The translations under genes were made by a program, and so were the position numbers. From Parvibaculaceae bacterium (lineage in GTDB: Bacteria > Pseudomonadota > Alphaproteobacteria > Parvibaculales > Parvibaculaceae), in the NCBI GenBank assembly GCA_029209985.1, contig JARGNZ010000017.1, forward strand, positions 1 through 63,217: a stretch of 63,217 nucleotides of DNA, in the 5' to 3' direction. Positions 1 to 63,217 of the stretch are shown in pieces; the stretch's first letter is position 1, and each line of letters opens with the position of its first letter. Below the pieces are notes generated by a model that was not told where the DNA came from, did not search any database, and saw only the letters and a program-made list of their open reading frames with translations.

Positions 1-3
1 TGC

Positions 4-93
4 GGAGAGGTGGCCGAGTGGTCGAAGGCGCACGCCTGGAAAGTGTGTAGGCGGGTAACCGTCTCCAGGGTTCGAATCCCTGTCTCTCCGCCA
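4..93 (+). tRNA. tRNA-Ser (GGA anticodon)
   Basis: Class II tRNA with a long variable arm. The acceptor strand GGAGAGG (4-10) pairs with TCTCTCC near the 3' end, followed by a G discriminator and an encoded CCA (91-93). The anticodon loop CTGGAAA gives GGA, which reads serine UCC/UCU codons. The T-arm TTCGAAT is intact. Confidence 0.97.
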
Positions 94-334
94 TTTTTAC
101 CCAATGAATTCAATACGTTAAAAATTGGGGCCGAAAGGCTCTGGTGAGAGTTCTGCGCGCTCATTGCGGTAAGTTGATAATTTATCATAATACTTGGTAG
201 GACGGCTTGCACTGGCCATAGGGGTAGGTGCGGCACGTTTGCTACACCTCCTCAATAAATATAGTTAACTCAATTTGAAGGACGCCTTCTCCCCGTGCTG
301 GGAGGCTTTAAGGGCGCAATTTATCAAGCCGCTG

Positions 335-940
335 TTAGGGCGTGCGCAAGACTTCGATCGAACGGCGAGGGCGAGCATAGAAATCATCCTCAATCGTGAT
401 CCCGCCCGTCAGATATTTTCCAATGGGGGAGACATACGTATAGTCCACCTCCGCCCAAATAACGCTGCTGCCCGGGGTCGCCACGCCGGGAGGTAAACTG
501 ATCCTCTCCCCTTCAGCACGGGGGGTGCCATTCATGCTGTCACTCCACGCGACTTCTGTTGTGCCATCCAATTCTGTGACAACGCTCGAAATGGTAATAA
601 CGATGCTGGAGGAATCAAATGGGGACAAGATGGCGCTGCTAGCCGCAAACACATCCGCAATGTCAGCGTTATTGATGATATCAACTTGGGCCACAAGATC
701 AGAGGCCGTGCTGGCCACATTGGTTGCCTTGCGGTTCACCAAGAGGCCATTGCCCAGTTCAACGGCCCCAAAATAGAGGCTAATCATCAAGGGGAAAATC
801 AGCGCAAATTCAACAGCTGCAACACCGTCTGTACGGACCCCAAAGGTATGCAGTCCCCGTGTGAGGTGCTGCCCAAGGTTAAGCGCTGGCGAGACGAGGT
901 GGGTATGAACCGAGCGTTTGAGTGTATTTATCTGGCGCAT
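335..940 (-). CDS. TadE-like minor pseudopilin of the Tad pilus
   Basis: A 201-residue protein of the TadE/TadG-like family, a minor pseudopilin of the Flp/Tad pilus. After a long basic leader a prepilin-type site is visible at about residue 39: a glycine followed by VAAVEFALIFPL, with Glu at +5 and Phe at +6, then a hydrophobic segment. The rest looks like a secreted domain. The start ATG at 940 has GAGGA about 10 bases upstream and lies 3 bases after the stop of the other TadE-like gene, so the two are probably translationally coupled. The leader is longer than usual, so a downstream non-ATG start is possible. Assignment to TadE, TadF or TadG by name is uncertain. Confidence 0.85.
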   Translation of the reverse strand: MRQINTLKRSVHTHLVSPALNLGQHLTRGLHTFGVRTDGVAAVEFALIFPLMISLYFGAVELGNGLLVNRKATNVASTASDLVAQVDIINNADIADVFAASSAILSPFDSSSIVITISSVVTELDGTTEVAWSDSMNGTPRAEGERISLPPGVATPGSSVIWAEVDYTYVSPIGKYLTGGITIEDDFYARPRRSIEVLRTP

Positions 941-943
941 GGA

Positions 944-1480
944 TCAATCATCCTCATTGTACGGTTCATTTCTGAAGGCAGCACTTGAGGCGAGCAAGCG
1001 ATTGTTCCCCTCCATATTTGCCAGCCCCACACCAATCGGTGAAGAAATGTTCCAGACATAAAAGGCACGAGCCAATATGATGTCACTCGGCCCGCCGGGA
1101 TCAAAAGAGAAGTCCAAAATCAATGAGCCGTTCACATCGGTTGGAGAGACAAAGTCGGTGCTGGAGAAATTATCAAACCGACGGACATCGACCTTTAGTT
1201 TGTCGCTGCAATCAAAGTAACCCGGTGCGCCGTCGCAGACCAATTGATGAAATTGCTCTCGCGTAAGCCCGGCCGCTTGCACTTGTCCCGTGCGTATCTG
1301 GCGGGAGGCTTCCCCAAGTGCCATATCAAGCCCGATAGAGCTAAAGATAATCAGGGCGGTTTCGATCAGTGCAAAGATAAAGAGAAAAAAGGGAAGGGCG
1401 ATCATCGCAAATTCAACGGCAACGCTACCATTTTGATGGCGTATGAATTTACTGCGCAGTGTTTTGAGCCCACTCAGCAT
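944..1480 (-). CDS. tadE: TadE family pseudopilin
   Basis: A 178-residue TadE-like protein. The N-terminus has a short basic leader ending at glycine 18, followed by SVAVEFAMIALPFFLF, a class III prepilin cleavage motif (Glu +5, Phe +6) and a transmembrane helix. The C-terminal part is extracytoplasmic with a single pair of cysteines. TadE-like proteins are processed by the dedicated prepilin peptidase (CpaA here) and are needed for Flp fibre assembly. It is the first gene of a two-gene minus-strand operon, divergent from the vWA-domain TadG-like gene. Start ATG at 1480. Confidence 0.87.
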   Translation of the reverse strand: MLSGLKTLRSKFIRHQNGSVAVEFAMIALPFFLFIFALIETALIIFSSIGLDMALGEASRQIRTGQVQAAGLTREQFHQLVCDGAPGYFDCSDKLKVDVRRFDNFSSTDFVSPTDVNGSLILDFSFDPGGPSDIILARAFYVWNISSPIGVGLANMEGNNRLLASSAAFRNEPYNEDD

Positions 1481-1848
1481 TGTTGCTCTCTCTGTGTCAG
1501 ATCAGCGTGATTTCCTTAACGGAGTATGGCGGGCAACTCTTACTAAAATATCTACACAGATGCTCCACAGGTCGTAAAATTTTATCCAAAGGCAAGAGAA
1601 TTCAACGTATGTGGGGTGTGCCATGTCTCGTTTTGAAACACGTGCCGTGCGAAAAGAAACTCTTTCTAAACACTCTTTAACTCAATTTACCGCCTCCCAT
1701 TAAGTCCCTCTAAAGGGTCAGCTTCGTATTATTTGACGATCAAGGGATATGGCCGTGCAATCAGGTCAAGGAGCGAAATGCTCTGGCGAGTGTCCCCGCT
1801 TGAAAGCCGAAGTGTTTACGCCGAATGTTCTGAGTGGAAAGAGTGGCC
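1481..1848. other. Divergent intergenic region tadE / tadG-like
   Basis: A 368-base gap between divergent genes that must hold promoters in both directions. No convincing coding frame lies here. The 12-mer TTAACTCAATTT at 1677-1688 also occurs at 265-276, near the other end of the tadE pair. I could not pick a reliable -35/-10 pair. Confidence 0.4.
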
Positions 1849-3357
1849 ATGTTAAAGAAAGCAGCATATGCCCGCAATGTGTGGCGTCGTTGGTTAAGGC
1901 AAGAAACCGGAAACGTCGCGATCATTTTTGCCCTCGCGATTGTGCCCATTATCGGGGGCGTGGGAGCGTCTGTTGATATTTCGCGCGCCTATGTTGTGAA
2001 GGCACGTCTTAATCAGGCTTTGGATGCGGCAGGCTTGGCCGTGGGGTCCCTTATTGGATACACCGATGCTGAGCTAACAGAAAAAGCTCAAGCATTTTTT
2101 GACGCAAATTACCCAGAGAGCAAACTTGGCGTCACGGCGGACGTTACAATTCGGCAGGGTGATGGCATTGTTGTGATTGACGGTAAAGCAACAGTCAAAA
2201 CCGTTATGGCCAATTTCATCGGTATTTCTGAAATCGATGTCGCCTCCACCGTTGAAATTACCCGTGAGAGTAAAGGGCTAGAAGTGGTTCTGGTGCTTGA
2301 TAATACAGGCTCAATGGGATCGAGCGGCAAGCTTAGCGCCATGAAAACAGCCGCGACAGAAATGGTCGAGATCCTTTTTGGAAGCGAAACCAATCCTGAA
2401 AAGCTAAAGGTCGGCCTTGTGCCTTTCGCTGCGGGAGTGAACCTGGGCACTGATTTTGTGAACTCCGGGTATATGGATGTGGATGCCCAGTCGAGCACAC
2501 ATGGGGAGAACTTTGAGTCAGGCACAAATGTGTGGGACCTCTATGACGACCTGAGAAACCGAAGTTGGGAAGGCTGCGTAGAGACCCGTCCCTATCCTTA
2601 TGATGAAACAGATGCCGTACCAAGCAGTGGCAATGGGGATACGTTGTGGGTGCCTTGGTTCGCGCCCGATGAGCCAGATAGAGGCGGCTATTATTATAAT
2701 AACTACTTGAGTGACGGCTATAGCCGGTACTCTGGTGCAAGCGTTGATACGCGTCAGAGGGATGTCGAAAAATACGAAAACCAATATGTTTATAGCAGTT
2801 CTCGGGGGCCGTCCTACGGTTGCGATATACCCTCTGTGACCCCGTTAACAAACAATCGGAACACCGTTGAAAATGGCATCGATGATTTGGTTGCGAGTGG
2901 CAACACCCATATTCCAATTGGCTTGGCATGGGGCTGGCGTCTGTTGTCTCCACAGGCTCCTTTTACCGAAGGGGTAGCCTATGACGACGAGGAATACACG
3001 AAGGCAATCATTCTTCTAACCGATGGCCAAAATGTATTGGGCACGGTGAGCAACCACAACGGCAACCGATATTCGGCCTATGGGTATCTGCCAGAGGAAA
3101 GGCTGGGCACAAGCAATAGTTGGCAGGCGGAAAATGAGCTGGATTACAAAACCGCACGTATATGCGAAAATGTGAAAGAAGAAGGCATCCGTGTCTATAC
3201 GATTACGTTTCAGCTGAATGACACAGCCACGCAAAACTTGATGAAGGCCTGTGCGACAAATGAAAGCCTCTATTTCAACTCGCCGAGTAACGAGCAGCTG
3301 CGGTTGGCATTCCAAACCATTGCGCAAGACCTCAGCAACCTACGCATCAGCAAATAG
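1849..3357 (+). CDS. TadG-like pilus protein with von Willebrand A domain
   Basis: A 502-residue TadG-type protein. A basic leader ends in a glycine followed by NVAIIFALAIVP, a pseudopilin-like segment in which the usual Glu at +5 is Ile, then a transmembrane helix (about residues 24-44). From about residue 145 a vWA domain begins with a MIDAS-like motif (LVLDNTGSMGSSGKL) and includes ILLTDGQN further on. A Tyr/Asn/Ser-rich insert lies between them. Such proteins are thought to act in anchoring or adhesion of the Tad pilus. I chose ATG 1849 (MLKKAAY) rather than the in-frame GTG at 1834, since TadG leaders are short. It is divergent from the tadE pair. Confidence 0.85.
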   Translation: MLKKAAYARNVWRRWLRQETGNVAIIFALAIVPIIGGVGASVDISRAYVVKARLNQALDAAGLAVGSLIGYTDAELTEKAQAFFDANYPESKLGVTADVTIRQGDGIVVIDGKATVKTVMANFIGISEIDVASTVEITRESKGLEVVLVLDNTGSMGSSGKLSAMKTAATEMVEILFGSETNPEKLKVGLVPFAAGVNLGTDFVNSGYMDVDAQSSTHGENFESGTNVWDLYDDLRNRSWEGCVETRPYPYDETDAVPSSGNGDTLWVPWFAPDEPDRGGYYYNNYLSDGYSRYSGASVDTRQRDVEKYENQYVYSSSRGPSYGCDIPSVTPLTNNRNTVENGIDDLVASGNTHIPIGLAWGWRLLSPQAPFTEGVAYDDEEYTKAIILLTDGQNVLGTVSNHNGNRYSAYGYLPEERLGTSNSWQAENELDYKTARICENVKEEGIRVYTITFQLNDTATQNLMKACATNESLYFNSPSNEQLRLAFQTIAQDLSNLRISK

Positions 3358-3473
3358 GGTGCGTTGAGGGGCACATGCATATATATGAATAAGGGCGTGA
3401 AGTTTTGGCAGCATCCACAAGATTGTTTCACTGGGGGGGGCTGCCAAATAATCAGGTGAGCGGTGCGTGTATC

Positions 3474-3947
3474 TTATTTGTCCGGGTTGGCCGCTTTGTT
3501 TGCCAGATCGTGAACTTCCTTGGTGGATTTTGTCAAAGGGTCCACAACTTCGGCATCGTCTCCGAGGTCGATTACCTTTACGCAGTTTCCAACGCAATTT
3601 AAGGTTCGTTTCGAGACGCCTTTATAAAGGGACACGCGATTGCTGTGGTTCGCAACCACATGAAGGCTGGTGTTCAGAATGACTTTCCCATCAGCATCCA
3701 TGGCGATGAAGTCTGTCACGCCATAGGTTTTACCCAAGATCATAACCTTGGTCGGAGAGATTAAGGTCGCATCGATGATGGAAGGGTTGCCGACGGAAAA
3801 TGTGCTGACAGGCTCGCTCAGCGAGACGAGCCGAGATTGATTGTAGGTCACTGAAAGGGCTGCTGCTTGAGCCGCGCTCATTGTCGTTGCAACCGCAACG
3901 CCAATACTTAAAGACAGTAAGGCAACATTTTTCATTCTAAAAGCCAT
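3474..3947 (-). CDS. Stand-alone pilus/secretin N-terminal-domain protein
   Basis: A 157-residue secreted protein: signal peptide (MKNVALLSLSIG... cleaved near AQAA), then a single pilus-formation N-terminal domain of the kind found at the start of CpaC secretins (VGNPSIIDATLISPTKVMILGKTYG). The short tail carries a Cys pair (NCVGNC) and a charged C-terminus. The domain resembles the same region of CpaC encoded at 6989-8449 (VSNPEIVDAVVRTP). Start ATG 3947 has AAGGGG 8 bases upstream. It probably works in the periplasm with the Tad secretin, but its exact function is not established. It is transcribed opposite to its neighbours. Confidence 0.8.
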   Translation of the reverse strand: MAFRMKNVALLSLSIGVAVATTMSAAQAAALSVTYNQSRLVSLSEPVSTFSVGNPSIIDATLISPTKVMILGKTYGVTDFIAMDADGKVILNTSLHVVANHSNRVSLYKGVSKRTLNCVGNCVKVIDLGDDAEVVDPLTKSTKEVHDLANKAANPDK

Positions 3948-4182
3948 CACGAGGACCCCTTCATAGGTCAAGGTCTATCCAATATCCATTTCCGACCGAG
4001 CATAAGACCAAAAGAATGAACGCACCGCTAATATGCCCTGTGCAGATCGACGAATTTCCAAATGGTTGAGGCTTTTTACAAGGCCCCCTCAATCTGCATT
4101 CGCATTTTTACCAGACCTTAAAAACCCTGATTTAGGGTGTGCCTGTGCAATCAAGAAGCAGCGGCTGAAAGTTGGAGGACAC

Positions 4183-4683
4183 ATGAGCGAGCGATCAACG
4201 CCTTACCGGAACGTGCCCCAAGGCCAGTCCGGCAATAGCTCTACCTCTGGTGCGGCCCCGGGCGGCGAACGTGCCTCAGGTCTTGATCGCATTGCTATTC
4301 TCAGTGGTCTCTCTGCACGCGAGCGCATGTTGTTGGCCGCTTTATGCCGTAGTGCGCATTATATCTCAGATGAAGTGATCCACCCGTCCGGCATGGCCCT
4401 CGAAGATGTGGGCTTCGTTGTGCGCGGCTCCGTGCAACTTGTGACACCTGCGGATGCGTCTGGATGTTTTGTGCACCACCGTGTCGAAGCCGGGCAGCAA
4501 TTTGGCGATTTGGCCGTTTTGGGGCAGGACCTCTCAGATACCAGCATCCTGGCCTGCGAGCCAACTGAGTTGATTATATGTCCGGGCACTGAGTTCCTGA
4601 ATATATTGAGCCGCCACGCAGTGGTTTCCAGCGCTTTACTTCGACAATATGCACACGCCCTCCATAGCCTTGATCGTGCTTAG
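4183..4683 (+). CDS. Cyclic-nucleotide-binding-domain protein (no HTH)
   Basis: A 166-residue protein. After a Ser/Gly-rich N-terminus of about 40 residues there is one Crp/Fnr-type cNMP-binding beta-roll (LDRIAILSGLSARERMLLAALC, then a segment like GQQFGDLAVLGQ where the phosphate-binding cassette sits). The protein ends right after the domain's C-helix, so no helix-turn-helix can follow. The typical cassette Arg-Ser/Thr pair is not clear, so nucleotide binding itself is unproven. ATG 4183 has the strong site GGAGGA just upstream. It sits inside the Tad locus and could sense a nucleotide or partner for pilus control. Family level is fairly sure, role is inference. Confidence 0.75.
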   Translation: MSERSTPYRNVPQGQSGNSSTSGAAPGGERASGLDRIAILSGLSARERMLLAALCRSAHYISDEVIHPSGMALEDVGFVVRGSVQLVTPADASGCFVHHRVEAGQQFGDLAVLGQDLSDTSILACEPTELIICPGTEFLNILSRHAVVSSALLRQYAHALHSLDRA

Positions 4684-5066
4684 GAATTTCGGCTCTTAAG
4701 ACGTACCCATTATCGCAAAAGCCCGCTCCCATACGTATTTGAGCCATCATTCCAAAGAAAAAGTTTTTTCTAACGCGCTTAGTTAGGAAATTAACTGTTC
4801 CCAGATTGGGGCTTAATAATTCATTCAGCATGATTTTCTGAAGTATTATTTAGCCGTTTTTGTATTACTTGTAGATATATTTAAGTGTTAAATGGTTTTA
4901 GATAAATAAAAGGCATTGTCATATATGTTTTTATTTCAGGTATTAACCGGTGGGTAATAATTTCACCTCTAATATCAGCTCGTTCGCAAGTACTGCGTCT
5001 GTGAGCGGTATGAGCAAAAAGTGCTGTCGAATTTAAGTATCGAGTATCGATAGAAGGAAATTTATT
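4684..5066. other. AT-rich upstream region of the flp pilin gene
   Basis: A 383-base AT-rich gap before the pilin gene, expected to hold its promoter and a leader. AGAAGGAAA just before the ATG is the ribosome binding site. A TTAA-CCGGTGG-GTAA box lies at 4943-4957. I see no convincing coding frame and no unambiguous sigma-70 pair. Confidence 0.4.
4943..4957 (+). promoter_or_regulatory. Possible CtrA-type box before flp
   Basis: TTAA, seven bases, then GTAA: one mismatch from the CtrA consensus TTAA-N7-TTAA known in Caulobacter and relatives, where the pilin gene is a CtrA target. The left half reads TTAACC, as in single CtrA half-sites. In AT-rich DNA this could be chance. Confidence 0.3.
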
Positions 5067-5231
5067 ATGGTTCGGTTTTTGAAAAACTTTGCAAATAATG
5101 AGTCTGGTGCAACTGCAATTGAGTACGGCCTGATTGCTGCCGGCATCTCAGTCGCGATTGCAACAATCGTTGGTACAGTTGGTGGGGACGTAACAACGAT
5201 CTTCACAAGCGTATCTACAGCTTTGAAATAA
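5067..5231 (+). CDS. flp: Flp/PilA-type major pilin
   Basis: A 54-residue type IVb (Flp) pilin. The leader MVRFLKNFANNESG is followed by the mature N-terminus ATAIEYGLIAAGISVAIA, which has the Flp hallmark Glu-Tyr at +5/+6 after the cleavage glycine and a hydrophobic assembly helix. The mature protein is only about 40 residues, normal for the family. AGAAGGAAA lies 7-15 bases before the ATG. It stands alone in its transcript, with a long upstream region and a strong hairpin terminator downstream, as expected for a pilin made in excess over the assembly machinery. Confidence 0.95.
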   Translation: MVRFLKNFANNESGATAIEYGLIAAGISVAIATIVGTVGGDVTTIFTSVSTALK

Positions 5232-5284
5232 GACACGATAGTGAGTGGGCTTCTGCTTACTCATCGTCTGTTGCACGATCTAGT

Positions 5285-5313
5285 AAAACCGTCGCCCTAA
5301 GGGCGGCGGTTTT
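5285..5313 (+). terminator. Intrinsic terminator after flp
   Basis: The stem AAACCGTCGCCC pairs with GGGCGGCGGTTT around a TAA loop, with one T-G pair and a T run on the 3' side. It lies about 55 bases after the flp stop and separates the pilin transcript from the assembly genes. Confidence 0.85.
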
Positions 5314-5528
5314 ATACTTTGGGGCAGGGCATCGCAAATGGGGATGGTTTGGCGGGCAGCTGCCACTGTGGCAGCCACTATGTAAGGCGCGATCCTGATC
5401 CATGTCAGAAAACCAGCCAAAAGCTTAGTTAGAACCGTTTCTCCTCCAAATATTTACGGCAAGTTTACGGCCTCACGACATGATTGACCCAACGACGGAA
5501 ATCTCTTCCGTTAGAGGAGTAAAGTCTC

Positions 5529-6041
5529 ATGCTCGATACATTGCCATTGCTTGTGTTCTCAGCGGCGCTCTTGTTGGCTGCCCTGTGGGATGTCTCCACC
5601 CTCACCATTCCAAATGTGCTGACAGCAGGTTTGACCATCGCCTTTTTTGGAGCCGCTCCCATGTCGGGTATGCCGGTCGGCGTCATGGGCGGGCATGTGG
5701 TGCTGGGCCTGATAGGTCTGGTGGTGGGCATGTTGTTGTTCGCGGGCGGTTTGGTTGGTGGCGGCGATGCGAAGCTTTTAGCGGCGGCCTCCTTATGGAT
5801 CGGTTGGTCGGAATTAGGCGTTTTCCTCATTTGGACCGCTTTGGCCGGCGGTGCCTTGGCCATCGTGATGGATGGTTTCCGCCGCATTCCATTTCCGGCC
5901 AGCACCCAGTGGATTAGCCGTTTGCATAATCCAGAGCAGGGCATTCCTTACGGTGTGGCAATCGCCGTCGGGGGCTTTGTGGCTATTCCTGAAACAATTT
6001 GGTTGAGCTTGGCAGCGGGGACTTACGCTGGCGCAAGCTAA
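5529..6041 (+). CDS. cpaA: Prepilin peptidase CpaA/TadV
   Basis: A 170-residue polytopic membrane aspartic peptidase (A24 family, short form without the methylase domain). The two catalytic aspartates are visible: D21 in LWDVSTLTIPN and D80 in GGGDAKLL. It has about five hydrophobic segments and a typical TadV length. It removes the leader from Flp and from the TadE-like pseudopilins. GGAG lies upstream of the ATG (TTAGAGGAGTAAAGTCTC). It opens the rightward run of assembly genes. Confidence 0.93.
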   Translation: MLDTLPLLVFSAALLLAALWDVSTLTIPNVLTAGLTIAFFGAAPMSGMPVGVMGGHVVLGLIGLVVGMLLFAGGLVGGGDAKLLAAASLWIGWSELGVFLIWTALAGGALAIVMDGFRRIPFPASTQWISRLHNPEQGIPYGVAIAVGGFVAIPETIWLSLAAGTYAGAS

Positions 6042-6109
6042 ACAGAATGAGAGGTCCGTAAGGCATGTAACGGATGCCGAAAAGGACAACTAAAGAAGAC
6101 GCCCAAAAA

Positions 6110-6124
6110 TTAACCGTAAATTGA
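6110..6124 (+). promoter_or_regulatory. Possible CtrA-type box before cpaB
   Basis: TTAA-CCGTAAA-TTGA, one mismatch from TTAA-N7-TTAA, about 50 bases before the cpaB start. Its left half TTAACCGT is close to the TTAACCAT half-site described for CtrA. It resembles the box before flp. Binding is not shown. Confidence 0.33.
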
Positions 6125-6174
6125 TCGATACGCGGTTTTATAGGGTGGTAAACGGCTGTGGAAGGGTTTGAGCT

Positions 6175-6996
6175 GTGAATCTCGTACGTGTAAGCATATT
6201 AGGATTGGCATTATTGGCGGCAGGCTTAGCAGCTTTTGTGGCGCGTAGCCTCGTGTCCAAGCCTGATGCAGAGCCAGTCATTCAAGAAATTGTCAAAGCC
6301 CCCACAAATGATGTTTTGGTTGCCGCCAGTGACATCGCCATCGGTAAGCGAGTCGGTAAAAGCGATTTACGTTGGCAGGAATGGCCAGAATCAGCCGTCA
6401 ACAGTCGGTACATCACCCGTAAAAATGATCCCAATGCCGCAGAAGCTTTCGCCGGGACAATCGCCCGGTTTGCGCTTTATCAAGGCGAACCGGTCAGCGC
6501 CCAAAAATTGATCGACTATGCAAAATCCGGCTTTATGTCCGCGTTGCTTGCGCCGGGCATGTTGGCCATTAGCACAAAGATTTCGCCCGAAACCGGGGCC
6601 GGTGGGTTCATTCTGCCCAATGACCGCGTAGATGTTTTGTTGACCCGTGAAGCTAGCGACCGTAGCCAACGCAATGTCTTTTCAACCACAGCCTTGCTTC
6701 ACAATATCCGGGTCCTGGCCATCGACCAAAGCGTGTCAGAGACGGAGGACGAAACCGTCGCCATCGGTAAAACCGCGACCCTTGAAATGAATTTGTCGAA
6801 CGCAGAAATATTTTTACGTGCGGTGAAAGAAGGAACGGTCACGCTCGCCTTGCGTTCAATGGCGGATGCTGACCCCAACCTCATACCTTTGAGTTCTAAT
6901 CGTAAACGCTCAAAGCCGGGAGCAGGTTCTGTTCGAGTGATTAAGTATGGCACAGAAAGTCAGGCCGGTTCTGCTGGAGGCGACGAGTATGAATAA
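6175..6996 (+). CDS. cpaB: Flp pilus assembly protein CpaB (RcpC)
   Basis: A 273-residue inner-membrane-anchored periplasmic protein. It has an N-terminal transmembrane/signal segment (LGLALLAAGLAAFVA), then a SAF-type domain (VLVAASDIAIGKRVGKSDLRW) and the RcpC/CpaB domain (APGMLAISTKISPETGAGGF, ILPNDRVDVLLT). CpaB is thought to link the secretin and the inner-membrane platform of the Tad system. The start is GTG 6175, since GGAAGGG lies about 11 bases upstream and the anchor follows at once. Its last codons overlap the start of cpaC. Confidence 0.92.
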   Translation: MNLVRVSILGLALLAAGLAAFVARSLVSKPDAEPVIQEIVKAPTNDVLVAASDIAIGKRVGKSDLRWQEWPESAVNSRYITRKNDPNAAEAFAGTIARFALYQGEPVSAQKLIDYAKSGFMSALLAPGMLAISTKISPETGAGGFILPNDRVDVLLTREASDRSQRNVFSTTALLHNIRVLAIDQSVSETEDETVAIGKTATLEMNLSNAEIFLRAVKEGTVTLALRSMADADPNLIPLSSNRKRSKPGAGSVRVIKYGTESQAGSAGGDEYE

Positions 6997-8449
6997 TTCA
7001 ATGAGAAATATGTCAAAACGGACAATCTTCAACAGAACCTTCAAAGCGATGGTTATGACCATCTGCTTTGTAGCAAGTGGCATGGCAAGCAGCTATACGT
7101 CTGTATCGGCTGCCCCGCGTGAAGCGCAACTCGTGCGTATCCATGAGGGCGGAACAAGTTCTGCCTCCAAAGCCCTGACCCTAGGGTTGAACAAAGCGGC
7201 CATCATTGAATTGCCAATCAACGCCAGTGACGTGTTGGTTTCCAATCCAGAAATTGTGGATGCTGTCGTGCGCACACCGCGCCGCACTTATTTGATCGGC
7301 ATGAAGGTTGGTCAAACCAATGCCTTTTTCTTTGACCACAAGGGCGAGCAAATTCTCAACTTGGAAATTCAAGTCGAGCATGACTTGAGCATTCTCGATG
7401 GGGCGTTCAAAAAATATCTCCCGGATGCACGCATCAAGGTCGCCGCGATCAATAATAACGTGGTGCTCAATGGGTTTGTGCCCAATGCGTCCAAATCCCA
7501 ACAAGCGTCCGATATCGCGGCCCGCTTTATCGGGGCAAAAGAGCAAGTCCTCAACATGCTGGCCATCGAAGGGACCGAGCAAGTTATGCTGAAGGTCACC
7601 GTCGCTGAAATGCAGCGCAGCTTGATCAAGCAGCTGGGGGTGAACCTTGCCCAAATTCTTGATGTGGGCAACGTCGCGTTCGCCTTGCAAACCAACAACA
7701 CGCTCTCCCTTGCAGGCAGTGCCCTTGGTGGATTTAACGGTGAAATAATCAGCACAGCAGGCTCTTCGGGCACGGGCATTGAAATTGATGCATTTGAACG
7801 CGCGGGCCTCGTGCGCACCCTTGCAGAGCCCAACTTGACCGCCATTTCTGGTGAAACCGCGACATTCCTTGCCGGTGGTGAATTTCCCGTGGGGACGGGG
7901 TTGGACATTGACGGCAATGTGCGGATTGAGTTTAAGCCTTTCGGTGTCAGTCTTGCCTTCACACCCGTCGTTTTGTCTGAGGGGCGCATTAGTATGAAAG
8001 TGTCAACCGAAGTAAGTGAGCTCACCAGTGAAGGCGCATTTGTTTTGGAAGGGGCCAATAATTTGACCGTGCCCGCCCTGCGCGTGCGCCGTGCCGAAAC
8101 CATGATGGAATTGCCAAGTGGTGGGTCGATGATGATGGCGGGTTTGATTTCCGAGAACACTTTGCAAAATTTAGACGGTGTGCCCGGTGCCAAAGATGTC
8201 CCGGTTTTGGGTCAACTTTTCCGCAGTCGTGACTTCCAATCCAAACAAACAGAATTGGTTGTGCTGGTGACACCGTATTTGGTGAAACCAACAAGCCGAG
8301 ACAACCTCGTGTTGCCGACCGACGGTTTTGCACCCGCCTCAGATATGGACACCATTTTGATGGGCCAACTCAATGCGACCTACAACGCCAACCCAGACCA
8401 ACCTCGGTCGGGCAAGCTTGAAGGCCCTGTTGGCTTTATTGTAGATTAG
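6989..8449 (+). CDS. cpaC: Tad secretin CpaC (RcpA)
   Basis: A 486-residue outer-membrane secretin that forms the exit channel for the Flp pilus. Order: signal peptide (cleavage near VSAA, about residue 41), pilus-formation N-terminal domain, a BON-like repeat (VLNGFVPNASKSQQASDIA), then the secretin core with motifs ALAEPNLTAISGETA-like (RTLAEPNLTAISGE) and VPVLGQLFRSRDFQ near the C-terminus. ATG 6989 was chosen: CTGGAGG lies about 9 bases upstream and the gene overlaps the cpaB stop by 8 bases, suggesting coupling. An earlier in-frame ATG at 6947 lies deep in cpaB and is unlikely. Confidence 0.94.
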   Translation: MNNSMRNMSKRTIFNRTFKAMVMTICFVASGMASSYTSVSAAPREAQLVRIHEGGTSSASKALTLGLNKAAIIELPINASDVLVSNPEIVDAVVRTPRRTYLIGMKVGQTNAFFFDHKGEQILNLEIQVEHDLSILDGAFKKYLPDARIKVAAINNNVVLNGFVPNASKSQQASDIAARFIGAKEQVLNMLAIEGTEQVMLKVTVAEMQRSLIKQLGVNLAQILDVGNVAFALQTNNTLSLAGSALGGFNGEIISTAGSSGTGIEIDAFERAGLVRTLAEPNLTAISGETATFLAGGEFPVGTGLDIDGNVRIEFKPFGVSLAFTPVVLSEGRISMKVSTEVSELTSEGAFVLEGANNLTVPALRVRRAETMMELPSGGSMMMAGLISENTLQNLDGVPGAKDVPVLGQLFRSRDFQSKQTELVVLVTPYLVKPTSRDNLVLPTDGFAPASDMDTILMGQLNATYNANPDQPRSGKLEGPVGFIVD

Positions 8450-8455
8450 GAAGGC

Positions 8456-9163
8456 ATGATGATGAAAATTGAGATCATAAAAACCGTTTCTCGTTTATGC
8501 GTTCTAGCCGCGTTGAGCGTGCCTCTGTCTGCATGCGGCGGGTTTAACGGAGCTGAAGATGCCTTGATGGGCGCACGCGCCGCTCACCCAATTTCCGTAG
8601 ACTCTCAAGTCGCCCTGTTGGAGCTGGAAGCCCCGAGAGAAAAAATTGCACTCAGCGTTCAAGATAAAGCGCAATTGCAGAACTTCTTTGCGCACTTCAA
8701 GCAGCGTGGGCATGGGGCAATTTCTATCTCTGCGCCCTCAGGTTCGCCAAATGAGCGCACAGCGGTAAGCCTCGTTTCAGAAATTCGCGAAGAGCTAAAT
8801 AAAGCGGCCCTAACCGGCGGAACAGTTGGCTATGGCTCCTACCGCGCCTCAATGGGCAATGTTGCCGCCCCGATTTTGATTTCATTTGTCAAATATGTCG
8901 CGACCCCAAGCCCGTGTGGCAATTGGTCGAAGAGCTATGGCAAGGCACCGGGTAACAAACCAACGCAAGACTTAGGTTGTGCGAGCCAAAATAATTTGGC
9001 CATGCTTGTGGCCGACCCAGCCGACCTGAAAGGGCCGCGCGATGAAGATGCGCCGTCTGCATTGCGCAGAGAAAAAGTTTTAGGATTATATGCCGAGGGT
9101 GAAGTGTCCCGAACCAAATGGGATCTTCGAGACAGCAATACTGTGGCTGATGTTGCCGAATAG
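8456..9163 (+). CDS. cpaD: Tad pilus lipoprotein CpaD
   Basis: A 235-residue outer-membrane lipoprotein with lipobox LSAC (Cys27 from the first ATG). The C-terminal half shows the CpaD signature, GCASQNNLAMLVADPADL followed by PR. CpaD/RcpB-type lipoproteins help the secretin reach or stay in the outer membrane. Three ATGs stand in a row (8456, 8459, 8462). The third has better spacing from GGAAGG, so translation may begin there. It follows cpaC by 6 bases. Confidence 0.9.
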   Translation: MMMKIEIIKTVSRLCVLAALSVPLSACGGFNGAEDALMGARAAHPISVDSQVALLELEAPREKIALSVQDKAQLQNFFAHFKQRGHGAISISAPSGSPNERTAVSLVSEIREELNKAALTGGTVGYGSYRASMGNVAAPILISFVKYVATPSPCGNWSKSYGKAPGNKPTQDLGCASQNNLAMLVADPADLKGPRDEDAPSALRREKVLGLYAEGEVSRTKWDLRDSNTVADVAE

Positions 9164-9219
9164 GACCGGCATAATGAGCTGCAGTAGCACCTTAGGAATG
9201 GGATGAATTAGGTACACAA

Positions 9220-10476
9220 ATGTCAGAAGCTATGTCAGAAGAAAACGGTCAAGAACACGTGCCCATGCAGGTCATGAAGGCCGTGCCGCGCATTACGGTG
9301 GACGTGTTTTGTGACGTGCCGCAAACTGCACAAGTTATTCAGCGTGCGAGCGAAGACCGTCGTCTGGCCAAAGCACATGTCAGCGTGCACCCAGGCGGCA
9401 TCGTTGCCGCCGTTACCCATTTTAGAGAGGCCGCAACTCCCAATTTGATCGTGGTTGAATCCGCCCTGTCTGGTGAAGAACTGTTCGGCGAGTTGGGTGC
9501 TTTGGCACAAGTCTGCGACGCAGGCACAAAGGTCATCATCATCGGGCACCTAAATGATGTCTCTCTTTACCGTGAGATGATCCGTCAGGGCGTGAACGAG
9601 TATCTGGTCGCCCCCCTCGCGCCGATGCAAATTGTTGAAGCCATCAGCCGCCTTTATGTCGATCCAGACGCCCCTCCTATCGGGCGATCTGTCGCCTTTA
9701 TTGGGGCGCGCGGTGGCGTGGGCTCTTCAACCATTGGGCATAATATTGGTTGGTGCATTTCAGAAAACATGCGCGAAGACGCCACCATCGTGGATATGGA
9801 TATTTCTTTTGGCACCGTGGGGCTGGATTTCAATCAAGACCCCGTGCAAGGCATTGCCGACGCACTGCAACAGCCCGAGCGGCTAGACGATGTGTTGCTT
9901 GACCGGCTTTTGGTGAAGTGTACGGACCGTTTGTCTTTGTTCACGGCCCCGGCCATGCTGGATAAAGAAACAGAAATGGACGCAGACACCTGCGAAGCGG
10001 TGATCGAAGTTGTGCGTGAAAGTTGCCCGTGCGTGATCATCGACATTCCCCATGTGTGGACCCCATGGAGCAAGCGCCTCTTGGCCAATGCCGATGAAAT
10101 TGTCATCACCGCCAGCCCAGACCTTGCCAGCCTACGCAATACAAAAAACTTGGTCGATACCTTGCGCAAGATGCGCGAAAATGATGCTCCGCCGCATGTT
10201 GTGTTGAATCAAATTGGTGTGCCAAAGCGCCCGGAAATTCCGACGAAAGATTTTTCTGAAGCAATTGATTTGGATTTGGCTCTGACCATTCCATTCATTC
10301 CAGCTCTCTTTGGTGCAGCGGCCAATAACGGGCAAATGATTGATGAAGTTGACGGCAAAAGCAAAGCAGCCAATGGCCTGATGCATTTAGCCAGTTTGGT
10401 GACAGGTCGCCAAGCGCCTGCGAAAAAAGGGGCGTCACTCATGCCGTTCCTTGGCAAGCTTGGCGGAAAGAAATAA
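9220..10476 (+). CDS. cpaE: Pilus localization ATPase CpaE (TadZ)
   Basis: A 418-residue MinD/ParA-like protein that places the Tad machinery at the pole. Residues about 20-140 form a receiver-like domain lacking the phospho-acceptor Asp (NLIVVES in that strand), as usual in TadZ. An ATPase domain then starts with the deviant Walker A GARGGVGSST, in which the usual lysine is Ser as in other CpaE proteins. Further ParA-like motifs are IVDMDISFGTVGLD and IIDIPHVWTPW. The C-terminus is basic. It follows cpaD by 56 bases with its own start region. Confidence 0.93.
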   Translation: MSEAMSEENGQEHVPMQVMKAVPRITVDVFCDVPQTAQVIQRASEDRRLAKAHVSVHPGGIVAAVTHFREAATPNLIVVESALSGEELFGELGALAQVCDAGTKVIIIGHLNDVSLYREMIRQGVNEYLVAPLAPMQIVEAISRLYVDPDAPPIGRSVAFIGARGGVGSSTIGHNIGWCISENMREDATIVDMDISFGTVGLDFNQDPVQGIADALQQPERLDDVLLDRLLVKCTDRLSLFTAPAMLDKETEMDADTCEAVIEVVRESCPCVIIDIPHVWTPWSKRLLANADEIVITASPDLASLRNTKNLVDTLRKMRENDAPPHVVLNQIGVPKRPEIPTKDFSEAIDLDLALTIPFIPALFGAAANNGQMIDEVDGKSKAANGLMHLASLVTGRQAPAKKGASLMPFLGKLGGKK

Positions 10477-10489
10477 GGGATAGTATCTA

Positions 10490-11950
10490 GTGTTTGGACG
10501 TCGCCACGACAGTCAGCCCGGTGCCTCGAAGACGCCGCCACCCCCACCAGCGCCCAAAGCGCAGGCGGGTGCCTCTGTGCAATCGGCTACCCCAAAACCT
10601 AACCCAAAAGCAAAACCTGCCGCCGACTTGCCAAGTCAGGCACCCGCGCGGGGGGCAGGCTCAGATGCGCGTAAGTCGCCCGAATACTACACCATTAAAT
10701 CGACCATCTTTAATGCTCTCATCGACACGATTGATCTGACCCAGCTGGCGCAGTTGGACACAGAAAGCGCGCGAGAAGAAATCCGCGACATCGTGAGCGA
10801 AATTATTTCCATCAAAAACGTTGTCATGTCGATTGCAGAGCAAGAAGGCTTGCTTCAAGACATTTGTAATGACGTGTTGGGCTATGGCCCCCTTGAGCCG
10901 TTACTGGCGCGCGATGATATTTCTGACATCATGGTCAATGGGGCTGGCACAACCTTTATTGAGGTTGGCGGGAAGGTTGAGGAAACCAGTATCCGGTTCC
11001 GCGACAACTCTCAGCTTTTGAATATCTGTCAGCGGATCGTGAGCCAAGTGGGCAGGCGGGTAGATGAAGCCAGTCCGATTTGCGATGCGCGTTTGCCAGA
11101 TGGCAGCCGGGTCAATGTGATTGCGCCGCCGCTGGCCATTGATGGCGCGGCCCTGACCATTCGTAAATTCCGTAAAGACAAGCTCACCATGCAAGACCTT
11201 GTTGGTTTCGACTCCATCACACAAGATGGGGCAACCATTCTGGGCATCGTGGGCAACGTGCGTTGCAATGTGTTGATCTCTGGGGGAACGGGGTCTGGTA
11301 AAACAACGCTGCTCAACTGTATGACAGGGTTCATCGATTTGGATGAGCGGGTGATTACCTGCGAGGATGCCGCCGAGCTACAGCTTCAACAACCCCACGT
11401 CGTGCGGTTGGAAACACGGCCCCCAAATTTGGAAGGCACCGGCGAAATCACCATGCGCGATTTGGTCAAAAACTGTCTACGTATGCGCCCTGAGCGGATC
11501 ATCGTGGGTGAGGTGCGTGGCCCTGAAGCCTTTGACTTATTGCAAGCCATGAACACTGGCCATGATGGCTCTATGGGCACATTGCACGCCAACTCCCCGC
11601 GTGAGGCTCTAAGCCGCCTAGAAGCCATGATTACGATGGGCGGCTATGCGTTACCTTCAAGAACCATTCGAGAAATGATTGTCGGGTCGATCGACATTAT
11701 CATTCAGGCCGCTCGCTTGCGTGATGGGTCGCGGCGCATCACCCACATCACCGAAGTGCTCGGAACAGAAGGGGAAGTGATTACAACTCAGGACCTCTTT
11801 TTGTATGACATTGAGGGCGAAGACGAAAATGGGCGTCTGCTGGGGCGTCATAAGTCCACGGGTATTGCGCGTCCTGCCTTTTGGGATAAAGCAAAATATT
11901 ACAACAAGCACCGCGAGCTTGCCGAAGCGTTAGATCAAGCTCAGGGGTAG
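10490..11950 (+). CDS. cpaF: Pilus assembly ATPase CpaF (TadA)
   Basis: A 486-residue hexameric secretion ATPase of the VirB11/TadA class that powers Flp extension and probably retraction. A Pro/Ala-rich N-terminal stretch (about 1-60) is followed by the N-terminal all-helix domain, then Walker [13 protein letters not shown], Asp box ([12 protein letters not shown]), the [17 protein letters not shown] Walker B region, and the His box [20 protein letters not shown]. It starts at GTG 10490 with AAGGGA upstream, 13 bases after the cpaE stop. Confidence 0.95.
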
Positions 11951-11957
11951 GCGCACC

Positions 11958-12947
11958 ATGAATCAAGAAACACTTCTCATCACCGTTCTCGCTGTCCTTG
12001 CTGCCGTCGCAGTTGCAGGCATCGGCTGGGTGCTCGCGGGCATGAAAAAATCTCCGGCTGATAAGCGCATGGCGCGGCTCTCGACAGGGGCGGGCAGAAC
12101 AAAACGCACGGCCCATGATTTAGAAACCGAAAGCGGCAATCGGCGTAAACATGTTGAAGACACACTTTCTGAGCTAGACCGCCGCCAGAAAGAAGAAAAA
12201 GCTAAGTTGACACTCCGCTTGCGCTTGGATCGCGCTGGATTGGAAACAGAAGAAAAGACATTCTACATTTTGAGCGTCGTGTTTGGCGTGTTCGTTGTGG
12301 GCATCAGCTTCTTGTTTGGCATGCCACCAGCAGCTGCCCTTCTGGGGGGCTTTGCCGCGGGCTTTGGTCTGCCCCGGTGGGTTATCAATTTTCTGATCAC
12401 CCGTCGGCAAAATGCGTTTACAGCAGAGTTTGCAAACGCCGTAGATGTCATCGTGCGGGGGATTAAGTCGGGTTTGCCGGTGAACGATTGTTTGCGCATT
12501 GTGGCAACCGAAAGTGCTGAGCCAGTACGCGGCGAATTTGCTGAATTGGTCGAAAGCCTGAAATTGGGCATCAGCATGGACCAAGCCCTAACTCGGATAT
12601 TTGAACGTATGCCGCTGGCCGAAGTGAACTTCTTCATGATTGTCATGGTGATACAACAACAAACCGGCGGTAACTTGTCTGAAGCATTGGGCAATCTATC
12701 GAAGGTGTTGCGTGACCGTAAAAAGATGCGCGGGAAAATTCAGGCCATGTCACAAGAGGCGAAGTCTTCTGCCGCCATCATTGGTGCCTTGCCGCCCGGT
12801 GTCATGGCGATGATTACGATGACCTCACCGGAGTACATGAGCCTTTTATACACGACGACGACCGGAACGGCGATCATCATCGGGGGACTCCTATGGATGT
12901 TTACCGGTGTTCTTGTCATGCGCAAAATGATCAACTTCCAATTCTGA
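11958..12947 (+). CDS. tadB: Tad platform protein TadB
   Basis: A 329-residue inner-membrane protein with one T2SSF (GspF-type) domain. There is an N-terminal membrane helix, a charged cytoplasmic stretch rich in Lys/Glu (residues about 40-95), two more helices (about 98-140), the T2SSF domain (FANAVDVIVRGIKSGLPVND), and a C-terminal helix pair. TadB and TadC form the platform turned by CpaF. It begins 7 bases after the cpaF stop. Confidence 0.93.
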   Translation: MNQETLLITVLAVLAAVAVAGIGWVLAGMKKSPADKRMARLSTGAGRTKRTAHDLETESGNRRKHVEDTLSELDRRQKEEKAKLTLRLRLDRAGLETEEKTFYILSVVFGVFVVGISFLFGMPPAAALLGGFAAGFGLPRWVINFLITRRQNAFTAEFANAVDVIVRGIKSGLPVNDCLRIVATESAEPVRGEFAELVESLKLGISMDQALTRIFERMPLAEVNFFMIVMVIQQQTGGNLSEALGNLSKVLRDRKKMRGKIQAMSQEAKSSAAIIGALPPGVMAMITMTSPEYMSLLYTTTTGTAIIIGGLLWMFTGVLVMRKMINFQF

Positions 12948-12960
12948 TGGGTACTGAGTG

Positions 12961-13917
12961 ATGCTTGAAAGTCTTGTAAGAGTGGAAAACATAGTCATGA
13001 TCCTCGCTGCTTTGGCAGCGTTCGGGACAATCGTGACGTTGACGCTCCCCCTTCTCGCCACAGACAAGCTGGGCAACCGGATGAAGTCAGTGGGGGCCGA
13101 GCGCGAGGTGCTGCGCCAAAAGCATAGAGAAGACCTTGCAAAAGAACGCTCAGGAAACTTGCGCCAACGTCCTGAAGGGCTCATCAAGCAAGTCGTCGAT
13201 CGGTTTAATCTGTTGCAATACATGGAAGGCGATGCTGTTAAAGGCAAGCTGAAGATGGCGGGCTTTCGTGGGGAAGCGCCGGTCTATACCTTCATGTTCT
13301 TCCGTTTTGTCATGCCGTTCATCGTGTTCGTTTTCACGCTCTTCTATTTGTTTGTCGTGAACGGCTTTGGGTTGGAAACGCCCGCCAAGATTGCCGCCTC
13401 GTTTGGTGGTGGTTTCTTTGGCTTCTATATGCCAAATGTCTTTCTACAGAATATCATCCAGCGCCGCCAAGATTCCATTAAGGCCGCCTTTCCAGATGCG
13501 CTCGACCTCCTACTGATTTGCGTAGAGTCTGGCATGTCCGTAGAAGCCGCTTTCAAAAAGGTGGCGGAAGAAATTGGGAGCCAATCAATCGAGTTGGCAG
13601 AAGAGTTCAGTCTGACAACGGCCGAGCTGTCCTATCTGCAAGAACGTCGGACCGCCTATGATAATCTGGCTGCCCGTACCGGCTTGTCAGGGGTCAAGGC
13701 TGTGGTCATGAGTTTGACCCAGGCCGAACGCTACGGCACGCCCTTGGGGCAAGCCTTACGTGTAATGGCGCAAGAAAACCGCGACATGAGAATGTCCGAA
13801 GCGGAGAAAAAAGCAGCCGGTTTGCCGCCAAAGTTGACGGTGCCGATGATTGTCTTTTTCTTGCCGGTTCTGTTTGCTGTCATTTTGGGGCCAGCCATCA
13901 TCCAGCTCACCGGGTAA
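12961..13917 (+). CDS. tadC: Tad platform protein TadC
   Basis: A 318-residue inner-membrane T2SSF-domain protein, partner of TadB. It has an N-terminal helix (MILAALAAFGTIVTLTLPLL), a middle pair of helices (FRFVMPFIVFVFTLFYLFVV), the T2SSF domain (PDALDLLLICVESGMSVEAA) and a last helix. GTG 12958 and ATG 12961 are adjacent possible starts, and I took the ATG. It ends the rightward operon and is followed by a hairpin terminator. Confidence 0.93.
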   Translation: MLESLVRVENIVMILAALAAFGTIVTLTLPLLATDKLGNRMKSVGAEREVLRQKHREDLAKERSGNLRQRPEGLIKQVVDRFNLLQYMEGDAVKGKLKMAGFRGEAPVYTFMFFRFVMPFIVFVFTLFYLFVVNGFGLETPAKIAASFGGGFFGFYMPNVFLQNIIQRRQDSIKAAFPDALDLLLICVESGMSVEAAFKKVAEEIGSQSIELAEEFSLTTAELSYLQERRTAYDNLAARTGLSGVKAVVMSLTQAERYGTPLGQALRVMAQENRDMRMSEAEKKAAGLPPKLTVPMIVFFLPVLFAVILGPAIIQLTG

Positions 13918-13971
13918 TCGTGGGCTGATCTCCCCTCATCCATGCCGCATTGTCCAAGCAAGGTGCCAATA

Positions 13972-14003
13972 AAAAGCCCCGACACGATGGTCGAGGCTTT
14001 TTA
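13972..14003. terminator. Bidirectional terminator between tadC and tadD
   Basis: AAAAGCCCCGAC and GTCGAGGCTTTTT form a 12-pair stem with one C-A mismatch around ACGATG. A-rich and T-rich flanks on both sides suit termination of both converging genes. Confidence 0.8.
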
Positions 14004-14026
14004 AAATTTCTGAGATACCTGAGAGC

Positions 14027-14938
14027 TTAAAACGTCTCGTCAGCAATGGGCGCGTCCAACTGTTCCATCTGCTTCCACAAGGCAGGCTGCACCAACATGC
14101 CTTTGAGGTATGAAATATTATTGGTCGCAACCGCAGGGGGCAGGTCTGCCCGTGCAAGGCGTTCAGCTTCCCCAAAGTTTCCCTGTAGTCCAAGCACCAA
14201 GGATAGGTTCTGGCGCGCTTGCACACCCGATGCGGGATCAGAAACGGCTTTGCGCAAGGTCAGTTCCGCAATGTTAAGGTCGCCCACAAGCGCTTGACTT
14301 AGCCCTTTGTTTGACAACACTTTAGGGTTGTTGGGCGATAGGGAGAGGGCTTGGTCATAATTGACGAGAGCATCCTCATGTTTGCCTACTTGGTCTAAAG
14401 CAACCCCAAGGGCTGAAAAGAGTGTCCAATCATCCGGGCGGTCATGGGTGGCTTTGCCTAAAATATGCACCGCTTGGTCAGACTTGCCAACAGAGGTGAG
14501 CAATTTGCCGTATTCCGCAAGCACATCGGTATTTGAGCTATGTTGGTCGACAGCGCGTTTGAGCACCGAATGGGCTTGTTCTTTTGACCCAATTTGGCGA
14601 AGGGCCCGGCCATAATTGGCAGCCGCTTCTGCATTGTCCGGGTCTTGTTCGTAGAGCGCCCCCCAATAGGCGGCCATGGCAACCATGTCTTGGGGTCGGT
14701 TTGAATGCACTGGTGCGTAAGATGCTTTCGCCGCGCTCGCCCCTCCAAAAAGAGGCTTGCCATTAGGCAGCGTCATACAACCGGTCAAACTCAGGGCAAT
14801 CAACACCGTGCCCACGCCTTGTTTGAGGCGGCGGCGGGAAGTCGATGTCCCACGGGGCTGAGTAGGAAGAATATGTGACCCGCCATCGGAGGGTGTTGTT
14901 TTGCGAGACTGTTCTTTAAGCGCAATCATAGCGTCCAT
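14027..14938 (-). CDS. tadD: Tad TPR lipoprotein TadD
   Basis: A 303-residue TPR protein of the Tad system. A lipobox LTGC lies at Cys54, preceded by an unusually long, basic, low-complexity N-terminus, so the true start may be a later non-ATG codon. From about residue 85 there are roughly five TPR units (YGRALRQIGSKEQAHSVLKR, LGVALDQVGKHEDALVNYDQ and others). TadD is thought to assist secretin assembly like PilF/PilW pilotins. It is convergent with tadC rather than in the main operon. Confidence 0.87.
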   Translation of the reverse strand: MDAMIALKEQSRKTTPSDGGSHILPTQPRGTSTSRRRLKQGVGTVLIALSLTGCMTLPNGKPLFGGASAAKASYAPVHSNRPQDMVAMAAYWGALYEQDPDNAEAAANYGRALRQIGSKEQAHSVLKRAVDQHSSNTDVLAEYGKLLTSVGKSDQAVHILGKATHDRPDDWTLFSALGVALDQVGKHEDALVNYDQALSLSPNNPKVLSNKGLSQALVGDLNIAELTLRKAVSDPASGVQARQNLSLVLGLQGNFGEAERLARADLPPAVATNNISYLKGMLVQPALWKQMEQLDAPIADETF

Positions 14939-15144
14939 CCACTTGTAAAAGCATTTGCCCTATCCTGAGCGACAGACCTCAAGAAAGCCTTAAAAGTAAA
15001 ATCTGTCTTAAAACATGTTCAAATGCACGATTTTGGAGGCCAAACGGCGCAAATCAGCATAGAAATAGACATGGGCAGAGGGCCGTTCACGCACAATAAA
15101 CGCGCAGACGGTATTCTTTTCCCGCACTTCGTTGAAGGAACACC

Positions 15145-16242
15145 GTGCCGATGCTTGATAAGGTAGAACAATTGGTGAAATGGATCTTTGTCCGGTTTGG
15201 CAAAGTGGGCATTGAGCGGTTTGTCTATGCGAGTTTAGGACTGTTTGTTGTGGGCTTGCTGGGCGTCGGTTTAATGCGGGCAAACACACCGCTCACCGAC
15301 GAAGGGCAGCGGGCGACCTTCTTTCAAATCGGGACAGGCTCCACCAGTGGCACTTATTTTTCCATCGGGGAAATGCTCGCCGCGATGATTAGCCGACCAC
15401 CCGGGTCAGAGCCGTGCGCCAGTGGAGAGCGGTGTGGGGTGGCCGGGGTCGTGGCCATCGCCAAAAGCTCAGCCGGGTCAGTCGCCAATGTACGCAGCTT
15501 AGGGTCCAATCGGTTTGATTCTGCTTTGATCCAGGCAGATGTGCTGGATGCAGCCGCCAGCGGCGCTGGTATTTTTAAGCGCGAGGGCAAGGCAACGGAA
15601 CTTCGGGTGATTGCCAACCTGTTCCCCGATGCCGTGCATCTTGTCGTCGCCGCTGAGAGTGAAATTGACACGATCGATGATCTTAAAGGCAAGCGCGTGT
15701 CCATCGGTTCGCCCGGTTCTGGCACGCGGGCCAATGCCCTTGCCATTTTGAAGGCGGTAAAACTCTCGCGGCGCAAGGTCATGATTGTAGAGGAGAACGC
15801 CTCCCGGTCCGCAGAGCTGTTGCTCTCCGGGGAAATCGATGCGTTTTTCCTCACCACAGGTGCCCCCGCACGGATCATCGAAGACTTAGCCATTCGCAAT
15901 GTTGCCCGCGTCATTTCCATTGCAGGCGAAGCAATTGACCGCTTGCGCATTGAACAAAATTTCTTTGAAGCAGTCACCATCGAGGCAGGAACCTATCCGG
16001 GGTCCGGGGAGGTCCACACGCTGGCGGTCGGTGCATTGTGGGTCACACAGGCAGACCAGCCTGATGAGTTGATCTACCAAATCACCCAAGCCCTGTTCGC
16101 GCCCAATAACCGTTCCATGCTGATGAGTGGCCACCCCAAGGGGCGTTTCATCACGCAAGCCAGTGCCGTGCGCGGTGTGCCAATTTTGCTGCACCCCGGC
16201 GCCGAGAAATATTATTTCCAAGCCGGTATTCTGGAAGAATAA
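15145..16242 (+). CDS. TAXI-family TRAP-type solute-binding protein, membrane-anchored
   Basis: A 365-residue protein with an N-terminal transmembrane anchor (about residues 28-48), then the TAXI binding fold: GTGSTSGTYFSIGEMLAAMI, a Cys pair (EPCASGERCGVAG), then VAIAKSSAGSVANVRSLGSN and LKGKRVSIGSPGSGTRANA. TAXI proteins usually feed a TRAP transporter with fused membrane subunits, yet no such membrane gene is next to it. GTG 15145 has AAGGA 5 bases upstream. An ATG two codons later is possible. The substrate is unknown. Confidence 0.85.
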   Translation: MPMLDKVEQLVKWIFVRFGKVGIERFVYASLGLFVVGLLGVGLMRANTPLTDEGQRATFFQIGTGSTSGTYFSIGEMLAAMISRPPGSEPCASGERCGVAGVVAIAKSSAGSVANVRSLGSNRFDSALIQADVLDAAASGAGIFKREGKATELRVIANLFPDAVHLVVAAESEIDTIDDLKGKRVSIGSPGSGTRANALAILKAVKLSRRKVMIVEENASRSAELLLSGEIDAFFLTTGAPARIIEDLAIRNVARVISIAGEAIDRLRIEQNFFEAVTIEAGTYPGSGEVHTLAVGALWVTQADQPDELIYQITQALFAPNNRSMLMSGHPKGRFITQASAVRGVPILLHPGAEKYYFQAGILEE

Positions 16243-16243
16243 C

Positions 16244-16414
16244 CTACTGCTTGGGTTCTTTAATGACAGCCTGCGCCGCGATTGTTCTCTCGCCGTTAAA
16301 GGTGAGGGTCGGAGATCCGTAGAGTTGATACCCCTCATCAAGGGCCGCGCTAATGCGCTCGCAAAAAGAACGGTCATCGGGTCCCGTGATATAGCGATAA
16401 CGTAGCTCAGACAT
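16244..16414 (-). CDS. DUF1737 microprotein
   Basis: A 56-residue protein matching the DUF1737 pattern: MSELRYRYITGPDDRSFCER, then a block with GYQLYGSPTLTFNG, ending in a short basic tail. The start ATG (16414) has AGGAG 5 bases upstream, which decides it against a longer frame running into the aminopeptidase gene. It is convergent with the TAXI gene, with one base between the stops. Function is unknown. The family is small, soluble and widespread in proteobacteria. Confidence 0.85.
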   Translation of the reverse strand: MSELRYRYITGPDDRSFCERISAALDEGYQLYGSPTLTFNGERTIAAQAVIKEPKQ

Positions 16415-16562
16415 AACAACTCCTAAGTGTTGAGAAGGCAAATCGGGTGAAACATGGAGGCGACGTGCAGACAAAAATTGCGCACATGCCTGCGCATCTG
16501 TAAGCTTCCAGCCTACGTTATTCATATGCTTCTCCAGAAGCGAATACAAGCAAGAGGCCTCC

Positions 16563-17951
16563 GTGCAAGAAATCTTCACAGCAACTAATTCTGAGACGGC
16601 CACACCCATTTGGGCCGTGACGCCCGCAGCCCTCGACGCGTGGGCTGTTGAGCATGCAGGCCATCTCGCAGCATGGGTCAAAACCAGTAACTTTAAGGCC
16701 GAGCCGGGGGCGGTGTTGTTGTTACCCAACACCTCTGGCGGCATTGAAGGGGTACTGCTTGGTTTGGGCGCGGGGGATGACCCTTTTCTCTTTGGGGCAT
16801 TGTTGAATGTATTGCCATTGGGGGATTACCGCTTGGCGGACTGTGCAGAGGTGGATGTCTCTCTGGCGACACTCGGCTGGGCGATGGGCGCGTATCGGTT
16901 CGACCGGTATCTTGCGCACAGCGAACAAGACAAAGAATGCGCGCGTCTTGTGTTGCCAGCAGGCGTCGACGGAGATGAAATCTCACGATTGGCACAAGCC
17001 ATCTTTTACGTGCGCGACTTGGTCAACACGCCAGCCGGGGACATGGGACCCCATGAGCTAGAGCAAGAAGTGCGCACCTTAGCCGCCGCGCATCAAGCCG
17101 ATGTGACCGTCATCGAGGGCGATGATCTGCTCGATCAAAACTACCCAATGGTGCACGCCGTTGGCCGTGCGGCTGCGCCCGAAGCCGCCCCGCGTTTGAT
17201 CGATCTGCGCTGGGGCACCACGGGACCCAAAATCACTTTGGTGGGCAAGGGCGTTTGCTTTGATACCGGGGGCCTGAACATCAAGACCGGCAAAAGCATG
17301 TCGATTATGAAAAAGGACATGGGCGGTGCCGCGCACGTGATGGCCTTGGGTCAATTGATCATGGGCGCAAGTCTGCCGTGCCAATTACGCATTCTCATTC
17401 CCGCTGTTGAAAATGCAATCGACGGCGGTGCTTTCCGCCCCGGCGATGTGTTGGAAAGCCGCAAAGGTCTTTCCGTTGAAATCAGCAACACAGATGCCGA
17501 AGGCCGGTTAGTGCTGGGCGATGCATTGACCGAAGCCGACAGCGAAGCCCCCGATTTGCTCATCGATATGGCCACGTTGACAGGGGCTGCTCGCGTGGCG
17601 CTTGGCCCGCATTTGCCACCGTTTTTTACCGACGATGAAAAATTGGCCGCAAGCATTTCAGAAGCCGCCCGGCAGGTGAGCGACCCCCTCTGGCGCTTGC
17701 CGTTGTGGAATGGGTATGACGCCATGTTGGATAGCCAAATCGCCAACGTCAATCATGCCGCCGACAGCCCCTTTGCAGGGTCCATCACGGCGGCCCTCTT
17801 TTTACGCCGCTTTGTGGAAGAGGCCCGTTCATGGGTGCACTTAGATGTGTACGCCTGGAACCCCTCTCCTCGCGCGGGCCGTCCAACCGGGGGCGAGGCC
17901 CAAACCATTCGCGCCCTGTTTGAAGTCATCAAGACCCGCTGCGCAAACTAG
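16563..17951 (+). CDS. Leucyl aminopeptidase family (M17) metallopeptidase
   Basis: A 462-residue M17 cytosolic aminopeptidase. The metal and catalytic elements are visible: VGKGVCFDTGGLNIKTG with the first Lys/Asp ligands, DMGGAAHVM, and the family signature NTDAEGRLVLGDAL. It removes N-terminal residues from short peptides using two divalent ions. It starts at GTG 16563 on the edge of a purine-rich stretch. This variant is shorter than E. coli PepA because of a compact N-terminal domain. It lies beside a MarR regulator and an NlpC/P60 peptidase, a pairing that recurs in Alphaproteobacteria. Confidence 0.92.
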   Translation: MQEIFTATNSETATPIWAVTPAALDAWAVEHAGHLAAWVKTSNFKAEPGAVLLLPNTSGGIEGVLLGLGAGDDPFLFGALLNVLPLGDYRLADCAEVDVSLATLGWAMGAYRFDRYLAHSEQDKECARLVLPAGVDGDEISRLAQAIFYVRDLVNTPAGDMGPHELEQEVRTLAAAHQADVTVIEGDDLLDQNYPMVHAVGRAAAPEAAPRLIDLRWGTTGPKITLVGKGVCFDTGGLNIKTGKSMSIMKKDMGGAAHVMALGQLIMGASLPCQLRILIPAVENAIDGGAFRPGDVLESRKGLSVEISNTDAEGRLVLGDALTEADSEAPDLLIDMATLTGAARVALGPHLPPFFTDDEKLAASISEAARQVSDPLWRLPLWNGYDAMLDSQIANVNHAADSPFAGSITAALFLRRFVEEARSWVHLDVYAWNPSPRAGRPTGGEAQTIRALFEVIKTRCAN

Positions 17952-18058
17952 AAGAGACATCGGTTGCGTGAGCACCCAACATCAAGCGCATTGCTCATTG
18001 CCGTGCGCTCCGTTAGGATAATACGCAACCGAAACGTTTTCGATTGAGGAGCGAGGAT

Positions 18059-18484
18059 ATGGAGCTGAAGCCACTTGAGGCGCTCAAGCTCTGGCATGAT
18101 GTGGAGCTGGATTTGGTGCGAGACAATCGCCCGGATCTGTCGCTGCGTCAGATCGTGATTTTGCTCACAGTGTATCTGGAGCCGCCTCCCCACACGGTGC
18201 GCGGATTGGCTAAAAAACTCGGCATCTCTAAGCCAGCGATCACCCGTGCCCTAGATACGATGGGCCGCCTAGACCTGCTGAAACGGAAACGGGATGAAAG
18301 CGACAAGCGTAATGTCCTCATTCAGCGCACGGTCACAGGCTCGGTTTACCTGACCGATTTAGCCGACAGCGTCATTACCCGCGCCCGCGAGATCGGCCCG
18401 CGTGAAACGAGCAAACCGAGCCAAGCCAGCACGAATGAAGCAGCATCATCAACAACTGATGAAAGCAAAGACACAACGCCGTAA
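18059..18484 (+). CDS. MarR family transcriptional regulator
   Basis: A 141-residue winged-helix regulator. The recognition unit is TVRGLAKKLGISKPAITRAL and the wing follows with KRKRDESDKRNVLI. The last 30 residues are Ser/Thr/Asn-rich and probably disordered. The domain is short on the N-terminal side, so it lacks part of the usual MarR dimer helices. ATG 18059 has GAGGAG about 7 bases upstream, whereas an in-frame TTG at 18044 lacks one. It lies 27 bases before the NlpC/P60 gene, which is the likeliest target along with itself. Confidence 0.87.
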   Translation: MELKPLEALKLWHDVELDLVRDNRPDLSLRQIVILLTVYLEPPPHTVRGLAKKLGISKPAITRALDTMGRLDLLKRKRDESDKRNVLIQRTVTGSVYLTDLADSVITRAREIGPRETSKPSQASTNEAASSTTDESKDTTP

Positions 18485-18511
18485 GCTGGGCGTAAAGGGA
18501 GAGGGCACACG

Positions 18512-19393
18512 ATGACAGACACCCCGCAATCAACCCGGCTAGACCCCCGCCTGAACCCCTATAGGGCAGATTTAGCGGCCAATCATCTGCGCGGTGAAGT
18601 TGATGCCCCGAAATTTGCACCGGGCAAAGATTTTCAAGTCATTGCGCCGGTCACGCCCCTGACAAAAGGCCCGTCAGATCCCGCCCCGATCGAAACGCAA
18701 TTATTATTTGGCGAAGTGTTCCGGGTGTACGATGAGGGCGCCGGTTGGGCATGGGGCCAAGCCGTCCGCGACGATTACGTTGGCTATGTGGCGCGGTCCG
18801 CTTTAACACCCGCTCCCGTTCTCCACACCCATACTGTGGCGGCTCTGCGCACCTTCGTATATTCCCAGCCAGACATTAAGCGCCGTCCGCTGATGTCTCT
18901 TTCCATGAATGCCCGGGTGGCGGTCACCGCTGCCCGTGGAAACTTCAGCCAACTTTCCAACAGCGGCTGGATTTTCACCGATCACTTAGCCTCGATTGAG
19001 GAAAAGGAAAAAGACTTTGTGGCCGTGGCCGAACGGTTCATCGGGGTGCCTTATCTGTGGGGCGGGCGCGAAAGTCTGGGTCTAGATTGTTCGGCCCTTG
19101 TGCAAACAGCCTTAGAGCGCGCTGGCTTTCATGCATTGCGCGATTCAGATATGCAGGAAGCAACATTAGGGGAGGCGTTGCCCACCCCCTTTGATCTGAC
19201 TTCATTGCAACGGGGAGATTTGATTTTCTGGAAAGGCCACGTAGGTATCATGCAAGACAGCGAAAGGTTTCTACATGCCAACGCAACCCACATGTGCACA
19301 CGCTCAGAACCATTTTTAGAGGCGGTTGCCCGCATCGCCAAAACCGATGGGGACATCACCAGCATTCGCCGAATGCCCAGTTTAGGGGCTTAG
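18512..19393 (+). CDS. NlpC/P60 family cysteine endopeptidase
   Basis: A 293-residue C40 peptidase with two N-terminal bacterial SH3-like segments (about 40-165) and a catalytic domain (about 168-290). The nucleophile is Cys in LGLDCSALVQTALERAG, the His lies in WKGHVGIM, and a polar third residue is expected in LHANATHM. Such enzymes cut gamma-D-Glu-meso-DAP bonds in peptidoglycan peptides. There is no signal peptide, so it may act on imported murein peptides in the cytoplasm. It is downstream of MarR and convergent with yejF. Confidence 0.9.
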   Translation: MTDTPQSTRLDPRLNPYRADLAANHLRGEVDAPKFAPGKDFQVIAPVTPLTKGPSDPAPIETQLLFGEVFRVYDEGAGWAWGQAVRDDYVGYVARSALTPAPVLHTHTVAALRTFVYSQPDIKRRPLMSLSMNARVAVTAARGNFSQLSNSGWIFTDHLASIEEKEKDFVAVAERFIGVPYLWGGRESLGLDCSALVQTALERAGFHALRDSDMQEATLGEALPTPFDLTSLQRGDLIFWKGHVGIMQDSERFLHANATHMCTRSEPFLEAVARIAKTDGDITSIRRMPSLGA

Positions 19394-19414
19394 AGTCTAA
19401 ATCGGTTGAATGGC

Positions 19415-21058
19415 TTACGTAGACACCGCGTCGTCGGCCCGTGTTTCCAAATCAAAAGCCGCCGCCATCAAGGCTTTGGTATAGGCGGTACGCGGCGCAT
19501 CAAAAATCTGCGCCGCAGGTCCTTCTTCCACCACACGCCCATCTTTCATCACCAACACATGGTCGGCCAAGGCCCGCACAACCTTTAGGTCGTGACTGAT
19601 GAAGAGATACGCTAAATTATGTTTCTTTTGTAGGCCACGCAGAAGGTCCACAATTTGGGCCTGCACCGACATATCCAAGGCGCTTGTTGGCTCGTCGAGC
19701 ATCACAAAGCGCGGGTTGAGCACCATGGCCCGCGCAATCGCAATTCGTTGGCGTTGCCCGCCCGAAAATTCATGCGGATACCGGTCTTGTGCGGCAGGAT
19801 CAAGTCCCACTTCCCGCAAGGCATTCCCCACAAGAAGTCGGCGCTCTTCGTAATCAAGCTTTGTGCCTTGCACCAGCAAGCCTTCTTCAACAATTTGGCC
19901 AATAGAAAGACGCGGGGACAGAGAACCAAATGGATCTTGAAAAACCACCTGCATACGCGTGCGTAAGGGACGCAATTCTGCCGAGTTCAGATCGTGAATT
20001 TGACGGTTCTCAAATTGAATTTCACCGTCGCTAGAAATCAATCGCAGCAGGGCAAGGCCAAGGGTCGTTTTCCCCGATCCAGACTCGCCCACCACCCCAA
20101 CTGTTTGGCCTTCGCGAACCCGAATATCAATGCCGTCCACGGCTTTGACGTGGTCTACCGCGCGCCGCATCAACCCCTTACGAATGGGAAACCAAACCCG
20201 CAATTGCTCAGCCCGCATCACCGTTGCGGCGCCGTCCTTCACAACAGGTGGCGCTCCCTTTGGTTCGGCAGCAAGCAGGTGTTGCGTATAAGCATGGCTC
20301 GGCTGGGAGAAAATTTGTTGAGTGGGGCCTTCTTCAACAACCTCGCCGTGGGTCATCACATAAATACGGTCCGCCATTTTGCGCACAATACCTAAGTCAT
20401 GTGTGATTAAGAGCAGTGCCATGCCCATTTCGGCTTGCAGCTCTTTAAGCAGTTCAAGAATTTGCGCCTGCACGGTTACGTCCAGCGCGGTGGTTGGCTC
20501 GTCAGCAATCAGCAAGTCTGGCTCATTGGCCAATGCCATGGCGATCATCACCCGTTGGCGTTGCCCCCCCGAAAGTTGATGCGGGTAGGCATCAAGGCGG
20601 CTTTCAGCATTTTGCAAGCCAACCTTGTTGAGCAGTTCCAGCACCCGTACCCGCGCAGCTTGCGCCCGCAAACCATTGTGCTTAATCAACACCTCGCCCA
20701 CTTGCCGTTCAATCGTATGCAACGGGTTCAAGGACGTCATGGGTTCTTGAAACACCATCGAAATGCGGTTGCCGCGCATGCCTTGAAGCGCCTTCGGGCT
20801 TGCTTTCATCAAGTCTTGCCCATCAAACAAAACTTCCCCAGAAGGGTGGTAGGCTTGCGGATAGGGCAGCAGTTGCAAAATCGATAGGGCACTCACAGAT
20901 TTGCCAGACCCAGATTCACCGACCAGCGCAACCGTCTCGCCTTTGGCAATAGAAACGTTGATGCCCTTAACCGCCAGCACATCAGAGCCGGGAGCGCGAA
21001 AGCCCACCTGCAAATCACGCAGTTCTAAAAGGGGGGTATCTTTTTTCAGGTCGCTCAT
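19415..21058 (-). CDS. yejF: Peptide ABC transporter, double ATPase YejF
   Basis: A 547-residue fused ATPase with two nucleotide-binding domains. First: Walker [14 protein letters not shown], signature [14 protein letters not shown], Walker [10 protein letters not shown]. Second: [41 protein letters not shown]. It powers oligopeptide import with YejB and YejE. Its ATG overlaps the yejE stop by 4 bases (ATGA), so the two are coupled. It is the last gene of the operon. Confidence 0.93.
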
Positions 21059-22131
21059 TGCAGCGTTTTCCTTGGATCAAACGCATCTCGCACCGCTTCG
21101 CCAATAAAGACCAACAAAGACAGCATGATTGCAATGGTGAAGAAGCCGGAGAAGCCAAGCCAAGGAGCTTGCAAATTGGCTTTGCCTTGCTTGAGGAGTT
21201 CCCCCAAAGAGGCAGACCCCGGCGGCAGACCAAACCCTAGAAAATCAAGGGAGGTGAGTGTCGTAATGGAGGCATTCAAAATGAAAGGCAGCATTGTTAG
21301 GGTCGCGACCATAGCATTGGGCAGCAAGTGCTTATGCATGATTGTAATGTTTCCCACACCCAACGCGCGGGCCGCTTTAACGTATTCAAAGTTACGGGCG
21401 CGCAAAAACTCAGCCCGCACCACACCCACAAGGGCCACCCAGCTAAAGAGCAACATAATGCCGAGCAAAATCCAAAAGGTTGGCTCGAAGATGGCCGCAA
21501 TAATGATGAGCAAATAGAGAGCGGGAACAGAGTTCCAAATCTCAATAAAGCGTTGGAAGAGGAGGTCCACCCACCCGCCGAAATAACCTTGCACAGCCCC
21601 TGCAGCGACCCCAATGATCGACGAAAAGAAAGCTAGGATCAGCCCAAACATAATGGAAATACGAAAGCCATAGATGAGCCGGGCAACTACATCGCGCCCT
21701 TGGTCGTCTGTGCCCAACCAATTCTCGCTGGTCGGAGCAGAAGGGGCAGGGGTTGGCAGATCGGTTTGAATGGTGTCGTATGAAAAAGGAACAAGTGGCC
21801 AAATCATCCACCCGCCGGCATCCTCAATCAGGTCTTGCACATAGGGGTCTGTGTAGTCGGCTTCTGTTTGATACTCTCCGCCAAAGTCCACCTCTGAATA
21901 AAAGGTCGTGATGGGCATATAAAGCCCGCCCTTAAAGGAGATCAATAACGGTTTGTCATTTGCCAGCACGGGTGCAAGAAGTGAAATGGCAAATAGCGTC
22001 ATGAAAATCCAGAGAGAATAGAACCCACGTTTATTTGCCTTGAAGTTCTGCCACCGTCTCTGGTTAAGCGGTGTGATGCGCACCGGGGCGCGGCCAGCCG
22101 CGCGTAGAGCCTTATTGACCAATCCAAACAT
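21055..22131 (-). CDS. yejE: Peptide ABC transporter permease YejE
   Basis: A 358-residue permease with an N-terminal OppC-type segment, a YejE-specific periplasmic insert (about residues 65-130), and a binding-protein-dependent transport domain of about five helices. The EAA-like loop reads FLRARNFEYVKAARALGVGN. It pairs with YejB in the membrane. It starts 2 bases after the yejB stop and overlaps yejF by 4 bases. Confidence 0.92.
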   Translation of the reverse strand: MFGLVNKALRAAGRAPVRITPLNQRRWQNFKANKRGFYSLWIFMTLFAISLLAPVLANDKPLLISFKGGLYMPITTFYSEVDFGGEYQTEADYTDPYVQDLIEDAGGWMIWPLVPFSYDTIQTDLPTPAPSAPTSENWLGTDDQGRDVVARLIYGFRISIMFGLILAFFSSIIGVAAGAVQGYFGGWVDLLFQRFIEIWNSVPALYLLIIIAAIFEPTFWILLGIMLLFSWVALVGVVRAEFLRARNFEYVKAARALGVGNITIMHKHLLPNAMVATLTMLPFILNASITTLTSLDFLGFGLPPGSASLGELLKQGKANLQAPWLGFSGFFTIAIMLSLLVFIGEAVRDAFDPRKTLQ

Positions 22132-22133
22132 CG

Positions 22134-23246
22134 CTACACCTCCCGCGAGTCAAAATCGATGCGCGGATCGATGGTGGTGTACACAAGGTCAGTGATCAAC
22201 GAAACCACAAGCCCAATCAGAGAGAAAATAAAGAGCGTCGCAAAGACGACAGGATAGTCACGGTCCACAACTGATTTGAACGACAGCAAGCCGATGCCAT
22301 CGAGTGAAAAGATTGTCTCAATGAGCAACGAGCCGGTAAAGAACGAGCCCACGAAGGCCGCTGGAAAACCGGCAATCACAATCAGCATGGCATTGCGGAA
22401 CACATGGCCATAAAGCACTTCGCGTTCGCTCAATCCCTTAGCGCGCGCTGTGACGACATATTGCTTTTTAATTTCATCAAGGAATGAGTTTTTTGTCAGC
22501 ATTGTTGTGGTGGCAAAGGCGCTAATCACCATGGCCGTAATCGGCAGCACGATGTGCCAGAGATAGTCACCAATTTGCTGTATCAAAGTCATCTGATCAA
22601 AGTTGTCAGACGTCAGCCCCCTAAGAGGGAACCAATCGTAATAGGTGCCGCCCGCAAAGAGAACGATCAATAGAATGGCAAACAAGAACCCCGGAATGGC
22701 ATAGCCAACAATAATGACTGCACTCGTCCAAATATCAAAGCGCGACCCATCTGCCACCGCTTTGCGAATGCCCAGCGGAATGGATATGAGATAGCTGATG
22801 AAAGTCGTCCACAATCCAAGCGTAATGGAAACAGGTAGCTTTTCCCCGATGAGGTCGATCACCGAAACATCTCGAAAATAACTATCGCCAAAATCAAAGC
22901 GAATGTAATTCCACAGCATCAGCCCAAAGCGTTCATGCACGGGTTTGTCAAAACCGAATTGCTTTTCCAGTTCTTTGATAAATTCAGGGTCAAGCCCTTG
23001 AGCGCCTCGGTACTTGCTGCCCAAGCCATTGTTTGCTGATGCGTTGAGGTTTTGGCCGCTGCTGCCAAAGTCGCCGCCTGTATTGCCCACCCGTGCTGTA
23101 GCTGACACATCTGTGCCCGTTAATTGCGCCACAATGCGTTCAATAGGCCCGCCGGGGGCAAATTGAATGATCGTGAAACTGACCAACATGATCCCAAGGA
23201 TCGTGGGTATCATCAGCAGTAGTCGGCGAAAAATATAGGCAGCCAT
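22134..23246 (-). CDS. yejB: Peptide ABC transporter permease YejB
   Basis: A 370-residue permease. An N-terminal helix with [14 protein letters not shown] is followed by a Gly/Asn/Ser-rich periplasmic insert (about 45-85), then the permease domain with EAA loop ([19 protein letters not shown]). The insert is larger than in DppB-type permeases but usual in YejB. It follows the second binding-protein gene by about 216 bases, so it may have a separate promoter or be spaced by an untranslated stretch. Confidence 0.92.
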
Positions 23247-23462
23247 AAATGCTTTTAACTCTCCATCCTTAAAGGCAAGCAGCCTAGGTTTTGGGAATAA
23301 GGTCTCAGCGTTCCCAATCCACGCACCATGCCAGTAAGGGTCTTCCCCAAATATAATGGTGAGGGTAGCCGCTTTACCCGCAGACGCAAACCCCGTTCAT
23401 CTCAAATATTATGTTCCCAGGCCTTTGGCCGCGTGTCGTGGTCTACACGTGCCCCCATATCT

Positions 23463-25307
23463 CTATTGCCCCTTGCCTATTTGAGCTGCTTTATCCGCAT
23501 CGACCCACCACGTATCAATAATGCCGCGCTGATATCGCGGTTTTTGAACGGGGCGCTCATAGACATCCCAATAAGCAATGCCGTGAGAGGCCTTATACCA
23601 CTGGGGCACCCAATAATGCCCGGCGCGCAGCACCCGGTCCAATGCGCGGGCGGCTGTGCGCAGCTCCGCGCGTGAGCCAGCTTTTGTCATCGTATTCAGC
23701 AGGCCATCGACGACAGGACTATTAATGCCTGAAAGGTTGCGGCTGCCATCTTCAAAGGCCGTGCGCGAATGCATATAGCCCTCAACTTCTGCCCCCGGTG
23801 TGGCAGAGAAGGAATAGCGCATGGTGGTGAGGTCAAAATCAAAACTTTTCATCCGCTCTTGGTATTGTGCGGAATCGACAATGCGCAAGCTGGCATCAAT
23901 GCCTAACTTTTCCAGATTGGCCACATAGGGGGCAATGATGCGCTCAAAGGTGGGGGCGTCCGTAAGGAACTCAATCTGCAATGTCTCGCCAGTGTCATTT
24001 TGTAGAACCCCGTCTTTCACATGCCACCCGGCTTGCGCCAATAAGTGTGTGGCTTTGCTGCGCATGGTGCGGTCGCGGTTGCTGCCGTCCGATACAGGCG
24101 GCACAATAGGGGTGCCAAACACCGCATCGGGTAATTGTGCACGGTAAGGTTCCAATAATGCCAACTCGTCTGCATCCGGCAAACCAGTTGCTTTCAAATC
24201 AGAATTTTCAAAGAAACTATGGGTGCGCTTATAAAGGCCATGGAATTGGTTTTTATTGGTCCATTCAAAATCAAACGCATAGCTGAGGGCCTCACGTACA
24301 CGCGGGTCTTGAAACTTTTCTCGCCGTGTATTGATAAACCATCCTTGCGCTCCCGACGGACTGTCATCGGGCAGGGTGAGTTTTACGACACGGCCTTCTT
24401 CAACAGCAGGGAAGTTATATTCCGTCGCCCACACTTTAGAGGTGAATTCTTCACGCAGAAGATACGCCCCCTTTTTGAACGCTTCAAACTGGGTTGTCCG
24501 GTCACGGTAAAATTCATACCGAATGGCATCAAAATTCCACCGTCCCACATTAACAGGCAAATCTTTTGCCCAATAATCCGCAACCCGGTCATAGGTGATG
24601 AAGGCCCCGGCTTTGAACTTGCCAACCTTATAAGGCCCACTGCCCAGCGGGGGCTCCAATGTGCCGAGGGTAAAGTCGTGGGTCGTGTAATAGGCTTTAG
24701 AAAAAATAGGCAAGGACCCAATAAAGAGCGGCAAATTTTGAGCTTGGTTGCCGGAGAACTCAATCATAACGGTGGCCGGGTCGGGGGCTGTAATGGACGT
24801 CACCTCGCGTAAGGTGCCGGTGATAAGCGGGTGCCCCTCTTTTTGGAGCAACGTCAGCGAGAACGCCACATCTTCCGCCGTTAACGCCGTGCCATCGTGG
24901 AACCGCGCTTGTGGGCGCAACTCAAATTTCAACGTCTTGCGATCATCAGACAGGCTGATGCTGCGTGCGATCAGCCCGTAAGCAGCATCTGGCTCGTCGT
25001 GAGCACGGCTGAGCAACGTATCAAAGGTCAGCTCCATCCCCTGCGCCGCCGCCCCCTTCAAAATGTAACTGTTGAGGGTATCAAATGATAGGAACGACTG
25101 ATTGAATTGGACGTTTGGCCCAATGTGCGAGAGGGTGCCACCCTTGGGAGCGTCGGGATTTACATAGTCAAAATGGGCAAAGTCGGGTTGATATTTCAGG
25201 TCGCCAAAAATGGAAAACCCATGGGTGGGCATGGTTTGTGCGTGCACACTTCCAACACAGGCGGTGGCGACCAGCGCCCCAACCCAAAGAGCTTTGAGCA
25301 AAGACAT
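23463..25307 (-). CDS. Extracellular solute-binding protein (family 5), YejA/YepA type
   Basis: A 614-residue periplasmic peptide-binding protein with signal peptide (LWVGALVATACVGSVHAQ). It carries family 5 features: YVNPDAPKGGTL near the N-terminus, RPQARFHDGTALTAEDVAFS and the PRVREALSYAFDFEW stretch. I placed the start at ATG 25307: it follows the TAA of the upstream binding-protein gene after one T, with GGGAG upstream, so translation is probably coupled. It is paralogous to that upstream gene. It delivers oligopeptides, possibly murein peptides, to YejBEF. Confidence 0.9.
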   Translation of the reverse strand: MSLLKALWVGALVATACVGSVHAQTMPTHGFSIFGDLKYQPDFAHFDYVNPDAPKGGTLSHIGPNVQFNQSFLSFDTLNSYILKGAAAQGMELTFDTLLSRAHDEPDAAYGLIARSISLSDDRKTLKFELRPQARFHDGTALTAEDVAFSLTLLQKEGHPLITGTLREVTSITAPDPATVMIEFSGNQAQNLPLFIGSLPIFSKAYYTTHDFTLGTLEPPLGSGPYKVGKFKAGAFITYDRVADYWAKDLPVNVGRWNFDAIRYEFYRDRTTQFEAFKKGAYLLREEFTSKVWATEYNFPAVEEGRVVKLTLPDDSPSGAQGWFINTRREKFQDPRVREALSYAFDFEWTNKNQFHGLYKRTHSFFENSDLKATGLPDADELALLEPYRAQLPDAVFGTPIVPPVSDGSNRDRTMRSKATHLLAQAGWHVKDGVLQNDTGETLQIEFLTDAPTFERIIAPYVANLEKLGIDASLRIVDSAQYQERMKSFDFDLTTMRYSFSATPGAEVEGYMHSRTAFEDGSRNLSGINSPVVDGLLNTMTKAGSRAELRTAARALDRVLRAGHYWVPQWYKASHGIAYWDVYERPVQKPRYQRGIIDTWWVDADKAAQIGKGQ

Positions 25308-25308
25308 A

Positions 25309-27129
25309 TTATTCTCCCGCCGCCTCATACCACCAAATCACCGGCAAGCCCGGTGAGAAAGCAGGTGTTGGCTCAGGATGTTTGAAGGCGCTCCAGCGGG
25401 CAATGCGCTCCGCTGCAATATGCCATTGGGGTACCACAAAATGGTTCCACAATAACACTCGGTCTAACGCCTTCGTCGCGGCCACAAGCTCTTCTCGGTC
25501 TTTCGCAAAAATCACGCGGTCGATCAGTTTTTCAATCACCGGATCACAAATGCCCGCCAAATTTCGCCCACCTTCTTTGTCCTTGGCGGCACAGCCCCAA
25601 AAGTCGCGTTGCTCGTTGCCGGGCGAGAGAGATTGCGCAAAGGTGGCAATGGCTACGTCATAGTCAAAACTGTCGAGGCGGTTTTGATATTGTGATGTAT
25701 CGAGAAACCGCAAACTGGCTTCAATGCCTAATTTGTCTTTTAACGTTTTTACATACGGTAAGACCACCCGCTCAAACGTGGGTTGGTTGATGACAAATTC
25801 CATTTGCAAGGGCTGTTTTGTGACCCCATGCACAAGCTTGCCGTTCACAATTTCATATCCAGCTTCTTTGAGTAAAGCCGTGGCCTTGCTGATGTTGCGC
25901 CGATTGCGCCCAGACCCATCGCTTGTGGGCAGTTTGAAAACATCGGTGAAAACTTGAGGAGGTAATTGGTCTTTGAACGGCGTCAAAATTTCCAACTCCA
26001 GCCCTTCCGGCAGGCCGGTGGAGGCCAGCTCCGAATTGTCGTAATAGCTATCTGTGCGTGTGTATTGACCATAAAACAGCGTCTTATTGGTCCACTCATA
26101 ATCGAAAGCATAGGTAAGCGCCTCGCGCACACGCGGGTCTTGGAACTTTTCCCGACGCAGATTGAGCACAAACCCCTGCATCCCAACCCCTTGCTCGACC
26201 TCGATCATCTCTTTAATGATGCGCCCATCGGTGAGGGCTGGAGAGCTGTAACCCGTTGCCCAGTTTTTCGACGAGTTCTCACGGCGTACATCCAAACGAC
26301 CCGCCTTAAAGGCTTCCAGTGCGACGCCGCTATCTTGGAAATATTCATACCGGATGCCCGCAAAGTTATTGGCCCCCACGTTGACGTTGAGGTCCTTGCC
26401 CCAATAGTCCTCAACCTTTTCAAAGGCAAGGCTCTGGCCCGGCTTCACATCGCTAATGCGATACGGGCCACTCCCCAGCGGGGGCACAAGCGTGGTCTTG
26501 GTGAAACCCTTGTCAGCCCAATAATGTTTCGGCAGCACCCAAAGCTGGCCCACAATCACAGGCAGCTCACGGTTGCCTTTAGCATCGAACGAGAACCGCA
26601 CCGTATGGTCGTCCAAAGCCTCGACCTTGGAGACATTGGCGTAATAGGCGGCATACCCCGGATGATTGGCCGTGATGGTTTCAAACGACCAGACAACATC
26701 ATGGGCCGTAATAGGCACCCCATCATGGAAATGGGCTTCCGGGCGCAGGGTGAAGGTCACAGAAGAAAAATCGTCGGGGTAGGAAACGCTTTTGGCAATC
26801 AGCCCGTAAGCCGTGCTGGCCTCATCATATGAATCCGTCATCAATTGCTCATAGATGAACGTGACCCCACCCGCAGGTGAACCTTTAATGATGAAAGGGT
26901 TGAGGCTGTCAAAGGTGCCGATGGCCCCTTGGCGCAAAACGCCCCCTTGGGGGGCATCGGGATTTACATAATCAAAATGCGTGAAATCTGGACCGTATTT
27001 CGGTTCACCAAAAAGGGAGACCCCGTGGCGCTCTACTGGCTGGGGGGCTGCGTTTGCACCGCCGCCACTCATGGCCCCGCCCGCGATCATGCCAAATGCC
27101 ATCACATATTTAATAAACCGCACACTCAT
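25309..27129 (-). CDS. Extracellular solute-binding protein (family 5), second YejA-like
   Basis: A 606-residue periplasmic binding protein with signal peptide (YVMAFGMIAGGAMSGGGANA). It shares with its downstream neighbour the blocks DYVNPDAPQGGVLRQG, RPEAHFHDGVPITAHDVVWS and PRVREALTYAFDYEW. It is first in the five-gene operon. ATG 27129 was preferred over the TTG six codons earlier, although GGGAG touches the ATG and the TTG might be used. Two binding proteins for one YejBEF suggest two substrate classes. Confidence 0.9.
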   Translation of the reverse strand: MSVRFIKYVMAFGMIAGGAMSGGGANAAPQPVERHGVSLFGEPKYGPDFTHFDYVNPDAPQGGVLRQGAIGTFDSLNPFIIKGSPAGGVTFIYEQLMTDSYDEASTAYGLIAKSVSYPDDFSSVTFTLRPEAHFHDGVPITAHDVVWSFETITANHPGYAAYYANVSKVEALDDHTVRFSFDAKGNRELPVIVGQLWVLPKHYWADKGFTKTTLVPPLGSGPYRISDVKPGQSLAFEKVEDYWGKDLNVNVGANNFAGIRYEYFQDSGVALEAFKAGRLDVRRENSSKNWATGYSSPALTDGRIIKEMIEVEQGVGMQGFVLNLRREKFQDPRVREALTYAFDYEWTNKTLFYGQYTRTDSYYDNSELASTGLPEGLELEILTPFKDQLPPQVFTDVFKLPTSDGSGRNRRNISKATALLKEAGYEIVNGKLVHGVTKQPLQMEFVINQPTFERVVLPYVKTLKDKLGIEASLRFLDTSQYQNRLDSFDYDVAIATFAQSLSPGNEQRDFWGCAAKDKEGGRNLAGICDPVIEKLIDRVIFAKDREELVAATKALDRVLLWNHFVVPQWHIAAERIARWSAFKHPEPTPAFSPGLPVIWWYEAAGE

Positions 27130-27278
27130 CTCCCAGTCTGAACTCAATTAGCCTGTCTCAAGCCTATCGTAGTTTTGCTGGGGATTATGACCACTTTTGG
27201 ATGAAAAACCCATAAACAGTCAGCCGATCGCATAAATTCCATTAATTTTTGGTCATTTGCGGGGCGGTCAAACATAAC

Positions 27279-27303
27279 AAAACCCCGCACAAGGCGGGGT
27301 TTT
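27279..27303. terminator. Intrinsic terminator between cytochrome c and yej operon
   Basis: AAAACCCCGC and GCGGGGTTTT form a perfect 10-pair stem around ACAAG. On the minus strand it ends with a TTTTGTTATG tail, so it should stop the cytochrome c transcript before the yej promoter region. Confidence 0.88.
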
Positions 27304-27349
27304 GCAAATTCAATCCTGTAAGTCCATCAGCGCCTAAAGCGCAGAGACT

Positions 27350-27967
27350 TTAAGGTGTTGTTTCTGTTTCAACTGCAGGCACTTCCACAGTTTCGCCAGC
27401 TTCCACAACAGGTGCCACAGCTTCATTCGCTGCTGGAATTGGAAGGTTCGACCCTTCGTTGTTCAAGAAAGCAACCAAATCAGCCCGTTGTTGAGGCTTC
27501 TTGATGCCCGCAAAGCCCATTTTCGTACCTGGCAAAAATGCTTTCGGCTTGGTCAAGAACTCGTTCAAACGGTCAAAGGTCCATGTCCCGCCCAATGCGG
27601 CCATTGCCGGAGAATAGGCAAAACCATTAGAGTGACCGACTTCACGCCCAACAACTCCATACAAGTTAGGACCGGTGCCATCTTTTCCGCCTTCAGGCAG
27701 CGTGTGGCAGCTTGCGCATTTTTTGAAGACTTTCGCGCCTTTCGAAGCGTCAGCAGAAGCCAACAGCTGCGTGAAAGGAATGACCACTTCGGCTGGTTTG
27801 TCGGCGGCACCACCAGATTGACCCTCAGCAGCAACTTCAACTGGGTAGGTCAACGGATCGGCACTTTCCGTGTGGTAAATAATTCCGGCGAGGTGTTGCA
27901 CCCCGATAATCACAAGTACTGAAGCAAGTAAAGCACCAGCGATTTTGTTAAATTCAAAACTGTCCAT
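27350..27967 (-). CDS. Membrane-anchored c-type cytochrome (CycM-like)
   Basis: A 205-residue monohaem class I cytochrome c. An N-terminal membrane anchor (KIAGALLASVLVIIGVQHLA) is followed by a Gly/Ala-rich linker, the haem site CASCH, and a sixth-ligand Met in LPGTKMGFAG, then a Val/Glu/Thr-rich tail. This is the architecture of cytochrome c552/CycM, which carries electrons from the bc1 complex to terminal oxidase. ATG 27967 has GGCGGAG 8 bases upstream. It is divergent from kdsB. Confidence 0.9.
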   Translation of the reverse strand: MDSFEFNKIAGALLASVLVIIGVQHLAGIIYHTESADPLTYPVEVAAEGQSGGAADKPAEVVIPFTQLLASADASKGAKVFKKCASCHTLPEGGKDGTGPNLYGVVGREVGHSNGFAYSPAMAALGGTWTFDRLNEFLTKPKAFLPGTKMGFAGIKKPQQRADLVAFLNNEGSNLPIPAANEAVAPVVEAGETVEVPAVETETTP

Positions 27968-28398
27968 CAAGCAGGCTCCGCCCTAAAGGTCTGTCGGCGC
28001 GTGGCATGAGTCCCCCTCATGCACGGCGGCGCATCGCGTGCGGGCTCGAAGTGACCCCACATTTGGACCGGACATTACCCGCTAGCTTGCCCTATTCGCA
28101 AGCTGTAACCGAAAAGAACCGAGCTGGAATACCAAACATCGCAGAAATTGCGGCAATCCGTCGCATTTTGCCTCTCTCGTGCTGCCGGTGTGAGGGGGGC
28201 ATTTCACCTTCCTTGATCATATTTCGGTCGATTCGGCGTAATTTTACCCCTCAGATAAAGTCAGAACCCTTGACCATTCGGCCTCAAAAGCCCAAACCAG
28301 ATGTTCTCTTGAATGCGCGGTCGCTTTCAAAGGGCAATCCAGCGGCGGCCAGCCGTGTTTAATTGGTATATGCGAAACGTGATAAGCCGAGAAAATCT
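27968..28398. other. Divergent intergenic region cytochrome c / kdsB
   Basis: About 430 bases without a supported gene. Promoters for both divergent genes should lie here. I found no clear -35/-10 pair, hairpin or small-RNA feature, and the open frames in it show no family signal. Confidence 0.35.
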
Positions 28399-29184
28399 AT
28401 GTCGACAACAGAGCCCACACCACTTGCCAAGCCACTCATCAAACCCTTGATCGTCATTCCAGCCCGCATGGCGTCTATTCGGTTGCCCGGCAAACCGTTG
28501 GCCGATATTTGTGGCGCGCCCATGATTGTCCAAGTGTGGCGCCGGGCTTGTGAGGCAAATGTGGGCCGTGTCATCGTGGCGTGTTCAGAACAAGAAGTCG
28601 CCGATGTCGTACATGCGGCGGGGGGCGAAGCGATCATGACAGATCCGAACCATCCCTCCGGCACCGACCGGGTGCATGAGGTCGTGGAACAGGTGGACCC
28701 CCAAGGGGCGATTGAGCGGGTGATCAACGTCCAAGGGGATTTGCCGGCCTTAGATCCCAGTCTCATTCAGCAAGCAAACGCATTGCTCGATGATTCAGCG
28801 GTCGATATGTCCACGCTGGCGGCCGCCATTACCGACGAGCAAGAAAAAACCAATCCCAATGTCGTTAAAGCCATTGTCAGCGCGTCCCAAGACGGCAGCT
28901 CAAAAGGGGGGCGCGCCCTCTATTTCAGCCGTGCAACAGCACCCTATGGGGATGGCCCGCTTTACCATCACATCGGGCTTTATGGGTTTCGCCGCTCCGC
29001 TTTGCGCCATTTTGTCAGCATGCCACCGTCTCCGTTGGAGCTGCGCGAGAAGCTGGAGCAATTGCGCGCCCTTGAAGCGGGCATGCGTATCGATGTGGGG
29101 TTCGTTGACACGGTTCCTCACGGTGTTGATACTCCTGCGGACTTGGAAAAAGCCCGTGCCATGCTAAAAAATAAAAGCGCGTAA
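28399..29184 (+). CDS. kdsB: 3-deoxy-manno-octulosonate cytidylyltransferase KdsB
   Basis: A 261-residue CMP-Kdo synthase that activates Kdo for the lipopolysaccharide inner core. Motifs: [20 protein letters not shown] (nucleotide-binding Arg/Lys), [18 protein letters not shown] (metal Asp), [10 protein letters not shown] and the C-terminal [14 protein letters not shown] 28399 gives a normal N-terminus with a Pro/Lys lead of about 16 residues. An earlier in-frame TTG at 28363 is less likely. pheA follows 54 bases later. Confidence 0.95.
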
Positions 29185-29238
29185 GGGCTTCTCCGCGTTT
29201 CATTCCTACCCATTCACAGCGAAAGCAGACAAGATCTC

Positions 29239-30114
29239 ATGAGCACGAAAACCATCCCGGAAAACATCATCGCCTTCCAAGGCGAACCTGGCGCCAACTC
29301 GCATATCGCGTGTCGGCAAGCCTTTCCGGATATGGACGTGTTGCCGTGCCGCACATTTGAAGATGCTTTCGCGGCCCTGCAAGAAGGCAAAGCCAGCCTT
29401 GCGATGATCCCCATTGAAAATTCTGTGGCAGGGCGCGTGGCAGACATTCACCACCTCCTGCCAAATTCGCGAAGCTACATCATTGGCGAGCATTTTCTGC
29501 CCATCAGCCACCAGCTCTTAGGCGTCAAAGGTGCCCCGCTCTCTGGGGTCAAACATGTGCAGTCCCATGTCATGGCGTTGGGTCAGTGTCGCAATCTCAT
29601 TGCAGAGCTTGGCCTACATGCGCACATCGGTGCAGATACCGCCGGGTCTGCGCGTGAGATTGCTGATCTGGGCGACCCAGCCCGCGCGGCGATTGCCACA
29701 GAGCTTGCAGCCGAAATATACGGTTTGGATATTTTGCAGGCCGACATTGAAGACGAGACCTATAACACGACCCGCTTCCTCATCATGGCTGCGAACCCAG
29801 ATGATGCAGAGCCTGAAGAAGCTCCCGTGATCACCACCTTTGTGTTCCGCACGCGCAACGTGCCAGCTGCGCTATATAAAGCCATGGGCGGCTTTGCCAC
29901 GAATGGCATTAATATGACGAAGTTGGAAAGTTATCAGTTGGGCGGCTCGTTCTCTGCGACGCAATTCTATGCAGATATTGAAGGCCATCCCTCAGACCGG
30001 AATGTGCGCTTGGCGCTTGAAGAGCTGGAGTTCTTCACCTCAGAGCTAAAAATTCTAGGGGTCTACAAGGCCTCTCCCATGCGTGTGCACTTAGAAGAGG
30101 CCGCTGCAGATTAG
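29239..30114 (+). CDS. pheA: Prephenate dehydratase PheA
   Basis: A 291-residue monofunctional prephenate dehydratase that makes phenylpyruvate for phenylalanine synthesis. The N-terminal catalytic domain starts with AFQGEPGANSH and includes MIPIENSVAGRV and the ETYNTTRFLIM motif with the catalytic Thr. A C-terminal ACT domain (about 205-285) with KLESYQLGGSF would bind phenylalanine for feedback inhibition. It is convergent with nudC, 6 bases between the stops. No chorismate mutase domain is present. Confidence 0.95.
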   Translation: MSTKTIPENIIAFQGEPGANSHIACRQAFPDMDVLPCRTFEDAFAALQEGKASLAMIPIENSVAGRVADIHHLLPNSRSYIIGEHFLPISHQLLGVKGAPLSGVKHVQSHVMALGQCRNLIAELGLHAHIGADTAGSAREIADLGDPARAAIATELAAEIYGLDILQADIEDETYNTTRFLIMAANPDDAEPEEAPVITTFVFRTRNVPAALYKAMGGFATNGINMTKLESYQLGGSFSATQFYADIEGHPSDRNVRLALEELEFFTSELKILGVYKASPMRVHLEEAAAD

Positions 30115-30120
30115 TCTGGC

Positions 30121-31065
30121 TTACCAGTCTTCAACGAAGGCTTTCACCAGATGGTGTGCGATAGCAAATGGCGGCGGCACAAAGAAGTTGTCGCCTTCTC
30201 CGCGCAGTGCAGCCGCCAGTTCCGTGCGGGTAAACCACCGTCCGCCTGAAAGCTCAACCCCATCAAGCTCAAAGTCCATGCTTTCGGCTTCCGCCATGCA
30301 CCCAATCATCAAAGAAGCTGGGAATGGCCAAGGTTGCGTGGAGTGATAGCGCACAGCATTCGTGCCAATTTTGGCTTCTTCGTCCAATTCGCGCGCAACC
30401 GCTTCTTCAATACTTTCGCCCGGTTCCATAAACCCAGCGAGGGCTGAAAACATGCCTTTGGGGAAGCCGCGTTGGCGGCCCAAAAAGGCATTGTTTTCGT
30501 AAGTAGCCAGCATAATAACAACCGGGTCTGTCCGTGGAAAATGTTCTGTTTTACAGGCCCCGCATTCCCGCTTGTATCCGCCTTCTGCGAGCGTAGATTT
30601 TGCCCCGCACGTTGCGCAATGCATGTGCGATACATGCCAATGAACCATCGCTTTTGCTTGCGCCATAATGGCCATATCGCCTGCGGGCAACGCTTCTGCC
30701 ATGCCAAGGCCGCGCAAATCTTCAAACTCTCCCATGCCTTTTAGGGGGCCTTGATTGGCAGGGTCTGGGGCATCAGAAATATCGATGGCAAAAAGGGCTT
30801 TGCCACGCTTGTTGATGCCGAGAAATATAATCAGCGGTTCAGGGCCAGCCAGCGGCAATACTTGTGCTTTCGGCATCCATCCCACGTCCTTGCCTTCACC
30901 CGGCGACATTTCAGGCAAAATCAAAGGCATTTGGCGCCACATCGGCACGAAGAGGCTGGTGGCATCGTCCATTTTTTCAGCCAAATACGCAGGGTCTGCG
31001 CGTAAATGTCCGGCGCGATCGAGCGGGGAATTGGCAAATACATGGGGGTTTAACGGGAGAGGCAT
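30121..31065 (-). CDS. nudC: NAD(H) pyrophosphatase / RNA decapping Nudix enzyme NudC
   Basis: A 314-residue NudC. It has an N-terminal domain beginning NPHVFANSPLDRAGHL, a four-cysteine zinc ribbon (HCATCG and ECGACK), and a Nudix box GFMEPGESIEEAVARELDEE in which the late conserved Gly is Lys. After it comes the NudC marker QPWPFPASLM. It cleaves NADH to NMNH and AMP, and in homologues removes NAD caps from RNA. ATG 31065 with GGAAAC upstream fits the family. A longer frame extends back over the SRP RNA region and was rejected. Confidence 0.93.
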   Translation of the reverse strand: MPLPLNPHVFANSPLDRAGHLRADPAYLAEKMDDATSLFVPMWRQMPLILPEMSPGEGKDVGWMPKAQVLPLAGPEPLIIFLGINKRGKALFAIDISDAPDPANQGPLKGMGEFEDLRGLGMAEALPAGDMAIMAQAKAMVHWHVSHMHCATCGAKSTLAEGGYKRECGACKTEHFPRTDPVVIMLATYENNAFLGRQRGFPKGMFSALAGFMEPGESIEEAVARELDEEAKIGTNAVRYHSTQPWPFPASLMIGCMAEAESMDFELDGVELSGGRWFTRTELAAALRGEGDNFFVPPPFAIAHHLVKAFVEDW

Positions 31066-31251
31066 ATGAGTTTCCTGCAAATTATTTTTCGCGAGGGTAC
31101 TGGAGCGCCCGCTTTGCTGCAAGGTTGATCGACGCAGGCCGCTCGCCGGGCCGGATTCCAGCAAAATAGGGCGCAGCTTGCCGCTTCGCCGCCCGCCAAA
31201 GGCGAGAAACATTTTATTCTGATAGAATCGTCGCAAATCATCGGAAGACAC

Positions 31252-31282
31252 TTGCCTTTTGGGCCTATAAGCCTGATATACT
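31252..31282 (+). promoter_or_regulatory. Probable sigma-70 promoter of the SRP RNA gene
   Basis: TATACT at 31277-31282 lies 6 bases before the RNA 5' end, with TTGCCT at 31252-31257 (spacer 19, or 18 for the shifted TGCCTT). The -10 fit and position are good, the -35 is only fair. Confidence 0.5.
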
Positions 31283-31288
31283 TGCCTT

Positions 31289-31384
31289 GAGAGGTTGGCA
31301 ATGGACGAGTCCCTCGCCAATCCGGTCAGGTCCGAAAGGAAGCAGCCGTAACGAGTCCGGCTCGGGTCGTTCGTCCAGCCTCTC
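31289..31384 (+). ncRNA. ffs: Signal recognition particle 4.5S-type RNA
   Basis: A small bacterial SRP RNA. It contains the conserved Ffh-binding domain GGTCAGGTCCGAAAGGAAGC AG... (tip loop GGAA with the symmetric loop). The termini GAGAGG (31289-31294) and CCTCTC (31379-31384) close the long hairpin, with GGACGAG... and its complement inside. It binds Ffh for co-translational membrane targeting. It is located just before dnaX, a common alphaproteobacterial order. Confidence 0.95.
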
Positions 31385-31462
31385 ACTTCATTAGCCGCCC
31401 GGATGAGCCGACCGGCTAGGATGGCCTATTGGATTAATCGTCAAGCAGCAAAGGGAACAATC

Positions 31463-33370
31463 ATGAGCGATGGGTTCCCTGATGAAAATGCGCATGACGA
31501 AGAACCACCGCACATTCCAGATCCAGACACAGAGCCGGGCTTTGGCCTGCTTGGTGGCGAAGGCGACGCCCCAGCTTCTAAGTCACAAGAGGGCTACCGT
31601 GTTCTTGCGCGCAAATATCGCCCCACCAATTTTGATGATCTAATCGGCCAAGAAGCCATGGTGCGCACCCTTTCAAATGCATTTGAAAGCGGTCGGATTG
31701 CACATGCCTTTATGCTGACGGGGGTGCGCGGTGTGGGTAAAACCACAACGGCGCGTATTTTGGCCCGCGCCCTCAACTATACAACAGGCACAGGCGATAA
31801 GAATGGGGAAAACCCCAGTATTGATCTGGGAGAGAAGGGCGTGCACTGCGACGCCATCATGGAAAGCCGCCACCCAGACATCATTGAAATGGATGCCGCG
31901 TCGCGTACCGGTATCGATGACATTCGAGAAATCATCGAAAGCGTGCGCTATTTACCCACCAGTGCCCGCTATAAAGTCTACATCATCGATGAGGTGCACA
32001 TGCTCTCCAAGGCAGCCTTTAACGGGTTGCTGAAAACGTTGGAAGAGCCGCCAGAGCACGTGAAATTCATTTTTGCGACCACCGAAATTCGCAAAGTGCC
32101 TGTAACCGTTTTGTCCCGGTGTCAGCGATTTGATCTGCGCCGTCTTTCATCAGAAGAGCTTGTCGGCTTGCTTGGGTCTGTTTGCGAAAAAGAGGGCGTC
32201 ACCGCTGAACCGCAAGCGCTTGCAATGATGGCCCGCGCGGCGGAAGGGTCTGCACGGGATGGACTGTCCTTGTTGGACCAAGCCATTGCTCACGGTGCCG
32301 GTACGGTAAAAGAAGACGACATTCGCGATATGTTAGGTCTGGCAGATCGGGCGCGGGTTTTCGACCTGTTCGACCATCTCATGAAAGGCAACATCGCAGA
32401 CGCATTGGGCGAGTTGCGCGAGCAATATAACACTGGGGCCGATCCGGCGGTGGTGCTGACTGACCTTGCAGAATTATGCCATTGGCTCACCCGCCTCAAA
32501 TTGGTGGAAAGTGCCGCCGACGATATGGCTGTGACAGAAACCGAACGCGTACGCGGCAAGGAAATGGCGTCCAGTTTGCCCGTCCGTGTTCTGTCCCGCA
32601 CATGGCAGATGTTGCTTAAAGGCATTGCAGAAGTACAAACCGCTGCAAAACCGATCGCAGCGGCTGAAATGGTTATGGTGCGTATCGCCTATGTCGCCGA
32701 GCAGCCAAGCCCTGAAGACCTTGCTGCCCGTTTTGCTAATGCAACGCCTCCCACAGGTGGTGGTGCAAGCACCGGCGGCGGTGGTGGTGGAAGTGGAGGC
32801 GGTGGCTCTGTCTCCGCAATGGGGTCTCACCGTATCGGCTCTGTCGCCATTCCACAGTCTACACCGCGTGCGATGAGCCCTGCGGCACCGTACCCTGCAA
32901 ATGATCAAGGGCAACACCTGACCGTTGCGGTAAAAACATTTGAAGACTTGCTAGAGCTTGCCAAAAGCAAACGCGCGATCCGCTTGGCACACATGCTTGA
33001 AACAGAAGTGCGCTTGGTACATTTCGAGCCGGGGCGCATTGAAATTGGGGCCTCAGAAGAAGCCACAAAACTGGTCCCACGTTTGGCCGAGGCTTTGCGC
33101 GATTGGACCGGATCTCGGTGGCTCGTGTCCGTTGCTCGCAAAGAGAGCGGCGCAGATACCGTGCGCGAGCAAGAGCAAACCCACAAAGATATATTGCGCG
33201 ATGAAGCGCGTGAGGACCCGATCGTCAAAGCCGTGTTGGAAACATTCCCCGGCGCAGAGATTGTTGATGTCCGCTTGCCGTTTGATGTCGAAGAAGAAGC
33301 CGACGAGGAATGGCAACCTGAAGCCCTTGAAGGGGTGCAGGATGGATACGATATATTCGAAGACGACTAA
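31463..33370 (+). CDS. dnaX: DNA polymerase III subunits gamma/tau DnaX
   Basis: A 635-residue clamp-loader ATPase. Walker A is GVRGVGKTTTARI. The DIIEMDAASRTGIDDIRE block, IIDEVHMLSKAAFNG (Walker B) and SRCQRFDLRRL (sensor 1 region) follow. The zinc module is degenerate: where E. coli has four cysteines there is a single Cys (GVHCDAIMESRH), as in other alphaproteobacterial DnaX. A very Gly-rich linker (about residues 432-455) separates the clamp-loader domains from the tau-specific C-terminus. ATG 31463 has AAGGGA upstream. No A AAA AAG slip site was seen, so gamma may not be made by that route. Confidence 0.95.
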   Translation: MSDGFPDENAHDEEPPHIPDPDTEPGFGLLGGEGDAPASKSQEGYRVLARKYRPTNFDDLIGQEAMVRTLSNAFESGRIAHAFMLTGVRGVGKTTTARILARALNYTTGTGDKNGENPSIDLGEKGVHCDAIMESRHPDIIEMDAASRTGIDDIREIIESVRYLPTSARYKVYIIDEVHMLSKAAFNGLLKTLEEPPEHVKFIFATTEIRKVPVTVLSRCQRFDLRRLSSEELVGLLGSVCEKEGVTAEPQALAMMARAAEGSARDGLSLLDQAIAHGAGTVKEDDIRDMLGLADRARVFDLFDHLMKGNIADALGELREQYNTGADPAVVLTDLAELCHWLTRLKLVESAADDMAVTETERVRGKEMASSLPVRVLSRTWQMLLKGIAEVQTAAKPIAAAEMVMVRIAYVAEQPSPEDLAARFANATPPTGGGASTGGGGGGSGGGGSVSAMGSHRIGSVAIPQSTPRAMSPAAPYPANDQGQHLTVAVKTFEDLLELAKSKRAIRLAHMLETEVRLVHFEPGRIEIGASEEATKLVPRLAEALRDWTGSRWLVSVARKESGADTVREQEQTHKDILRDEAREDPIVKAVLETFPGAEIVDVRLPFDVEEEADEEWQPEALEGVQDGYDIFEDD

Positions 33371-33393
33371 TGTTTTGGTAAAGGAGAGGTCCC

Positions 33394-33717
33394 GTGAAGG
33401 GTATTGGCGACATCATGAAACAAGCCCGCGAGCTGCAATCTAAGCTTGCTGATAGTCAAAAAATGCTGGAAGAGCTTGAAGTGACTGGCGTTGCAGCGGC
33501 AGGCATGGTTGAAGTTGTGCTCTCTGGTAAGGGCGTAATGAAATCAATGAAGATCGATCCGTCATTGATCAAACCCGACGAAGCCGAAATCCTCGAAGAC
33601 CTCATTTTGGCCGCTCATTCAGATGCAAAAGCAAAAGCGGAAGCGGCGACCGAAGAAAAAATGAAAGAGCTAACCGGCGGCATGCCTTTGCCCCCCGGTA
33701 TGAACTTTGGCCTCTAG
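33394..33717 (+). CDS. ybaB: Nucleoid-associated protein YbaB/EbfC
   Basis: A 107-residue YbaB/EbfC family DNA-binding protein: [20 protein letters not shown] helix, the central [13 protein letters not shown] strand, and the C-terminal [11 protein letters not shown]. It forms dimers that bind DNA and accompanies RecR almost universally. It starts at GTG 33394 with AGGAGAGG upstream. It lies between dnaX (23-base gap) and recR (8-base gap), surely one operon. Confidence 0.95.
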
Positions 33718-33725
33718 GATTTTCC

Positions 33726-34331
33726 ATGCGCACCCCGTTAACTGGCCCCGAAATTCAACGTCTCATCGACCTGCTCGCTAAGTTGCCGGGCCTCGGTCCA
33801 CGGTCGGCCAGACGGGCGGTGCTGCATCTGGTTAAAAAGAAAGAGTCGCTGCTGCAACCCTTATCAGAAGCGATGGTGGACGCTGCAGAAAAAGCGGTGA
33901 TCTGCACCACCTGTGGCAATGTCGATACTCGCGATCCCTGCACCATTTGCGTTGATACCCGTCGCAACGCGGCCTCCCTATGCGTGGTCGAAGACGTTGG
34001 CGATCTGTGGGCACTCGAACGTGCGGGCGCTCATAAAGGTCGCTACCATGTTTTAGGGGGCACCTTGTCCGCCCTCGATGGCATCGGTCCCGAAGACTTG
34101 CACATGGGCCGCTTGATAGAACGTGTCGCCGCCGGAGAAATTACGGAAGTCATTCTTGCGATGAATGCCACGGTCGATGGCCAAACGACCGCCCATTACA
34201 TCACCGATAAATTGGCTGGCACTGACATCACCATATCGCGGCTTGCGCACGGGGTGCCTGTGGGCGGGGAATTGGATTACCTCGACGACGGCACACTTTC
34301 TGCAGCCATGAAATCCCGCCGCCCCGTCTAA
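33726..34331 (+). CDS. recR: Recombination mediator RecR
   Basis: A 201-residue RecR: N-terminal helix-hairpin-helix ([19 protein letters not shown]), zinc site [16 protein letters not shown], Toprim domain ([30 protein letters not shown]) and the C-terminal [20 protein letters not shown]. It works with RecF/RecO to load RecA at gaps. Third gene of the dnaX operon, followed by a strong terminator. Confidence 0.96.
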
Positions 34332-34356
34332 GCCGCGTTCCCTCCATTGAGACATA

Positions 34357-34386
34357 AAAGGAGCGCCCATTTCTGAGCGCTCCTTT
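34357..34386. terminator. Bidirectional terminator recR / symporter
   Basis: AAAGGAGCGC and GCGCTCCTTT form a perfect 10-pair stem around CCATTTCTGA, between converging genes. Confidence 0.85.
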
Positions 34387-34404
34387 CCGTGTAAACCGGT
34401 CAGA

Positions 34405-35775
34405 CTATTCGACAGATTTTTTGCCGTCGTCCGTTTTTTTGTCCCAATATTCTTTTGTGATCCGAAACACCATCGGCCCCAAAATAATAAGCCCAATCAG
34501 GTTAGGGAGCGCCATCATGGCATTGAGCGTATCAGCCAAAAGCCAGACAAATCCTAAATCTAATGTGGCACCAACCGGAATGGCGATAACCCACACAATC
34601 CGGTAGGGCCAAATGGCTTTCACCCCAAATAGATATTGAATGGCCCGCTCGCCGTAGTACGACCAGCCCAATATGGTGGTGAAGGCAAAAACCATAATCG
34701 CCAACGACACAATCTCAGCCCCGCCCGTCAAGGTGGCGGCAAAGCCCGCGCTCGTTAACGCCGCCCCGGTTTCCCCAGATGTCCAAAGACCAGAAGTGAT
34801 GATCACCAGCCCTGTCATGGTGCAGACAATGATCGTATCAATGAAAGTGCCCAGCATCGCAATATGCCCTTGGCGCACAGGATCATCTGTTTTCGCCGCC
34901 GCATGGGCAATCGCTGCAGAGCCCATGCCTGCTTCATTGGAGAAGACACCCCGCGCCACCCCAAACCGAATGGCAGCGGCAACAGTTGCCCCGGCAAAGC
35001 CCCCCGCTGCGGCTGTTGGGTTGAACGCATGATGGAAGATTAAGTGGAAGGCCGCAGGAATTTCACTGGCATTGATCACCAGAATCGTAAACGCTGAACC
35101 AACGTAGAGCACAATCATCACAGGCACCAAAGCACCGGCCACATCGCCGATGCGTTTAATCCCACCGATGAGCACAACGCCCACCACAACCATCATCACC
35201 AGGCCGCTGATTAAAGGGTCGATGTCAAAGGTACTTTTCATGGCCGCAGCGACGGAGTTTGCTTGCACCCCGTTACCAATGCCAAAGCCAGCGATGGCGG
35301 CGAAAACAGCAAAGAGAGGCGCTAGAATAGCACCGGCAAGCGGAAATTTATCGCCTACACCTTTTTTGAGATAATACATGGGGCCACCAACATGGTTGCC
35401 ATTTTCATCGACTTCGCGGAACTGCACCGCGCACACCGCTTCGGCATATTTTGTCGCCATGCCCACAAGGGCAATCACCCACATGTAGAAAAGGGCACCT
35501 GGCCCCCCAAGAAAGATCGCCGTCGCAACCCCGGCAATATTCCCGGTGCCAACCGTTGCAGAAAGTGCGGTCATTAACGCTTTGAAGGGAGAAATATCTC
35601 CTTCGCCTGCCCGTGGCGGTGTGAACAACAGCTTGAACGCATAAAATACTTTGCGCAGGGGCATCGCCAAAAGCCCGGCCATAAGAAAGGCCCCCGTCAC
35701 CGCAAGCAAAAAGAGCATGGGAGGACCCCAAACAATCCCATTAAGTGTGCTAACAAAGTCTGTAATCATGTCCAT
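34405..35775 (-). CDS. Sodium:alanine symporter family (AGCS) protein
   Basis: A 456-residue polytopic transporter of the AGCS family. Recognised stretches are FKALMTALSATVGTGNIAGV, the GGPGALFYMWVIALVGMATK helix, GGPMYYLKKGVGDKF, and AIRFGVARGVFSNEAGMGSA. It imports alanine or glycine with Na+, and about ten to eleven helices are visible. The C-terminus is short and charged. It is likely a single-gene unit, convergent with recR and downstream of rmuC in the same direction (37-base gap). Confidence 0.92.
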   Translation of the reverse strand: MDMITDFVSTLNGIVWGPPMLFLLAVTGAFLMAGLLAMPLRKVFYAFKLLFTPPRAGEGDISPFKALMTALSATVGTGNIAGVATAIFLGGPGALFYMWVIALVGMATKYAEAVCAVQFREVDENGNHVGGPMYYLKKGVGDKFPLAGAILAPLFAVFAAIAGFGIGNGVQANSVAAAMKSTFDIDPLISGLVMMVVVGVVLIGGIKRIGDVAGALVPVMIVLYVGSAFTILVINASEIPAAFHLIFHHAFNPTAAAGGFAGATVAAAIRFGVARGVFSNEAGMGSAAIAHAAAKTDDPVRQGHIAMLGTFIDTIIVCTMTGLVIITSGLWTSGETGAALTSAGFAATLTGGAEIVSLAIMVFAFTTILGWSYYGERAIQYLFGVKAIWPYRIVWVIAIPVGATLDLGFVWLLADTLNAMMALPNLIGLIILGPMVFRITKEYWDKKTDDGKKSVE

Positions 35776-35812
35776 ATCTTCCCCCTACCTAATCCCAATA
35801 ATCATTAAGCCT

Positions 35813-37015
35813 CTAAGTCTCGCCAAGCAGGTCTGATTGTCCTGCTGCTTGAGAAGTCCCCGTCCCCGTGGGTGCTGTGGGCGGCGTCAGCGCCGGGCGC
35901 ATGTCCTCCAGCTCCACTTCTTTAATCTTCTCGCCTTTACGGATGATCTTAGCGTTAGATGTCTCAATGTCGCGAATATCTTTTTCCGCCATACCAAAGT
36001 GCTTGCGCAAATTACCAACCCGCGTATCCAAACGCTCCACATCGGCCATCATTTTCCCGACTTCTGCCTGAATGATATGCGCCTGCTCCCGCATCTGCGC
36101 ATCTTTTAAGACCGCCCGCACGGTGTTGAGCGTCGCCATCAGCGTGGTGGGCGAAACAATCCAAACCCGCGCTTGATACGACTTCGCCACAATATCAGTG
36201 AAGTTGGCGTGCAACTCCGCATATACCGCCTCCGACGGCAGGAACATCAACGCAGACTCCGCCGTTTCGCCGGGCACAATATATTTGTCGGAAATATCTT
36301 TGACATGTTTGAGTACATCGGCCCCAAATCGGCGTGCAGCCATCACTTTGTCCGCGTCATTTTCAGCATTCCGCAGGGCATGATACGCATCGAGCGGGAA
36401 CTTCGCATCAATCACAATCGGCCCCGGCGGGTTCGGCAACAGCACAACACAGTCCGCCCGTTTACCGTTGCCCAAGGTGGTTTGAAACGAATAGGCCGAC
36501 GGCGGCAGGGCGTTGCTCACCAAATCATTGAGCTGAATTTCCCCAAAGGCCCCCCGGGCTTGTTTGTTATTCAAAATATCCTGAAGCTTCAAAAATTCAG
36601 TAGACAGGCCCGTCAGGTTTTTTTGCGCATCATCAATCACACTCAACCGTTCGTTTAATTTGCCCAAGCTTTCAGAGGTCTTCTTTGTTTGCTCGGTCAT
36701 ATTGTCGGTCAGCCGTTGGGACACCCCATCCAACCGTTCGTTGAGTGTTTTATTGATCGCTTGGCTCTGCTGAACTTGGCTTTCCCCAATCCCGCTCAAC
36801 CGACCTTTAAGCTCCTCTTGGCTTTGCAACAAGCGCGCAAGCTCAACTTCCAGCATTTCTTGGCGTCGCTCTGCAGCTTCATCTTCAACAGCGGCAGGCT
36901 GCATTAAAAATCGGGCCAAAATCACCCCCAGCCCAAGGGCAAGCAAGGTGCCACCAATCGCCAAGGATAGAAGCAGAAGGTCGAGAGACCCAGCAGGGGC
37001 GGCAGTCGCAATCAT
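35813..37015 (-). CDS. rmuC: DNA recombination protein RmuC
   Basis: A 400-residue RmuC. An N-terminal transmembrane helix (DLLLLSLAIGGTLLALGLGV) is followed by a long coiled coil (about 40-150) and the nuclease-like RmuC domain, with RGAFGEIQLNDLVSNALPP, VIDAKFPLDAYHAL and LMFLPSEAVYAELHAN. RmuC limits inversions at short repeats in E. coli. ATG 37015 has AAGG 8 bases upstream. Upstream in-frame codons read into an intergenic stretch without family similarity. The C-terminal tail is Pro/Thr-rich. Confidence 0.92.
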   Translation of the reverse strand: MIATAAPAGSLDLLLLSLAIGGTLLALGLGVILARFLMQPAAVEDEAAERRQEMLEVELARLLQSQEELKGRLSGIGESQVQQSQAINKTLNERLDGVSQRLTDNMTEQTKKTSESLGKLNERLSVIDDAQKNLTGLSTEFLKLQDILNNKQARGAFGEIQLNDLVSNALPPSAYSFQTTLGNGKRADCVVLLPNPPGPIVIDAKFPLDAYHALRNAENDADKVMAARRFGADVLKHVKDISDKYIVPGETAESALMFLPSEAVYAELHANFTDIVAKSYQARVWIVSPTTLMATLNTVRAVLKDAQMREQAHIIQAEVGKMMADVERLDTRVGNLRKHFGMAEKDIRDIETSNAKIIRKGEKIKEVELEDMRPALTPPTAPTGTGTSQAAGQSDLLGET

Positions 37016-37285
37016 GAAAGTGGCCTTATAGGTTGGAAAACAAGAAGAACAGAAATAGAACCATAGCTGATTCCGTTGAGCAATCCCAACTTTGCGCCCC
37101 GCGTCAGCGGCCCTTTGTGGCCCCCGTCTCCCGTCAACCTCAATCAAATGATAGGGATCTGCCAGTCCAGAGAGAGATGTAAAACTGTAAACTCAAGAAT
37201 GTGATAATAAAATTGTTATTTAACAAAGGGTTAGAGGAAAGATGCAAGGCTTGACCTTTCCGGGTAAGCGCCTTATCTCTTCCTC

Positions 37286-37804
37286 ATGACAATACGAGAA
37301 ATCATCACTATTCCCGACCCACGCTTGAAGCAGGTTTCCGCCCCGGTAGAAACCGTAGACGATGACCTGCGCGCGTTGATGGACGATATGTTAGAGACCA
37401 TGTATGCCGCCCCCGGCATTGGCTTAGCCGCCATCCAAGTGGGTGTGCCTAAGCGGGTCATTGTCATGGATTTAGCGCCCGAGGGGGGCACCCCCGAGCC
37501 GCTTTATTTTGTAAATCCGGTCATCGAACCCACATCTGAGGAACATGCTTTCTACCAAGAGGGCTGCTTGTCGATCCCCGATGTGTATGAAGATGTAGAA
37601 CGCGCCGCTGAATGTCGGATTTCTTATCTCGACTATAATGGGGACGCGCAAACCTTAGAATGCACAGGTTTGCTGGCAACCTGCGCGCAGCACGAAATGG
37701 ACCACCTAGAAGGTGTGCTCTTCATCGATCATCTGTCGCGCCTCAAACGCACTATGGCCGTCAAAAAAGTTGCAAAACTGAAACGCGCTGCCGAAAATGC
37801 CTAA
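37286..37804 (+). CDS. def: Peptide deformylase Def
   Basis: A 172-residue peptide deformylase that removes the N-formyl group from new proteins. All three motifs are present: [17 protein letters not shown] (Cys metal ligand) and QHEMDHL (two His ligands, catalytic Glu). N-terminal PDPRLKQ is typical. Upstream of fmt by 57 bases, the usual functional pair. Confidence 0.97.
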
Positions 37805-37861
37805 AGGCTTTTATGGCCCCACCAGCTTTCACACATTGAATATAAGGCGATAATTCATTCC

Positions 37862-38812
37862 ATGAGCATGCGTATTGCCTTTATGGGCACCCCAGATTTT
37901 TCCGTTCCCATTTTGGCAGAAATCATCGCTGCCGGGCATGATGTTGTGGCTGTCTATAGCCAGCCGCCCCGTCAGGCAGGCCGAGGCATGGAACCAACAC
38001 CCACGCCCGTGCATAAATTTGCCAATGAAAATGGCATCGATGTGCGCACGCCGCTCAATTTCAAAGACCCGCAAGACCGGGCAGACTTTGCCGCTCTGGG
38101 GATCGACCTTGCCGTCGTGGTTGCCTACGGGTTGATCTTGCCCCAAGAAATGCTCGATGCGCCTGTGCACGGCTGCATCAATGTGCACGCCTCTTTGTTG
38201 CCTCGGTGGCGTGGGGCGGCCCCCATCCAGCGGGCAATCATGGCAGGCGACACAGAAACAGGCTGCATGATTATGCAAATGGAAGCAGGGTTAGACACAG
38301 GCCCCGTCCTCCTTGCGGAGCATGTCAGCATCGGGCCGGATACGACAGCCGCCCTTTTGCACGACGAGCTTTCCCAAGTGGGGGCCTCTATGATTACCCG
38401 CATTCTGCCCGCCATCGAACGGGGCGGGGTTGTGCCAACGCCTCAATCAGAAGAAGGCGTCACATACGCAGATAAAATTTATAAAGCTGAAACCCGGATT
38501 GACTGGACCCGTACCGCCGAGGATTTGGATTGCCACATTCGCGGTCTGTCACCTTTCCCTGGTGCATGGTGCGAAATCTCGCGCAAAGGCAAATCGGGTC
38601 CTGTTGTCGAGCGTCTCAAAATACTGTTGGCGCAACCCAAAGACAATCCAGAGGGTGCCGAACCCGGTTCTGTCATCAATAACAAGCTCACCATCGCGTG
38701 CGGCGAGGGCGCATTGCATTTGCGCGTGGTGCAACGGGCGGGCAAAGGCCCGGTCAACAGCCACGCCTTTTTACGCGGCTTCCCACTTGATACCGGCGAT
38801 AAGGTAGACTGA
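37862..38812 (+). CDS. fmt: Methionyl-tRNA formyltransferase Fmt
   Basis: A 316-residue enzyme that formylates initiator Met-tRNA using 10-formyl-tetrahydrofolate. Motifs: RIAFMGTPDFSVPIL, the folate and catalytic segment NVHASLLPRWRGAAPIQRAI, and GLDTGPVL. The C-terminal OB-fold domain carries IRGLSPFPGAWCE. truA begins 2 bases after its stop. Confidence 0.96.
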   Translation: MSMRIAFMGTPDFSVPILAEIIAAGHDVVAVYSQPPRQAGRGMEPTPTPVHKFANENGIDVRTPLNFKDPQDRADFAALGIDLAVVVAYGLILPQEMLDAPVHGCINVHASLLPRWRGAAPIQRAIMAGDTETGCMIMQMEAGLDTGPVLLAEHVSIGPDTTAALLHDELSQVGASMITRILPAIERGGVVPTPQSEEGVTYADKIYKAETRIDWTRTAEDLDCHIRGLSPFPGAWCEISRKGKSGPVVERLKILLAQPKDNPEGAEPGSVINNKLTIACGEGALHLRVVQRAGKGPVNSHAFLRGFPLDTGDKVD

Positions 38813-38814
38813 TC

Positions 38815-39624
38815 ATGCCGCGCTATCGCCTTGTCATAGAATATCACGGCGGCCCCTTCATTGGCTGGCAAAGCCAGCCGTGTGGCGGGGGGGTGCAAAA
38901 TGCAATCAGCGAGGCACTTGAAAAGTTCACCGGTGAAAAAGTCATCGCGTTTGGAGCCGGACGTACAGACGCGGGCGTACACGCCCTAGGTCAAGTTGCC
39001 CATATCGATTTGGCTAAGGATATGGAACCCTTTGCCATCATGAGTGCGTTTAATCACCACATTAAGCCGCACCCCATTACAATCCGCGATATAGAACGGG
39101 TCAGCGATAATTTTGACGCGCGTTTTTCTGCAACGCGGCGCTACTACCGCTACCGCATCATCAACCGGCGCAGCCCCCTCACCATCGATCACGGTTTGGC
39201 GTGGCAAGTGGTGCCAGAGTTAGATGCGGACGCGATGCACGAAGCCGCACAGTGCTTAGTGGGCCATCATGATTTCACCACGTTTCGTTCGGTGCAATGT
39301 CAGTCAAAAAGCCCGGTGAAAACATTAGACGCAATTGCGGTGGCTCGGTATGGCAATGAACTGGAAGTCACCTGCCATGCAAAATCATTCCTCCACAATC
39401 AAGTGCGTTCATTTGTAGGCTCGCTTAAATTAGTTGGTGTTGGTAAATGGAAAACTGCTGACCTTAAAGCGGCACTGGAAGCGAAAAGCAGGCCTGCGTG
39501 TGGTCCCGTGGCCCCGTCTGATGGGCTTTATCTATCTCAGGTAGATTATCTGCCTGCAGATGAAATTGAGCGCGTGGCAGAAAAGCTACGTGCCACTAAA
39601 GCTGCAAAGCTTGCCGACCAATAG
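38815..39624 (+). CDS. truA: tRNA pseudouridine synthase TruA
   Basis: A 269-residue enzyme that makes pseudouridine at positions 38-40 in the anticodon stem. The catalytic Asp lies in GAGRTDAGVHALGQVAH. Further motifs are RYYRYRIINR, the HHDFTTFRSVQCQSKSPVK segment and SFLHNQVRSFVGSLKLVG. It is third in the def-fmt-truA run. Its last 29 bases overlap the end of murI on the other strand. Confidence 0.96.
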   Translation: MPRYRLVIEYHGGPFIGWQSQPCGGGVQNAISEALEKFTGEKVIAFGAGRTDAGVHALGQVAHIDLAKDMEPFAIMSAFNHHIKPHPITIRDIERVSDNFDARFSATRRYYRYRIINRRSPLTIDHGLAWQVVPELDADAMHEAAQCLVGHHDFTTFRSVQCQSKSPVKTLDAIAVARYGNELEVTCHAKSFLHNQVRSFVGSLKLVGVGKWKTADLKAALEAKSRPACGPVAPSDGLYLSQVDYLPADEIERVAEKLRATKAAKLADQ

Positions 39625-40360
39625 CCTCAATATTTTCTGCGTGTAGGGTAGAGACCAAATTAATCTGGCCCGACCCCTCAATCGCTCCTACTTCTGTCAG
39701 CACCGCTTGTAATCTGCGGGCAATCGCGGGGGCAGGGTCAAGCCACTGCACGGGCCAAGGGGCTTGCGCTTCAAACCATTGGCGCAGAAACGGATAATGT
39801 GTGCATCCCAGCACAACAACATCAGTGCGCCTCTCGCCTTCCGTTTGAAAGCACGGCGCAATTTCTGACCGCACCAAATCGGGATCCACCGTATGGCCCG
39901 CCAACATAGCCTCGGCCATGGCCGCAAGGGTGGGGGCACCCACAAGGGTCACATGGGCATCAGGTGCATGGGCCGCAATCAGGTCATGGGTATAGTCGCG
40001 CTTCACGGTGCCCGGTGTGGCTAAAACCGAAATAAGCCCGCTTTGTGTGTCTTTGGCAGCAGGCTTAATCGCCGGTACGGTGCCCACAATGGGAATGTCT
40101 AACGCAGACCGCAGCGGATCCAATATCAACGTGGAGGCTGTGTTACAGGCAATCACAACACCGTCGGGCGCTCGGCGTTCAACTTCCCTAGAGACCAGTG
40201 CAACCAAGTGCTCGATTAAGGCATCTTCTTCCCAATCCCCATAAGGAAAGGCTGCCCGGTCGGCGATATAGTCGCACTCTAATGTAGGCAAAAGGCGCGT
40301 GATTTCCCGCAGTACCGAAAGCCCCCCCAGCCCAGAATCCAATGTCAGCACACGTGTCAT
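39596..40360 (-). CDS. murI: Glutamate racemase MurI
   Basis: A 254-residue racemase that supplies D-glutamate for peptidoglycan. Both catalytic cysteines are present, in IACNTAST and GCTHYPFL, with DSGLGGLSVLRE at the N-terminus and the PYG of AFPYGD. It ends inside the 3' end of truA. It follows the membrane-protein gene by 9 bases, so it may belong to the dapD-dapE leftward run. Confidence 0.93.
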   Translation of the reverse strand: MTRVLTLDSGLGGLSVLREITRLLPTLECDYIADRAAFPYGDWEEDALIEHLVALVSREVERRAPDGVVIACNTASTLILDPLRSALDIPIVGTVPAIKPAAKDTQSGLISVLATPGTVKRDYTHDLIAAHAPDAHVTLVGAPTLAAMAEAMLAGHTVDPDLVRSEIAPCFQTEGERRTDVVVLGCTHYPFLRQWFEAQAPWPVQWLDPAPAIARRLQAVLTEVGAIEGSGQINLVSTLHAENIEAIGRQALQL

Positions 40361-40369
40361 GAAAAGCCT

Positions 40370-40975
40370 TTATATGCTGAGGCCGAAGAGAGAATCGGAG
40401 AGCCAGCTTACAAAAAAGCCAGAGGCCAGAATAAGCGCAACCAATTCGATAGCGATAAGCCAATCACACTGCAGGGCAATTTTCGTAAGCTTCCAAAGAA
40501 ACCACAAGCTGCCAAGCTGCAAAAAGACAGAAAGCAAAACCACTGTCGTGTCTTCAGCTAAGCCGAGTAAATAAAGCAGATAGATCGGCGCGAAAATTAG
40601 CGTTAATGCCAAAGAAGACCAATTAATGGCAATAATATAGGGCGCGAACCGATTGGATATTTTGAGGTGCCCAGAAACCAGCATGACCAAGAGGGGGAAG
40701 AGCGCCCACTGCATGGCCTCTCCCAATACCCGTGCAGTGGTATATGTCAGCGAGGGAACATTGGTATATTCGCGGGTAAAAGCGATCTCCCATTGCACAT
40801 GCGCCATCACAATGTAGATCGGCAGAGCAAAGAAAAATACGAAGAAAGACCGAAAGAACGCCTCACTATCTTGTTGGAAATAGTCCATTGGGTCGCGTGA
40901 GGTCTCAGAGGTTTGGAAGAGGACCAACCAAAGACCGTTCATCGCTGCTCTGACTTCCGCACTACCCGGCAACAT
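40370..40975 (-). CDS. Uncharacterised membrane protein downstream of dapE
   Basis: A 201-residue hydrophobic protein with about five transmembrane segments: around residues 36-58 (FFVFFFALPIYIVMA), 80-100, 112-135 (YIIAINWSSLALTLIFAPIY), 140-165 and 175-195. I do not recognise the family. The ATG (40975) follows the dapE TAA by a single T, so translation is probably coupled. The only early cytoplasmic landmark is an acidic stretch (DYFQQDSEAF). Co-transcription with dapD, dapE and murI hints at a cell-envelope role, but that is inference. Confidence 0.75.
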   Translation of the reverse strand: MLPGSAEVRAAMNGLWLVLFQTSETSRDPMDYFQQDSEAFFRSFFVFFFALPIYIVMAHVQWEIAFTREYTNVPSLTYTTARVLGEAMQWALFPLLVMLVSGHLKISNRFAPYIIAINWSSLALTLIFAPIYLLYLLGLAEDTTVVLLSVFLQLGSLWFLWKLTKIALQCDWLIAIELVALILASGFFVSWLSDSLFGLSI

Positions 40976-40976
40976 A

Positions 40977-42149
40977 TTATACCTCGAAATATCCTCGGAG
41001 CACGGCTTCGTAAATATCAGTGAGCTTAAAAATGTCGTCAACCTTGGCGTGCTCATCCACCTTGTGCATAGATTGACTGACCAACCCAAACTCTACAACC
41101 CGCGCATAGTTTTTGATAAACCGCGCATCAGACGTGCCGCCGCTGGTGGAAAGTTCTGGGGTGGCTCCCGTCGTTTTTTCAATCGCACGGGTAAGCAGGT
41201 CTGTCAGTACCCCCGGTTCGGTATGAAAGGCATCCCCGCTTTTGACCATTTTCAACTCATAAGCCCCACCCAATTCACGGGTCACATCGTCAAGCAAGCT
41301 GCGGATTGTGGTTTCTAATCCTTCGGCTGTTTGGGTGTCGTTGAAGCGGATATTGTAATGCGCGGTGGCTTTCGCCGGGATCACATTTGTTGTCGTGGCC
41401 CCCACGTCAATCGTAGTGAATTCCAGATTGGTTGGTTGAAAGTGTTCCGTGCCTTCATCAAAGGCGAAGCTAGACAGCCGGTCAGCCATCCGCGCCATAA
41501 TGGGCACAGGGTTTTTCGCTAAATGCGGGTAGGCGATATGGCCTTGGGCGCCCAAGACGGTGAGCCAACCGTTCACCGATCCACGCCGTCCAATTTTGAC
41601 CATCTCCCCAAGCTGGGTCGGGTTGGTCGGTTCCCCCACAAGGCAATCATCAATCGTTTGGCCTTGGTCTGCGAGCCACTCAAGCATCTTGATGGTGCCA
41701 TTGATGGCGGGGCCTTCTTCGTCTCCGGTAATAAGCAAGCTGATGGAGCCGGGCAGAGGGCCATGGGGGCTTAAGCGGGAGACAGCCGCAATAAAGCAGC
41801 CGATGGAGCCTTTCATGTCGGTGGCGCCGCGCCCAAAGAGGGTGCCGTCGCGCACTTCTGCACCGAATGGATCAACGCTCCAGCCATCCACATCGCCCAC
41901 AGGGACAACATCTGTGTGGCCAGCAAAACAGAAATGAGGGGCCTGGGTGCCTAAGCGCGCATAGAGATTATCGACATCAGGGGTGTCGGGAGCGCTAAAG
42001 GGAAGGCGGGTGCAGACAAAGCCAAGTTGGGTCAGCCAGTCTTGCAAGGTGTCGAGTGCGCCCCCTTCAAGAGGGGTGACACTGGGACATTGAATGAGTT
42101 TTTGAGCCAGGTCGAGCGGGTCGAAGGGCTTTGGAGAAGTTTCGGTCAT
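40977..42149 (-). CDS. dapE: Succinyl-diaminopimelate desuccinylase DapE
   Basis: A 390-residue M20 zinc amidohydrolase that converts N-succinyl-LL-DAP to LL-DAP for lysine and peptidoglycan. Motifs: FAGHTDVVPVGD (His and Asp ligands), RGATDMKGSIGCF, ITGDEEGPAINGT (catalytic and bridging Glu), and the dimerisation domain. LSTSGGTSDARFIK near the C-terminus is typical. ATG 42149 (MTETS) fits family N-termini, though an ATG-like start 9 codons earlier is possible. It follows dapD by 35 bases. Confidence 0.94.
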   Translation of the reverse strand: MTETSPKPFDPLDLAQKLIQCPSVTPLEGGALDTLQDWLTQLGFVCTRLPFSAPDTPDVDNLYARLGTQAPHFCFAGHTDVVPVGDVDGWSVDPFGAEVRDGTLFGRGATDMKGSIGCFIAAVSRLSPHGPLPGSISLLITGDEEGPAINGTIKMLEWLADQGQTIDDCLVGEPTNPTQLGEMVKIGRRGSVNGWLTVLGAQGHIAYPHLAKNPVPIMARMADRLSSFAFDEGTEHFQPTNLEFTTIDVGATTTNVIPAKATAHYNIRFNDTQTAEGLETTIRSLLDDVTRELGGAYELKMVKSGDAFHTEPGVLTDLLTRAIEKTTGATPELSTSGGTSDARFIKNYARVVEFGLVSQSMHKVDEHAKVDDIFKLTDIYEAVLRGYFEV

Positions 42150-42184
42150 CTTACCGATGTACCTCCCCAAAGCCATTTGGTCAA

Positions 42185-43030
42185 TTAGTCACGTAGAAGA
42201 TCGTTCACAGATGTCTTCGCGCGGGTGCGTTCATCCACTGTTTTCACAATCACAGCGCAAGACAGGCTTGGCATCACAGTGCCATCTTCGCGGGTTGCCC
42301 CCGGCAGTGCACCCGGCACCACAACAGAATAAGCCGGCACTTCACCGATATGAACTTGGCCGGTTGCCCGGTCCACAATTTTTGTAGAGGAAGTGATGAA
42401 AACGCCCATGGAGAGAACCGCCCCTTCACGTACGACAACACCCTCAGCCACTTCAGAGCGGGCACCAATGAAGCAATTATCTTCAATAATGACAGGGCCA
42501 GCCTGCAACGGCTCCAGCACGCCGCCAATCCCGGCACCGCCGGAAATATGCACATTCTTACCAATTTGGGCGCAGGAGCCAACGGTGGCCCACGCATCGA
42601 CCATGCTGCCGCTGTCGACATAGGCCCCAAGGTTTACGAAAGAAGGCATCAACACAACGCCCGGTGCGATATAGGCCGAGCGGCGCACAACACAGTTAGG
42701 AACTGCGCGGAAGCCTGCAGCGGAAAATTCTTGTGCGCCCCAGCCTTCAAATTTGGACGGGACTTTGTCCCACCAAACAGAGTTTTCACCGGGGCCACCG
42801 TTGATGGTGGTCATGTCATTGAGACGGAAAGAAAGCAGAACCGCCTTTTTGAGCCATTGGTTGACGACCCAGTCCCCGTCAACCTTTTCGGCCACGCGGC
42901 GTTGGCCTGTGTCGAGCAGGTTGAGTGCTTCTTCTACAGCGTCGCGCGGTGCGCCTGTTGTTTTTGTGTTGATAGTGTCGATGGCATCAAATGCGGCTTC
43001 AACGGCGGCTTGTAGATCTGCGTGTGACAT
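42185..43030 (-). CDS. dapD: Tetrahydrodipicolinate N-succinyltransferase DapD
   Basis: A 281-residue left-handed beta-helix succinyltransferase of the lysine/DAP pathway. The hexapeptide repeats are obvious: [33 protein letters not shown] and [19 protein letters not shown]. The N-terminal alpha domain has [14 protein letters not shown] 43030 has AAGGACCAAAAC upstream and gives the usual MSHADLQ start. Head of the dapD-dapE operon. Confidence 0.95.
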
Positions 43031-43123
43031 GTTTTGGTCCTTCTTGGAGGTTGCCGGGCAAGATAACCTGCCCCCCTCCCATGTCAATGTGCCATCGAGC
43101 ATTGCTGACGATTTGCTGAAAAT

Positions 43124-43139
43124 CCGCCGGTTTCGGCGG
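43124..43139 (-). terminator. Hairpin terminator after the HAD gene
   Basis: Read on the minus strand, CCGCCG-AAAC-CGGCGG is followed by ATTTTC, 10 bases after the nucleotidase stop. The stem is perfect but the T run is short. It would insulate dapD from upstream transcription. Confidence 0.6.
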
Positions 43140-43148
43140 GGTTTGACC

Positions 43149-43877
43149 CTATAAAGCGTTCAAGAAACCCACCAGTTCGTCCGTCACATGGTGCACGTGG
43201 TCGCCTTGGGCTCCCTCATGGGCCAATTGTTGATGCCGTTCATCCCCGTTGACCTCAGGCCGCACCCATACAGTCGCCATGCCCAGCGCGTGGGGCGCCA
43301 TCAAATTGCGGGCAATGTCTTCAAACATCACCGCCCGTTTAGGGTCAATTCCGGCATGTTCCAGAAACAAGTCATAGGCAATGGCTTGTGGTTTTGGCTG
43401 ATACTCGGCCGCGACAATATCAAACACCGTATCAAAATGATGGTCGATCCCAAGTTGCCGAGTCACATTTTCTGCGTGGGCCACGGTGCCATTGGTGAAA
43501 ATGACTTTGCGCCCCGGCAGGGCAGCTAAAGCGGTATCCAGTGCCGCATCTGCAGCCATATGGGAGACATCAATCTTGTGCACAAAGTCCAAAAACGGTG
43601 CCGGGTCCATATCGTAGACCGTCATCAACCCATTCAAGGTCGTGCCATGGTTAACGTAAAAATCTTTCTGAATTTTCCGCGCGGCCACAGGGTTCAGTTT
43701 CAGGTAGTCCGCAATAAACGCCGTCATCAACTTATCGACTTGCGCAAATAAATTGCAGTGAGACGGATACAGCGTGTTGTCCAAATCAAACACCCACGTA
43801 TCAATATGCGCCCAGTCTTTCCCCACCTTTTGGGATTGAGGAGCTGACCGGTCACGCGGGGCGGGGGAGTGCGTCAT
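43149..43877 (-). CDS. Pyrimidine 5'-nucleotidase, HAD-IA family
   Basis: A 242-residue HAD hydrolase of the pyrimidine 5'-nucleotidase (SDT1-like) type. Motif I is [14 protein letters not shown] with the nucleophile Asp, motif II is [14 protein letters not shown], and motif III/IV is PKPQAIAYD... MFEDIARNL. The cap region includes [10 protein letters not shown]. It probably removes phosphate from UMP or CMP. ATG 43877 was preferred to an upstream TTG. Its place beside dapD is common in Alphaproteobacteria. Confidence 0.9.
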
Positions 43878-43918
43878 GAATATTGAACTTCCGTCACAAA
43901 CTAAAAACACGAGATTGC

Positions 43919-43959
43919 GGAGCCACGCTTAGGCTCCACGCTGAAGATTTCACCTTCAG
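43919..43959 (+). other. Two tandem short hairpins upstream of the GGDEF gene
   Basis: GGAGCC-ACGCTTA-GGCTCC (43919-43937) and CTGAAG-ATTTCAC-CTTCAG (43941-43959) are two perfect 6-pair stems with 7-base loops separated by 3 bases. They lie in the divergent region between the nucleotidase and the diguanylate cyclase gene, and could be part of an RNA leader or a binding site. They fit no riboswitch family I know. Confidence 0.45.
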
Positions 43960-44163
43960 GGAAGATGACCTAAGTGCGCAAGACCAGCAACCTTTCTTAG
44001 AGAGAATTATCTATGAAGATATAAAATTTGGCGGGTTTCCAACGTTCTCCTCTCGAAAAGAACAGGTTTTAGTAACCAGCAACTTTAAACTTACATTAAA
44101 GCGCTAGCTGTAGTGTGAAGTCGCCCAGAAAGGGCATTAAGGGTGCAGAAGGAGGGGGCTATT

Positions 44164-46014
44164 GTGTCAGCACTGACAAAAGCAGGGAAGTTGCGCAACA
44201 AAAGCGATCAACATTCCGAGGCGATATCTGCACTGCAAGCAGATTGGCAGGGCTTTGACGCCGAGGGTGTTTTAAGCAGCTACCAAGGGCCAGCTCTTCT
44301 ACTTTCTGAAACCGGTGCCATTGAACGCGCCAACGCCATCGCAGCCTATAATTCGGTGCTATGCGGATTGGGCGTAATTGAGCTTCTCGCCGACTTGCCT
44401 CTTATCTTGGAGAGCCACGCAGCCCTCACCAAACGCATCACCTTGCAGCAGGACCATGAGCGCAAACACGTTTATGACATAACGCTCCTCCCTGCCTTGT
44501 CCATCTCTCAAGCCGCCCCGCGTATTTTGATGCTGGCGCGTGATGTCAGTGTGGATGCCAATCTCATTGAAGCCCTCACCCACAGCCGGTCCCTGTTCAA
44601 AGACTTGGCCCAGTGCACGTCTGATTTCATGTGGGAAATTGACAGTAGTAATCGCTTTTCTTACGTCAGCCCGCCTGAGACCCTCGGATACGAAGCGTCT
44701 GACTTGTTGGGATGCTCGCCGGAAATGCTCGCAGCCTCTCCTGCCATGGCAGAAGCAATCCAGTCGTCATTTGCCTCTCGCCGGGCTGTGCAGGAAGAAG
44801 AAATTTGGATACGCAGTGCCCACGGTAAAGAACTGTGCCTTCGCTATAGCGCCAGACCCGTATTTGATTTGGAAAATAATTTGATCGGCGCACGCGGTGT
44901 TGGCCGCGATGTGACCGAAGAGAAGCTGAAAGAGCGTGAAACCCAAGCAGTGCGTCGCCGGGATGATTTGATCGCAGCGATCGCCCACGCCACCCAGCGC
45001 GCCACGACCCCGGTTTCAATGTTAGAAGAAGCCGCCAAAGAGCTTGCCCACGCCTTAGAGGCGCATTCTGTTTGGATCGAGGACACCAGCCAAAATGTGG
45101 CCCCCATCAGTTGGACGGGAGGCAACGGCGCGCCCCAAGAAGCCATGGTGCACGAGTTTCTGGACTTATTGTCTGGTGATCTGAGCCAGCGGCCTGTGTT
45201 GGTTCAAAGATACGGCCAAGTCAATCTGGTGTTCCAAACATGCTACAATGGTGCCGTAAATGGCCGCGTGTGCATGTGCTTGCCAGAGGCCAACGACGAC
45301 ATCATTGACTTGATAGAGCCCGTCGCAGATCACTTGGCAATTACACTGGCGCAAGGCGCACAGCTTGCCGAACTGAACCGCTTTTCAAATACCGATGACT
45401 TAACAGGCTTGCTCAACCGCCGAGCGTTTTACCGCATTGGCCAAGAGTTGATTTTAAGGCCCGATTGGTCTGGTGCGTTTCTCTATATCGATGTCGATAA
45501 TTTCAAAGCACTCAACGACACCGCAGGCCATCGAGCCGGTGACACATTGCTGCAAAAACTTGCCGCAATCTTAAACCGGGGTAGCTCAAGTGCTGCCCAT
45601 GCGGTGCGCTTAGGGGGCGACGAGTTTGGCGTTCTTGTCGAAGGCATGGACGGCAAACAGGCGAGCGCCTTTGCCACCCGTATTCTGGTGGCATTTGAAA
45701 AAGTCGTTCACAACATGCCCGAAGCCACCCCTCAGCTTGGTTTGTCCATCGGCATTGTCGAGCATGAAAGCAATCTGCATATTGAAGCGTCCCTAGAGAG
45801 TGACGGTGAAGAGGCCCTCAAAACGCTCATCGCTCAAGCCGATGCCGCCCTCTATCATGTGAAGCACGGTGACAAAGGCGGCTGGCACCTCGCGTCAAAA
45901 GAAACGCTAAGTCAGAAAATCTCTGCCGACACAAAAATCAAAATCACTACAACTGCCCAGCAGTCTGAAAAAGAACACGCCGACGCTAACTTCCAAGGTG
46001 GAGGCGTGCTGTAA
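44164..46014 (+). CDS. PAS-GGDEF diguanylate cyclase
   Basis: A 616-residue signalling protein. Order: an uncertain N-terminal sensor-like region (1-130), a PAS domain (about 140-265; FMWEIDSSNRFSYVSPPETL), a weak GAF-like region (about 275-400), and a GGDEF domain (about 410-580) with DDLTGLLNRRAFYRIG and an intact RLGGDEFGVLVEG. The RxxD inhibitory site five residues before GGDEF is absent. It should make cyclic di-GMP from GTP. GTG 44164 has AAGGAGGGGG just upstream. An earlier in-frame GTG at 44143 has no such site. Its TAA overlaps the ATG of the DUF2336 gene. Confidence 0.9.
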   Translation: MSALTKAGKLRNKSDQHSEAISALQADWQGFDAEGVLSSYQGPALLLSETGAIERANAIAAYNSVLCGLGVIELLADLPLILESHAALTKRITLQQDHERKHVYDITLLPALSISQAAPRILMLARDVSVDANLIEALTHSRSLFKDLAQCTSDFMWEIDSSNRFSYVSPPETLGYEASDLLGCSPEMLAASPAMAEAIQSSFASRRAVQEEEIWIRSAHGKELCLRYSARPVFDLENNLIGARGVGRDVTEEKLKERETQAVRRRDDLIAAIAHATQRATTPVSMLEEAAKELAHALEAHSVWIEDTSQNVAPISWTGGNGAPQEAMVHEFLDLLSGDLSQRPVLVQRYGQVNLVFQTCYNGAVNGRVCMCLPEANDDIIDLIEPVADHLAITLAQGAQLAELNRFSNTDDLTGLLNRRAFYRIGQELILRPDWSGAFLYIDVDNFKALNDTAGHRAGDTLLQKLAAILNRGSSSAAHAVRLGGDEFGVLVEGMDGKQASAFATRILVAFEKVVHNMPEATPQLGLSIGIVEHESNLHIEASLESDGEEALKTLIAQADAALYHVKHGDKGGWHLASKETLSQKISADTKIKITTTAQQSEKEHADANFQGGGVL

Positions 46015-47276
46015 TGTTCCAATCCATAAAAAAAATCTTCGGGGGTTCTGGCCATCGGCTCAATGAAGACCTCTCATATGGCGAGGCATTTAAGGCATTA
46101 GAGTCTCAGGCCAAACGCTCCCGTGCCGAACTGGCAGAACGCATCGATACACCGCCAGAGATGCTGTATTATCTGGCCAGTGATGAAAAGGCAGACATTC
46201 GTAAGAAGGTCGCCCAAAATGCGGCCACGCCGATGCAGGCCAACGAATTGCTTGTCGAAGATCCCGCCGATGAGGTGCGTACCGAACTGGCCCGTAAAAT
46301 TGCGCGGCTGTTGCCAGATATGCAAACCCAAGAACGCGATGTCATACGAGAGCGGGCGCTTTCTATGTTGCAGCGTTTGGCTGACGACAAAATGACAAAT
46401 GTGCGTGCCGCTCTTTCAGACACGCTCAAAGACTCCGACCTCATACCGCGTTCGTTAGCACAAAAGCTGGCTAAAGATGGCAGCAGCATTGTGTGCTTAC
46501 CGGTGTTGGAATATTCCCCATTGCTTTCTGATGATGATCTTATTGAAGTCATCGCAGGCAGCACGGCAGAAGGGGCGATTGAGAAAGTCGCTCGCCGAGA
46601 AAATGTCTCTCCCAATGTTTCAGAAGCAGTGGCCGCATCCTTAGATGTGGCAGCGATCGCCGCGCTGCTGGTCAACAAAAATGCTCAAATGCGCGAAGAG
46701 ACCTTAGACAAAATTATCGATCAAGCCGAAACCGTGGAAGGGTTGCATCAACCGCTTGTGTTGAAAAGCGATCTCTCGTTACGCGCGGTGCGTCGTATCA
46801 GCTCCTTTGTAGTACGGGCGTTGGTTGAGCAGCTTGCAGAGCGCAATGATTTGCCACCAGAGGTGAAAAACCATCTGCAAAAACAAATTGAATTTAAGCT
46901 AGATGAAGAAACCGATGTCGATCATTTGGGTACGGATGTGAAATCCTTGAAAAAGGAATTCGACAAAAATGGACTGACCGAAGAGCAATTGGTTCAAATC
47001 GCTCAAAAGGGCAACGCGACCCTTATTGCCTATGCGCTACATCTGATCACCAAAATAGCAGAAAAGAAGATTGCCCGGATATTGGAAACAGAAAGCGCGG
47101 AAGGTCTGGTGTCGCTGTGTTGGCACGCCAACTTTGCCATGCGGTCAGCCCATGAATTGCAAAAAGGGTTACACTTCAAAGCAGATAAAATTCTTCTGCC
47201 CCGCGCTGGGTTCGACTTTCCCTTGAGCGAAGCAGACATGAAGTGGCAAGTCGAGTATTTCCAACTCGAAACCTAA
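46014..47276 (+). CDS. DUF2336 domain-containing protein
   Basis: A 420-residue soluble, mostly helical protein with the DUF2336 region (about 150-350), built of HEAT-like repeats: TPPEMLYYLASDEKADIRKK, TNVRAALSDTL, LLSDDDLIEVI. It has no membrane segment or signal. DUF2336 proteins are typical of Alphaproteobacteria and often sit near signalling or flagellar genes, but no activity is known to me. The start overlaps the upstream GGDEF stop (TAATG), so the pair is co-translated and may be functionally linked. Confidence 0.85.
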   Translation: MFQSIKKIFGGSGHRLNEDLSYGEAFKALESQAKRSRAELAERIDTPPEMLYYLASDEKADIRKKVAQNAATPMQANELLVEDPADEVRTELARKIARLLPDMQTQERDVIRERALSMLQRLADDKMTNVRAALSDTLKDSDLIPRSLAQKLAKDGSSIVCLPVLEYSPLLSDDDLIEVIAGSTAEGAIEKVARRENVSPNVSEAVAASLDVAAIAALLVNKNAQMREETLDKIIDQAETVEGLHQPLVLKSDLSLRAVRRISSFVVRALVEQLAERNDLPPEVKNHLQKQIEFKLDEETDVDHLGTDVKSLKKEFDKNGLTEEQLVQIAQKGNATLIAYALHLITKIAEKKIARILETESAEGLVSLCWHANFAMRSAHELQKGLHFKADKILLPRAGFDFPLSEADMKWQVEYFQLET

Positions 47277-47297
47277 CGCCCTATCGCTTTGGGAAAA

Positions 47298-48338
47298 TCA
47301 TTCGAGGTTCAACGTCCAAGTTTCTGCTTCGCCAGTGTCAATTTGGTCAAAATCCGTTTCTGTGAAGCCACGGTCTTGGCAGCTGCTGCGTCCGCTAATT
47401 TCAAACTTAGTTGTTTTGGTGCAGAACGTATGCCCGCCGCCCCACATTAAGTCCCGGCCTTCATCACGTACCACAATTCCATTGGAATCAACTGCTTCTG
47501 CATATGTGTAGTAGTAGCGTTTTTCGAGGGCACCCTTGATCGCTTTCACGCAGCGACCCGGTTCAATTTTGATCCAGCCGTTAGAAATATCCCCCTCGGC
47601 TGTTTCATATCCAACGGCCGCCCACGCAAGGTAGTCTGTTTTATTGCAAATATTCAGACCGGTTTTTTCTTGGTTAGCTTGGGCAGACTTCAAGAGGGCG
47701 TTAAATAAAGCGTTTGTAATTTTGCCATTTGGATTGACATTGATAGAGCGCTGAAAAGCCATAATCGCCCGTTGGGTAGAGCGCCCACCATATCCATCTA
47801 CTTTGATGTTTTTGTAATTATTGTCCGTCAACAACCGTTGCACACCCGCTGTTTTTGCCTGTTTTTGCGAAAAGGCACGCGGCTCCATAAATGTGGTGCT
47901 CCACTTGTCGCCAACTTTGGCTTCGACGCGGGTGAAGTCATTGGAATTAAAACCCCGCGAGGCGCAATTTGCCCGCCCGGTGATCAGGAAGTCGCCGGGA
48001 ACGGTGCAAAACCTTTCAGAGCCGCTGAAATATTTGCGCCCCCCCGCATGTTCATTGACCGATTGTGCAAACACATAATAGGTGTCGTTTTTAATCTTCC
48101 CACGCAGAATGGCCCGGCAGCTCCCCGGCAAAAGCCGATACCATCCTTGGCTTTTCCATTCGCCGTCTTTTTCAAACGCAATGGAGCTAGAAAGAACATA
48201 GCTGGTGTGGTTGCAAAAACGGTAATCAGCTTGGGCGGGGCTCGTATAACTCAGCCCAAGAAAACACACCAAAACAGTGGCGATGGTCAGCAAAAGGGTT
48301 CTTGGTGAAATCAAGTCCAGCCCATGAGAGCGCGACAT
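47298..48338 (-). CDS. Secreted double DUF1036 protein with peptidoglycan-binding domain
   Basis: A 346-residue exported protein. The signal segment is LLLTIATVLVCFLGLSYTSPAQA. Residues about 37-140 are a first DUF1036 domain (YRFCNHTSYVLSSSIAFEKD, ERFCTVPGDF). About 150-215 is a peptidoglycan-binding-1 fold (VQRLLTDNN...VDGYGGRSTQRAIMAFQ). About 225-340 is a second DUF1036 (LNICNKTDYLAWAAVGYETA). Cysteines pair up similarly in both copies. ATG 48338 (MSRSHGL) was chosen because the upstream codons look non-coding. Likely located in the periplasm or cell wall, function unknown. Confidence 0.85.
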   Translation of the reverse strand: MSRSHGLDLISPRTLLLTIATVLVCFLGLSYTSPAQADYRFCNHTSYVLSSSIAFEKDGEWKSQGWYRLLPGSCRAILRGKIKNDTYYVFAQSVNEHAGGRKYFSGSERFCTVPGDFLITGRANCASRGFNSNDFTRVEAKVGDKWSTTFMEPRAFSQKQAKTAGVQRLLTDNNYKNIKVDGYGGRSTQRAIMAFQRSINVNPNGKITNALFNALLKSAQANQEKTGLNICNKTDYLAWAAVGYETAEGDISNGWIKIEPGRCVKAIKGALEKRYYYTYAEAVDSNGIVVRDEGRDLMWGGGHTFCTKTTKFEISGRSSCQDRGFTETDFDQIDTGEAETWTLNLE

Positions 48339-48488
48339 GTTGATAAACTGTTGGGAACCACTGCTCACATCATCATCCTGCATTAACCATAGAAAGTTGA
48401 AGCCTAACACTGGCCCAGTTAACTCGCCTTAAAAATCGCATAGTCCAACCCGGCGGCTCTGCGTTAAGGGAGCCGTTCGATTGGTCAC

Positions 48489-49394
48489 TTATTGGATCAG
48501 CGTGCCCGCCCCATGTTCTGTAAATAGTTCGAGCAAAACAACATGCGGTACTCTGCCATCCAAAATGGCCACGGCTTCCACACCCTGCTCAACCGAGGTA
48601 ATGCAGGTTTCTAATTTAGGGATCATGCCGCCTGAAATCGTGCCATCTTTCATGAAGCCACGGGCTTCATCGAGGCTTATTTCAGGGATCAATTGACCTG
48701 CCTTATCCAACACGCCGCGCACATCTGTCAGCAACAACAGTCGTTCTGCAGACATGGCACTCGCCAAAGCACCTGCAGCCGTATCCGCGTTGATGTTGAA
48801 TGTCTCTCCGTCAGCCCCCACACCAATAGGCGCAACCACGGGGATGATATCTGACTTAATGATGGTCTCTAATATCTCAGGGTTAATTTGCGCAGGCTCG
48901 CCCACAAAGCCGAGGTCCAGCTTCTCAATGTTGGAGTCTGAGGTGCCTGTTGGGGTCACTTTGCGTGCTTGAATGAGGTTGCCATCTTTACCAGACAGGC
49001 CAACAGCTTTGCCCCCGGCTTGGTTGAGCGCTGTCACGATCTGTTTGTTGATAGAACCGGCAAGCACCATTTCCACAACGTCAACTGTGGCCTTGTCCGT
49101 AATGCGCAGGCCATCGGCAAATTCACTTTTGATGTTCAGCCGCTTCAACATGGCCCCAATTTGTGGGCCACCGCCATGCACGACAATCGGATTGACGCCC
49201 GCTTGCTTGAGCAGAACAATGTCTTTGGCAAATTGGCGTGAAAGCGTTTCATCACCCATTGCATGGCCGCCATATTTAACCACTACAGTCCGTTTGTCAT
49301 AGCGCTGCATGAAAGGCAGTGCCTCTGAAAGAATGCGGGCGCGTTCGAGCCAGCTTTCTTCAATGTTATCCGGGTTTTCTGTTTTATCGGTCAT
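48489..49394 (-). CDS. argB: Acetylglutamate kinase ArgB
   Basis: A 301-residue amino-acid kinase, second step of arginine biosynthesis. Motifs: [12 protein letters not shown] (phosphate loop Lys and Gly), [33 protein letters not shown], and [13 protein letters not shown] near the nucleotide site. The N-terminal helix (about 1-25) is the kind seen in arginine-inhibited hexameric enzymes. It is 65 bases after engB. Confidence 0.96.
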
Positions 49395-49459
49395 GCAATG
49401 TCAGACTTTACAAGTTTCTGGCGTTCAGCAACGCCCCCAAAGGGGAGCCACACAAGGCG

Positions 49460-50146
49460 TTAGGCTTTATAGCCCAATTTGTCCAACTCGACCAGTTGGG
49501 CAAGGTGGGCACGTAAGTGGTCAATGCCGGTGCCTTTTTCTGATGAGGTCGCAATGATGTCTGGGTGGGCGGCAACATGTTTGCGCATCACTTTGCGCAC
49601 AGAGGCCACGCAAGCATCCAAGGCTTCTTTTTTGATTTTATCAATCTTGGTGAGAACCACCACGTAAGATACTGCAGCTGTATCCAGCAAGTTCATCACA
49701 GATTCGTCGTTGGGTTTAACTCCGTGGCGAGAATCGATCAACACAACAACCCGCATAAGCGAGGCGCGTCCTTGCAGGTAGCGCACAATCAGTTGGTTCC
49801 AAGCGGCAACTTTTGTCTTGCTGTCTTTGGCGTACCCATAGCCGGGAAGGTCAACCAGATAGGCACCGCTAGAGGTCGTTGCAGCCAAGGTGAAAAAGTT
49901 GAGTTCCTTGGTGCGGCCCGGTGTATTGGAGGTGCGGGCCAGGGAGTTGCGATTGGTGAGGGCGTTGATGAGGCTGGATTTGCCAACATTAGACCGTCCC
50001 GCAAAGGCAATTTCCACCCGGTCGCCAGCTGGCAGCCCGTCCATGGCGACGACGCCCAACTTAAACAGAACGTCTTGCGTAAAGAGCCAGTGGCCTGCGG
50101 CCACCAGCTCTTTCTCATAAGTTGTTGTCTTCGCTATTTCGCTCAT
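49460..50146 (-). CDS. engB: Ribosome biogenesis GTPase EngB (YihA/YsxC)
   Basis: A 228-residue Era-like GTPase needed for 50S assembly. G1 is GRSNVGKSSLINALT, G2 includes TPGRTKELNFF, G3 is DLPGYGYAK, G4 is LTKIDK and G5 is IATSSEKGTG. The ATG lies one base after the yidC TGA (TGA-T-ATG), suggesting coupling with yidC. Confidence 0.96.
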   Translation of the reverse strand: MSEIAKTTTYEKELVAAGHWLFTQDVLFKLGVVAMDGLPAGDRVEIAFAGRSNVGKSSLINALTNRNSLARTSNTPGRTKELNFFTLAATTSSGAYLVDLPGYGYAKDSKTKVAAWNQLIVRYLQGRASLMRVVVLIDSRHGVKPNDESVMNLLDTAAVSYVVVLTKIDKIKKEALDACVASVRKVMRKHVAAHPDIIATSSEKGTGIDHLRAHLAQLVELDKLGYKA

Positions 50147-50147
50147 A

Positions 50148-51980
50148 TCACTTCTTAAATTTTGCGATCAACTTGTCAAAACCAAGGTTGCTGAAGAGTT
50201 CAATTTCAACATCGTTTTTGCGCATGATGATGCCCTGTTGCAAGACAGAGAGGAAGTTGTTCCAAGCCCAATAGATAACCAGACCGGCTGGGAAGCTTGC
50301 CAAAATGAACATGAAGAATAAGGGCATCCACATGAAGATTTTTTGCTGCATTGGATCAGCCGGTGCTGGGTTCATGCGTTGTTGCACAAACATTGTAAAG
50401 CCCATGATGATTGGCCAAATACCCAGCATCAAGAAACCAGATGGGTCGTAGGGCAGCAATCCAAAGAGATTGAAAATGTTGGTTGGGTCTTGCACAGATA
50501 GATCGTGGATCCAGCCAAAGAAAGGCGCTTGGCGCATTTCGATCGTTACATAGAGCACTTTATAAAGGGCAAAGAAGACAGGGATTTGGATCAGAACAGG
50601 CCAGCACCCTGCAAGCGGGTTCACTTGCTCGTCCTTATAAAGCTTCATCAACGCTTCTTGTTGTTTGGCTTTGTCTTCCTTATGGCGTTCGCGTACTTCT
50701 TCCATTTTAGGTTGAAGCTTTTTCATCTTACTCATCGCGGTGTAAGAGCGGTTTGCGAGCGGATAGAAGAAAGCTTTGATGACAACGGTCACGATCAGGA
50801 TCGCAACACCGAAGTTGCCCACAAAACCGGCAACCAAGTGGAGAGCCTTAAACAATGGCTCGGTAAAGAACCAGAACCAGCCCCAGTCGATCAGCAGTCC
50901 AATTTTCTCAATGCCGTCAACTTCTTCGTAGGCAGTGAGCATGCCAGCCACTTTGGCACCGGCAAAAATGTTGTTCTTAACCTGTGCCGCGCCCCCCGCA
51001 GGAATGACAAGCGCCTCTCCTCGGAAGTCTGCTTGGAAAGCCGTGCGGCGCGGGTCGGGCGCTTCGGTGAAGCGTGCTTGATAGGCTTTGTCTTGTTGCG
51101 GCACCAATGCAGCAGCCCAATATTTATCGGTGATGCCGAGCCAGCCACCCGTTGAGTCAAACTCAAATTTTTCTTCTGCAAAGTCTTCGTCGTAGTCAAC
51201 TTCCTGCAAACCATCAACGGAGAACCAGCCGATCATGCCTTCATGTAAAACATAAATGCCTTCGGTTTTAGGGAGCGTGCCCCGGCTCAAAAGACCGTAT
51301 GGATAAAGGGTGACAATGTCGGACGTGGTGTTTTCAACCGCATCTGAAACCGTGAAGAGATAGTTTTCATCAACAGAAATGGTCCGGCGGAAGGTGAGGC
51401 CCTCGCCATTATTCCAAGAGAGCACCACAGGCGTGTCCGGTGTCAGTGTCGTGCCGCTATCTACAGACCAAATAGTGGTGTCTGTTGGAAGCTTGGTGGT
51501 CGTGCCACCGCTGCGTAAGAAACCAAGGTCCGCATAGTAAGGCTTTTGCGAGCTTGCCGGTTCAAATAGCACCACTTCAGGGCTGTTCGGCTCAATTGTC
51601 TGGCGGTATTTTTTCAACTGCAAGTCATCAAGGCGCGCGCCTTGCAAAGCAATCGACCCACGCAAGCTTGGGGTGTCGATGGCGATACGTGGGCGCTGCG
51701 CAAGGGCAAGGTCGCGCGGCAAGTTTTGCTGCGGCATGCCAGGCGTGGTGACGGGGGTACTGCCATTGACAGTTGGTGTTGCAGGAGCTGTTGGGAGTGT
51801 GCTTGTGCCAAACCCCGCATCTTGCATCGCTTCTTTTTCAGCTTTTGCAGTCGCGGCAAGTGTTTCTGCCTGCTCCTGTTCTTCAGCAATGTTGGGTTCA
51901 ATAACAAACATTTGCCAGCCAAAGATCACTACCATCGACAGGACGGCGGCAAGAAGGAGGTTGCGGTTGTCGTCTTTCAT
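50148..51980 (-). CDS. yidC: Membrane protein insertase YidC
   Basis: A 610-residue YidC1-type insertase. There is an N-terminal signal-anchor (LLLAAVLSMVVIFGWQMFVI), a Pro/Thr-rich linker, a large periplasmic beta-sandwich domain (about 95-360), and a five-helix core (about 370-600) with MSKMKKLQPKMEEVRERH in the cytoplasmic hairpin and WPVLIQIPVFFALYKVLYV. It inserts membrane proteins alone or with Sec. ATG 51980 gives the usual KDDNRNLLLA start. It lies 103 bases after rnpA, with no room for yidD. Confidence 0.96.
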   Translation of the reverse strand: MKDDNRNLLLAAVLSMVVIFGWQMFVIEPNIAEEQEQAETLAATAKAEKEAMQDAGFGTSTLPTAPATPTVNGSTPVTTPGMPQQNLPRDLALAQRPRIAIDTPSLRGSIALQGARLDDLQLKKYRQTIEPNSPEVVLFEPASSQKPYYADLGFLRSGGTTTKLPTDTTIWSVDSGTTLTPDTPVVLSWNNGEGLTFRRTISVDENYLFTVSDAVENTTSDIVTLYPYGLLSRGTLPKTEGIYVLHEGMIGWFSVDGLQEVDYDEDFAEEKFEFDSTGGWLGITDKYWAAALVPQQDKAYQARFTEAPDPRRTAFQADFRGEALVIPAGGAAQVKNNIFAGAKVAGMLTAYEEVDGIEKIGLLIDWGWFWFFTEPLFKALHLVAGFVGNFGVAILIVTVVIKAFFYPLANRSYTAMSKMKKLQPKMEEVRERHKEDKAKQQEALMKLYKDEQVNPLAGCWPVLIQIPVFFALYKVLYVTIEMRQAPFFGWIHDLSVQDPTNIFNLFGLLPYDPSGFLMLGIWPIIMGFTMFVQQRMNPAPADPMQQKIFMWMPLFFMFILASFPAGLVIYWAWNNFLSVLQQGIIMRKNDVEIELFSNLGFDKLIAKFKK

Positions 51981-52083
51981 CAAAAACTTCCCTATTTGCT
52001 CACAACTGGAGCGATCTTGTACGGACGGCAAATATAGGATCTGCGTCACATGGTGTCAGGTTGGGTGTTCCTAGTTGGAAGAC

Positions 52084-52476
52084 TCAGCCCTCAGAATGCG
52101 TAGAAGGCGAAGGTCTTTTTCGAGCCCCTCGCCGTCGTTTTTCCTCATGAACCTTCTCCAGCGCGAAACATAAATCATCCCGCAGCTTGAGGAAGGGACG
52201 GGTGAGCGTATCACCGCGTCCAATGAGGACATAGTCATAGCCGGGACGGGCCTGCACGGAAAGGACTTCTCGTGCAATTTCGCGCAAACGTCGTTTTGCT
52301 CGGTTGCGGTCGTGTGCCTTGCCAACTTTTTTGGTGACGGTAAAGCCGACGCGCGCATCGATCTCGGATGTTTCATCCGTTTTGCGGCGGCGTGCTTGCA
52401 GGACAAGACCCGGCTGTGCCCATTTACGAGCACGCGCTGCTGCGAGAAAATCACGGCGTCTGGTCAAAACATGCAT
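52084..52476 (-). CDS. rnpA: Ribonuclease P protein component RnpA
   Basis: A 130-residue basic protein, the protein part of RNase P. It contains RVGFTVTKKVGKAHDRNRAKRR..., where the RNR motif (DRNRAKRRLRE) binds the RNA, and starts MHVLTRRRDFL as in relatives. A GTG at 52509 is in frame 11 codons earlier, but the ATG fits better. The C-terminus is Arg/Lys/Ser-rich. The gene follows rpmH with about 236 bases between. Confidence 0.93.
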   Translation of the reverse strand: MHVLTRRRDFLAAARARKWAQPGLVLQARRRKTDETSEIDARVGFTVTKKVGKAHDRNRAKRRLREIAREVLSVQARPGYDYVLIGRGDTLTRPFLKLRDDLCFALEKVHEEKRRRGARKRPSPSTHSEG

Positions 52477-52712
52477 GGATGCTGTCCCGAAAGGCCCAGT
52501 AGCGCTCACTTTGGAGCTCTAAACGCGCTGTTTTTTGGCAGTCTGTCTGTGCAGAAGCGGTCAGCGAGACAGCAAAAAAGAACAGGCACGGGCCGTATGG
52601 AGGGGACTGAAAGCGGAGGGAGAAACCCCAGCGCTTTATCTTCTTATTTCAGATCCTCGAAAGATCCAAAGGGTCCCCGTCCGGCCCGGAAGCGGGCCGG
52701 CAGGCGTCAGCA

Positions 52713-52847
52713 TTAAGCTGACAGGCGTTTCCGGCCTTTTGCACGACGTGCAGAAAGGATGCGCATGCCACCTTTAGTAGCTTTGCGGGCGCGGAAACCA
52801 TGGCGGCGTTTGCGAACGAGTTCGCTCGGTTGGAATGTCCGTTTCAC
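52713..52847 (-). CDS. rpmH: 50S ribosomal protein L34 RpmH
   Basis: A 44-residue L34. It reads [20 protein letters not shown], then [18 protein letters not shown], a near-perfect match to the family. It starts at GTG 52847 with GGAGAA 6 bases upstream. It is the first gene of the leftward rpmH-rnpA-yidC-engB-argB run. Confidence 0.96.
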
Positions 52848-52995
52848 GGGTCTTCTCCGGCTAAAGGGGGCAATAAAGCCCGGATATACTCAATTCTATT
52901 TACCAATCAGCTAAAAGCTATCTGATAAACAGCAGGGCATATCCCTGAAAATATGAAGAGCCGCATTGCAAAAGCAAACGGCCATTTAGCCGCGC

Positions 52996-53024
52996 TGTAT
53001 AAGCAATAGAGGCCCTTAAGTCAA
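52996..53024 (-). promoter_or_regulatory. Sigma-70 promoter for rpmH-rnpA-yidC
   Basis: On the minus strand TTGACT (53024-53019) and TATACA (53001-52996) are separated by exactly 17 bases. Transcription would start near 52988, leaving a leader of about 140 bases before the rpmH GTG. Confidence 0.75.
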
Positions 53025-53133
53025 CGCAGAAGGGACCCTTTCACATGATTCAGGTGCAGAAATACCTAAATCCTTTGTCGGCGACCCCCGCTAGGTAGCA
53101 TGATTCCCATTCAGAGTCCCAATGTCCAAATTT

Positions 53134-53207
53134 CACCGGGGATAAAACTTCCTCACAAACCGGTGATTATCCCCAGAAAATCAACATTTATGGCGTATAT
53201 ATCGCCA
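53134..53207 (+). repeat. Cluster of inverted repeats before the DUF547 gene
   Basis: CACCGG (53134-53139) is complementary to CCGGTG (53160-53165), and GGGGATAA (53138-53145) to TTATCCCC (53167-53174), in an interleaved a-b-a'-b' order. Just downstream TGGCG-TATATAT-CGCCA (53191-53207) is a palindrome whose centre resembles a -10 element. These may be operator sites or a folded RNA leader. Confidence 0.55.
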
Positions 53208-53271
53208 ATGCCGTGGCCCCCATGGTCTCAGAGGATGCCCTCAAGCATAAAATCCGGGGAGGAATTTTAAA

Positions 53272-54206
53272 GTGAAGCCGATTCTACGTGTCATCTCATG
53301 TTCAAGCCCCCGCCTACGCAGACCCGTTGGGGGAAAATACCCATCGCTGATCGCGGCAAAAATGGCGCTGTTAAGTCTCCTGCTCTTTATCCCCTCCGCC
53401 TTGGGTAATCCAACGGCAGCATCCCCCCAATACGAGGAGCCGCATATGGCCAGCCCCAACTCCAAGCTTCCAAAAGGCAGCGTCTCCGACAACCTTATGC
53501 AAACTTGCTCAAGAAATATGTGCAGGAGGGGAAATCGGGTGAGCCAAACCGGGTCGATTATGCTGGGTTGAGCAACACGCCTGAAGACCGCCGTGCGTTA
53601 GAAGCCTATGTGCAGGCACTGGCCGACAGCACGCCTTCAACCTTGCCCAAGGATGCTCAATTTGCCTTCTGGGCGAACCTATATAATGCCCTAACGATAA
53701 AGGTCGTGCTCGACTATTATCCCGTGAGTTCAATCCGCAAGATCAACATTTCCCCTGGCCTTTTTTCAAAAGGTCCATGGGGAAAGTCGCTTGTTCGTGT
53801 GGAGGGAAGGGACGTGTCGCTTGACGATATTGAACACAAAATCTTGCGGCCCGGTTGGAAAGACCCGCGTGTGCATTACGCACTGAACTGCGCGTCGTAT
53901 GGATGCCCAAGTTTGCCGCGCAAGCCCTTTGCCGCCAAAACATTAGAGGCCCAACTAGAGGCTGCCGCCCGTGATTTTATCAACTCCCCACGGGGCGCTC
54001 GCATAGAAGAGGGCGGTTTGGTGCTCTCTAATATTTACGATTGGTATGGCCGTGATTTTATTCAGGATGAGACAGCATCAAGTGACGTGAACGTGATTAG
54101 TCATTTACAATATTACGCTGATAAAAAACTTGCAGCAGCCCTAAAAGGCCGCACAAAGATTAATAGCTATGAGTACAATTGGGCCCTCAATGATGTCATT
54201 GACTAA
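53272..54206 (+). pseudogene. DUF547 domain protein gene split by a frameshift
   Basis: The N-terminal part is read from GTG 53272 (GGGGAGGA 8 bases upstream): signal segment MALLSLLLFIPSALG, then a linker to KGSVSDN. The DUF547 body is read in another frame from about 53493 (PYANLLKKYVQEGKSGEPNR, WANLYNALTIKVVLDYYPV, NCASYGCPSLPRKPF). Restoring one C in AACCTTATG (53491-53499) would join them as SDNPYANLLKKYV. Without it the first frame stops at 53571, and the body has no good start (TTG 53505 only). It is either a real mutation or a sequencing error. DUF547 proteins are secreted with unknown activity. First gene of the TVP38/oxidoreductase group. Confidence 0.75.
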
Positions 54207-54262
54207 GGCGATTTGAATTGAAGTGATGGTGGTGTGCCAAGCGGTGCGAAAAGGAAGATGCA

Positions 54263-55021
54263 ATGACAAAAGATACAGAGACGAAAATGCCGGCTCCTGA
54301 AAAAGCAGGCGGTGGTTTTTCTCTCGCCAGACTAACGCCTATTCTCGTGCTCATCGCCGGATTGGGTGCTTTCTTTTGGTTCGACCTTGACGCATATCTT
54401 AGTCTAGAAGTGTTACGTGAAAACCGAGCCGGTCTCGGAGTATGGGTTGCGGAGAATGCCGTGCTCGCGGCTGTGGTTTACATTCTGATTTATACTGTTC
54501 TTGTGGCGCTATCCGTACCCGGAGCATTGGTCGCAACCTTAACTGGTGGTCTCCTGTTTGGGACGGTCTTTGGGGGGCTTTATACGGTGATCGGAGCAAC
54601 TGCCGGGGCAACGATTATTTTTCTCGCGGCCAAAACAGCGCTGGGAGATATGTTGCGCGCAAAAGCCTCTGGCGCCATCTTGAAGATGGAAGAAGGGTTT
54701 CGTGAGAACGCCTTTAGTTACATGATGGTTCTGCGCCTCGTGCCAGCCTTTCCCTTTTTCCTCGTGAACTTGGCCCCTGCATTTTTAGGCGTTAAATTGC
54801 GCACCTATGTTGTGGCCACTTTTCTCGGTATCATTCCCGGCACATTTGTTTTTGCAAGCGTAGGCAATGGGCTAGGCGCTCTATTTGAAAAAGGCCAAGA
54901 CCCAGATCTCGGGATTATTTTTGCCCCAGAAATTTTACTGCCCATTATTGGTCTTGCATTACTGTCTCTCTTGCCAGTTGCGTATAAACGTTTCACAAAC
55001 AAAAAAGACCCTGCGGCATAA
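54263..55021 (+). CDS. TVP38/TMEM64 (VTT domain) membrane protein
   Basis: A 252-residue inner-membrane protein of the TVP38/TMEM64, DedA-related family. It has helices near residues 22-40, 68-105 (LIYTVLVALSVPGALVATLT), 110-130 and 190-240. The VTT core signature is GGLLFGTVFGGLYTVIGATA and LRLVPAFPFFLVNLAPAFLG. Relatives are linked to lipid scrambling or envelope homeostasis. It lies between the DUF547 gene and an FAD oxidoreductase, an order seen in other proteobacteria. Confidence 0.9.
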   Translation: MTKDTETKMPAPEKAGGGFSLARLTPILVLIAGLGAFFWFDLDAYLSLEVLRENRAGLGVWVAENAVLAAVVYILIYTVLVALSVPGALVATLTGGLLFGTVFGGLYTVIGATAGATIIFLAAKTALGDMLRAKASGAILKMEEGFRENAFSYMMVLRLVPAFPFFLVNLAPAFLGVKLRTYVVATFLGIIPGTFVFASVGNGLGALFEKGQDPDLGIIFAPEILLPIIGLALLSLLPVAYKRFTNKKDPAA

Positions 55022-55082
55022 AGCCAACACAACACCATTCCAAACGTCGTGCCATGCGCACGGGCACTTCCAGGAGGCTCTC

Positions 55083-56507
55083 ATGAGCAGCACATTGAAT
55101 GTTGATATTTGCGTAATTGGTGGCGGTTCAGGCGGCTTGGGTGTTGCAGCCGGGGCCGTTCAAATGGGGGCTAAAACCGTCCTCATTGAAAGCGGAAAAA
55201 TGGGCGGGGATTGCCTGAATTACGGCTGTGTCCCGTCCAAAGCCTTGATCGCCGCAGGCAAGCACGCCAAAGCAATGACAGATGGCGCGGACTTCGGCAT
55301 CACCCCTGTAAAGCCGCAAGTAGATTTTGCCAAAGTCAATGCGCACGTTAAAGACGTGATTGCTGGCATCGCGCCAATGGACTCCGTAGAGCGTTTTGAA
55401 GGCTTAGGCGTGACAGTGTTGCAAGGGGCTGGCCGTTTTATAGACAAACGCACTGTGGAAGTGAACGGCCAAAAAATTAAAGCGCGCCGCATCGTGGTGG
55501 CAACCGGATCCTCAGCGGCAACACCGCCCATTCCCGGCCTTGAGGAGGTGTCTTATCTTACCAATGAGAACATCTTTGACCTCACTAGCTGCCCGGAACA
55601 TTTAATCATCATCGGCGGTGGCCCGATTGGTATGGAAATGGCTCAAGCTCACTTGCGTTTAGGCGCGCGTGTGACTGTTTTGGAAGCCTTCAAACTGCTC
55701 GGGAAAGATGACCCAGAATTGACAGCCATTGTCCTCGACCGTTTACGCGCAGAAGGGGCAGACTTGCGCGAGGGGGCAAAGATTGCGCGTATTGATCAAA
55801 CAGGCGGTGAGGTCAGCATTACGCTGGAAACCGATGCAGGCGAAGAAGTGATCAAAGGCAGTCACCTGCTGGTCGCCGCTGGTCGCAAGCCTAATCTCGA
55901 GGGCCTCAACCTTGAAGCTGCTGGCATTGATTATACACCGCGCGGCATCAAAGTAGATGACCGCTTGCGCACCAGTAACAAAAAGATATTTGCGATTGGG
56001 GACGTTGCCGGTGGCCTGCAATTCACGCATGTAGCGGGCTATCATGCGGGGATTGTCATTCGCAATGCCTTGTTCCGCGTGCCTGCAAAAGCAGATCATT
56101 CTTCTGTGCCATGGGTGACATATACAGACCCAGAGATGGCGCATGTTGGCTTAACCGAAGAGATGGCGCGTCAAAAAATGAGTAAAGTGGAAGTGCTCCG
56201 CTGGCCTTTCGCTGAAAATGACCGAGCCGCAGCTGAGAGGAAAACCGAAGGCTTAATTAAAGTCATCACCGACAGCCACGCCCGCATTTTGGGGGCGAGC
56301 ATCGTGGGTCCAGGAGCCGGTGAACTCATTCTTCCTTGGGTCATGGCCGTAAGCCAAGGCATGAAGGTGAGCACCATGGCAAGCGTGATTGCGCCGTACC
56401 CCACAATGAGTGAAGTGAGCAAACGGGCTGCCGGTTCTTACTACACGCCGACGCTTTTTAGCCCACGGACACGTTTTGTGGTACGCTTCTTGAGCATGTT
56501 CGGCTAA
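55083..56507 (+). CDS. FAD-dependent disulfide-type oxidoreductase
   Basis: A 474-residue class I pyridine nucleotide-disulfide oxidoreductase. FAD motif CVIGGGSGGLGVAAGAVQMG, redox pair GGDCLNYGCVPSKA, NAD(P) motif IIGGGPIGMEMAQAHLRLGA, and IFAIGDVAGGLQFTHVAGYH. In the dimerisation domain the usual His of HPT(L)xE is Tyr (APYPTMSEVSKRA), a Tyr as in mercuric reductase, while the Glu is kept. It lacks the MerA heavy-metal domain and C-terminal Cys pair, so mercury is not the likely substrate. AGGAGG precedes ATG 55083. Confidence 0.92.
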   Translation: MSSTLNVDICVIGGGSGGLGVAAGAVQMGAKTVLIESGKMGGDCLNYGCVPSKALIAAGKHAKAMTDGADFGITPVKPQVDFAKVNAHVKDVIAGIAPMDSVERFEGLGVTVLQGAGRFIDKRTVEVNGQKIKARRIVVATGSSAATPPIPGLEEVSYLTNENIFDLTSCPEHLIIIGGGPIGMEMAQAHLRLGARVTVLEAFKLLGKDDPELTAIVLDRLRAEGADLREGAKIARIDQTGGEVSITLETDAGEEVIKGSHLLVAAGRKPNLEGLNLEAAGIDYTPRGIKVDDRLRTSNKKIFAIGDVAGGLQFTHVAGYHAGIVIRNALFRVPAKADHSSVPWVTYTDPEMAHVGLTEEMARQKMSKVEVLRWPFAENDRAAAERKTEGLIKVITDSHARILGASIVGPGAGELILPWVMAVSQGMKVSTMASVIAPYPTMSEVSKRAAGSYYTPTLFSPRTRFVVRFLSMFG

Positions 56508-56530
56508 CCATAGGGGCTGATGAGCCAACA

Positions 56531-58024
56531 ATGAACCAAAAGGACAACCAGCCATCACATCTTTCCTCCGCGCATAAGCGGGTGGGAGGGGTGCGTACGG
56601 TTGTCCGTCGGATAACGGGGCCCATTAGCAGAAGCCTTTCTGCAAAACTATTGGTCCTGACCGGGCTCTTTGTGTTGATTGCGGAGATTATGATCTTCGT
56701 GCCCTCGATTGCGAACTTCAGAGATAATTGGTTGAAGCAGCGCATCCATGGGGCGCAAATTGCGACCCTTGCCTTGGAAGCAACCCCCGACCAGATGGTG
56801 TCGGAAGGGTTGGAAAATGAGCTGCTGCGCAATGCTGAAGTTTATGCGGTCATTTTGCATAGAGACGAAGCGCGCCGTCTCATCTTGACCGAAAAGATGC
56901 CCCCGGACCTTGATGCCAGCTATGACTTGCGTAAGGAAGGGCCCTTAGATTTAGTGATGGAAGCCTTTGCCACGCTCTTCGCGCAGGATGGGCGCACAAT
57001 CCGCATCATTGGTATGCCCCGATTTGAAGGCGGTGATTTCATTGAAATTGTGATTGATGAAACGCCGTTGCGGGCGGCTATGTTTGGGTTTGGGCGTAAT
57101 ATTTTTTGGCTCTCCATTTTTATCTCCCTGCTCACCGCCGGATTGGTCTATTTGGCCCTGCATGTCTTTTTGGTGCGGCCCATGCGCAGCCTAACCGAGA
57201 ATATGACCGCCTTTCGGGATCACCCCGAAGATGCACGCCGGGTGATCGTACCCTCGAGCCGGGTAGATGAAATTGGTGTGGCGGAACGAGAGTTGGCCGA
57301 CATGCAGCGCCAACTGCGCGAGACGTTAAACCAGAAGTCACGACTTGCCTCTCTTGGCGCTGCCGTTAGTAAGATCAATCATGACCTGCGCAACATTCTT
57401 GCAAATGTGCAGTTGATTTCAGACCGCCTCGGCTCGGTGTCTGACCCAACAGTACAGAAATTAGCCCCCCGTCTGTTCGCCTCCCTCGACCGCGCCATTG
57501 GGCTATGCACCCGCACCTTGCAATTTGGCAGTGCCGAAGAACAAGCCCCCAGCCGAGAGCTTTTTCCCCTTTCAATGTTGGTGGAAGAATTGCACGACGC
57601 CCTAGGACTTGAGGACCGAAAAGAGATTAGGTGGGAAACAAATATCACAGCTGATTTGGTGGTGGATGCAGATAGCGACCAATTGTTGCGGGTCTTAATG
57701 AACCTCACCCGAAATGCATTGCAAGCCATTGATGTGCGAGGAGACGGCGGCACCTTGTCCTTAAATGCTGAGCGGTCGGGCAAGGGAATAACCATCACAC
57801 TGAGCGATACAGGACCCGGCTTGCCGCCTGCTGCACAGACGCATTTATTCGAAGCCTTTAATGGCAGCACAAAATCAGATGGGTCTGGACTGGGCCTGGC
57901 GATTGCGTCCGAATTGATCACCGCGCACGGGGGCGACCTTGCACTCACACGCACAGGGCCGGAGGGGACCGTGTTCACCATCCACTTGCCCGACCGAGTG
58001 ACGGATCGAGGGGTTGCTCAGTAG
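56531..58024 (+). CDS. Sensor histidine kinase with HAMP-like linker
   Basis: A 497-residue membrane kinase. It has transmembrane helices at about 39-60 and 190-213, a periplasmic sensor of about 130 residues, a HAMP-like segment (RPMRSLTENMTAFRDHPEDA), a phospho-acceptor His284 in KINHDLRNILANVQ, and the ATPase boxes N (LTRNALQAI), G1 (LSDTGPGLPP) and G2 (GSGLGLAIA). No response regulator is next to it. It probably senses an envelope or redox signal linked with the upstream genes, 23 bases after the oxidoreductase stop. Confidence 0.9.
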   Translation: MNQKDNQPSHLSSAHKRVGGVRTVVRRITGPISRSLSAKLLVLTGLFVLIAEIMIFVPSIANFRDNWLKQRIHGAQIATLALEATPDQMVSEGLENELLRNAEVYAVILHRDEARRLILTEKMPPDLDASYDLRKEGPLDLVMEAFATLFAQDGRTIRIIGMPRFEGGDFIEIVIDETPLRAAMFGFGRNIFWLSIFISLLTAGLVYLALHVFLVRPMRSLTENMTAFRDHPEDARRVIVPSSRVDEIGVAERELADMQRQLRETLNQKSRLASLGAAVSKINHDLRNILANVQLISDRLGSVSDPTVQKLAPRLFASLDRAIGLCTRTLQFGSAEEQAPSRELFPLSMLVEELHDALGLEDRKEIRWETNITADLVVDADSDQLLRVLMNLTRNALQAIDVRGDGGTLSLNAERSGKGITITLSDTGPGLPPAAQTHLFEAFNGSTKSDGSGLGLAIASELITAHGGDLALTRTGPEGTVFTIHLPDRVTDRGVAQ

Positions 58025-58064
58025 GGTGATCAAGTGACCAGTCTACGGACTGCAACGCTAGGCT

Positions 58065-59858
58065 TTATTCAAGATATTCAAGAATGCCTGCGCGGACGGT
58101 GCCTTCCCGGCGAGGGTCTGCTCCGCCCTCATATGTTCCCTCAACAGCTTTAATGCCATGCAGGCCGCTCGTGATTGGTTTGACCGTTACGGTGTGCCCA
58201 AGAGCACGGAGCGCATCGGCCTGCGCACTCAGGGCCGTGTTGGCTTCCAATTCTAAATTGCTGGCGTCACCGGCTTGCACATGGCGCGGCAAATTGATGG
58301 CCTCTTGCATGGGTAAATCCCAATCGAGCAGGCCGACCAAAGTTTGGGTGACATAGGTGATGATCCGCTTGCCGCCCGGAGAGCCAATCGCCAAGTAGAA
58401 GTCATCATTTTCATCAAACACAAGAGTGGGGCTCATAGAGGAGCGGGGGCGCTTGCCCGGCGCAACCGCATTGGCAATAGGGCCGTTCTCATCTGCCGGA
58501 GCGAAGGAAAAGTCGGTCAATTGATTGTTGAGGACCATGCCGCCTGCCATCAACCGGCTGCCAAAGGGTGCCTCAACCGATGCCGTCATGGAAACCGCAT
58601 TGCCGTCCCCATCGACAATGGAGAAGTGGCTGGTGGAGGGCTGGGCCTTAGATACATTGTCGCCCCAAGCTTTTAACGCGCCTGTTTGAATGCCCGCCTT
58701 GCCCGGCAAGGCTTTTGGGGCTGCATGGTTGGGCATAATTTCGCGGGAGCGTTGACGCAGATAAAATTTATTGAGCATGCCTTCAATGGGCACTGGCACA
58801 ACGGCAGGGTCGCCGATGTAGCGGTTGCGGTCTGCGTAAGCTAATTTGCTAGCTTCTGTGATGAGGTGGATGGCTTCAAGGGAGCCGACATCTAGGTCGC
58901 CCAAGTTGCTTTCATTCAGCATGCCTAAAATTTGCAGCACCGTAAGGCCACCAGAACTGGAAGGCGGCATGCCACACACGTCAAAACGGCGATAGGGCAA
59001 GCATACAGCATCTCGGCGGATCGGTTCATAGGCCGCCATGTCTGCCATGCTTAATGTGCCCGGATAGACCGGAGCATTTTGAACGGCGTCGACAATTTCT
59101 TGGGCAATTTCGCCTGTATAAAAGGGGGCCGAGCCGTGTTCTGCAATTAAAGAGAGTGTCTGAGCATAAGCAGGGTTTTTCAACAAATGACCCGCAGGCA
59201 CGGGTGCCCAAGCGCCATCTTCATTTTGGGTGAAAAAATAATCACGCATTGCAGTCTGGCGATCTGAAGCAACGCGGTAAGATACAAGCGAAGTGGCCAA
59301 TCGAGGAGAAACGATAAAGCCTTCTGTGGCTAAGCGCTGTGCTGGTTTGAAAAGCTCTGCCCAAGGGAGCGCCCCGTGCTCAGCATGGGCTTGGGCCAAC
59401 ATGGCGACAACGCCGGGCACCCCAACCGCGCGTCCGGTTCTAAAGGCCGTGAAAAAACCCATCTGCCCGTCTTCGTTATAGAAAAGCTCAGGGGTTGCTC
59501 CCATGGGAGCTGTTTCGCGCCCATCATAAGCGTCAAGTTGGCCTTCGTCTGCTTGCCAATGCAACATATAGGCCCCGCCGCCCAGCCCAGAAGATTGTGG
59601 CTCGGTAAGCGAGAGGACGGCCTCAATGGCAATCGCCGCGTCAACAGCACTGCCGCCTGCAGCGAGAATTTCATAGCCTGCATTCGTGGCATGTGGGTTG
59701 GCGGCAGAGACCATAAAATGGCCTGCCCGTGTATTAACCGACCCCGAGGTGCTGTCGGTATGGGCCGCGTCTAACGCACGTTGTTGCGCCCCCCAAATGC
59801 CTGCAAGGGTAACGACCACAAGCAAGCCCACAAAAAGCAAAGTATCCCGGTTTTTCAT
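58065..59858 (-). CDS. Gamma-glutamyltransferase
   Basis: A 597-residue GGT that cleaves or transfers gamma-glutamyl groups, for instance from glutathione, in the periplasm. It has an N-terminal signal-anchor (LLFVGLLVVVTLAGIWG), the large subunit with GGSAVDAAIAIEAVLSLTEP and SSGLGGGAYMLHW, and the autocatalytic nucleophile Thr in STSHFSIVDGDGNAVSMTAS, then PLMAGGMVLNNQL-like RLMAGGMVLNNQLTDFSF. ATG 59858 has GGAGG 9 bases upstream. It is divergent from the P1 peptidase gene. Confidence 0.93.
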   Translation of the reverse strand: MKNRDTLLFVGLLVVVTLAGIWGAQQRALDAAHTDSTSGSVNTRAGHFMVSAANPHATNAGYEILAAGGSAVDAAIAIEAVLSLTEPQSSGLGGGAYMLHWQADEGQLDAYDGRETAPMGATPELFYNEDGQMGFFTAFRTGRAVGVPGVVAMLAQAHAEHGALPWAELFKPAQRLATEGFIVSPRLATSLVSYRVASDRQTAMRDYFFTQNEDGAWAPVPAGHLLKNPAYAQTLSLIAEHGSAPFYTGEIAQEIVDAVQNAPVYPGTLSMADMAAYEPIRRDAVCLPYRRFDVCGMPPSSSGGLTVLQILGMLNESNLGDLDVGSLEAIHLITEASKLAYADRNRYIGDPAVVPVPIEGMLNKFYLRQRSREIMPNHAAPKALPGKAGIQTGALKAWGDNVSKAQPSTSHFSIVDGDGNAVSMTASVEAPFGSRLMAGGMVLNNQLTDFSFAPADENGPIANAVAPGKRPRSSMSPTLVFDENDDFYLAIGSPGGKRIITYVTQTLVGLLDWDLPMQEAINLPRHVQAGDASNLELEANTALSAQADALRALGHTVTVKPITSGLHGIKAVEGTYEGGADPRREGTVRAGILEYLE

Positions 59859-60123
59859 CGTGCAATCCTCCACAGCGCTTAAAGCCCACCTTATGACCAA
59901 GCATAATATGGGCGCTCTTGAGCAAATTGCCAATTCATGATGTTGGGGACCGCAAGAAACATCTCTTATTGTTGTTTTGTTATTTCGCACAGCAACCAAA
60001 ACTTACACGCCGCCTAAACAGCGCATCTTCAAGGCTCGATAAATGCAGAAGCCAAATGTAATGTATAGTGTCAATACCATGTGCCTCACCGGCACAACCG
60101 ACTGCGCGAGAGGAACGCCTAGC

Positions 60124-61158
60124 ATGTCCCACCATAAACCTGGCCCGAAAAACCTCATCACAGATGTGACCGGCATTACCGTCGGCAATGCCATGGATGA
60201 GAACGTGCGCACCGGCGTGAGTGTGGTTTTACCGACACCCCGCGCGGTGGCGGCAGTAGATGTGCGCGGGGGAGGCCCCGGTTCGCGTGAAACGGATGCA
60301 TTAGACCCAGAGAATTTAGTGCAAGAGATAGATGCAATCGTATTATCCGGCGGCTCGGTTTATGGGCTGGATGCGGCAAGTGGGGTGGTGAACTGGTTGG
60401 CCCAGCAGGGGCGGGGGTTTACGTTTGCCGCCTCCAACAAAGTGGCCCCCATCGTGCCTGCTGCTATTTTGTTTGACCTCACAAATGGCGGCGACAAAGA
60501 CTGGGGGGAGGTGGCGCCCTACACCAAGTTGGGCGCGCAAGCTGTTGCATCGGCGCAAGAAGATTTTGCATTGGGCAATGTGGGGGCAGGCTACGGCGCG
60601 CAGGCTGGACAGTTGAAAGGGGGGCTTGGCTCTGCTTCGGTGGTCACCCATGAAGGGGTGCAGGTTGGGGCTTTAATTGCCGTAAACCCATTTGGCTCCG
60701 TTGTGGTGCCAGGCACAAAGCACTTTTGGGCCGCTCCCTTTGAGCAGGCGGCAGAATTTGGAGGCGAAGGGTGGCCTCAAAAAATGCCAACTCCGTCCGT
60801 CGATTTTTTCCATGGTACTAAGGCCGAAGGTGCGGGCAAAGACCTTGTCTCCCCTGGCACGAACACAACCATTGGGGTGGTTGCTGTCAATGCAAAGCTG
60901 ACACAAGCCGAATGTAAGCGGGTGGCCATGATGGCCCATGACGGTCTCGCCCGCGCCATCCGTCCCATCCATACCCCTGTTGACGGCGATACGCTCTACG
61001 TCATCTCCACAGGGGCGGTGGAAATGTCTGAAGACGCGCGCGCTCTCGTTGTTGCCCAGCTTGGCAGCTTGGCCGCCGACTGTGTGGCACGGGCCGTGGC
61101 GCGCGGTGTCTATGAAGCGGCAAGCCTAGGGGCGCTTAAATCTTATCAGGACGTTTAG
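60124..61158 (+). CDS. P1 family (DmpA-like) peptidase
   Basis: A 344-residue N-terminal nucleophile hydrolase of the DmpA/L-aminopeptidase family. Motifs: LITDVTGITVGNAMD, DVRGGGPGSRETDAL, VLSGGSVYGLDAASGV, and the self-cleavage region GTNTTIGVVAVNA. Family members release N-terminal residues from peptides, esters or beta-peptides. ATG 60124 has AGAGGAA upstream, and family proteins begin this way, so the earlier in-frame ATGs (60043 region) were set aside. The probable substrate is unknown. Confidence 0.92.
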   Translation: MSHHKPGPKNLITDVTGITVGNAMDENVRTGVSVVLPTPRAVAAVDVRGGGPGSRETDALDPENLVQEIDAIVLSGGSVYGLDAASGVVNWLAQQGRGFTFAASNKVAPIVPAAILFDLTNGGDKDWGEVAPYTKLGAQAVASAQEDFALGNVGAGYGAQAGQLKGGLGSASVVTHEGVQVGALIAVNPFGSVVVPGTKHFWAAPFEQAAEFGGEGWPQKMPTPSVDFFHGTKAEGAGKDLVSPGTNTTIGVVAVNAKLTQAECKRVAMMAHDGLARAIRPIHTPVDGDTLYVISTGAVEMSEDARALVVAQLGSLAADCVARAVARGVYEAASLGALKSYQDV

Positions 61159-61167
61159 GCATGCAAA

Positions 61168-61191
61168 AGCCGGTGCGTTGCCACACCGGCT
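61168..61191. terminator. Hairpin between the P1 peptidase and the OmpA-like gene
   Basis: AGCCGGTG and CACCGGCT form a perfect 8-pair stem around CGTTGCCA. A short run of A on one side and T on the other allows weak termination in either direction. The genes converge here. Confidence 0.55.
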
Positions 61192-61251
61192 GTTTGAAAA
61201 GGCTGTAAGGCCTGCGCCGTTGAATGAGGGGCTCTTGAGCCAGCCGTGTTA

Positions 61252-62457
61252 TTAGCGCAGGAAGATCCGCACTTCATTGCTGCGCGCGTCTGAGCTGGTG
61301 GTAGAGGACAGTTCAACCCGTTCTGCGGGCAACCCCATCTCATTCATCAGCTGATAAACGGCTTCAGCGTGCTGGCGAGATTCATACTGCGCCATTTGCA
61401 ATTCAGCTGGAGAGCCTTTAGAGGGCGCGACTGCCACCACTTTGAACGTAGCGTCGGGGCGACGGTCCAGCACTTGGGTCAGAACCGTATAAAGGTCGTT
61501 TGCATATTGCACGTTCGGGCGGTCAAAACGGATCACCATCAATGCAGGACTGCTAGGCAATTTGCCAGACATGGCAACCGGTGCGGTGGTTGCCACCGGT
61601 GCCGCGTTGCTGGCCAGTGGCGACGCAAGGCTGCGCCCAAACAATTGCCCGTGCTTGATAGAATTAGAGAGCGATGTCAAATTCGCCCGCTCATTGGCAA
61701 GATAGCTTGTCTGGCGGGAGGTGTCGGCGCGAAGCTCAGAGAGCAACCGATTGATCAACACAACTGTCTGGCGGGTTTCGTCTTGCAGCACTTCCAATTG
61801 CGAGTGGTCTTGGTCAACGGCCCCAGACAACCCAAAGGTCGCTTGAGTCGTTTCGAGCAGATAGTTTGCAGTGGACGAATCCGCTGCAATTTGTGTCGCC
61901 AGCGATGTCATGTTGTTGATATCACGCGCCATCATATCCAGCTCGCTCTGCGCTTCATTCCATTGTTGGATCAAACGCGGATTGCCCGGTGTCGTGCCCA
62001 CTTGCAAAGCAGCCTCAATGGAGGCCTTTGTCGTGTGATAGTCCACTGCGTGTGAGCGGGTTTCGCCTCGAACAGTTTCCAAATCATTTGAGTGCGCGCG
62101 GGTCTGGGTTTGAAGGGACCCCAAGTCGCTGCGAATTTGTTGGATTTTGGAGCCGACCACAGTGCCGCTAGAGGCCCCAGGGCTGACACTCAAACCAGAA
62201 GCGGTGGTTGAGCCCAAAGCCGGCAAATCAGAAAAGCTTCGACTAATGCCTGAGCTGGTGTCCTGCGCCGTTGCAGAGCTTTTGTCGACAGCAGGCCAAA
62301 GCGACTCGTCTGCAAAGGAGCAACCGCCCAAAGCCAGAGCCGCGCCAAGCGCGACAATCCGCAAGCTTGCCTTAGTTGAATGAATAGGAGCCGCTTCAGC
62401 TGTGGTCGAACGACCGGGAAGAGAAGCATGGCTTAAACGAAAAATCTGGCGCGACAT
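61252..62457 (-). CDS. OmpA-like outer-membrane lipoprotein (degenerate domain)
   Basis: A 401-residue lipoprotein with lipobox LGGC (Cys46). Residues about 95-310 are helical, with heptad-like spacing of Ala/Leu/Thr, so a coiled-coil rod is likely. The last 90 residues look like a divergent OmpA_C domain: IRFDRPNVQYANDLYTVLTQ, MAQYESRQHAEAVYQLMNEM and a final NEVRIFLR. The Asp/Arg pair that grips peptidoglycan is only partly recognisable. ATG 62457 was chosen over an earlier start at 62493. It could link outer membrane and cell wall, but this rests on weak similarity. Confidence 0.7.
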   Translation of the reverse strand: MSRQIFRLSHASLPGRSTTAEAAPIHSTKASLRIVALGAALALGGCSFADESLWPAVDKSSATAQDTSSGISRSFSDLPALGSTTASGLSVSPGASSGTVVGSKIQQIRSDLGSLQTQTRAHSNDLETVRGETRSHAVDYHTTKASIEAALQVGTTPGNPRLIQQWNEAQSELDMMARDINNMTSLATQIAADSSTANYLLETTQATFGLSGAVDQDHSQLEVLQDETRQTVVLINRLLSELRADTSRQTSYLANERANLTSLSNSIKHGQLFGRSLASPLASNAAPVATTAPVAMSGKLPSSPALMVIRFDRPNVQYANDLYTVLTQVLDRRPDATFKVVAVAPSKGSPAELQMAQYESRQHAEAVYQLMNEMGLPAERVELSSTTSSDARSNEVRIFLR

Positions 62458-63144
62458 ATTATTCAACCCGCATTTGGCATCGCCCACCCACAAGGGTTAG
62501 GCAGAGAGGAAAGCTTATGAGTCCTGCCGCGCGACCATAAAGGGCCTACGTCACGCACCAAACTCACTTGCCTAGAAAGCATGACGATCATCAAAAATAA
62601 AGGATTTCCACGCGGATATGGCAAATAACGCCACAGGCCTGCCCGCGCATGATGTCCCTCATTGGCCCAGAAGCATGCAAATAAACATCCCCCAACGCCG
62701 GACCGTTCATACCAGCCACTTGGACGAATCACTATTGTTCCAAGCACAAAGACTGTAACCAAAGCCCTTTGGGGCTACAAGGTGCAATAGAGACGTAAAA
62801 CCTTCAAATATCGCCCCTTTCGAGTTCTTTTGCCCGTAAATGAAGCACTCAGCCTCTATTCTGCCACCTCCCGCCCATGTCCCCTCTCTCTCCTGCCTTT
62901 AGGCTCGCCCCCCCAGTCAGGCTTTCAGTCAAGCTTTTTGTCACGTTTGCAGCGAGCGATAACAGTGCCCCCCAAACCGCTTGCACCGGGGCAATAGGGA
63001 AGCGGATGAGGGCGCAGAATGCCCATTCTTCATTCCATCCACAGCTAAAGTGAAAAAAGAACCCGAAACAGCCCACGCCCCCTTGCCTTTCCCAAAAGAT
63101 GTCTATAAAAGTCGCCATCTCGCAGGCGCTCAAGGCCCTGCCAC
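62458..63144. other. Intergenic region before tRNA-Arg
   Basis: About 690 bases with no supported gene. The small open frames here show no family signal or ribosome binding site. A possible tRNA promoter is TTGCCT (63083-63088) and TATAAA (63104-63109) with a short 15-base spacer. Confidence 0.4.
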
Positions 63145-63217
63145 GCACCGGTAGCTCAGCTGGATAGAGCACCAGACTACGAATCTGGGGGTCGGGAGTT
63201 CGAATCTTCCCCGGTGC
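63145..63217 (+). tRNA. tRNA-Arg (ACG anticodon), cut by the window end
   Basis: Cloverleaf with acceptor GCACCGG (63145-63151) paired to CCGGTGC at the last seven bases. The anticodon loop CTACGAA gives ACG (reads CGU, and CGC/CGA after A-to-I editing), and the T-arm is TTCGAAT. The discriminator base and CCA fall outside the window. Confidence 0.95.

Follow-up and report, generated by a model that had tools for sequence, protein, structure and literature searches.

DUF2336 (PF10098) is an uncharacterised protein family of which many Alphaproteobacteria carry more than one copy. A PopZ-binding member, SpbR of Caulobacter (NCBIfam NF052659), touches cell-pole development. Wang and Bowman reportedly addressed SpbR and cell-pole development in 2019. 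The open-access literature yielded no paper for DUF2336, and searches for SpbR and for HEAT-repeat partners of cyclases returned none on a pair formed by a cyclase and a DUF2336 protein. This study analyzed such a pair in a 63,217-nucleotide stretch of DNA (hereafter, the window) from a Parvibaculaceae bacterium, in which both genes lie on the plus strand. The original prediction had assigned no known activity to the DUF2336 protein, a statement that needs a qualifier given that NCBIfam models its paralogue SpbR, which has been studied in Caulobacter.

The upstream gene of the pair (44164–46014) has an intact reading frame that is open from 44143 and ends with the TAA at 46012–46014. Its best start is the GTG at 44164, the same start as in the original prediction, and the sequence shows a ribosome-binding site (AGAAGGAGG, 44147–44155) 8 bases ahead of this GTG. 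The 616-aa product is a predicted PAS-PAS-GAF-GGDEF diguanylate cyclase, the AlphaFold2 model of which had a pLDDT of 84.2. It was assigned to the GGDEF diguanylate cyclases by a Pfam score of 99.4 bits (PF00990, cut-off 23.8) for the GGDEF domain (45388–45870) together with an intact GG[DE]EF motif (GGDEF, 45613–45627), read in the sequence and the alignment. The second PAS domain (residues 155–249, 44626–44910) was identified by both Pfam (26.3 bits, cut-off 22.6) and the model, whereas the first PAS-like domain (residues 35–127, 44266–44544) and the GAF-like domain (residues 283–400, 45010–45363) had no Pfam match and were named from the secondary structure and topology of the model. Between the two PAS domains runs a linker helix (44548–44619, helix 129–152 of the model), which carries A137, L138, R142, and L148, invariant in the alignments (ALxxSRxxxxxL), and is a candidate docking site. 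The PAS and GGDEF domains and the intact motif are common to soluble PAS/GAF diguanylate cyclases; the window type differs from these in forming its own clade, in its conserved linker helix, and in its dedicated HEAT-repeat partner. Of 66 paired cyclases, 58 carried the strict linker motif, as did 7 of 83 other histidine kinase, GGDEF, or EAL reading frames, six of which belonged to the same cyclase family. The seventh match (L203) fell on a kinase dimerisation helix and was rejected as chance, and all five related kinases that adjoin DUF2336 genes lacked the motif.

The downstream gene (46014–47276) encodes a 420-aa DUF2336 protein, with a PF10098 match at 46491–47171 that scored 136.9 bits (cut-off 34.6) over profile positions 1–226 of 262. 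The protein models as a HEAT/LRV alpha-solenoid (pLDDT 86.2) in which helix pairs are repeated and stacked, the repeat part comprising residues 22–300 (46077–46913). A profile of 61 DUF2336 orthologues matched PR65 at 8e-7 and the LRV protein 1LRV at 0.007, and VIA-align of residues 1–300 yielded Z scores of 12–15 for alphaRep, PR65, and LRV, the LRV match having a Z of 12.2 and 3.4 A over 205 residues. These results bear out the HEAT-like character that had been predicted. PR65/A is a eukaryotic phosphatase scaffold (of PP2A) and 1LRV is an Azotobacter protein; both have the HEAT/LRV-type alpha-solenoid in common with DUF2336, but the likeness is one of fold and shows no function.

We compared the window protein with SpbR, which belongs to the same family. 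The NF052659 model scored 145 bits over residues 79–386, below the equivalog cut-off of 400, and the same genome carries a distinct SpbR-type gene (L063, C31:40378-41445) that scored 418.9 bits. In the DUF2336 tree, the clade of the window protein (29 rows, SH-aLRT 100) stood apart from the clade of that SpbR-type gene. The possibility that the window protein is SpbR itself was thus ruled out, and its score and tree position identify it instead as a paralogue of the Caulobacter protein. Unlike the window gene, SpbR-type genes are not immediately preceded by a GGDEF gene. The PopZ family (PF10691) was found in 59 of 76 sampled genomes, that of the window among them, and was rejected as a discriminator because it is too common.

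The two genes of the window have one base in common in a TAATG stop/start overlap (46012–46016), as had been predicted from the sequence. The ATG of the DUF2336 gene is located at 46014–46016, and its ribosome-binding site (GGAGG, 46000–46004) lies within the cyclase gene, such that each gene of the pair has its own. Among 66 paired loci, counted with the window excluded and with a few genomes present twice, a candidate DUF2336 start was located -12 to +15 bases from the cyclase stop in 60 and overlapped in 46. This conserved arrangement supports the coordinated production that had been proposed. Long open frames suggestive of GGDEF-DUF2336 fusions (e.g., 937 aa in L237) were rejected since the GGDEF domain lay in another frame, and no such fusion was found among the DUF2336 neighbourhoods examined. 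On one side of the pair, HAD, dapD, and dapE genes run in the opposite direction; the other side holds a DUF1036 gene, argB, and engB, which are oriented towards the pair, the names dapD, dapE, argB, and engB being presumptive. The DUF1036 gene (47298–48410, minus strand), which converges on the DUF2336 gene, encodes a protein with DUF1036 in two stretches and a peptidoglycan-binding domain. In the family of the window (25 genomes, including its own), 20 genomes carried a full-length relative of the DUF2336 gene, all at the same locus; 7 of these had the cyclase and 13 lacked it (12 genomes of the Parvibaculum-type genus g5 and G012).

We scanned genome contigs with a profile built from the alignment of the window DUF2336 group and examined the best 80 of 562 relatives, which came from Parvibaculum, Sneathiella, Kordiimonas, Minwuiaceae, Emcibacter, Oceanibacterium, Rhizomicrobium, and other Alphaproteobacteria. 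One locus (L156) was left out because its upstream sequence was too short. The remaining 79 are not independent cases because they include several near copies (e.g., L082/L083 and L086/L087): 42 had an intact GGDEF gene upstream (in L133, split over two frames), 1 had it downstream (L155), 5 had a sensor gene with the GGDEF domain missing or degraded, and 31 had none. A less biased count was obtained from 76 genomes drawn evenly from the Alphaproteobacteria, 42 of which contained DUF2336; genes over the cut-off were used, and three matches below it were left out. The tree of this sample comprised 93 of 101 detected reading frames, short pieces having been dropped, including the unpaired L062 at the window locus. 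The 29 rows of the window clade consisted of 20 with GGDEF upstream, 2 at contig ends (L259 and L260), 1 with the sensor only (L059), and 6 without a sensor. Among the 27 informative genes of the window clade, 20 thus had a GGDEF gene as their immediate upstream neighbour, compared with 0 of 64 in the other DUF2336 clades (Fisher p = 1.4e-14, kinship between rows being ignored). The adjacency count suggested by the original prediction therefore shows an association that is not chance, and the pair, far from being unique to this strain, occurs in many alphaproteobacterial genomes. Its recurrence across many orders of Alphaproteobacteria suggests that DUF2336 works with the sensor as its dedicated partner. 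Within the window clade, one subclade (L058, L248, L253, and L255; support 100) occupies other loci with no cyclase; the upstream reading frame in L253 and L255 appeared ZapE-like by eye.

We further compared the GGDEF domains of 66 paired cyclases with those of 44 unpaired cyclases from the same or related genomes, excluding the degraded L093. The paired and unpaired domains formed two groups separated by a single change on the tree. The paired clade had an SH-aLRT support of 91 in a quick tree and 98/88 in a careful tree, and one change sufficed in 98% of bootstrap trees. Among the cyclases sampled, a single origin of the pairing is thus the most likely history; one lineage of cyclases and one of DUF2336 proteins have been passed on jointly.

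The DUF2336 gene was often retained where the cyclase was not. On a tree of 61 window-type DUF2336 proteins, the state without a sensor required 6 changes, at least 5 of them on starred branches; by this reconstruction, the DUF2336 gene has outlasted at least five cyclase losses. Fourteen genomes with DUF2336 but no cyclase (12 of the Parvibaculum-type genus g5, G012, and G028) were searched for a cyclase that had moved elsewhere. No full-length relocated cyclase was found in them; the matches were at the domain level only, with a maximum of 79.7 bits compared with 277.4 bits in G003. Relocation was rejected, the five domain-level matches having fallen outside the paired GGDEF clade. Because the cyclase was lost and DUF2336 kept, the two are not strictly dependent on each other.

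In six loci, the GGDEF domain was lost or degraded while the PAS sensor part still stood beside DUF2336. The protein stopped after the GAF region and adjoined DUF2336 in L094 and L122; a degraded GGDEF domain without the motif was present in L099, to which Pfam still assigned 29.6 bits, and in L093; and little beyond the PAS part was left in L126 and L059. The stop codon of the sensor still overlapped the DUF2336 ATG in L094, L122, L099, and L126. Where measured, the dN/dS of these sensor-only or degraded members was 0.26–0.42 and that of their DUF2336 genes was 0.14–0.15, whereas intact cyclases yielded approximately 0.10–0.11 in two measurable pairs, a third pair being saturated. The sensor part is therefore constrained, but less so than when the GGDEF domain is present. 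This weaker constraint, together with the position of these members among gene-loss lineages, suggests that some sensor-only genes may be decaying rather than working; on these data, either reduced function or slow decay would fit. The DUF2336 residue Q225 was kept in 31 of 35 paired rows, 5 of 5 sensor-only or degraded rows, and 5 of 21 unpaired rows (including L156 with its short upstream sequence). As an interface residue it was rejected, since the average number of independent pairs that agreed in direction was only 1.6 of 5 and significance was unreachable.

DUF2336 genes outside the window clade were found beside histidine kinases. Eight same-strand histidine kinase genes touched such genes (L188, L189, L203, L204, L207, L208, L218, and L227), corresponding to 11 of 64 tree rows and to 8 of the 18 kinase genes seen in those regions. 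Five of these kinases (L204, L207, L208, L218, and L227) matched the paired-cyclase sensor profile at 69–89 bits; the other 13 of the 18 scored at most 37.1 bits or gave no score. In three alignments (L204, L207, and L208), the match took in the second PAS, and in L204 and L207 it covered the first PAS region as well. We tentatively consider, as less likely than not, that DUF2336 proteins in general may be HEAT scaffolds of Alphaproteobacteria that dock on sensors. Their different clades would serve PAS sensors with an exchangeable output (GGDEF, histidine kinase, or none), the constant element being the contact between sensor and scaffold rather than c-di-GMP. With only eight kinase genes touching DUF2336 outside the window clade, this extension to kinases rests on few loci. 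Two same-strand DUF2336 genes enclose the PAS histidine kinase gene in L204, L218, and L227.

The pairing is conserved, is inherited in a single lineage, and leaves DUF2336 in place after the loss of the GGDEF domain or of the whole cyclase. To explain these observations, we propose, as a reading that in our judgment stands about evenly between right and wrong, an old two-gene signalling unit in which a PAS-PAS-GAF sensor with a GGDEF output would be produced together with a dedicated DUF2336 solenoid. This solenoid would bind the sensor half (PAS, linker helix, and PAS) as a scaffold, and could place or gate the enzyme such that c-di-GMP is produced at a particular place or upon a particular signal. 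We infer docking on the sensor half because the sensor and DUF2336 are kept together without GGDEF, and because of the kinase cases. The place might be the cell pole, although here we speculate from the example of the paralogue SpbR. The persistence of DUF2336 after cyclase loss implies that the protein must also serve another client or perform another task. The conserved bond of one DUF2336 lineage with one cyclase lineage offers a testable client for the family, and HEAT scaffolds as a class of partners could explain the local action of individual cyclases. Natural variation supplies a ready comparative series, in which RxxD is present or absent and either the GGDEF domain or the sensor may be missing.

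We weighed three other explanations against this scaffold reading. Mere co-transcription in a stable neighbourhood, with no direct link between the products, appears unlikely: strong conservation also extends to the flanking HAD, dapD, dapE, argB, and engB genes, and DUF2336 often persists by itself, but the tight overlap is maintained across loci, the pair occurs in L244 and L250 with no tested flanking gene found within 9.7–9.8 kb, L155 has the same cyclase on the opposite side of DUF2336, and DUF2336 relatives elsewhere adjoin kinases with a related sensor half. The idea that DUF2336 inhibits the cyclase in place of a lost RxxD feedback site is very improbable. The window cyclase does lack RxxD, as predicted, having SSAA at the expected place (45586–45597, positions -9 to -6), and no paired member of its family (ten rows from seven genomes) has the site. 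Of the 68 paired cyclases whose GGDEF motif is intact, however, 54 have kept RxxD and have the partner as well, so pairing is independent of RxxD loss; the other 14 include those ten rows. The absence of RxxD in the window is, from its distribution, probably a derived local trait and therefore no explanation for the DUF2336 partner, contrary to what had been suggested.

The remaining explanation, that DUF2336 is a downstream effector that binds c-di-GMP from the paired cyclase and acts elsewhere, seems to us quite improbable. It draws on the genetic pairing itself, on the EAL-GGDEF-DUF2336 units in some loci, and on a survey of Caulobacterales that lists SpbR among 26 regulators lost together or convergently, all but SpbR and CpaM being tied to c-di-GMP (PMC12700997). 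However, DUF2336 remains beside sensors without GGDEF, no known c-di-GMP-binding motif was recognised in it by eye, and the other DUF2336 clades are almost without a GGDEF neighbour (1 of 64, L220, a GGDEF-EAL gene). Of the original suggestion that DUF2336 is an effector or regulator of the cyclase, the functional link gains from the pairing and its single lineage; a partner of the output alone is at odds with a DUF2336 gene that outlives the cyclase and stays beside GGDEF-less sensors.

EAL genes were observed near both types of DUF2336 gene. An EAL gene lies just upstream of the cyclase in L053/L135, L057, L245, L254, and L143, forming EAL-GGDEF-DUF2336 units. Five EAL proteins upstream of paired cyclases all had an EAL or ESL motif, and four of the five had DDFGAG. 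In the genome of the window, an EAL gene is located approximately 1.3 kb from the SpbR-type gene on contig C31, with a thiolase gene between them, and an EAL gene likewise lies near the SpbR-type gene of G003 (L194).
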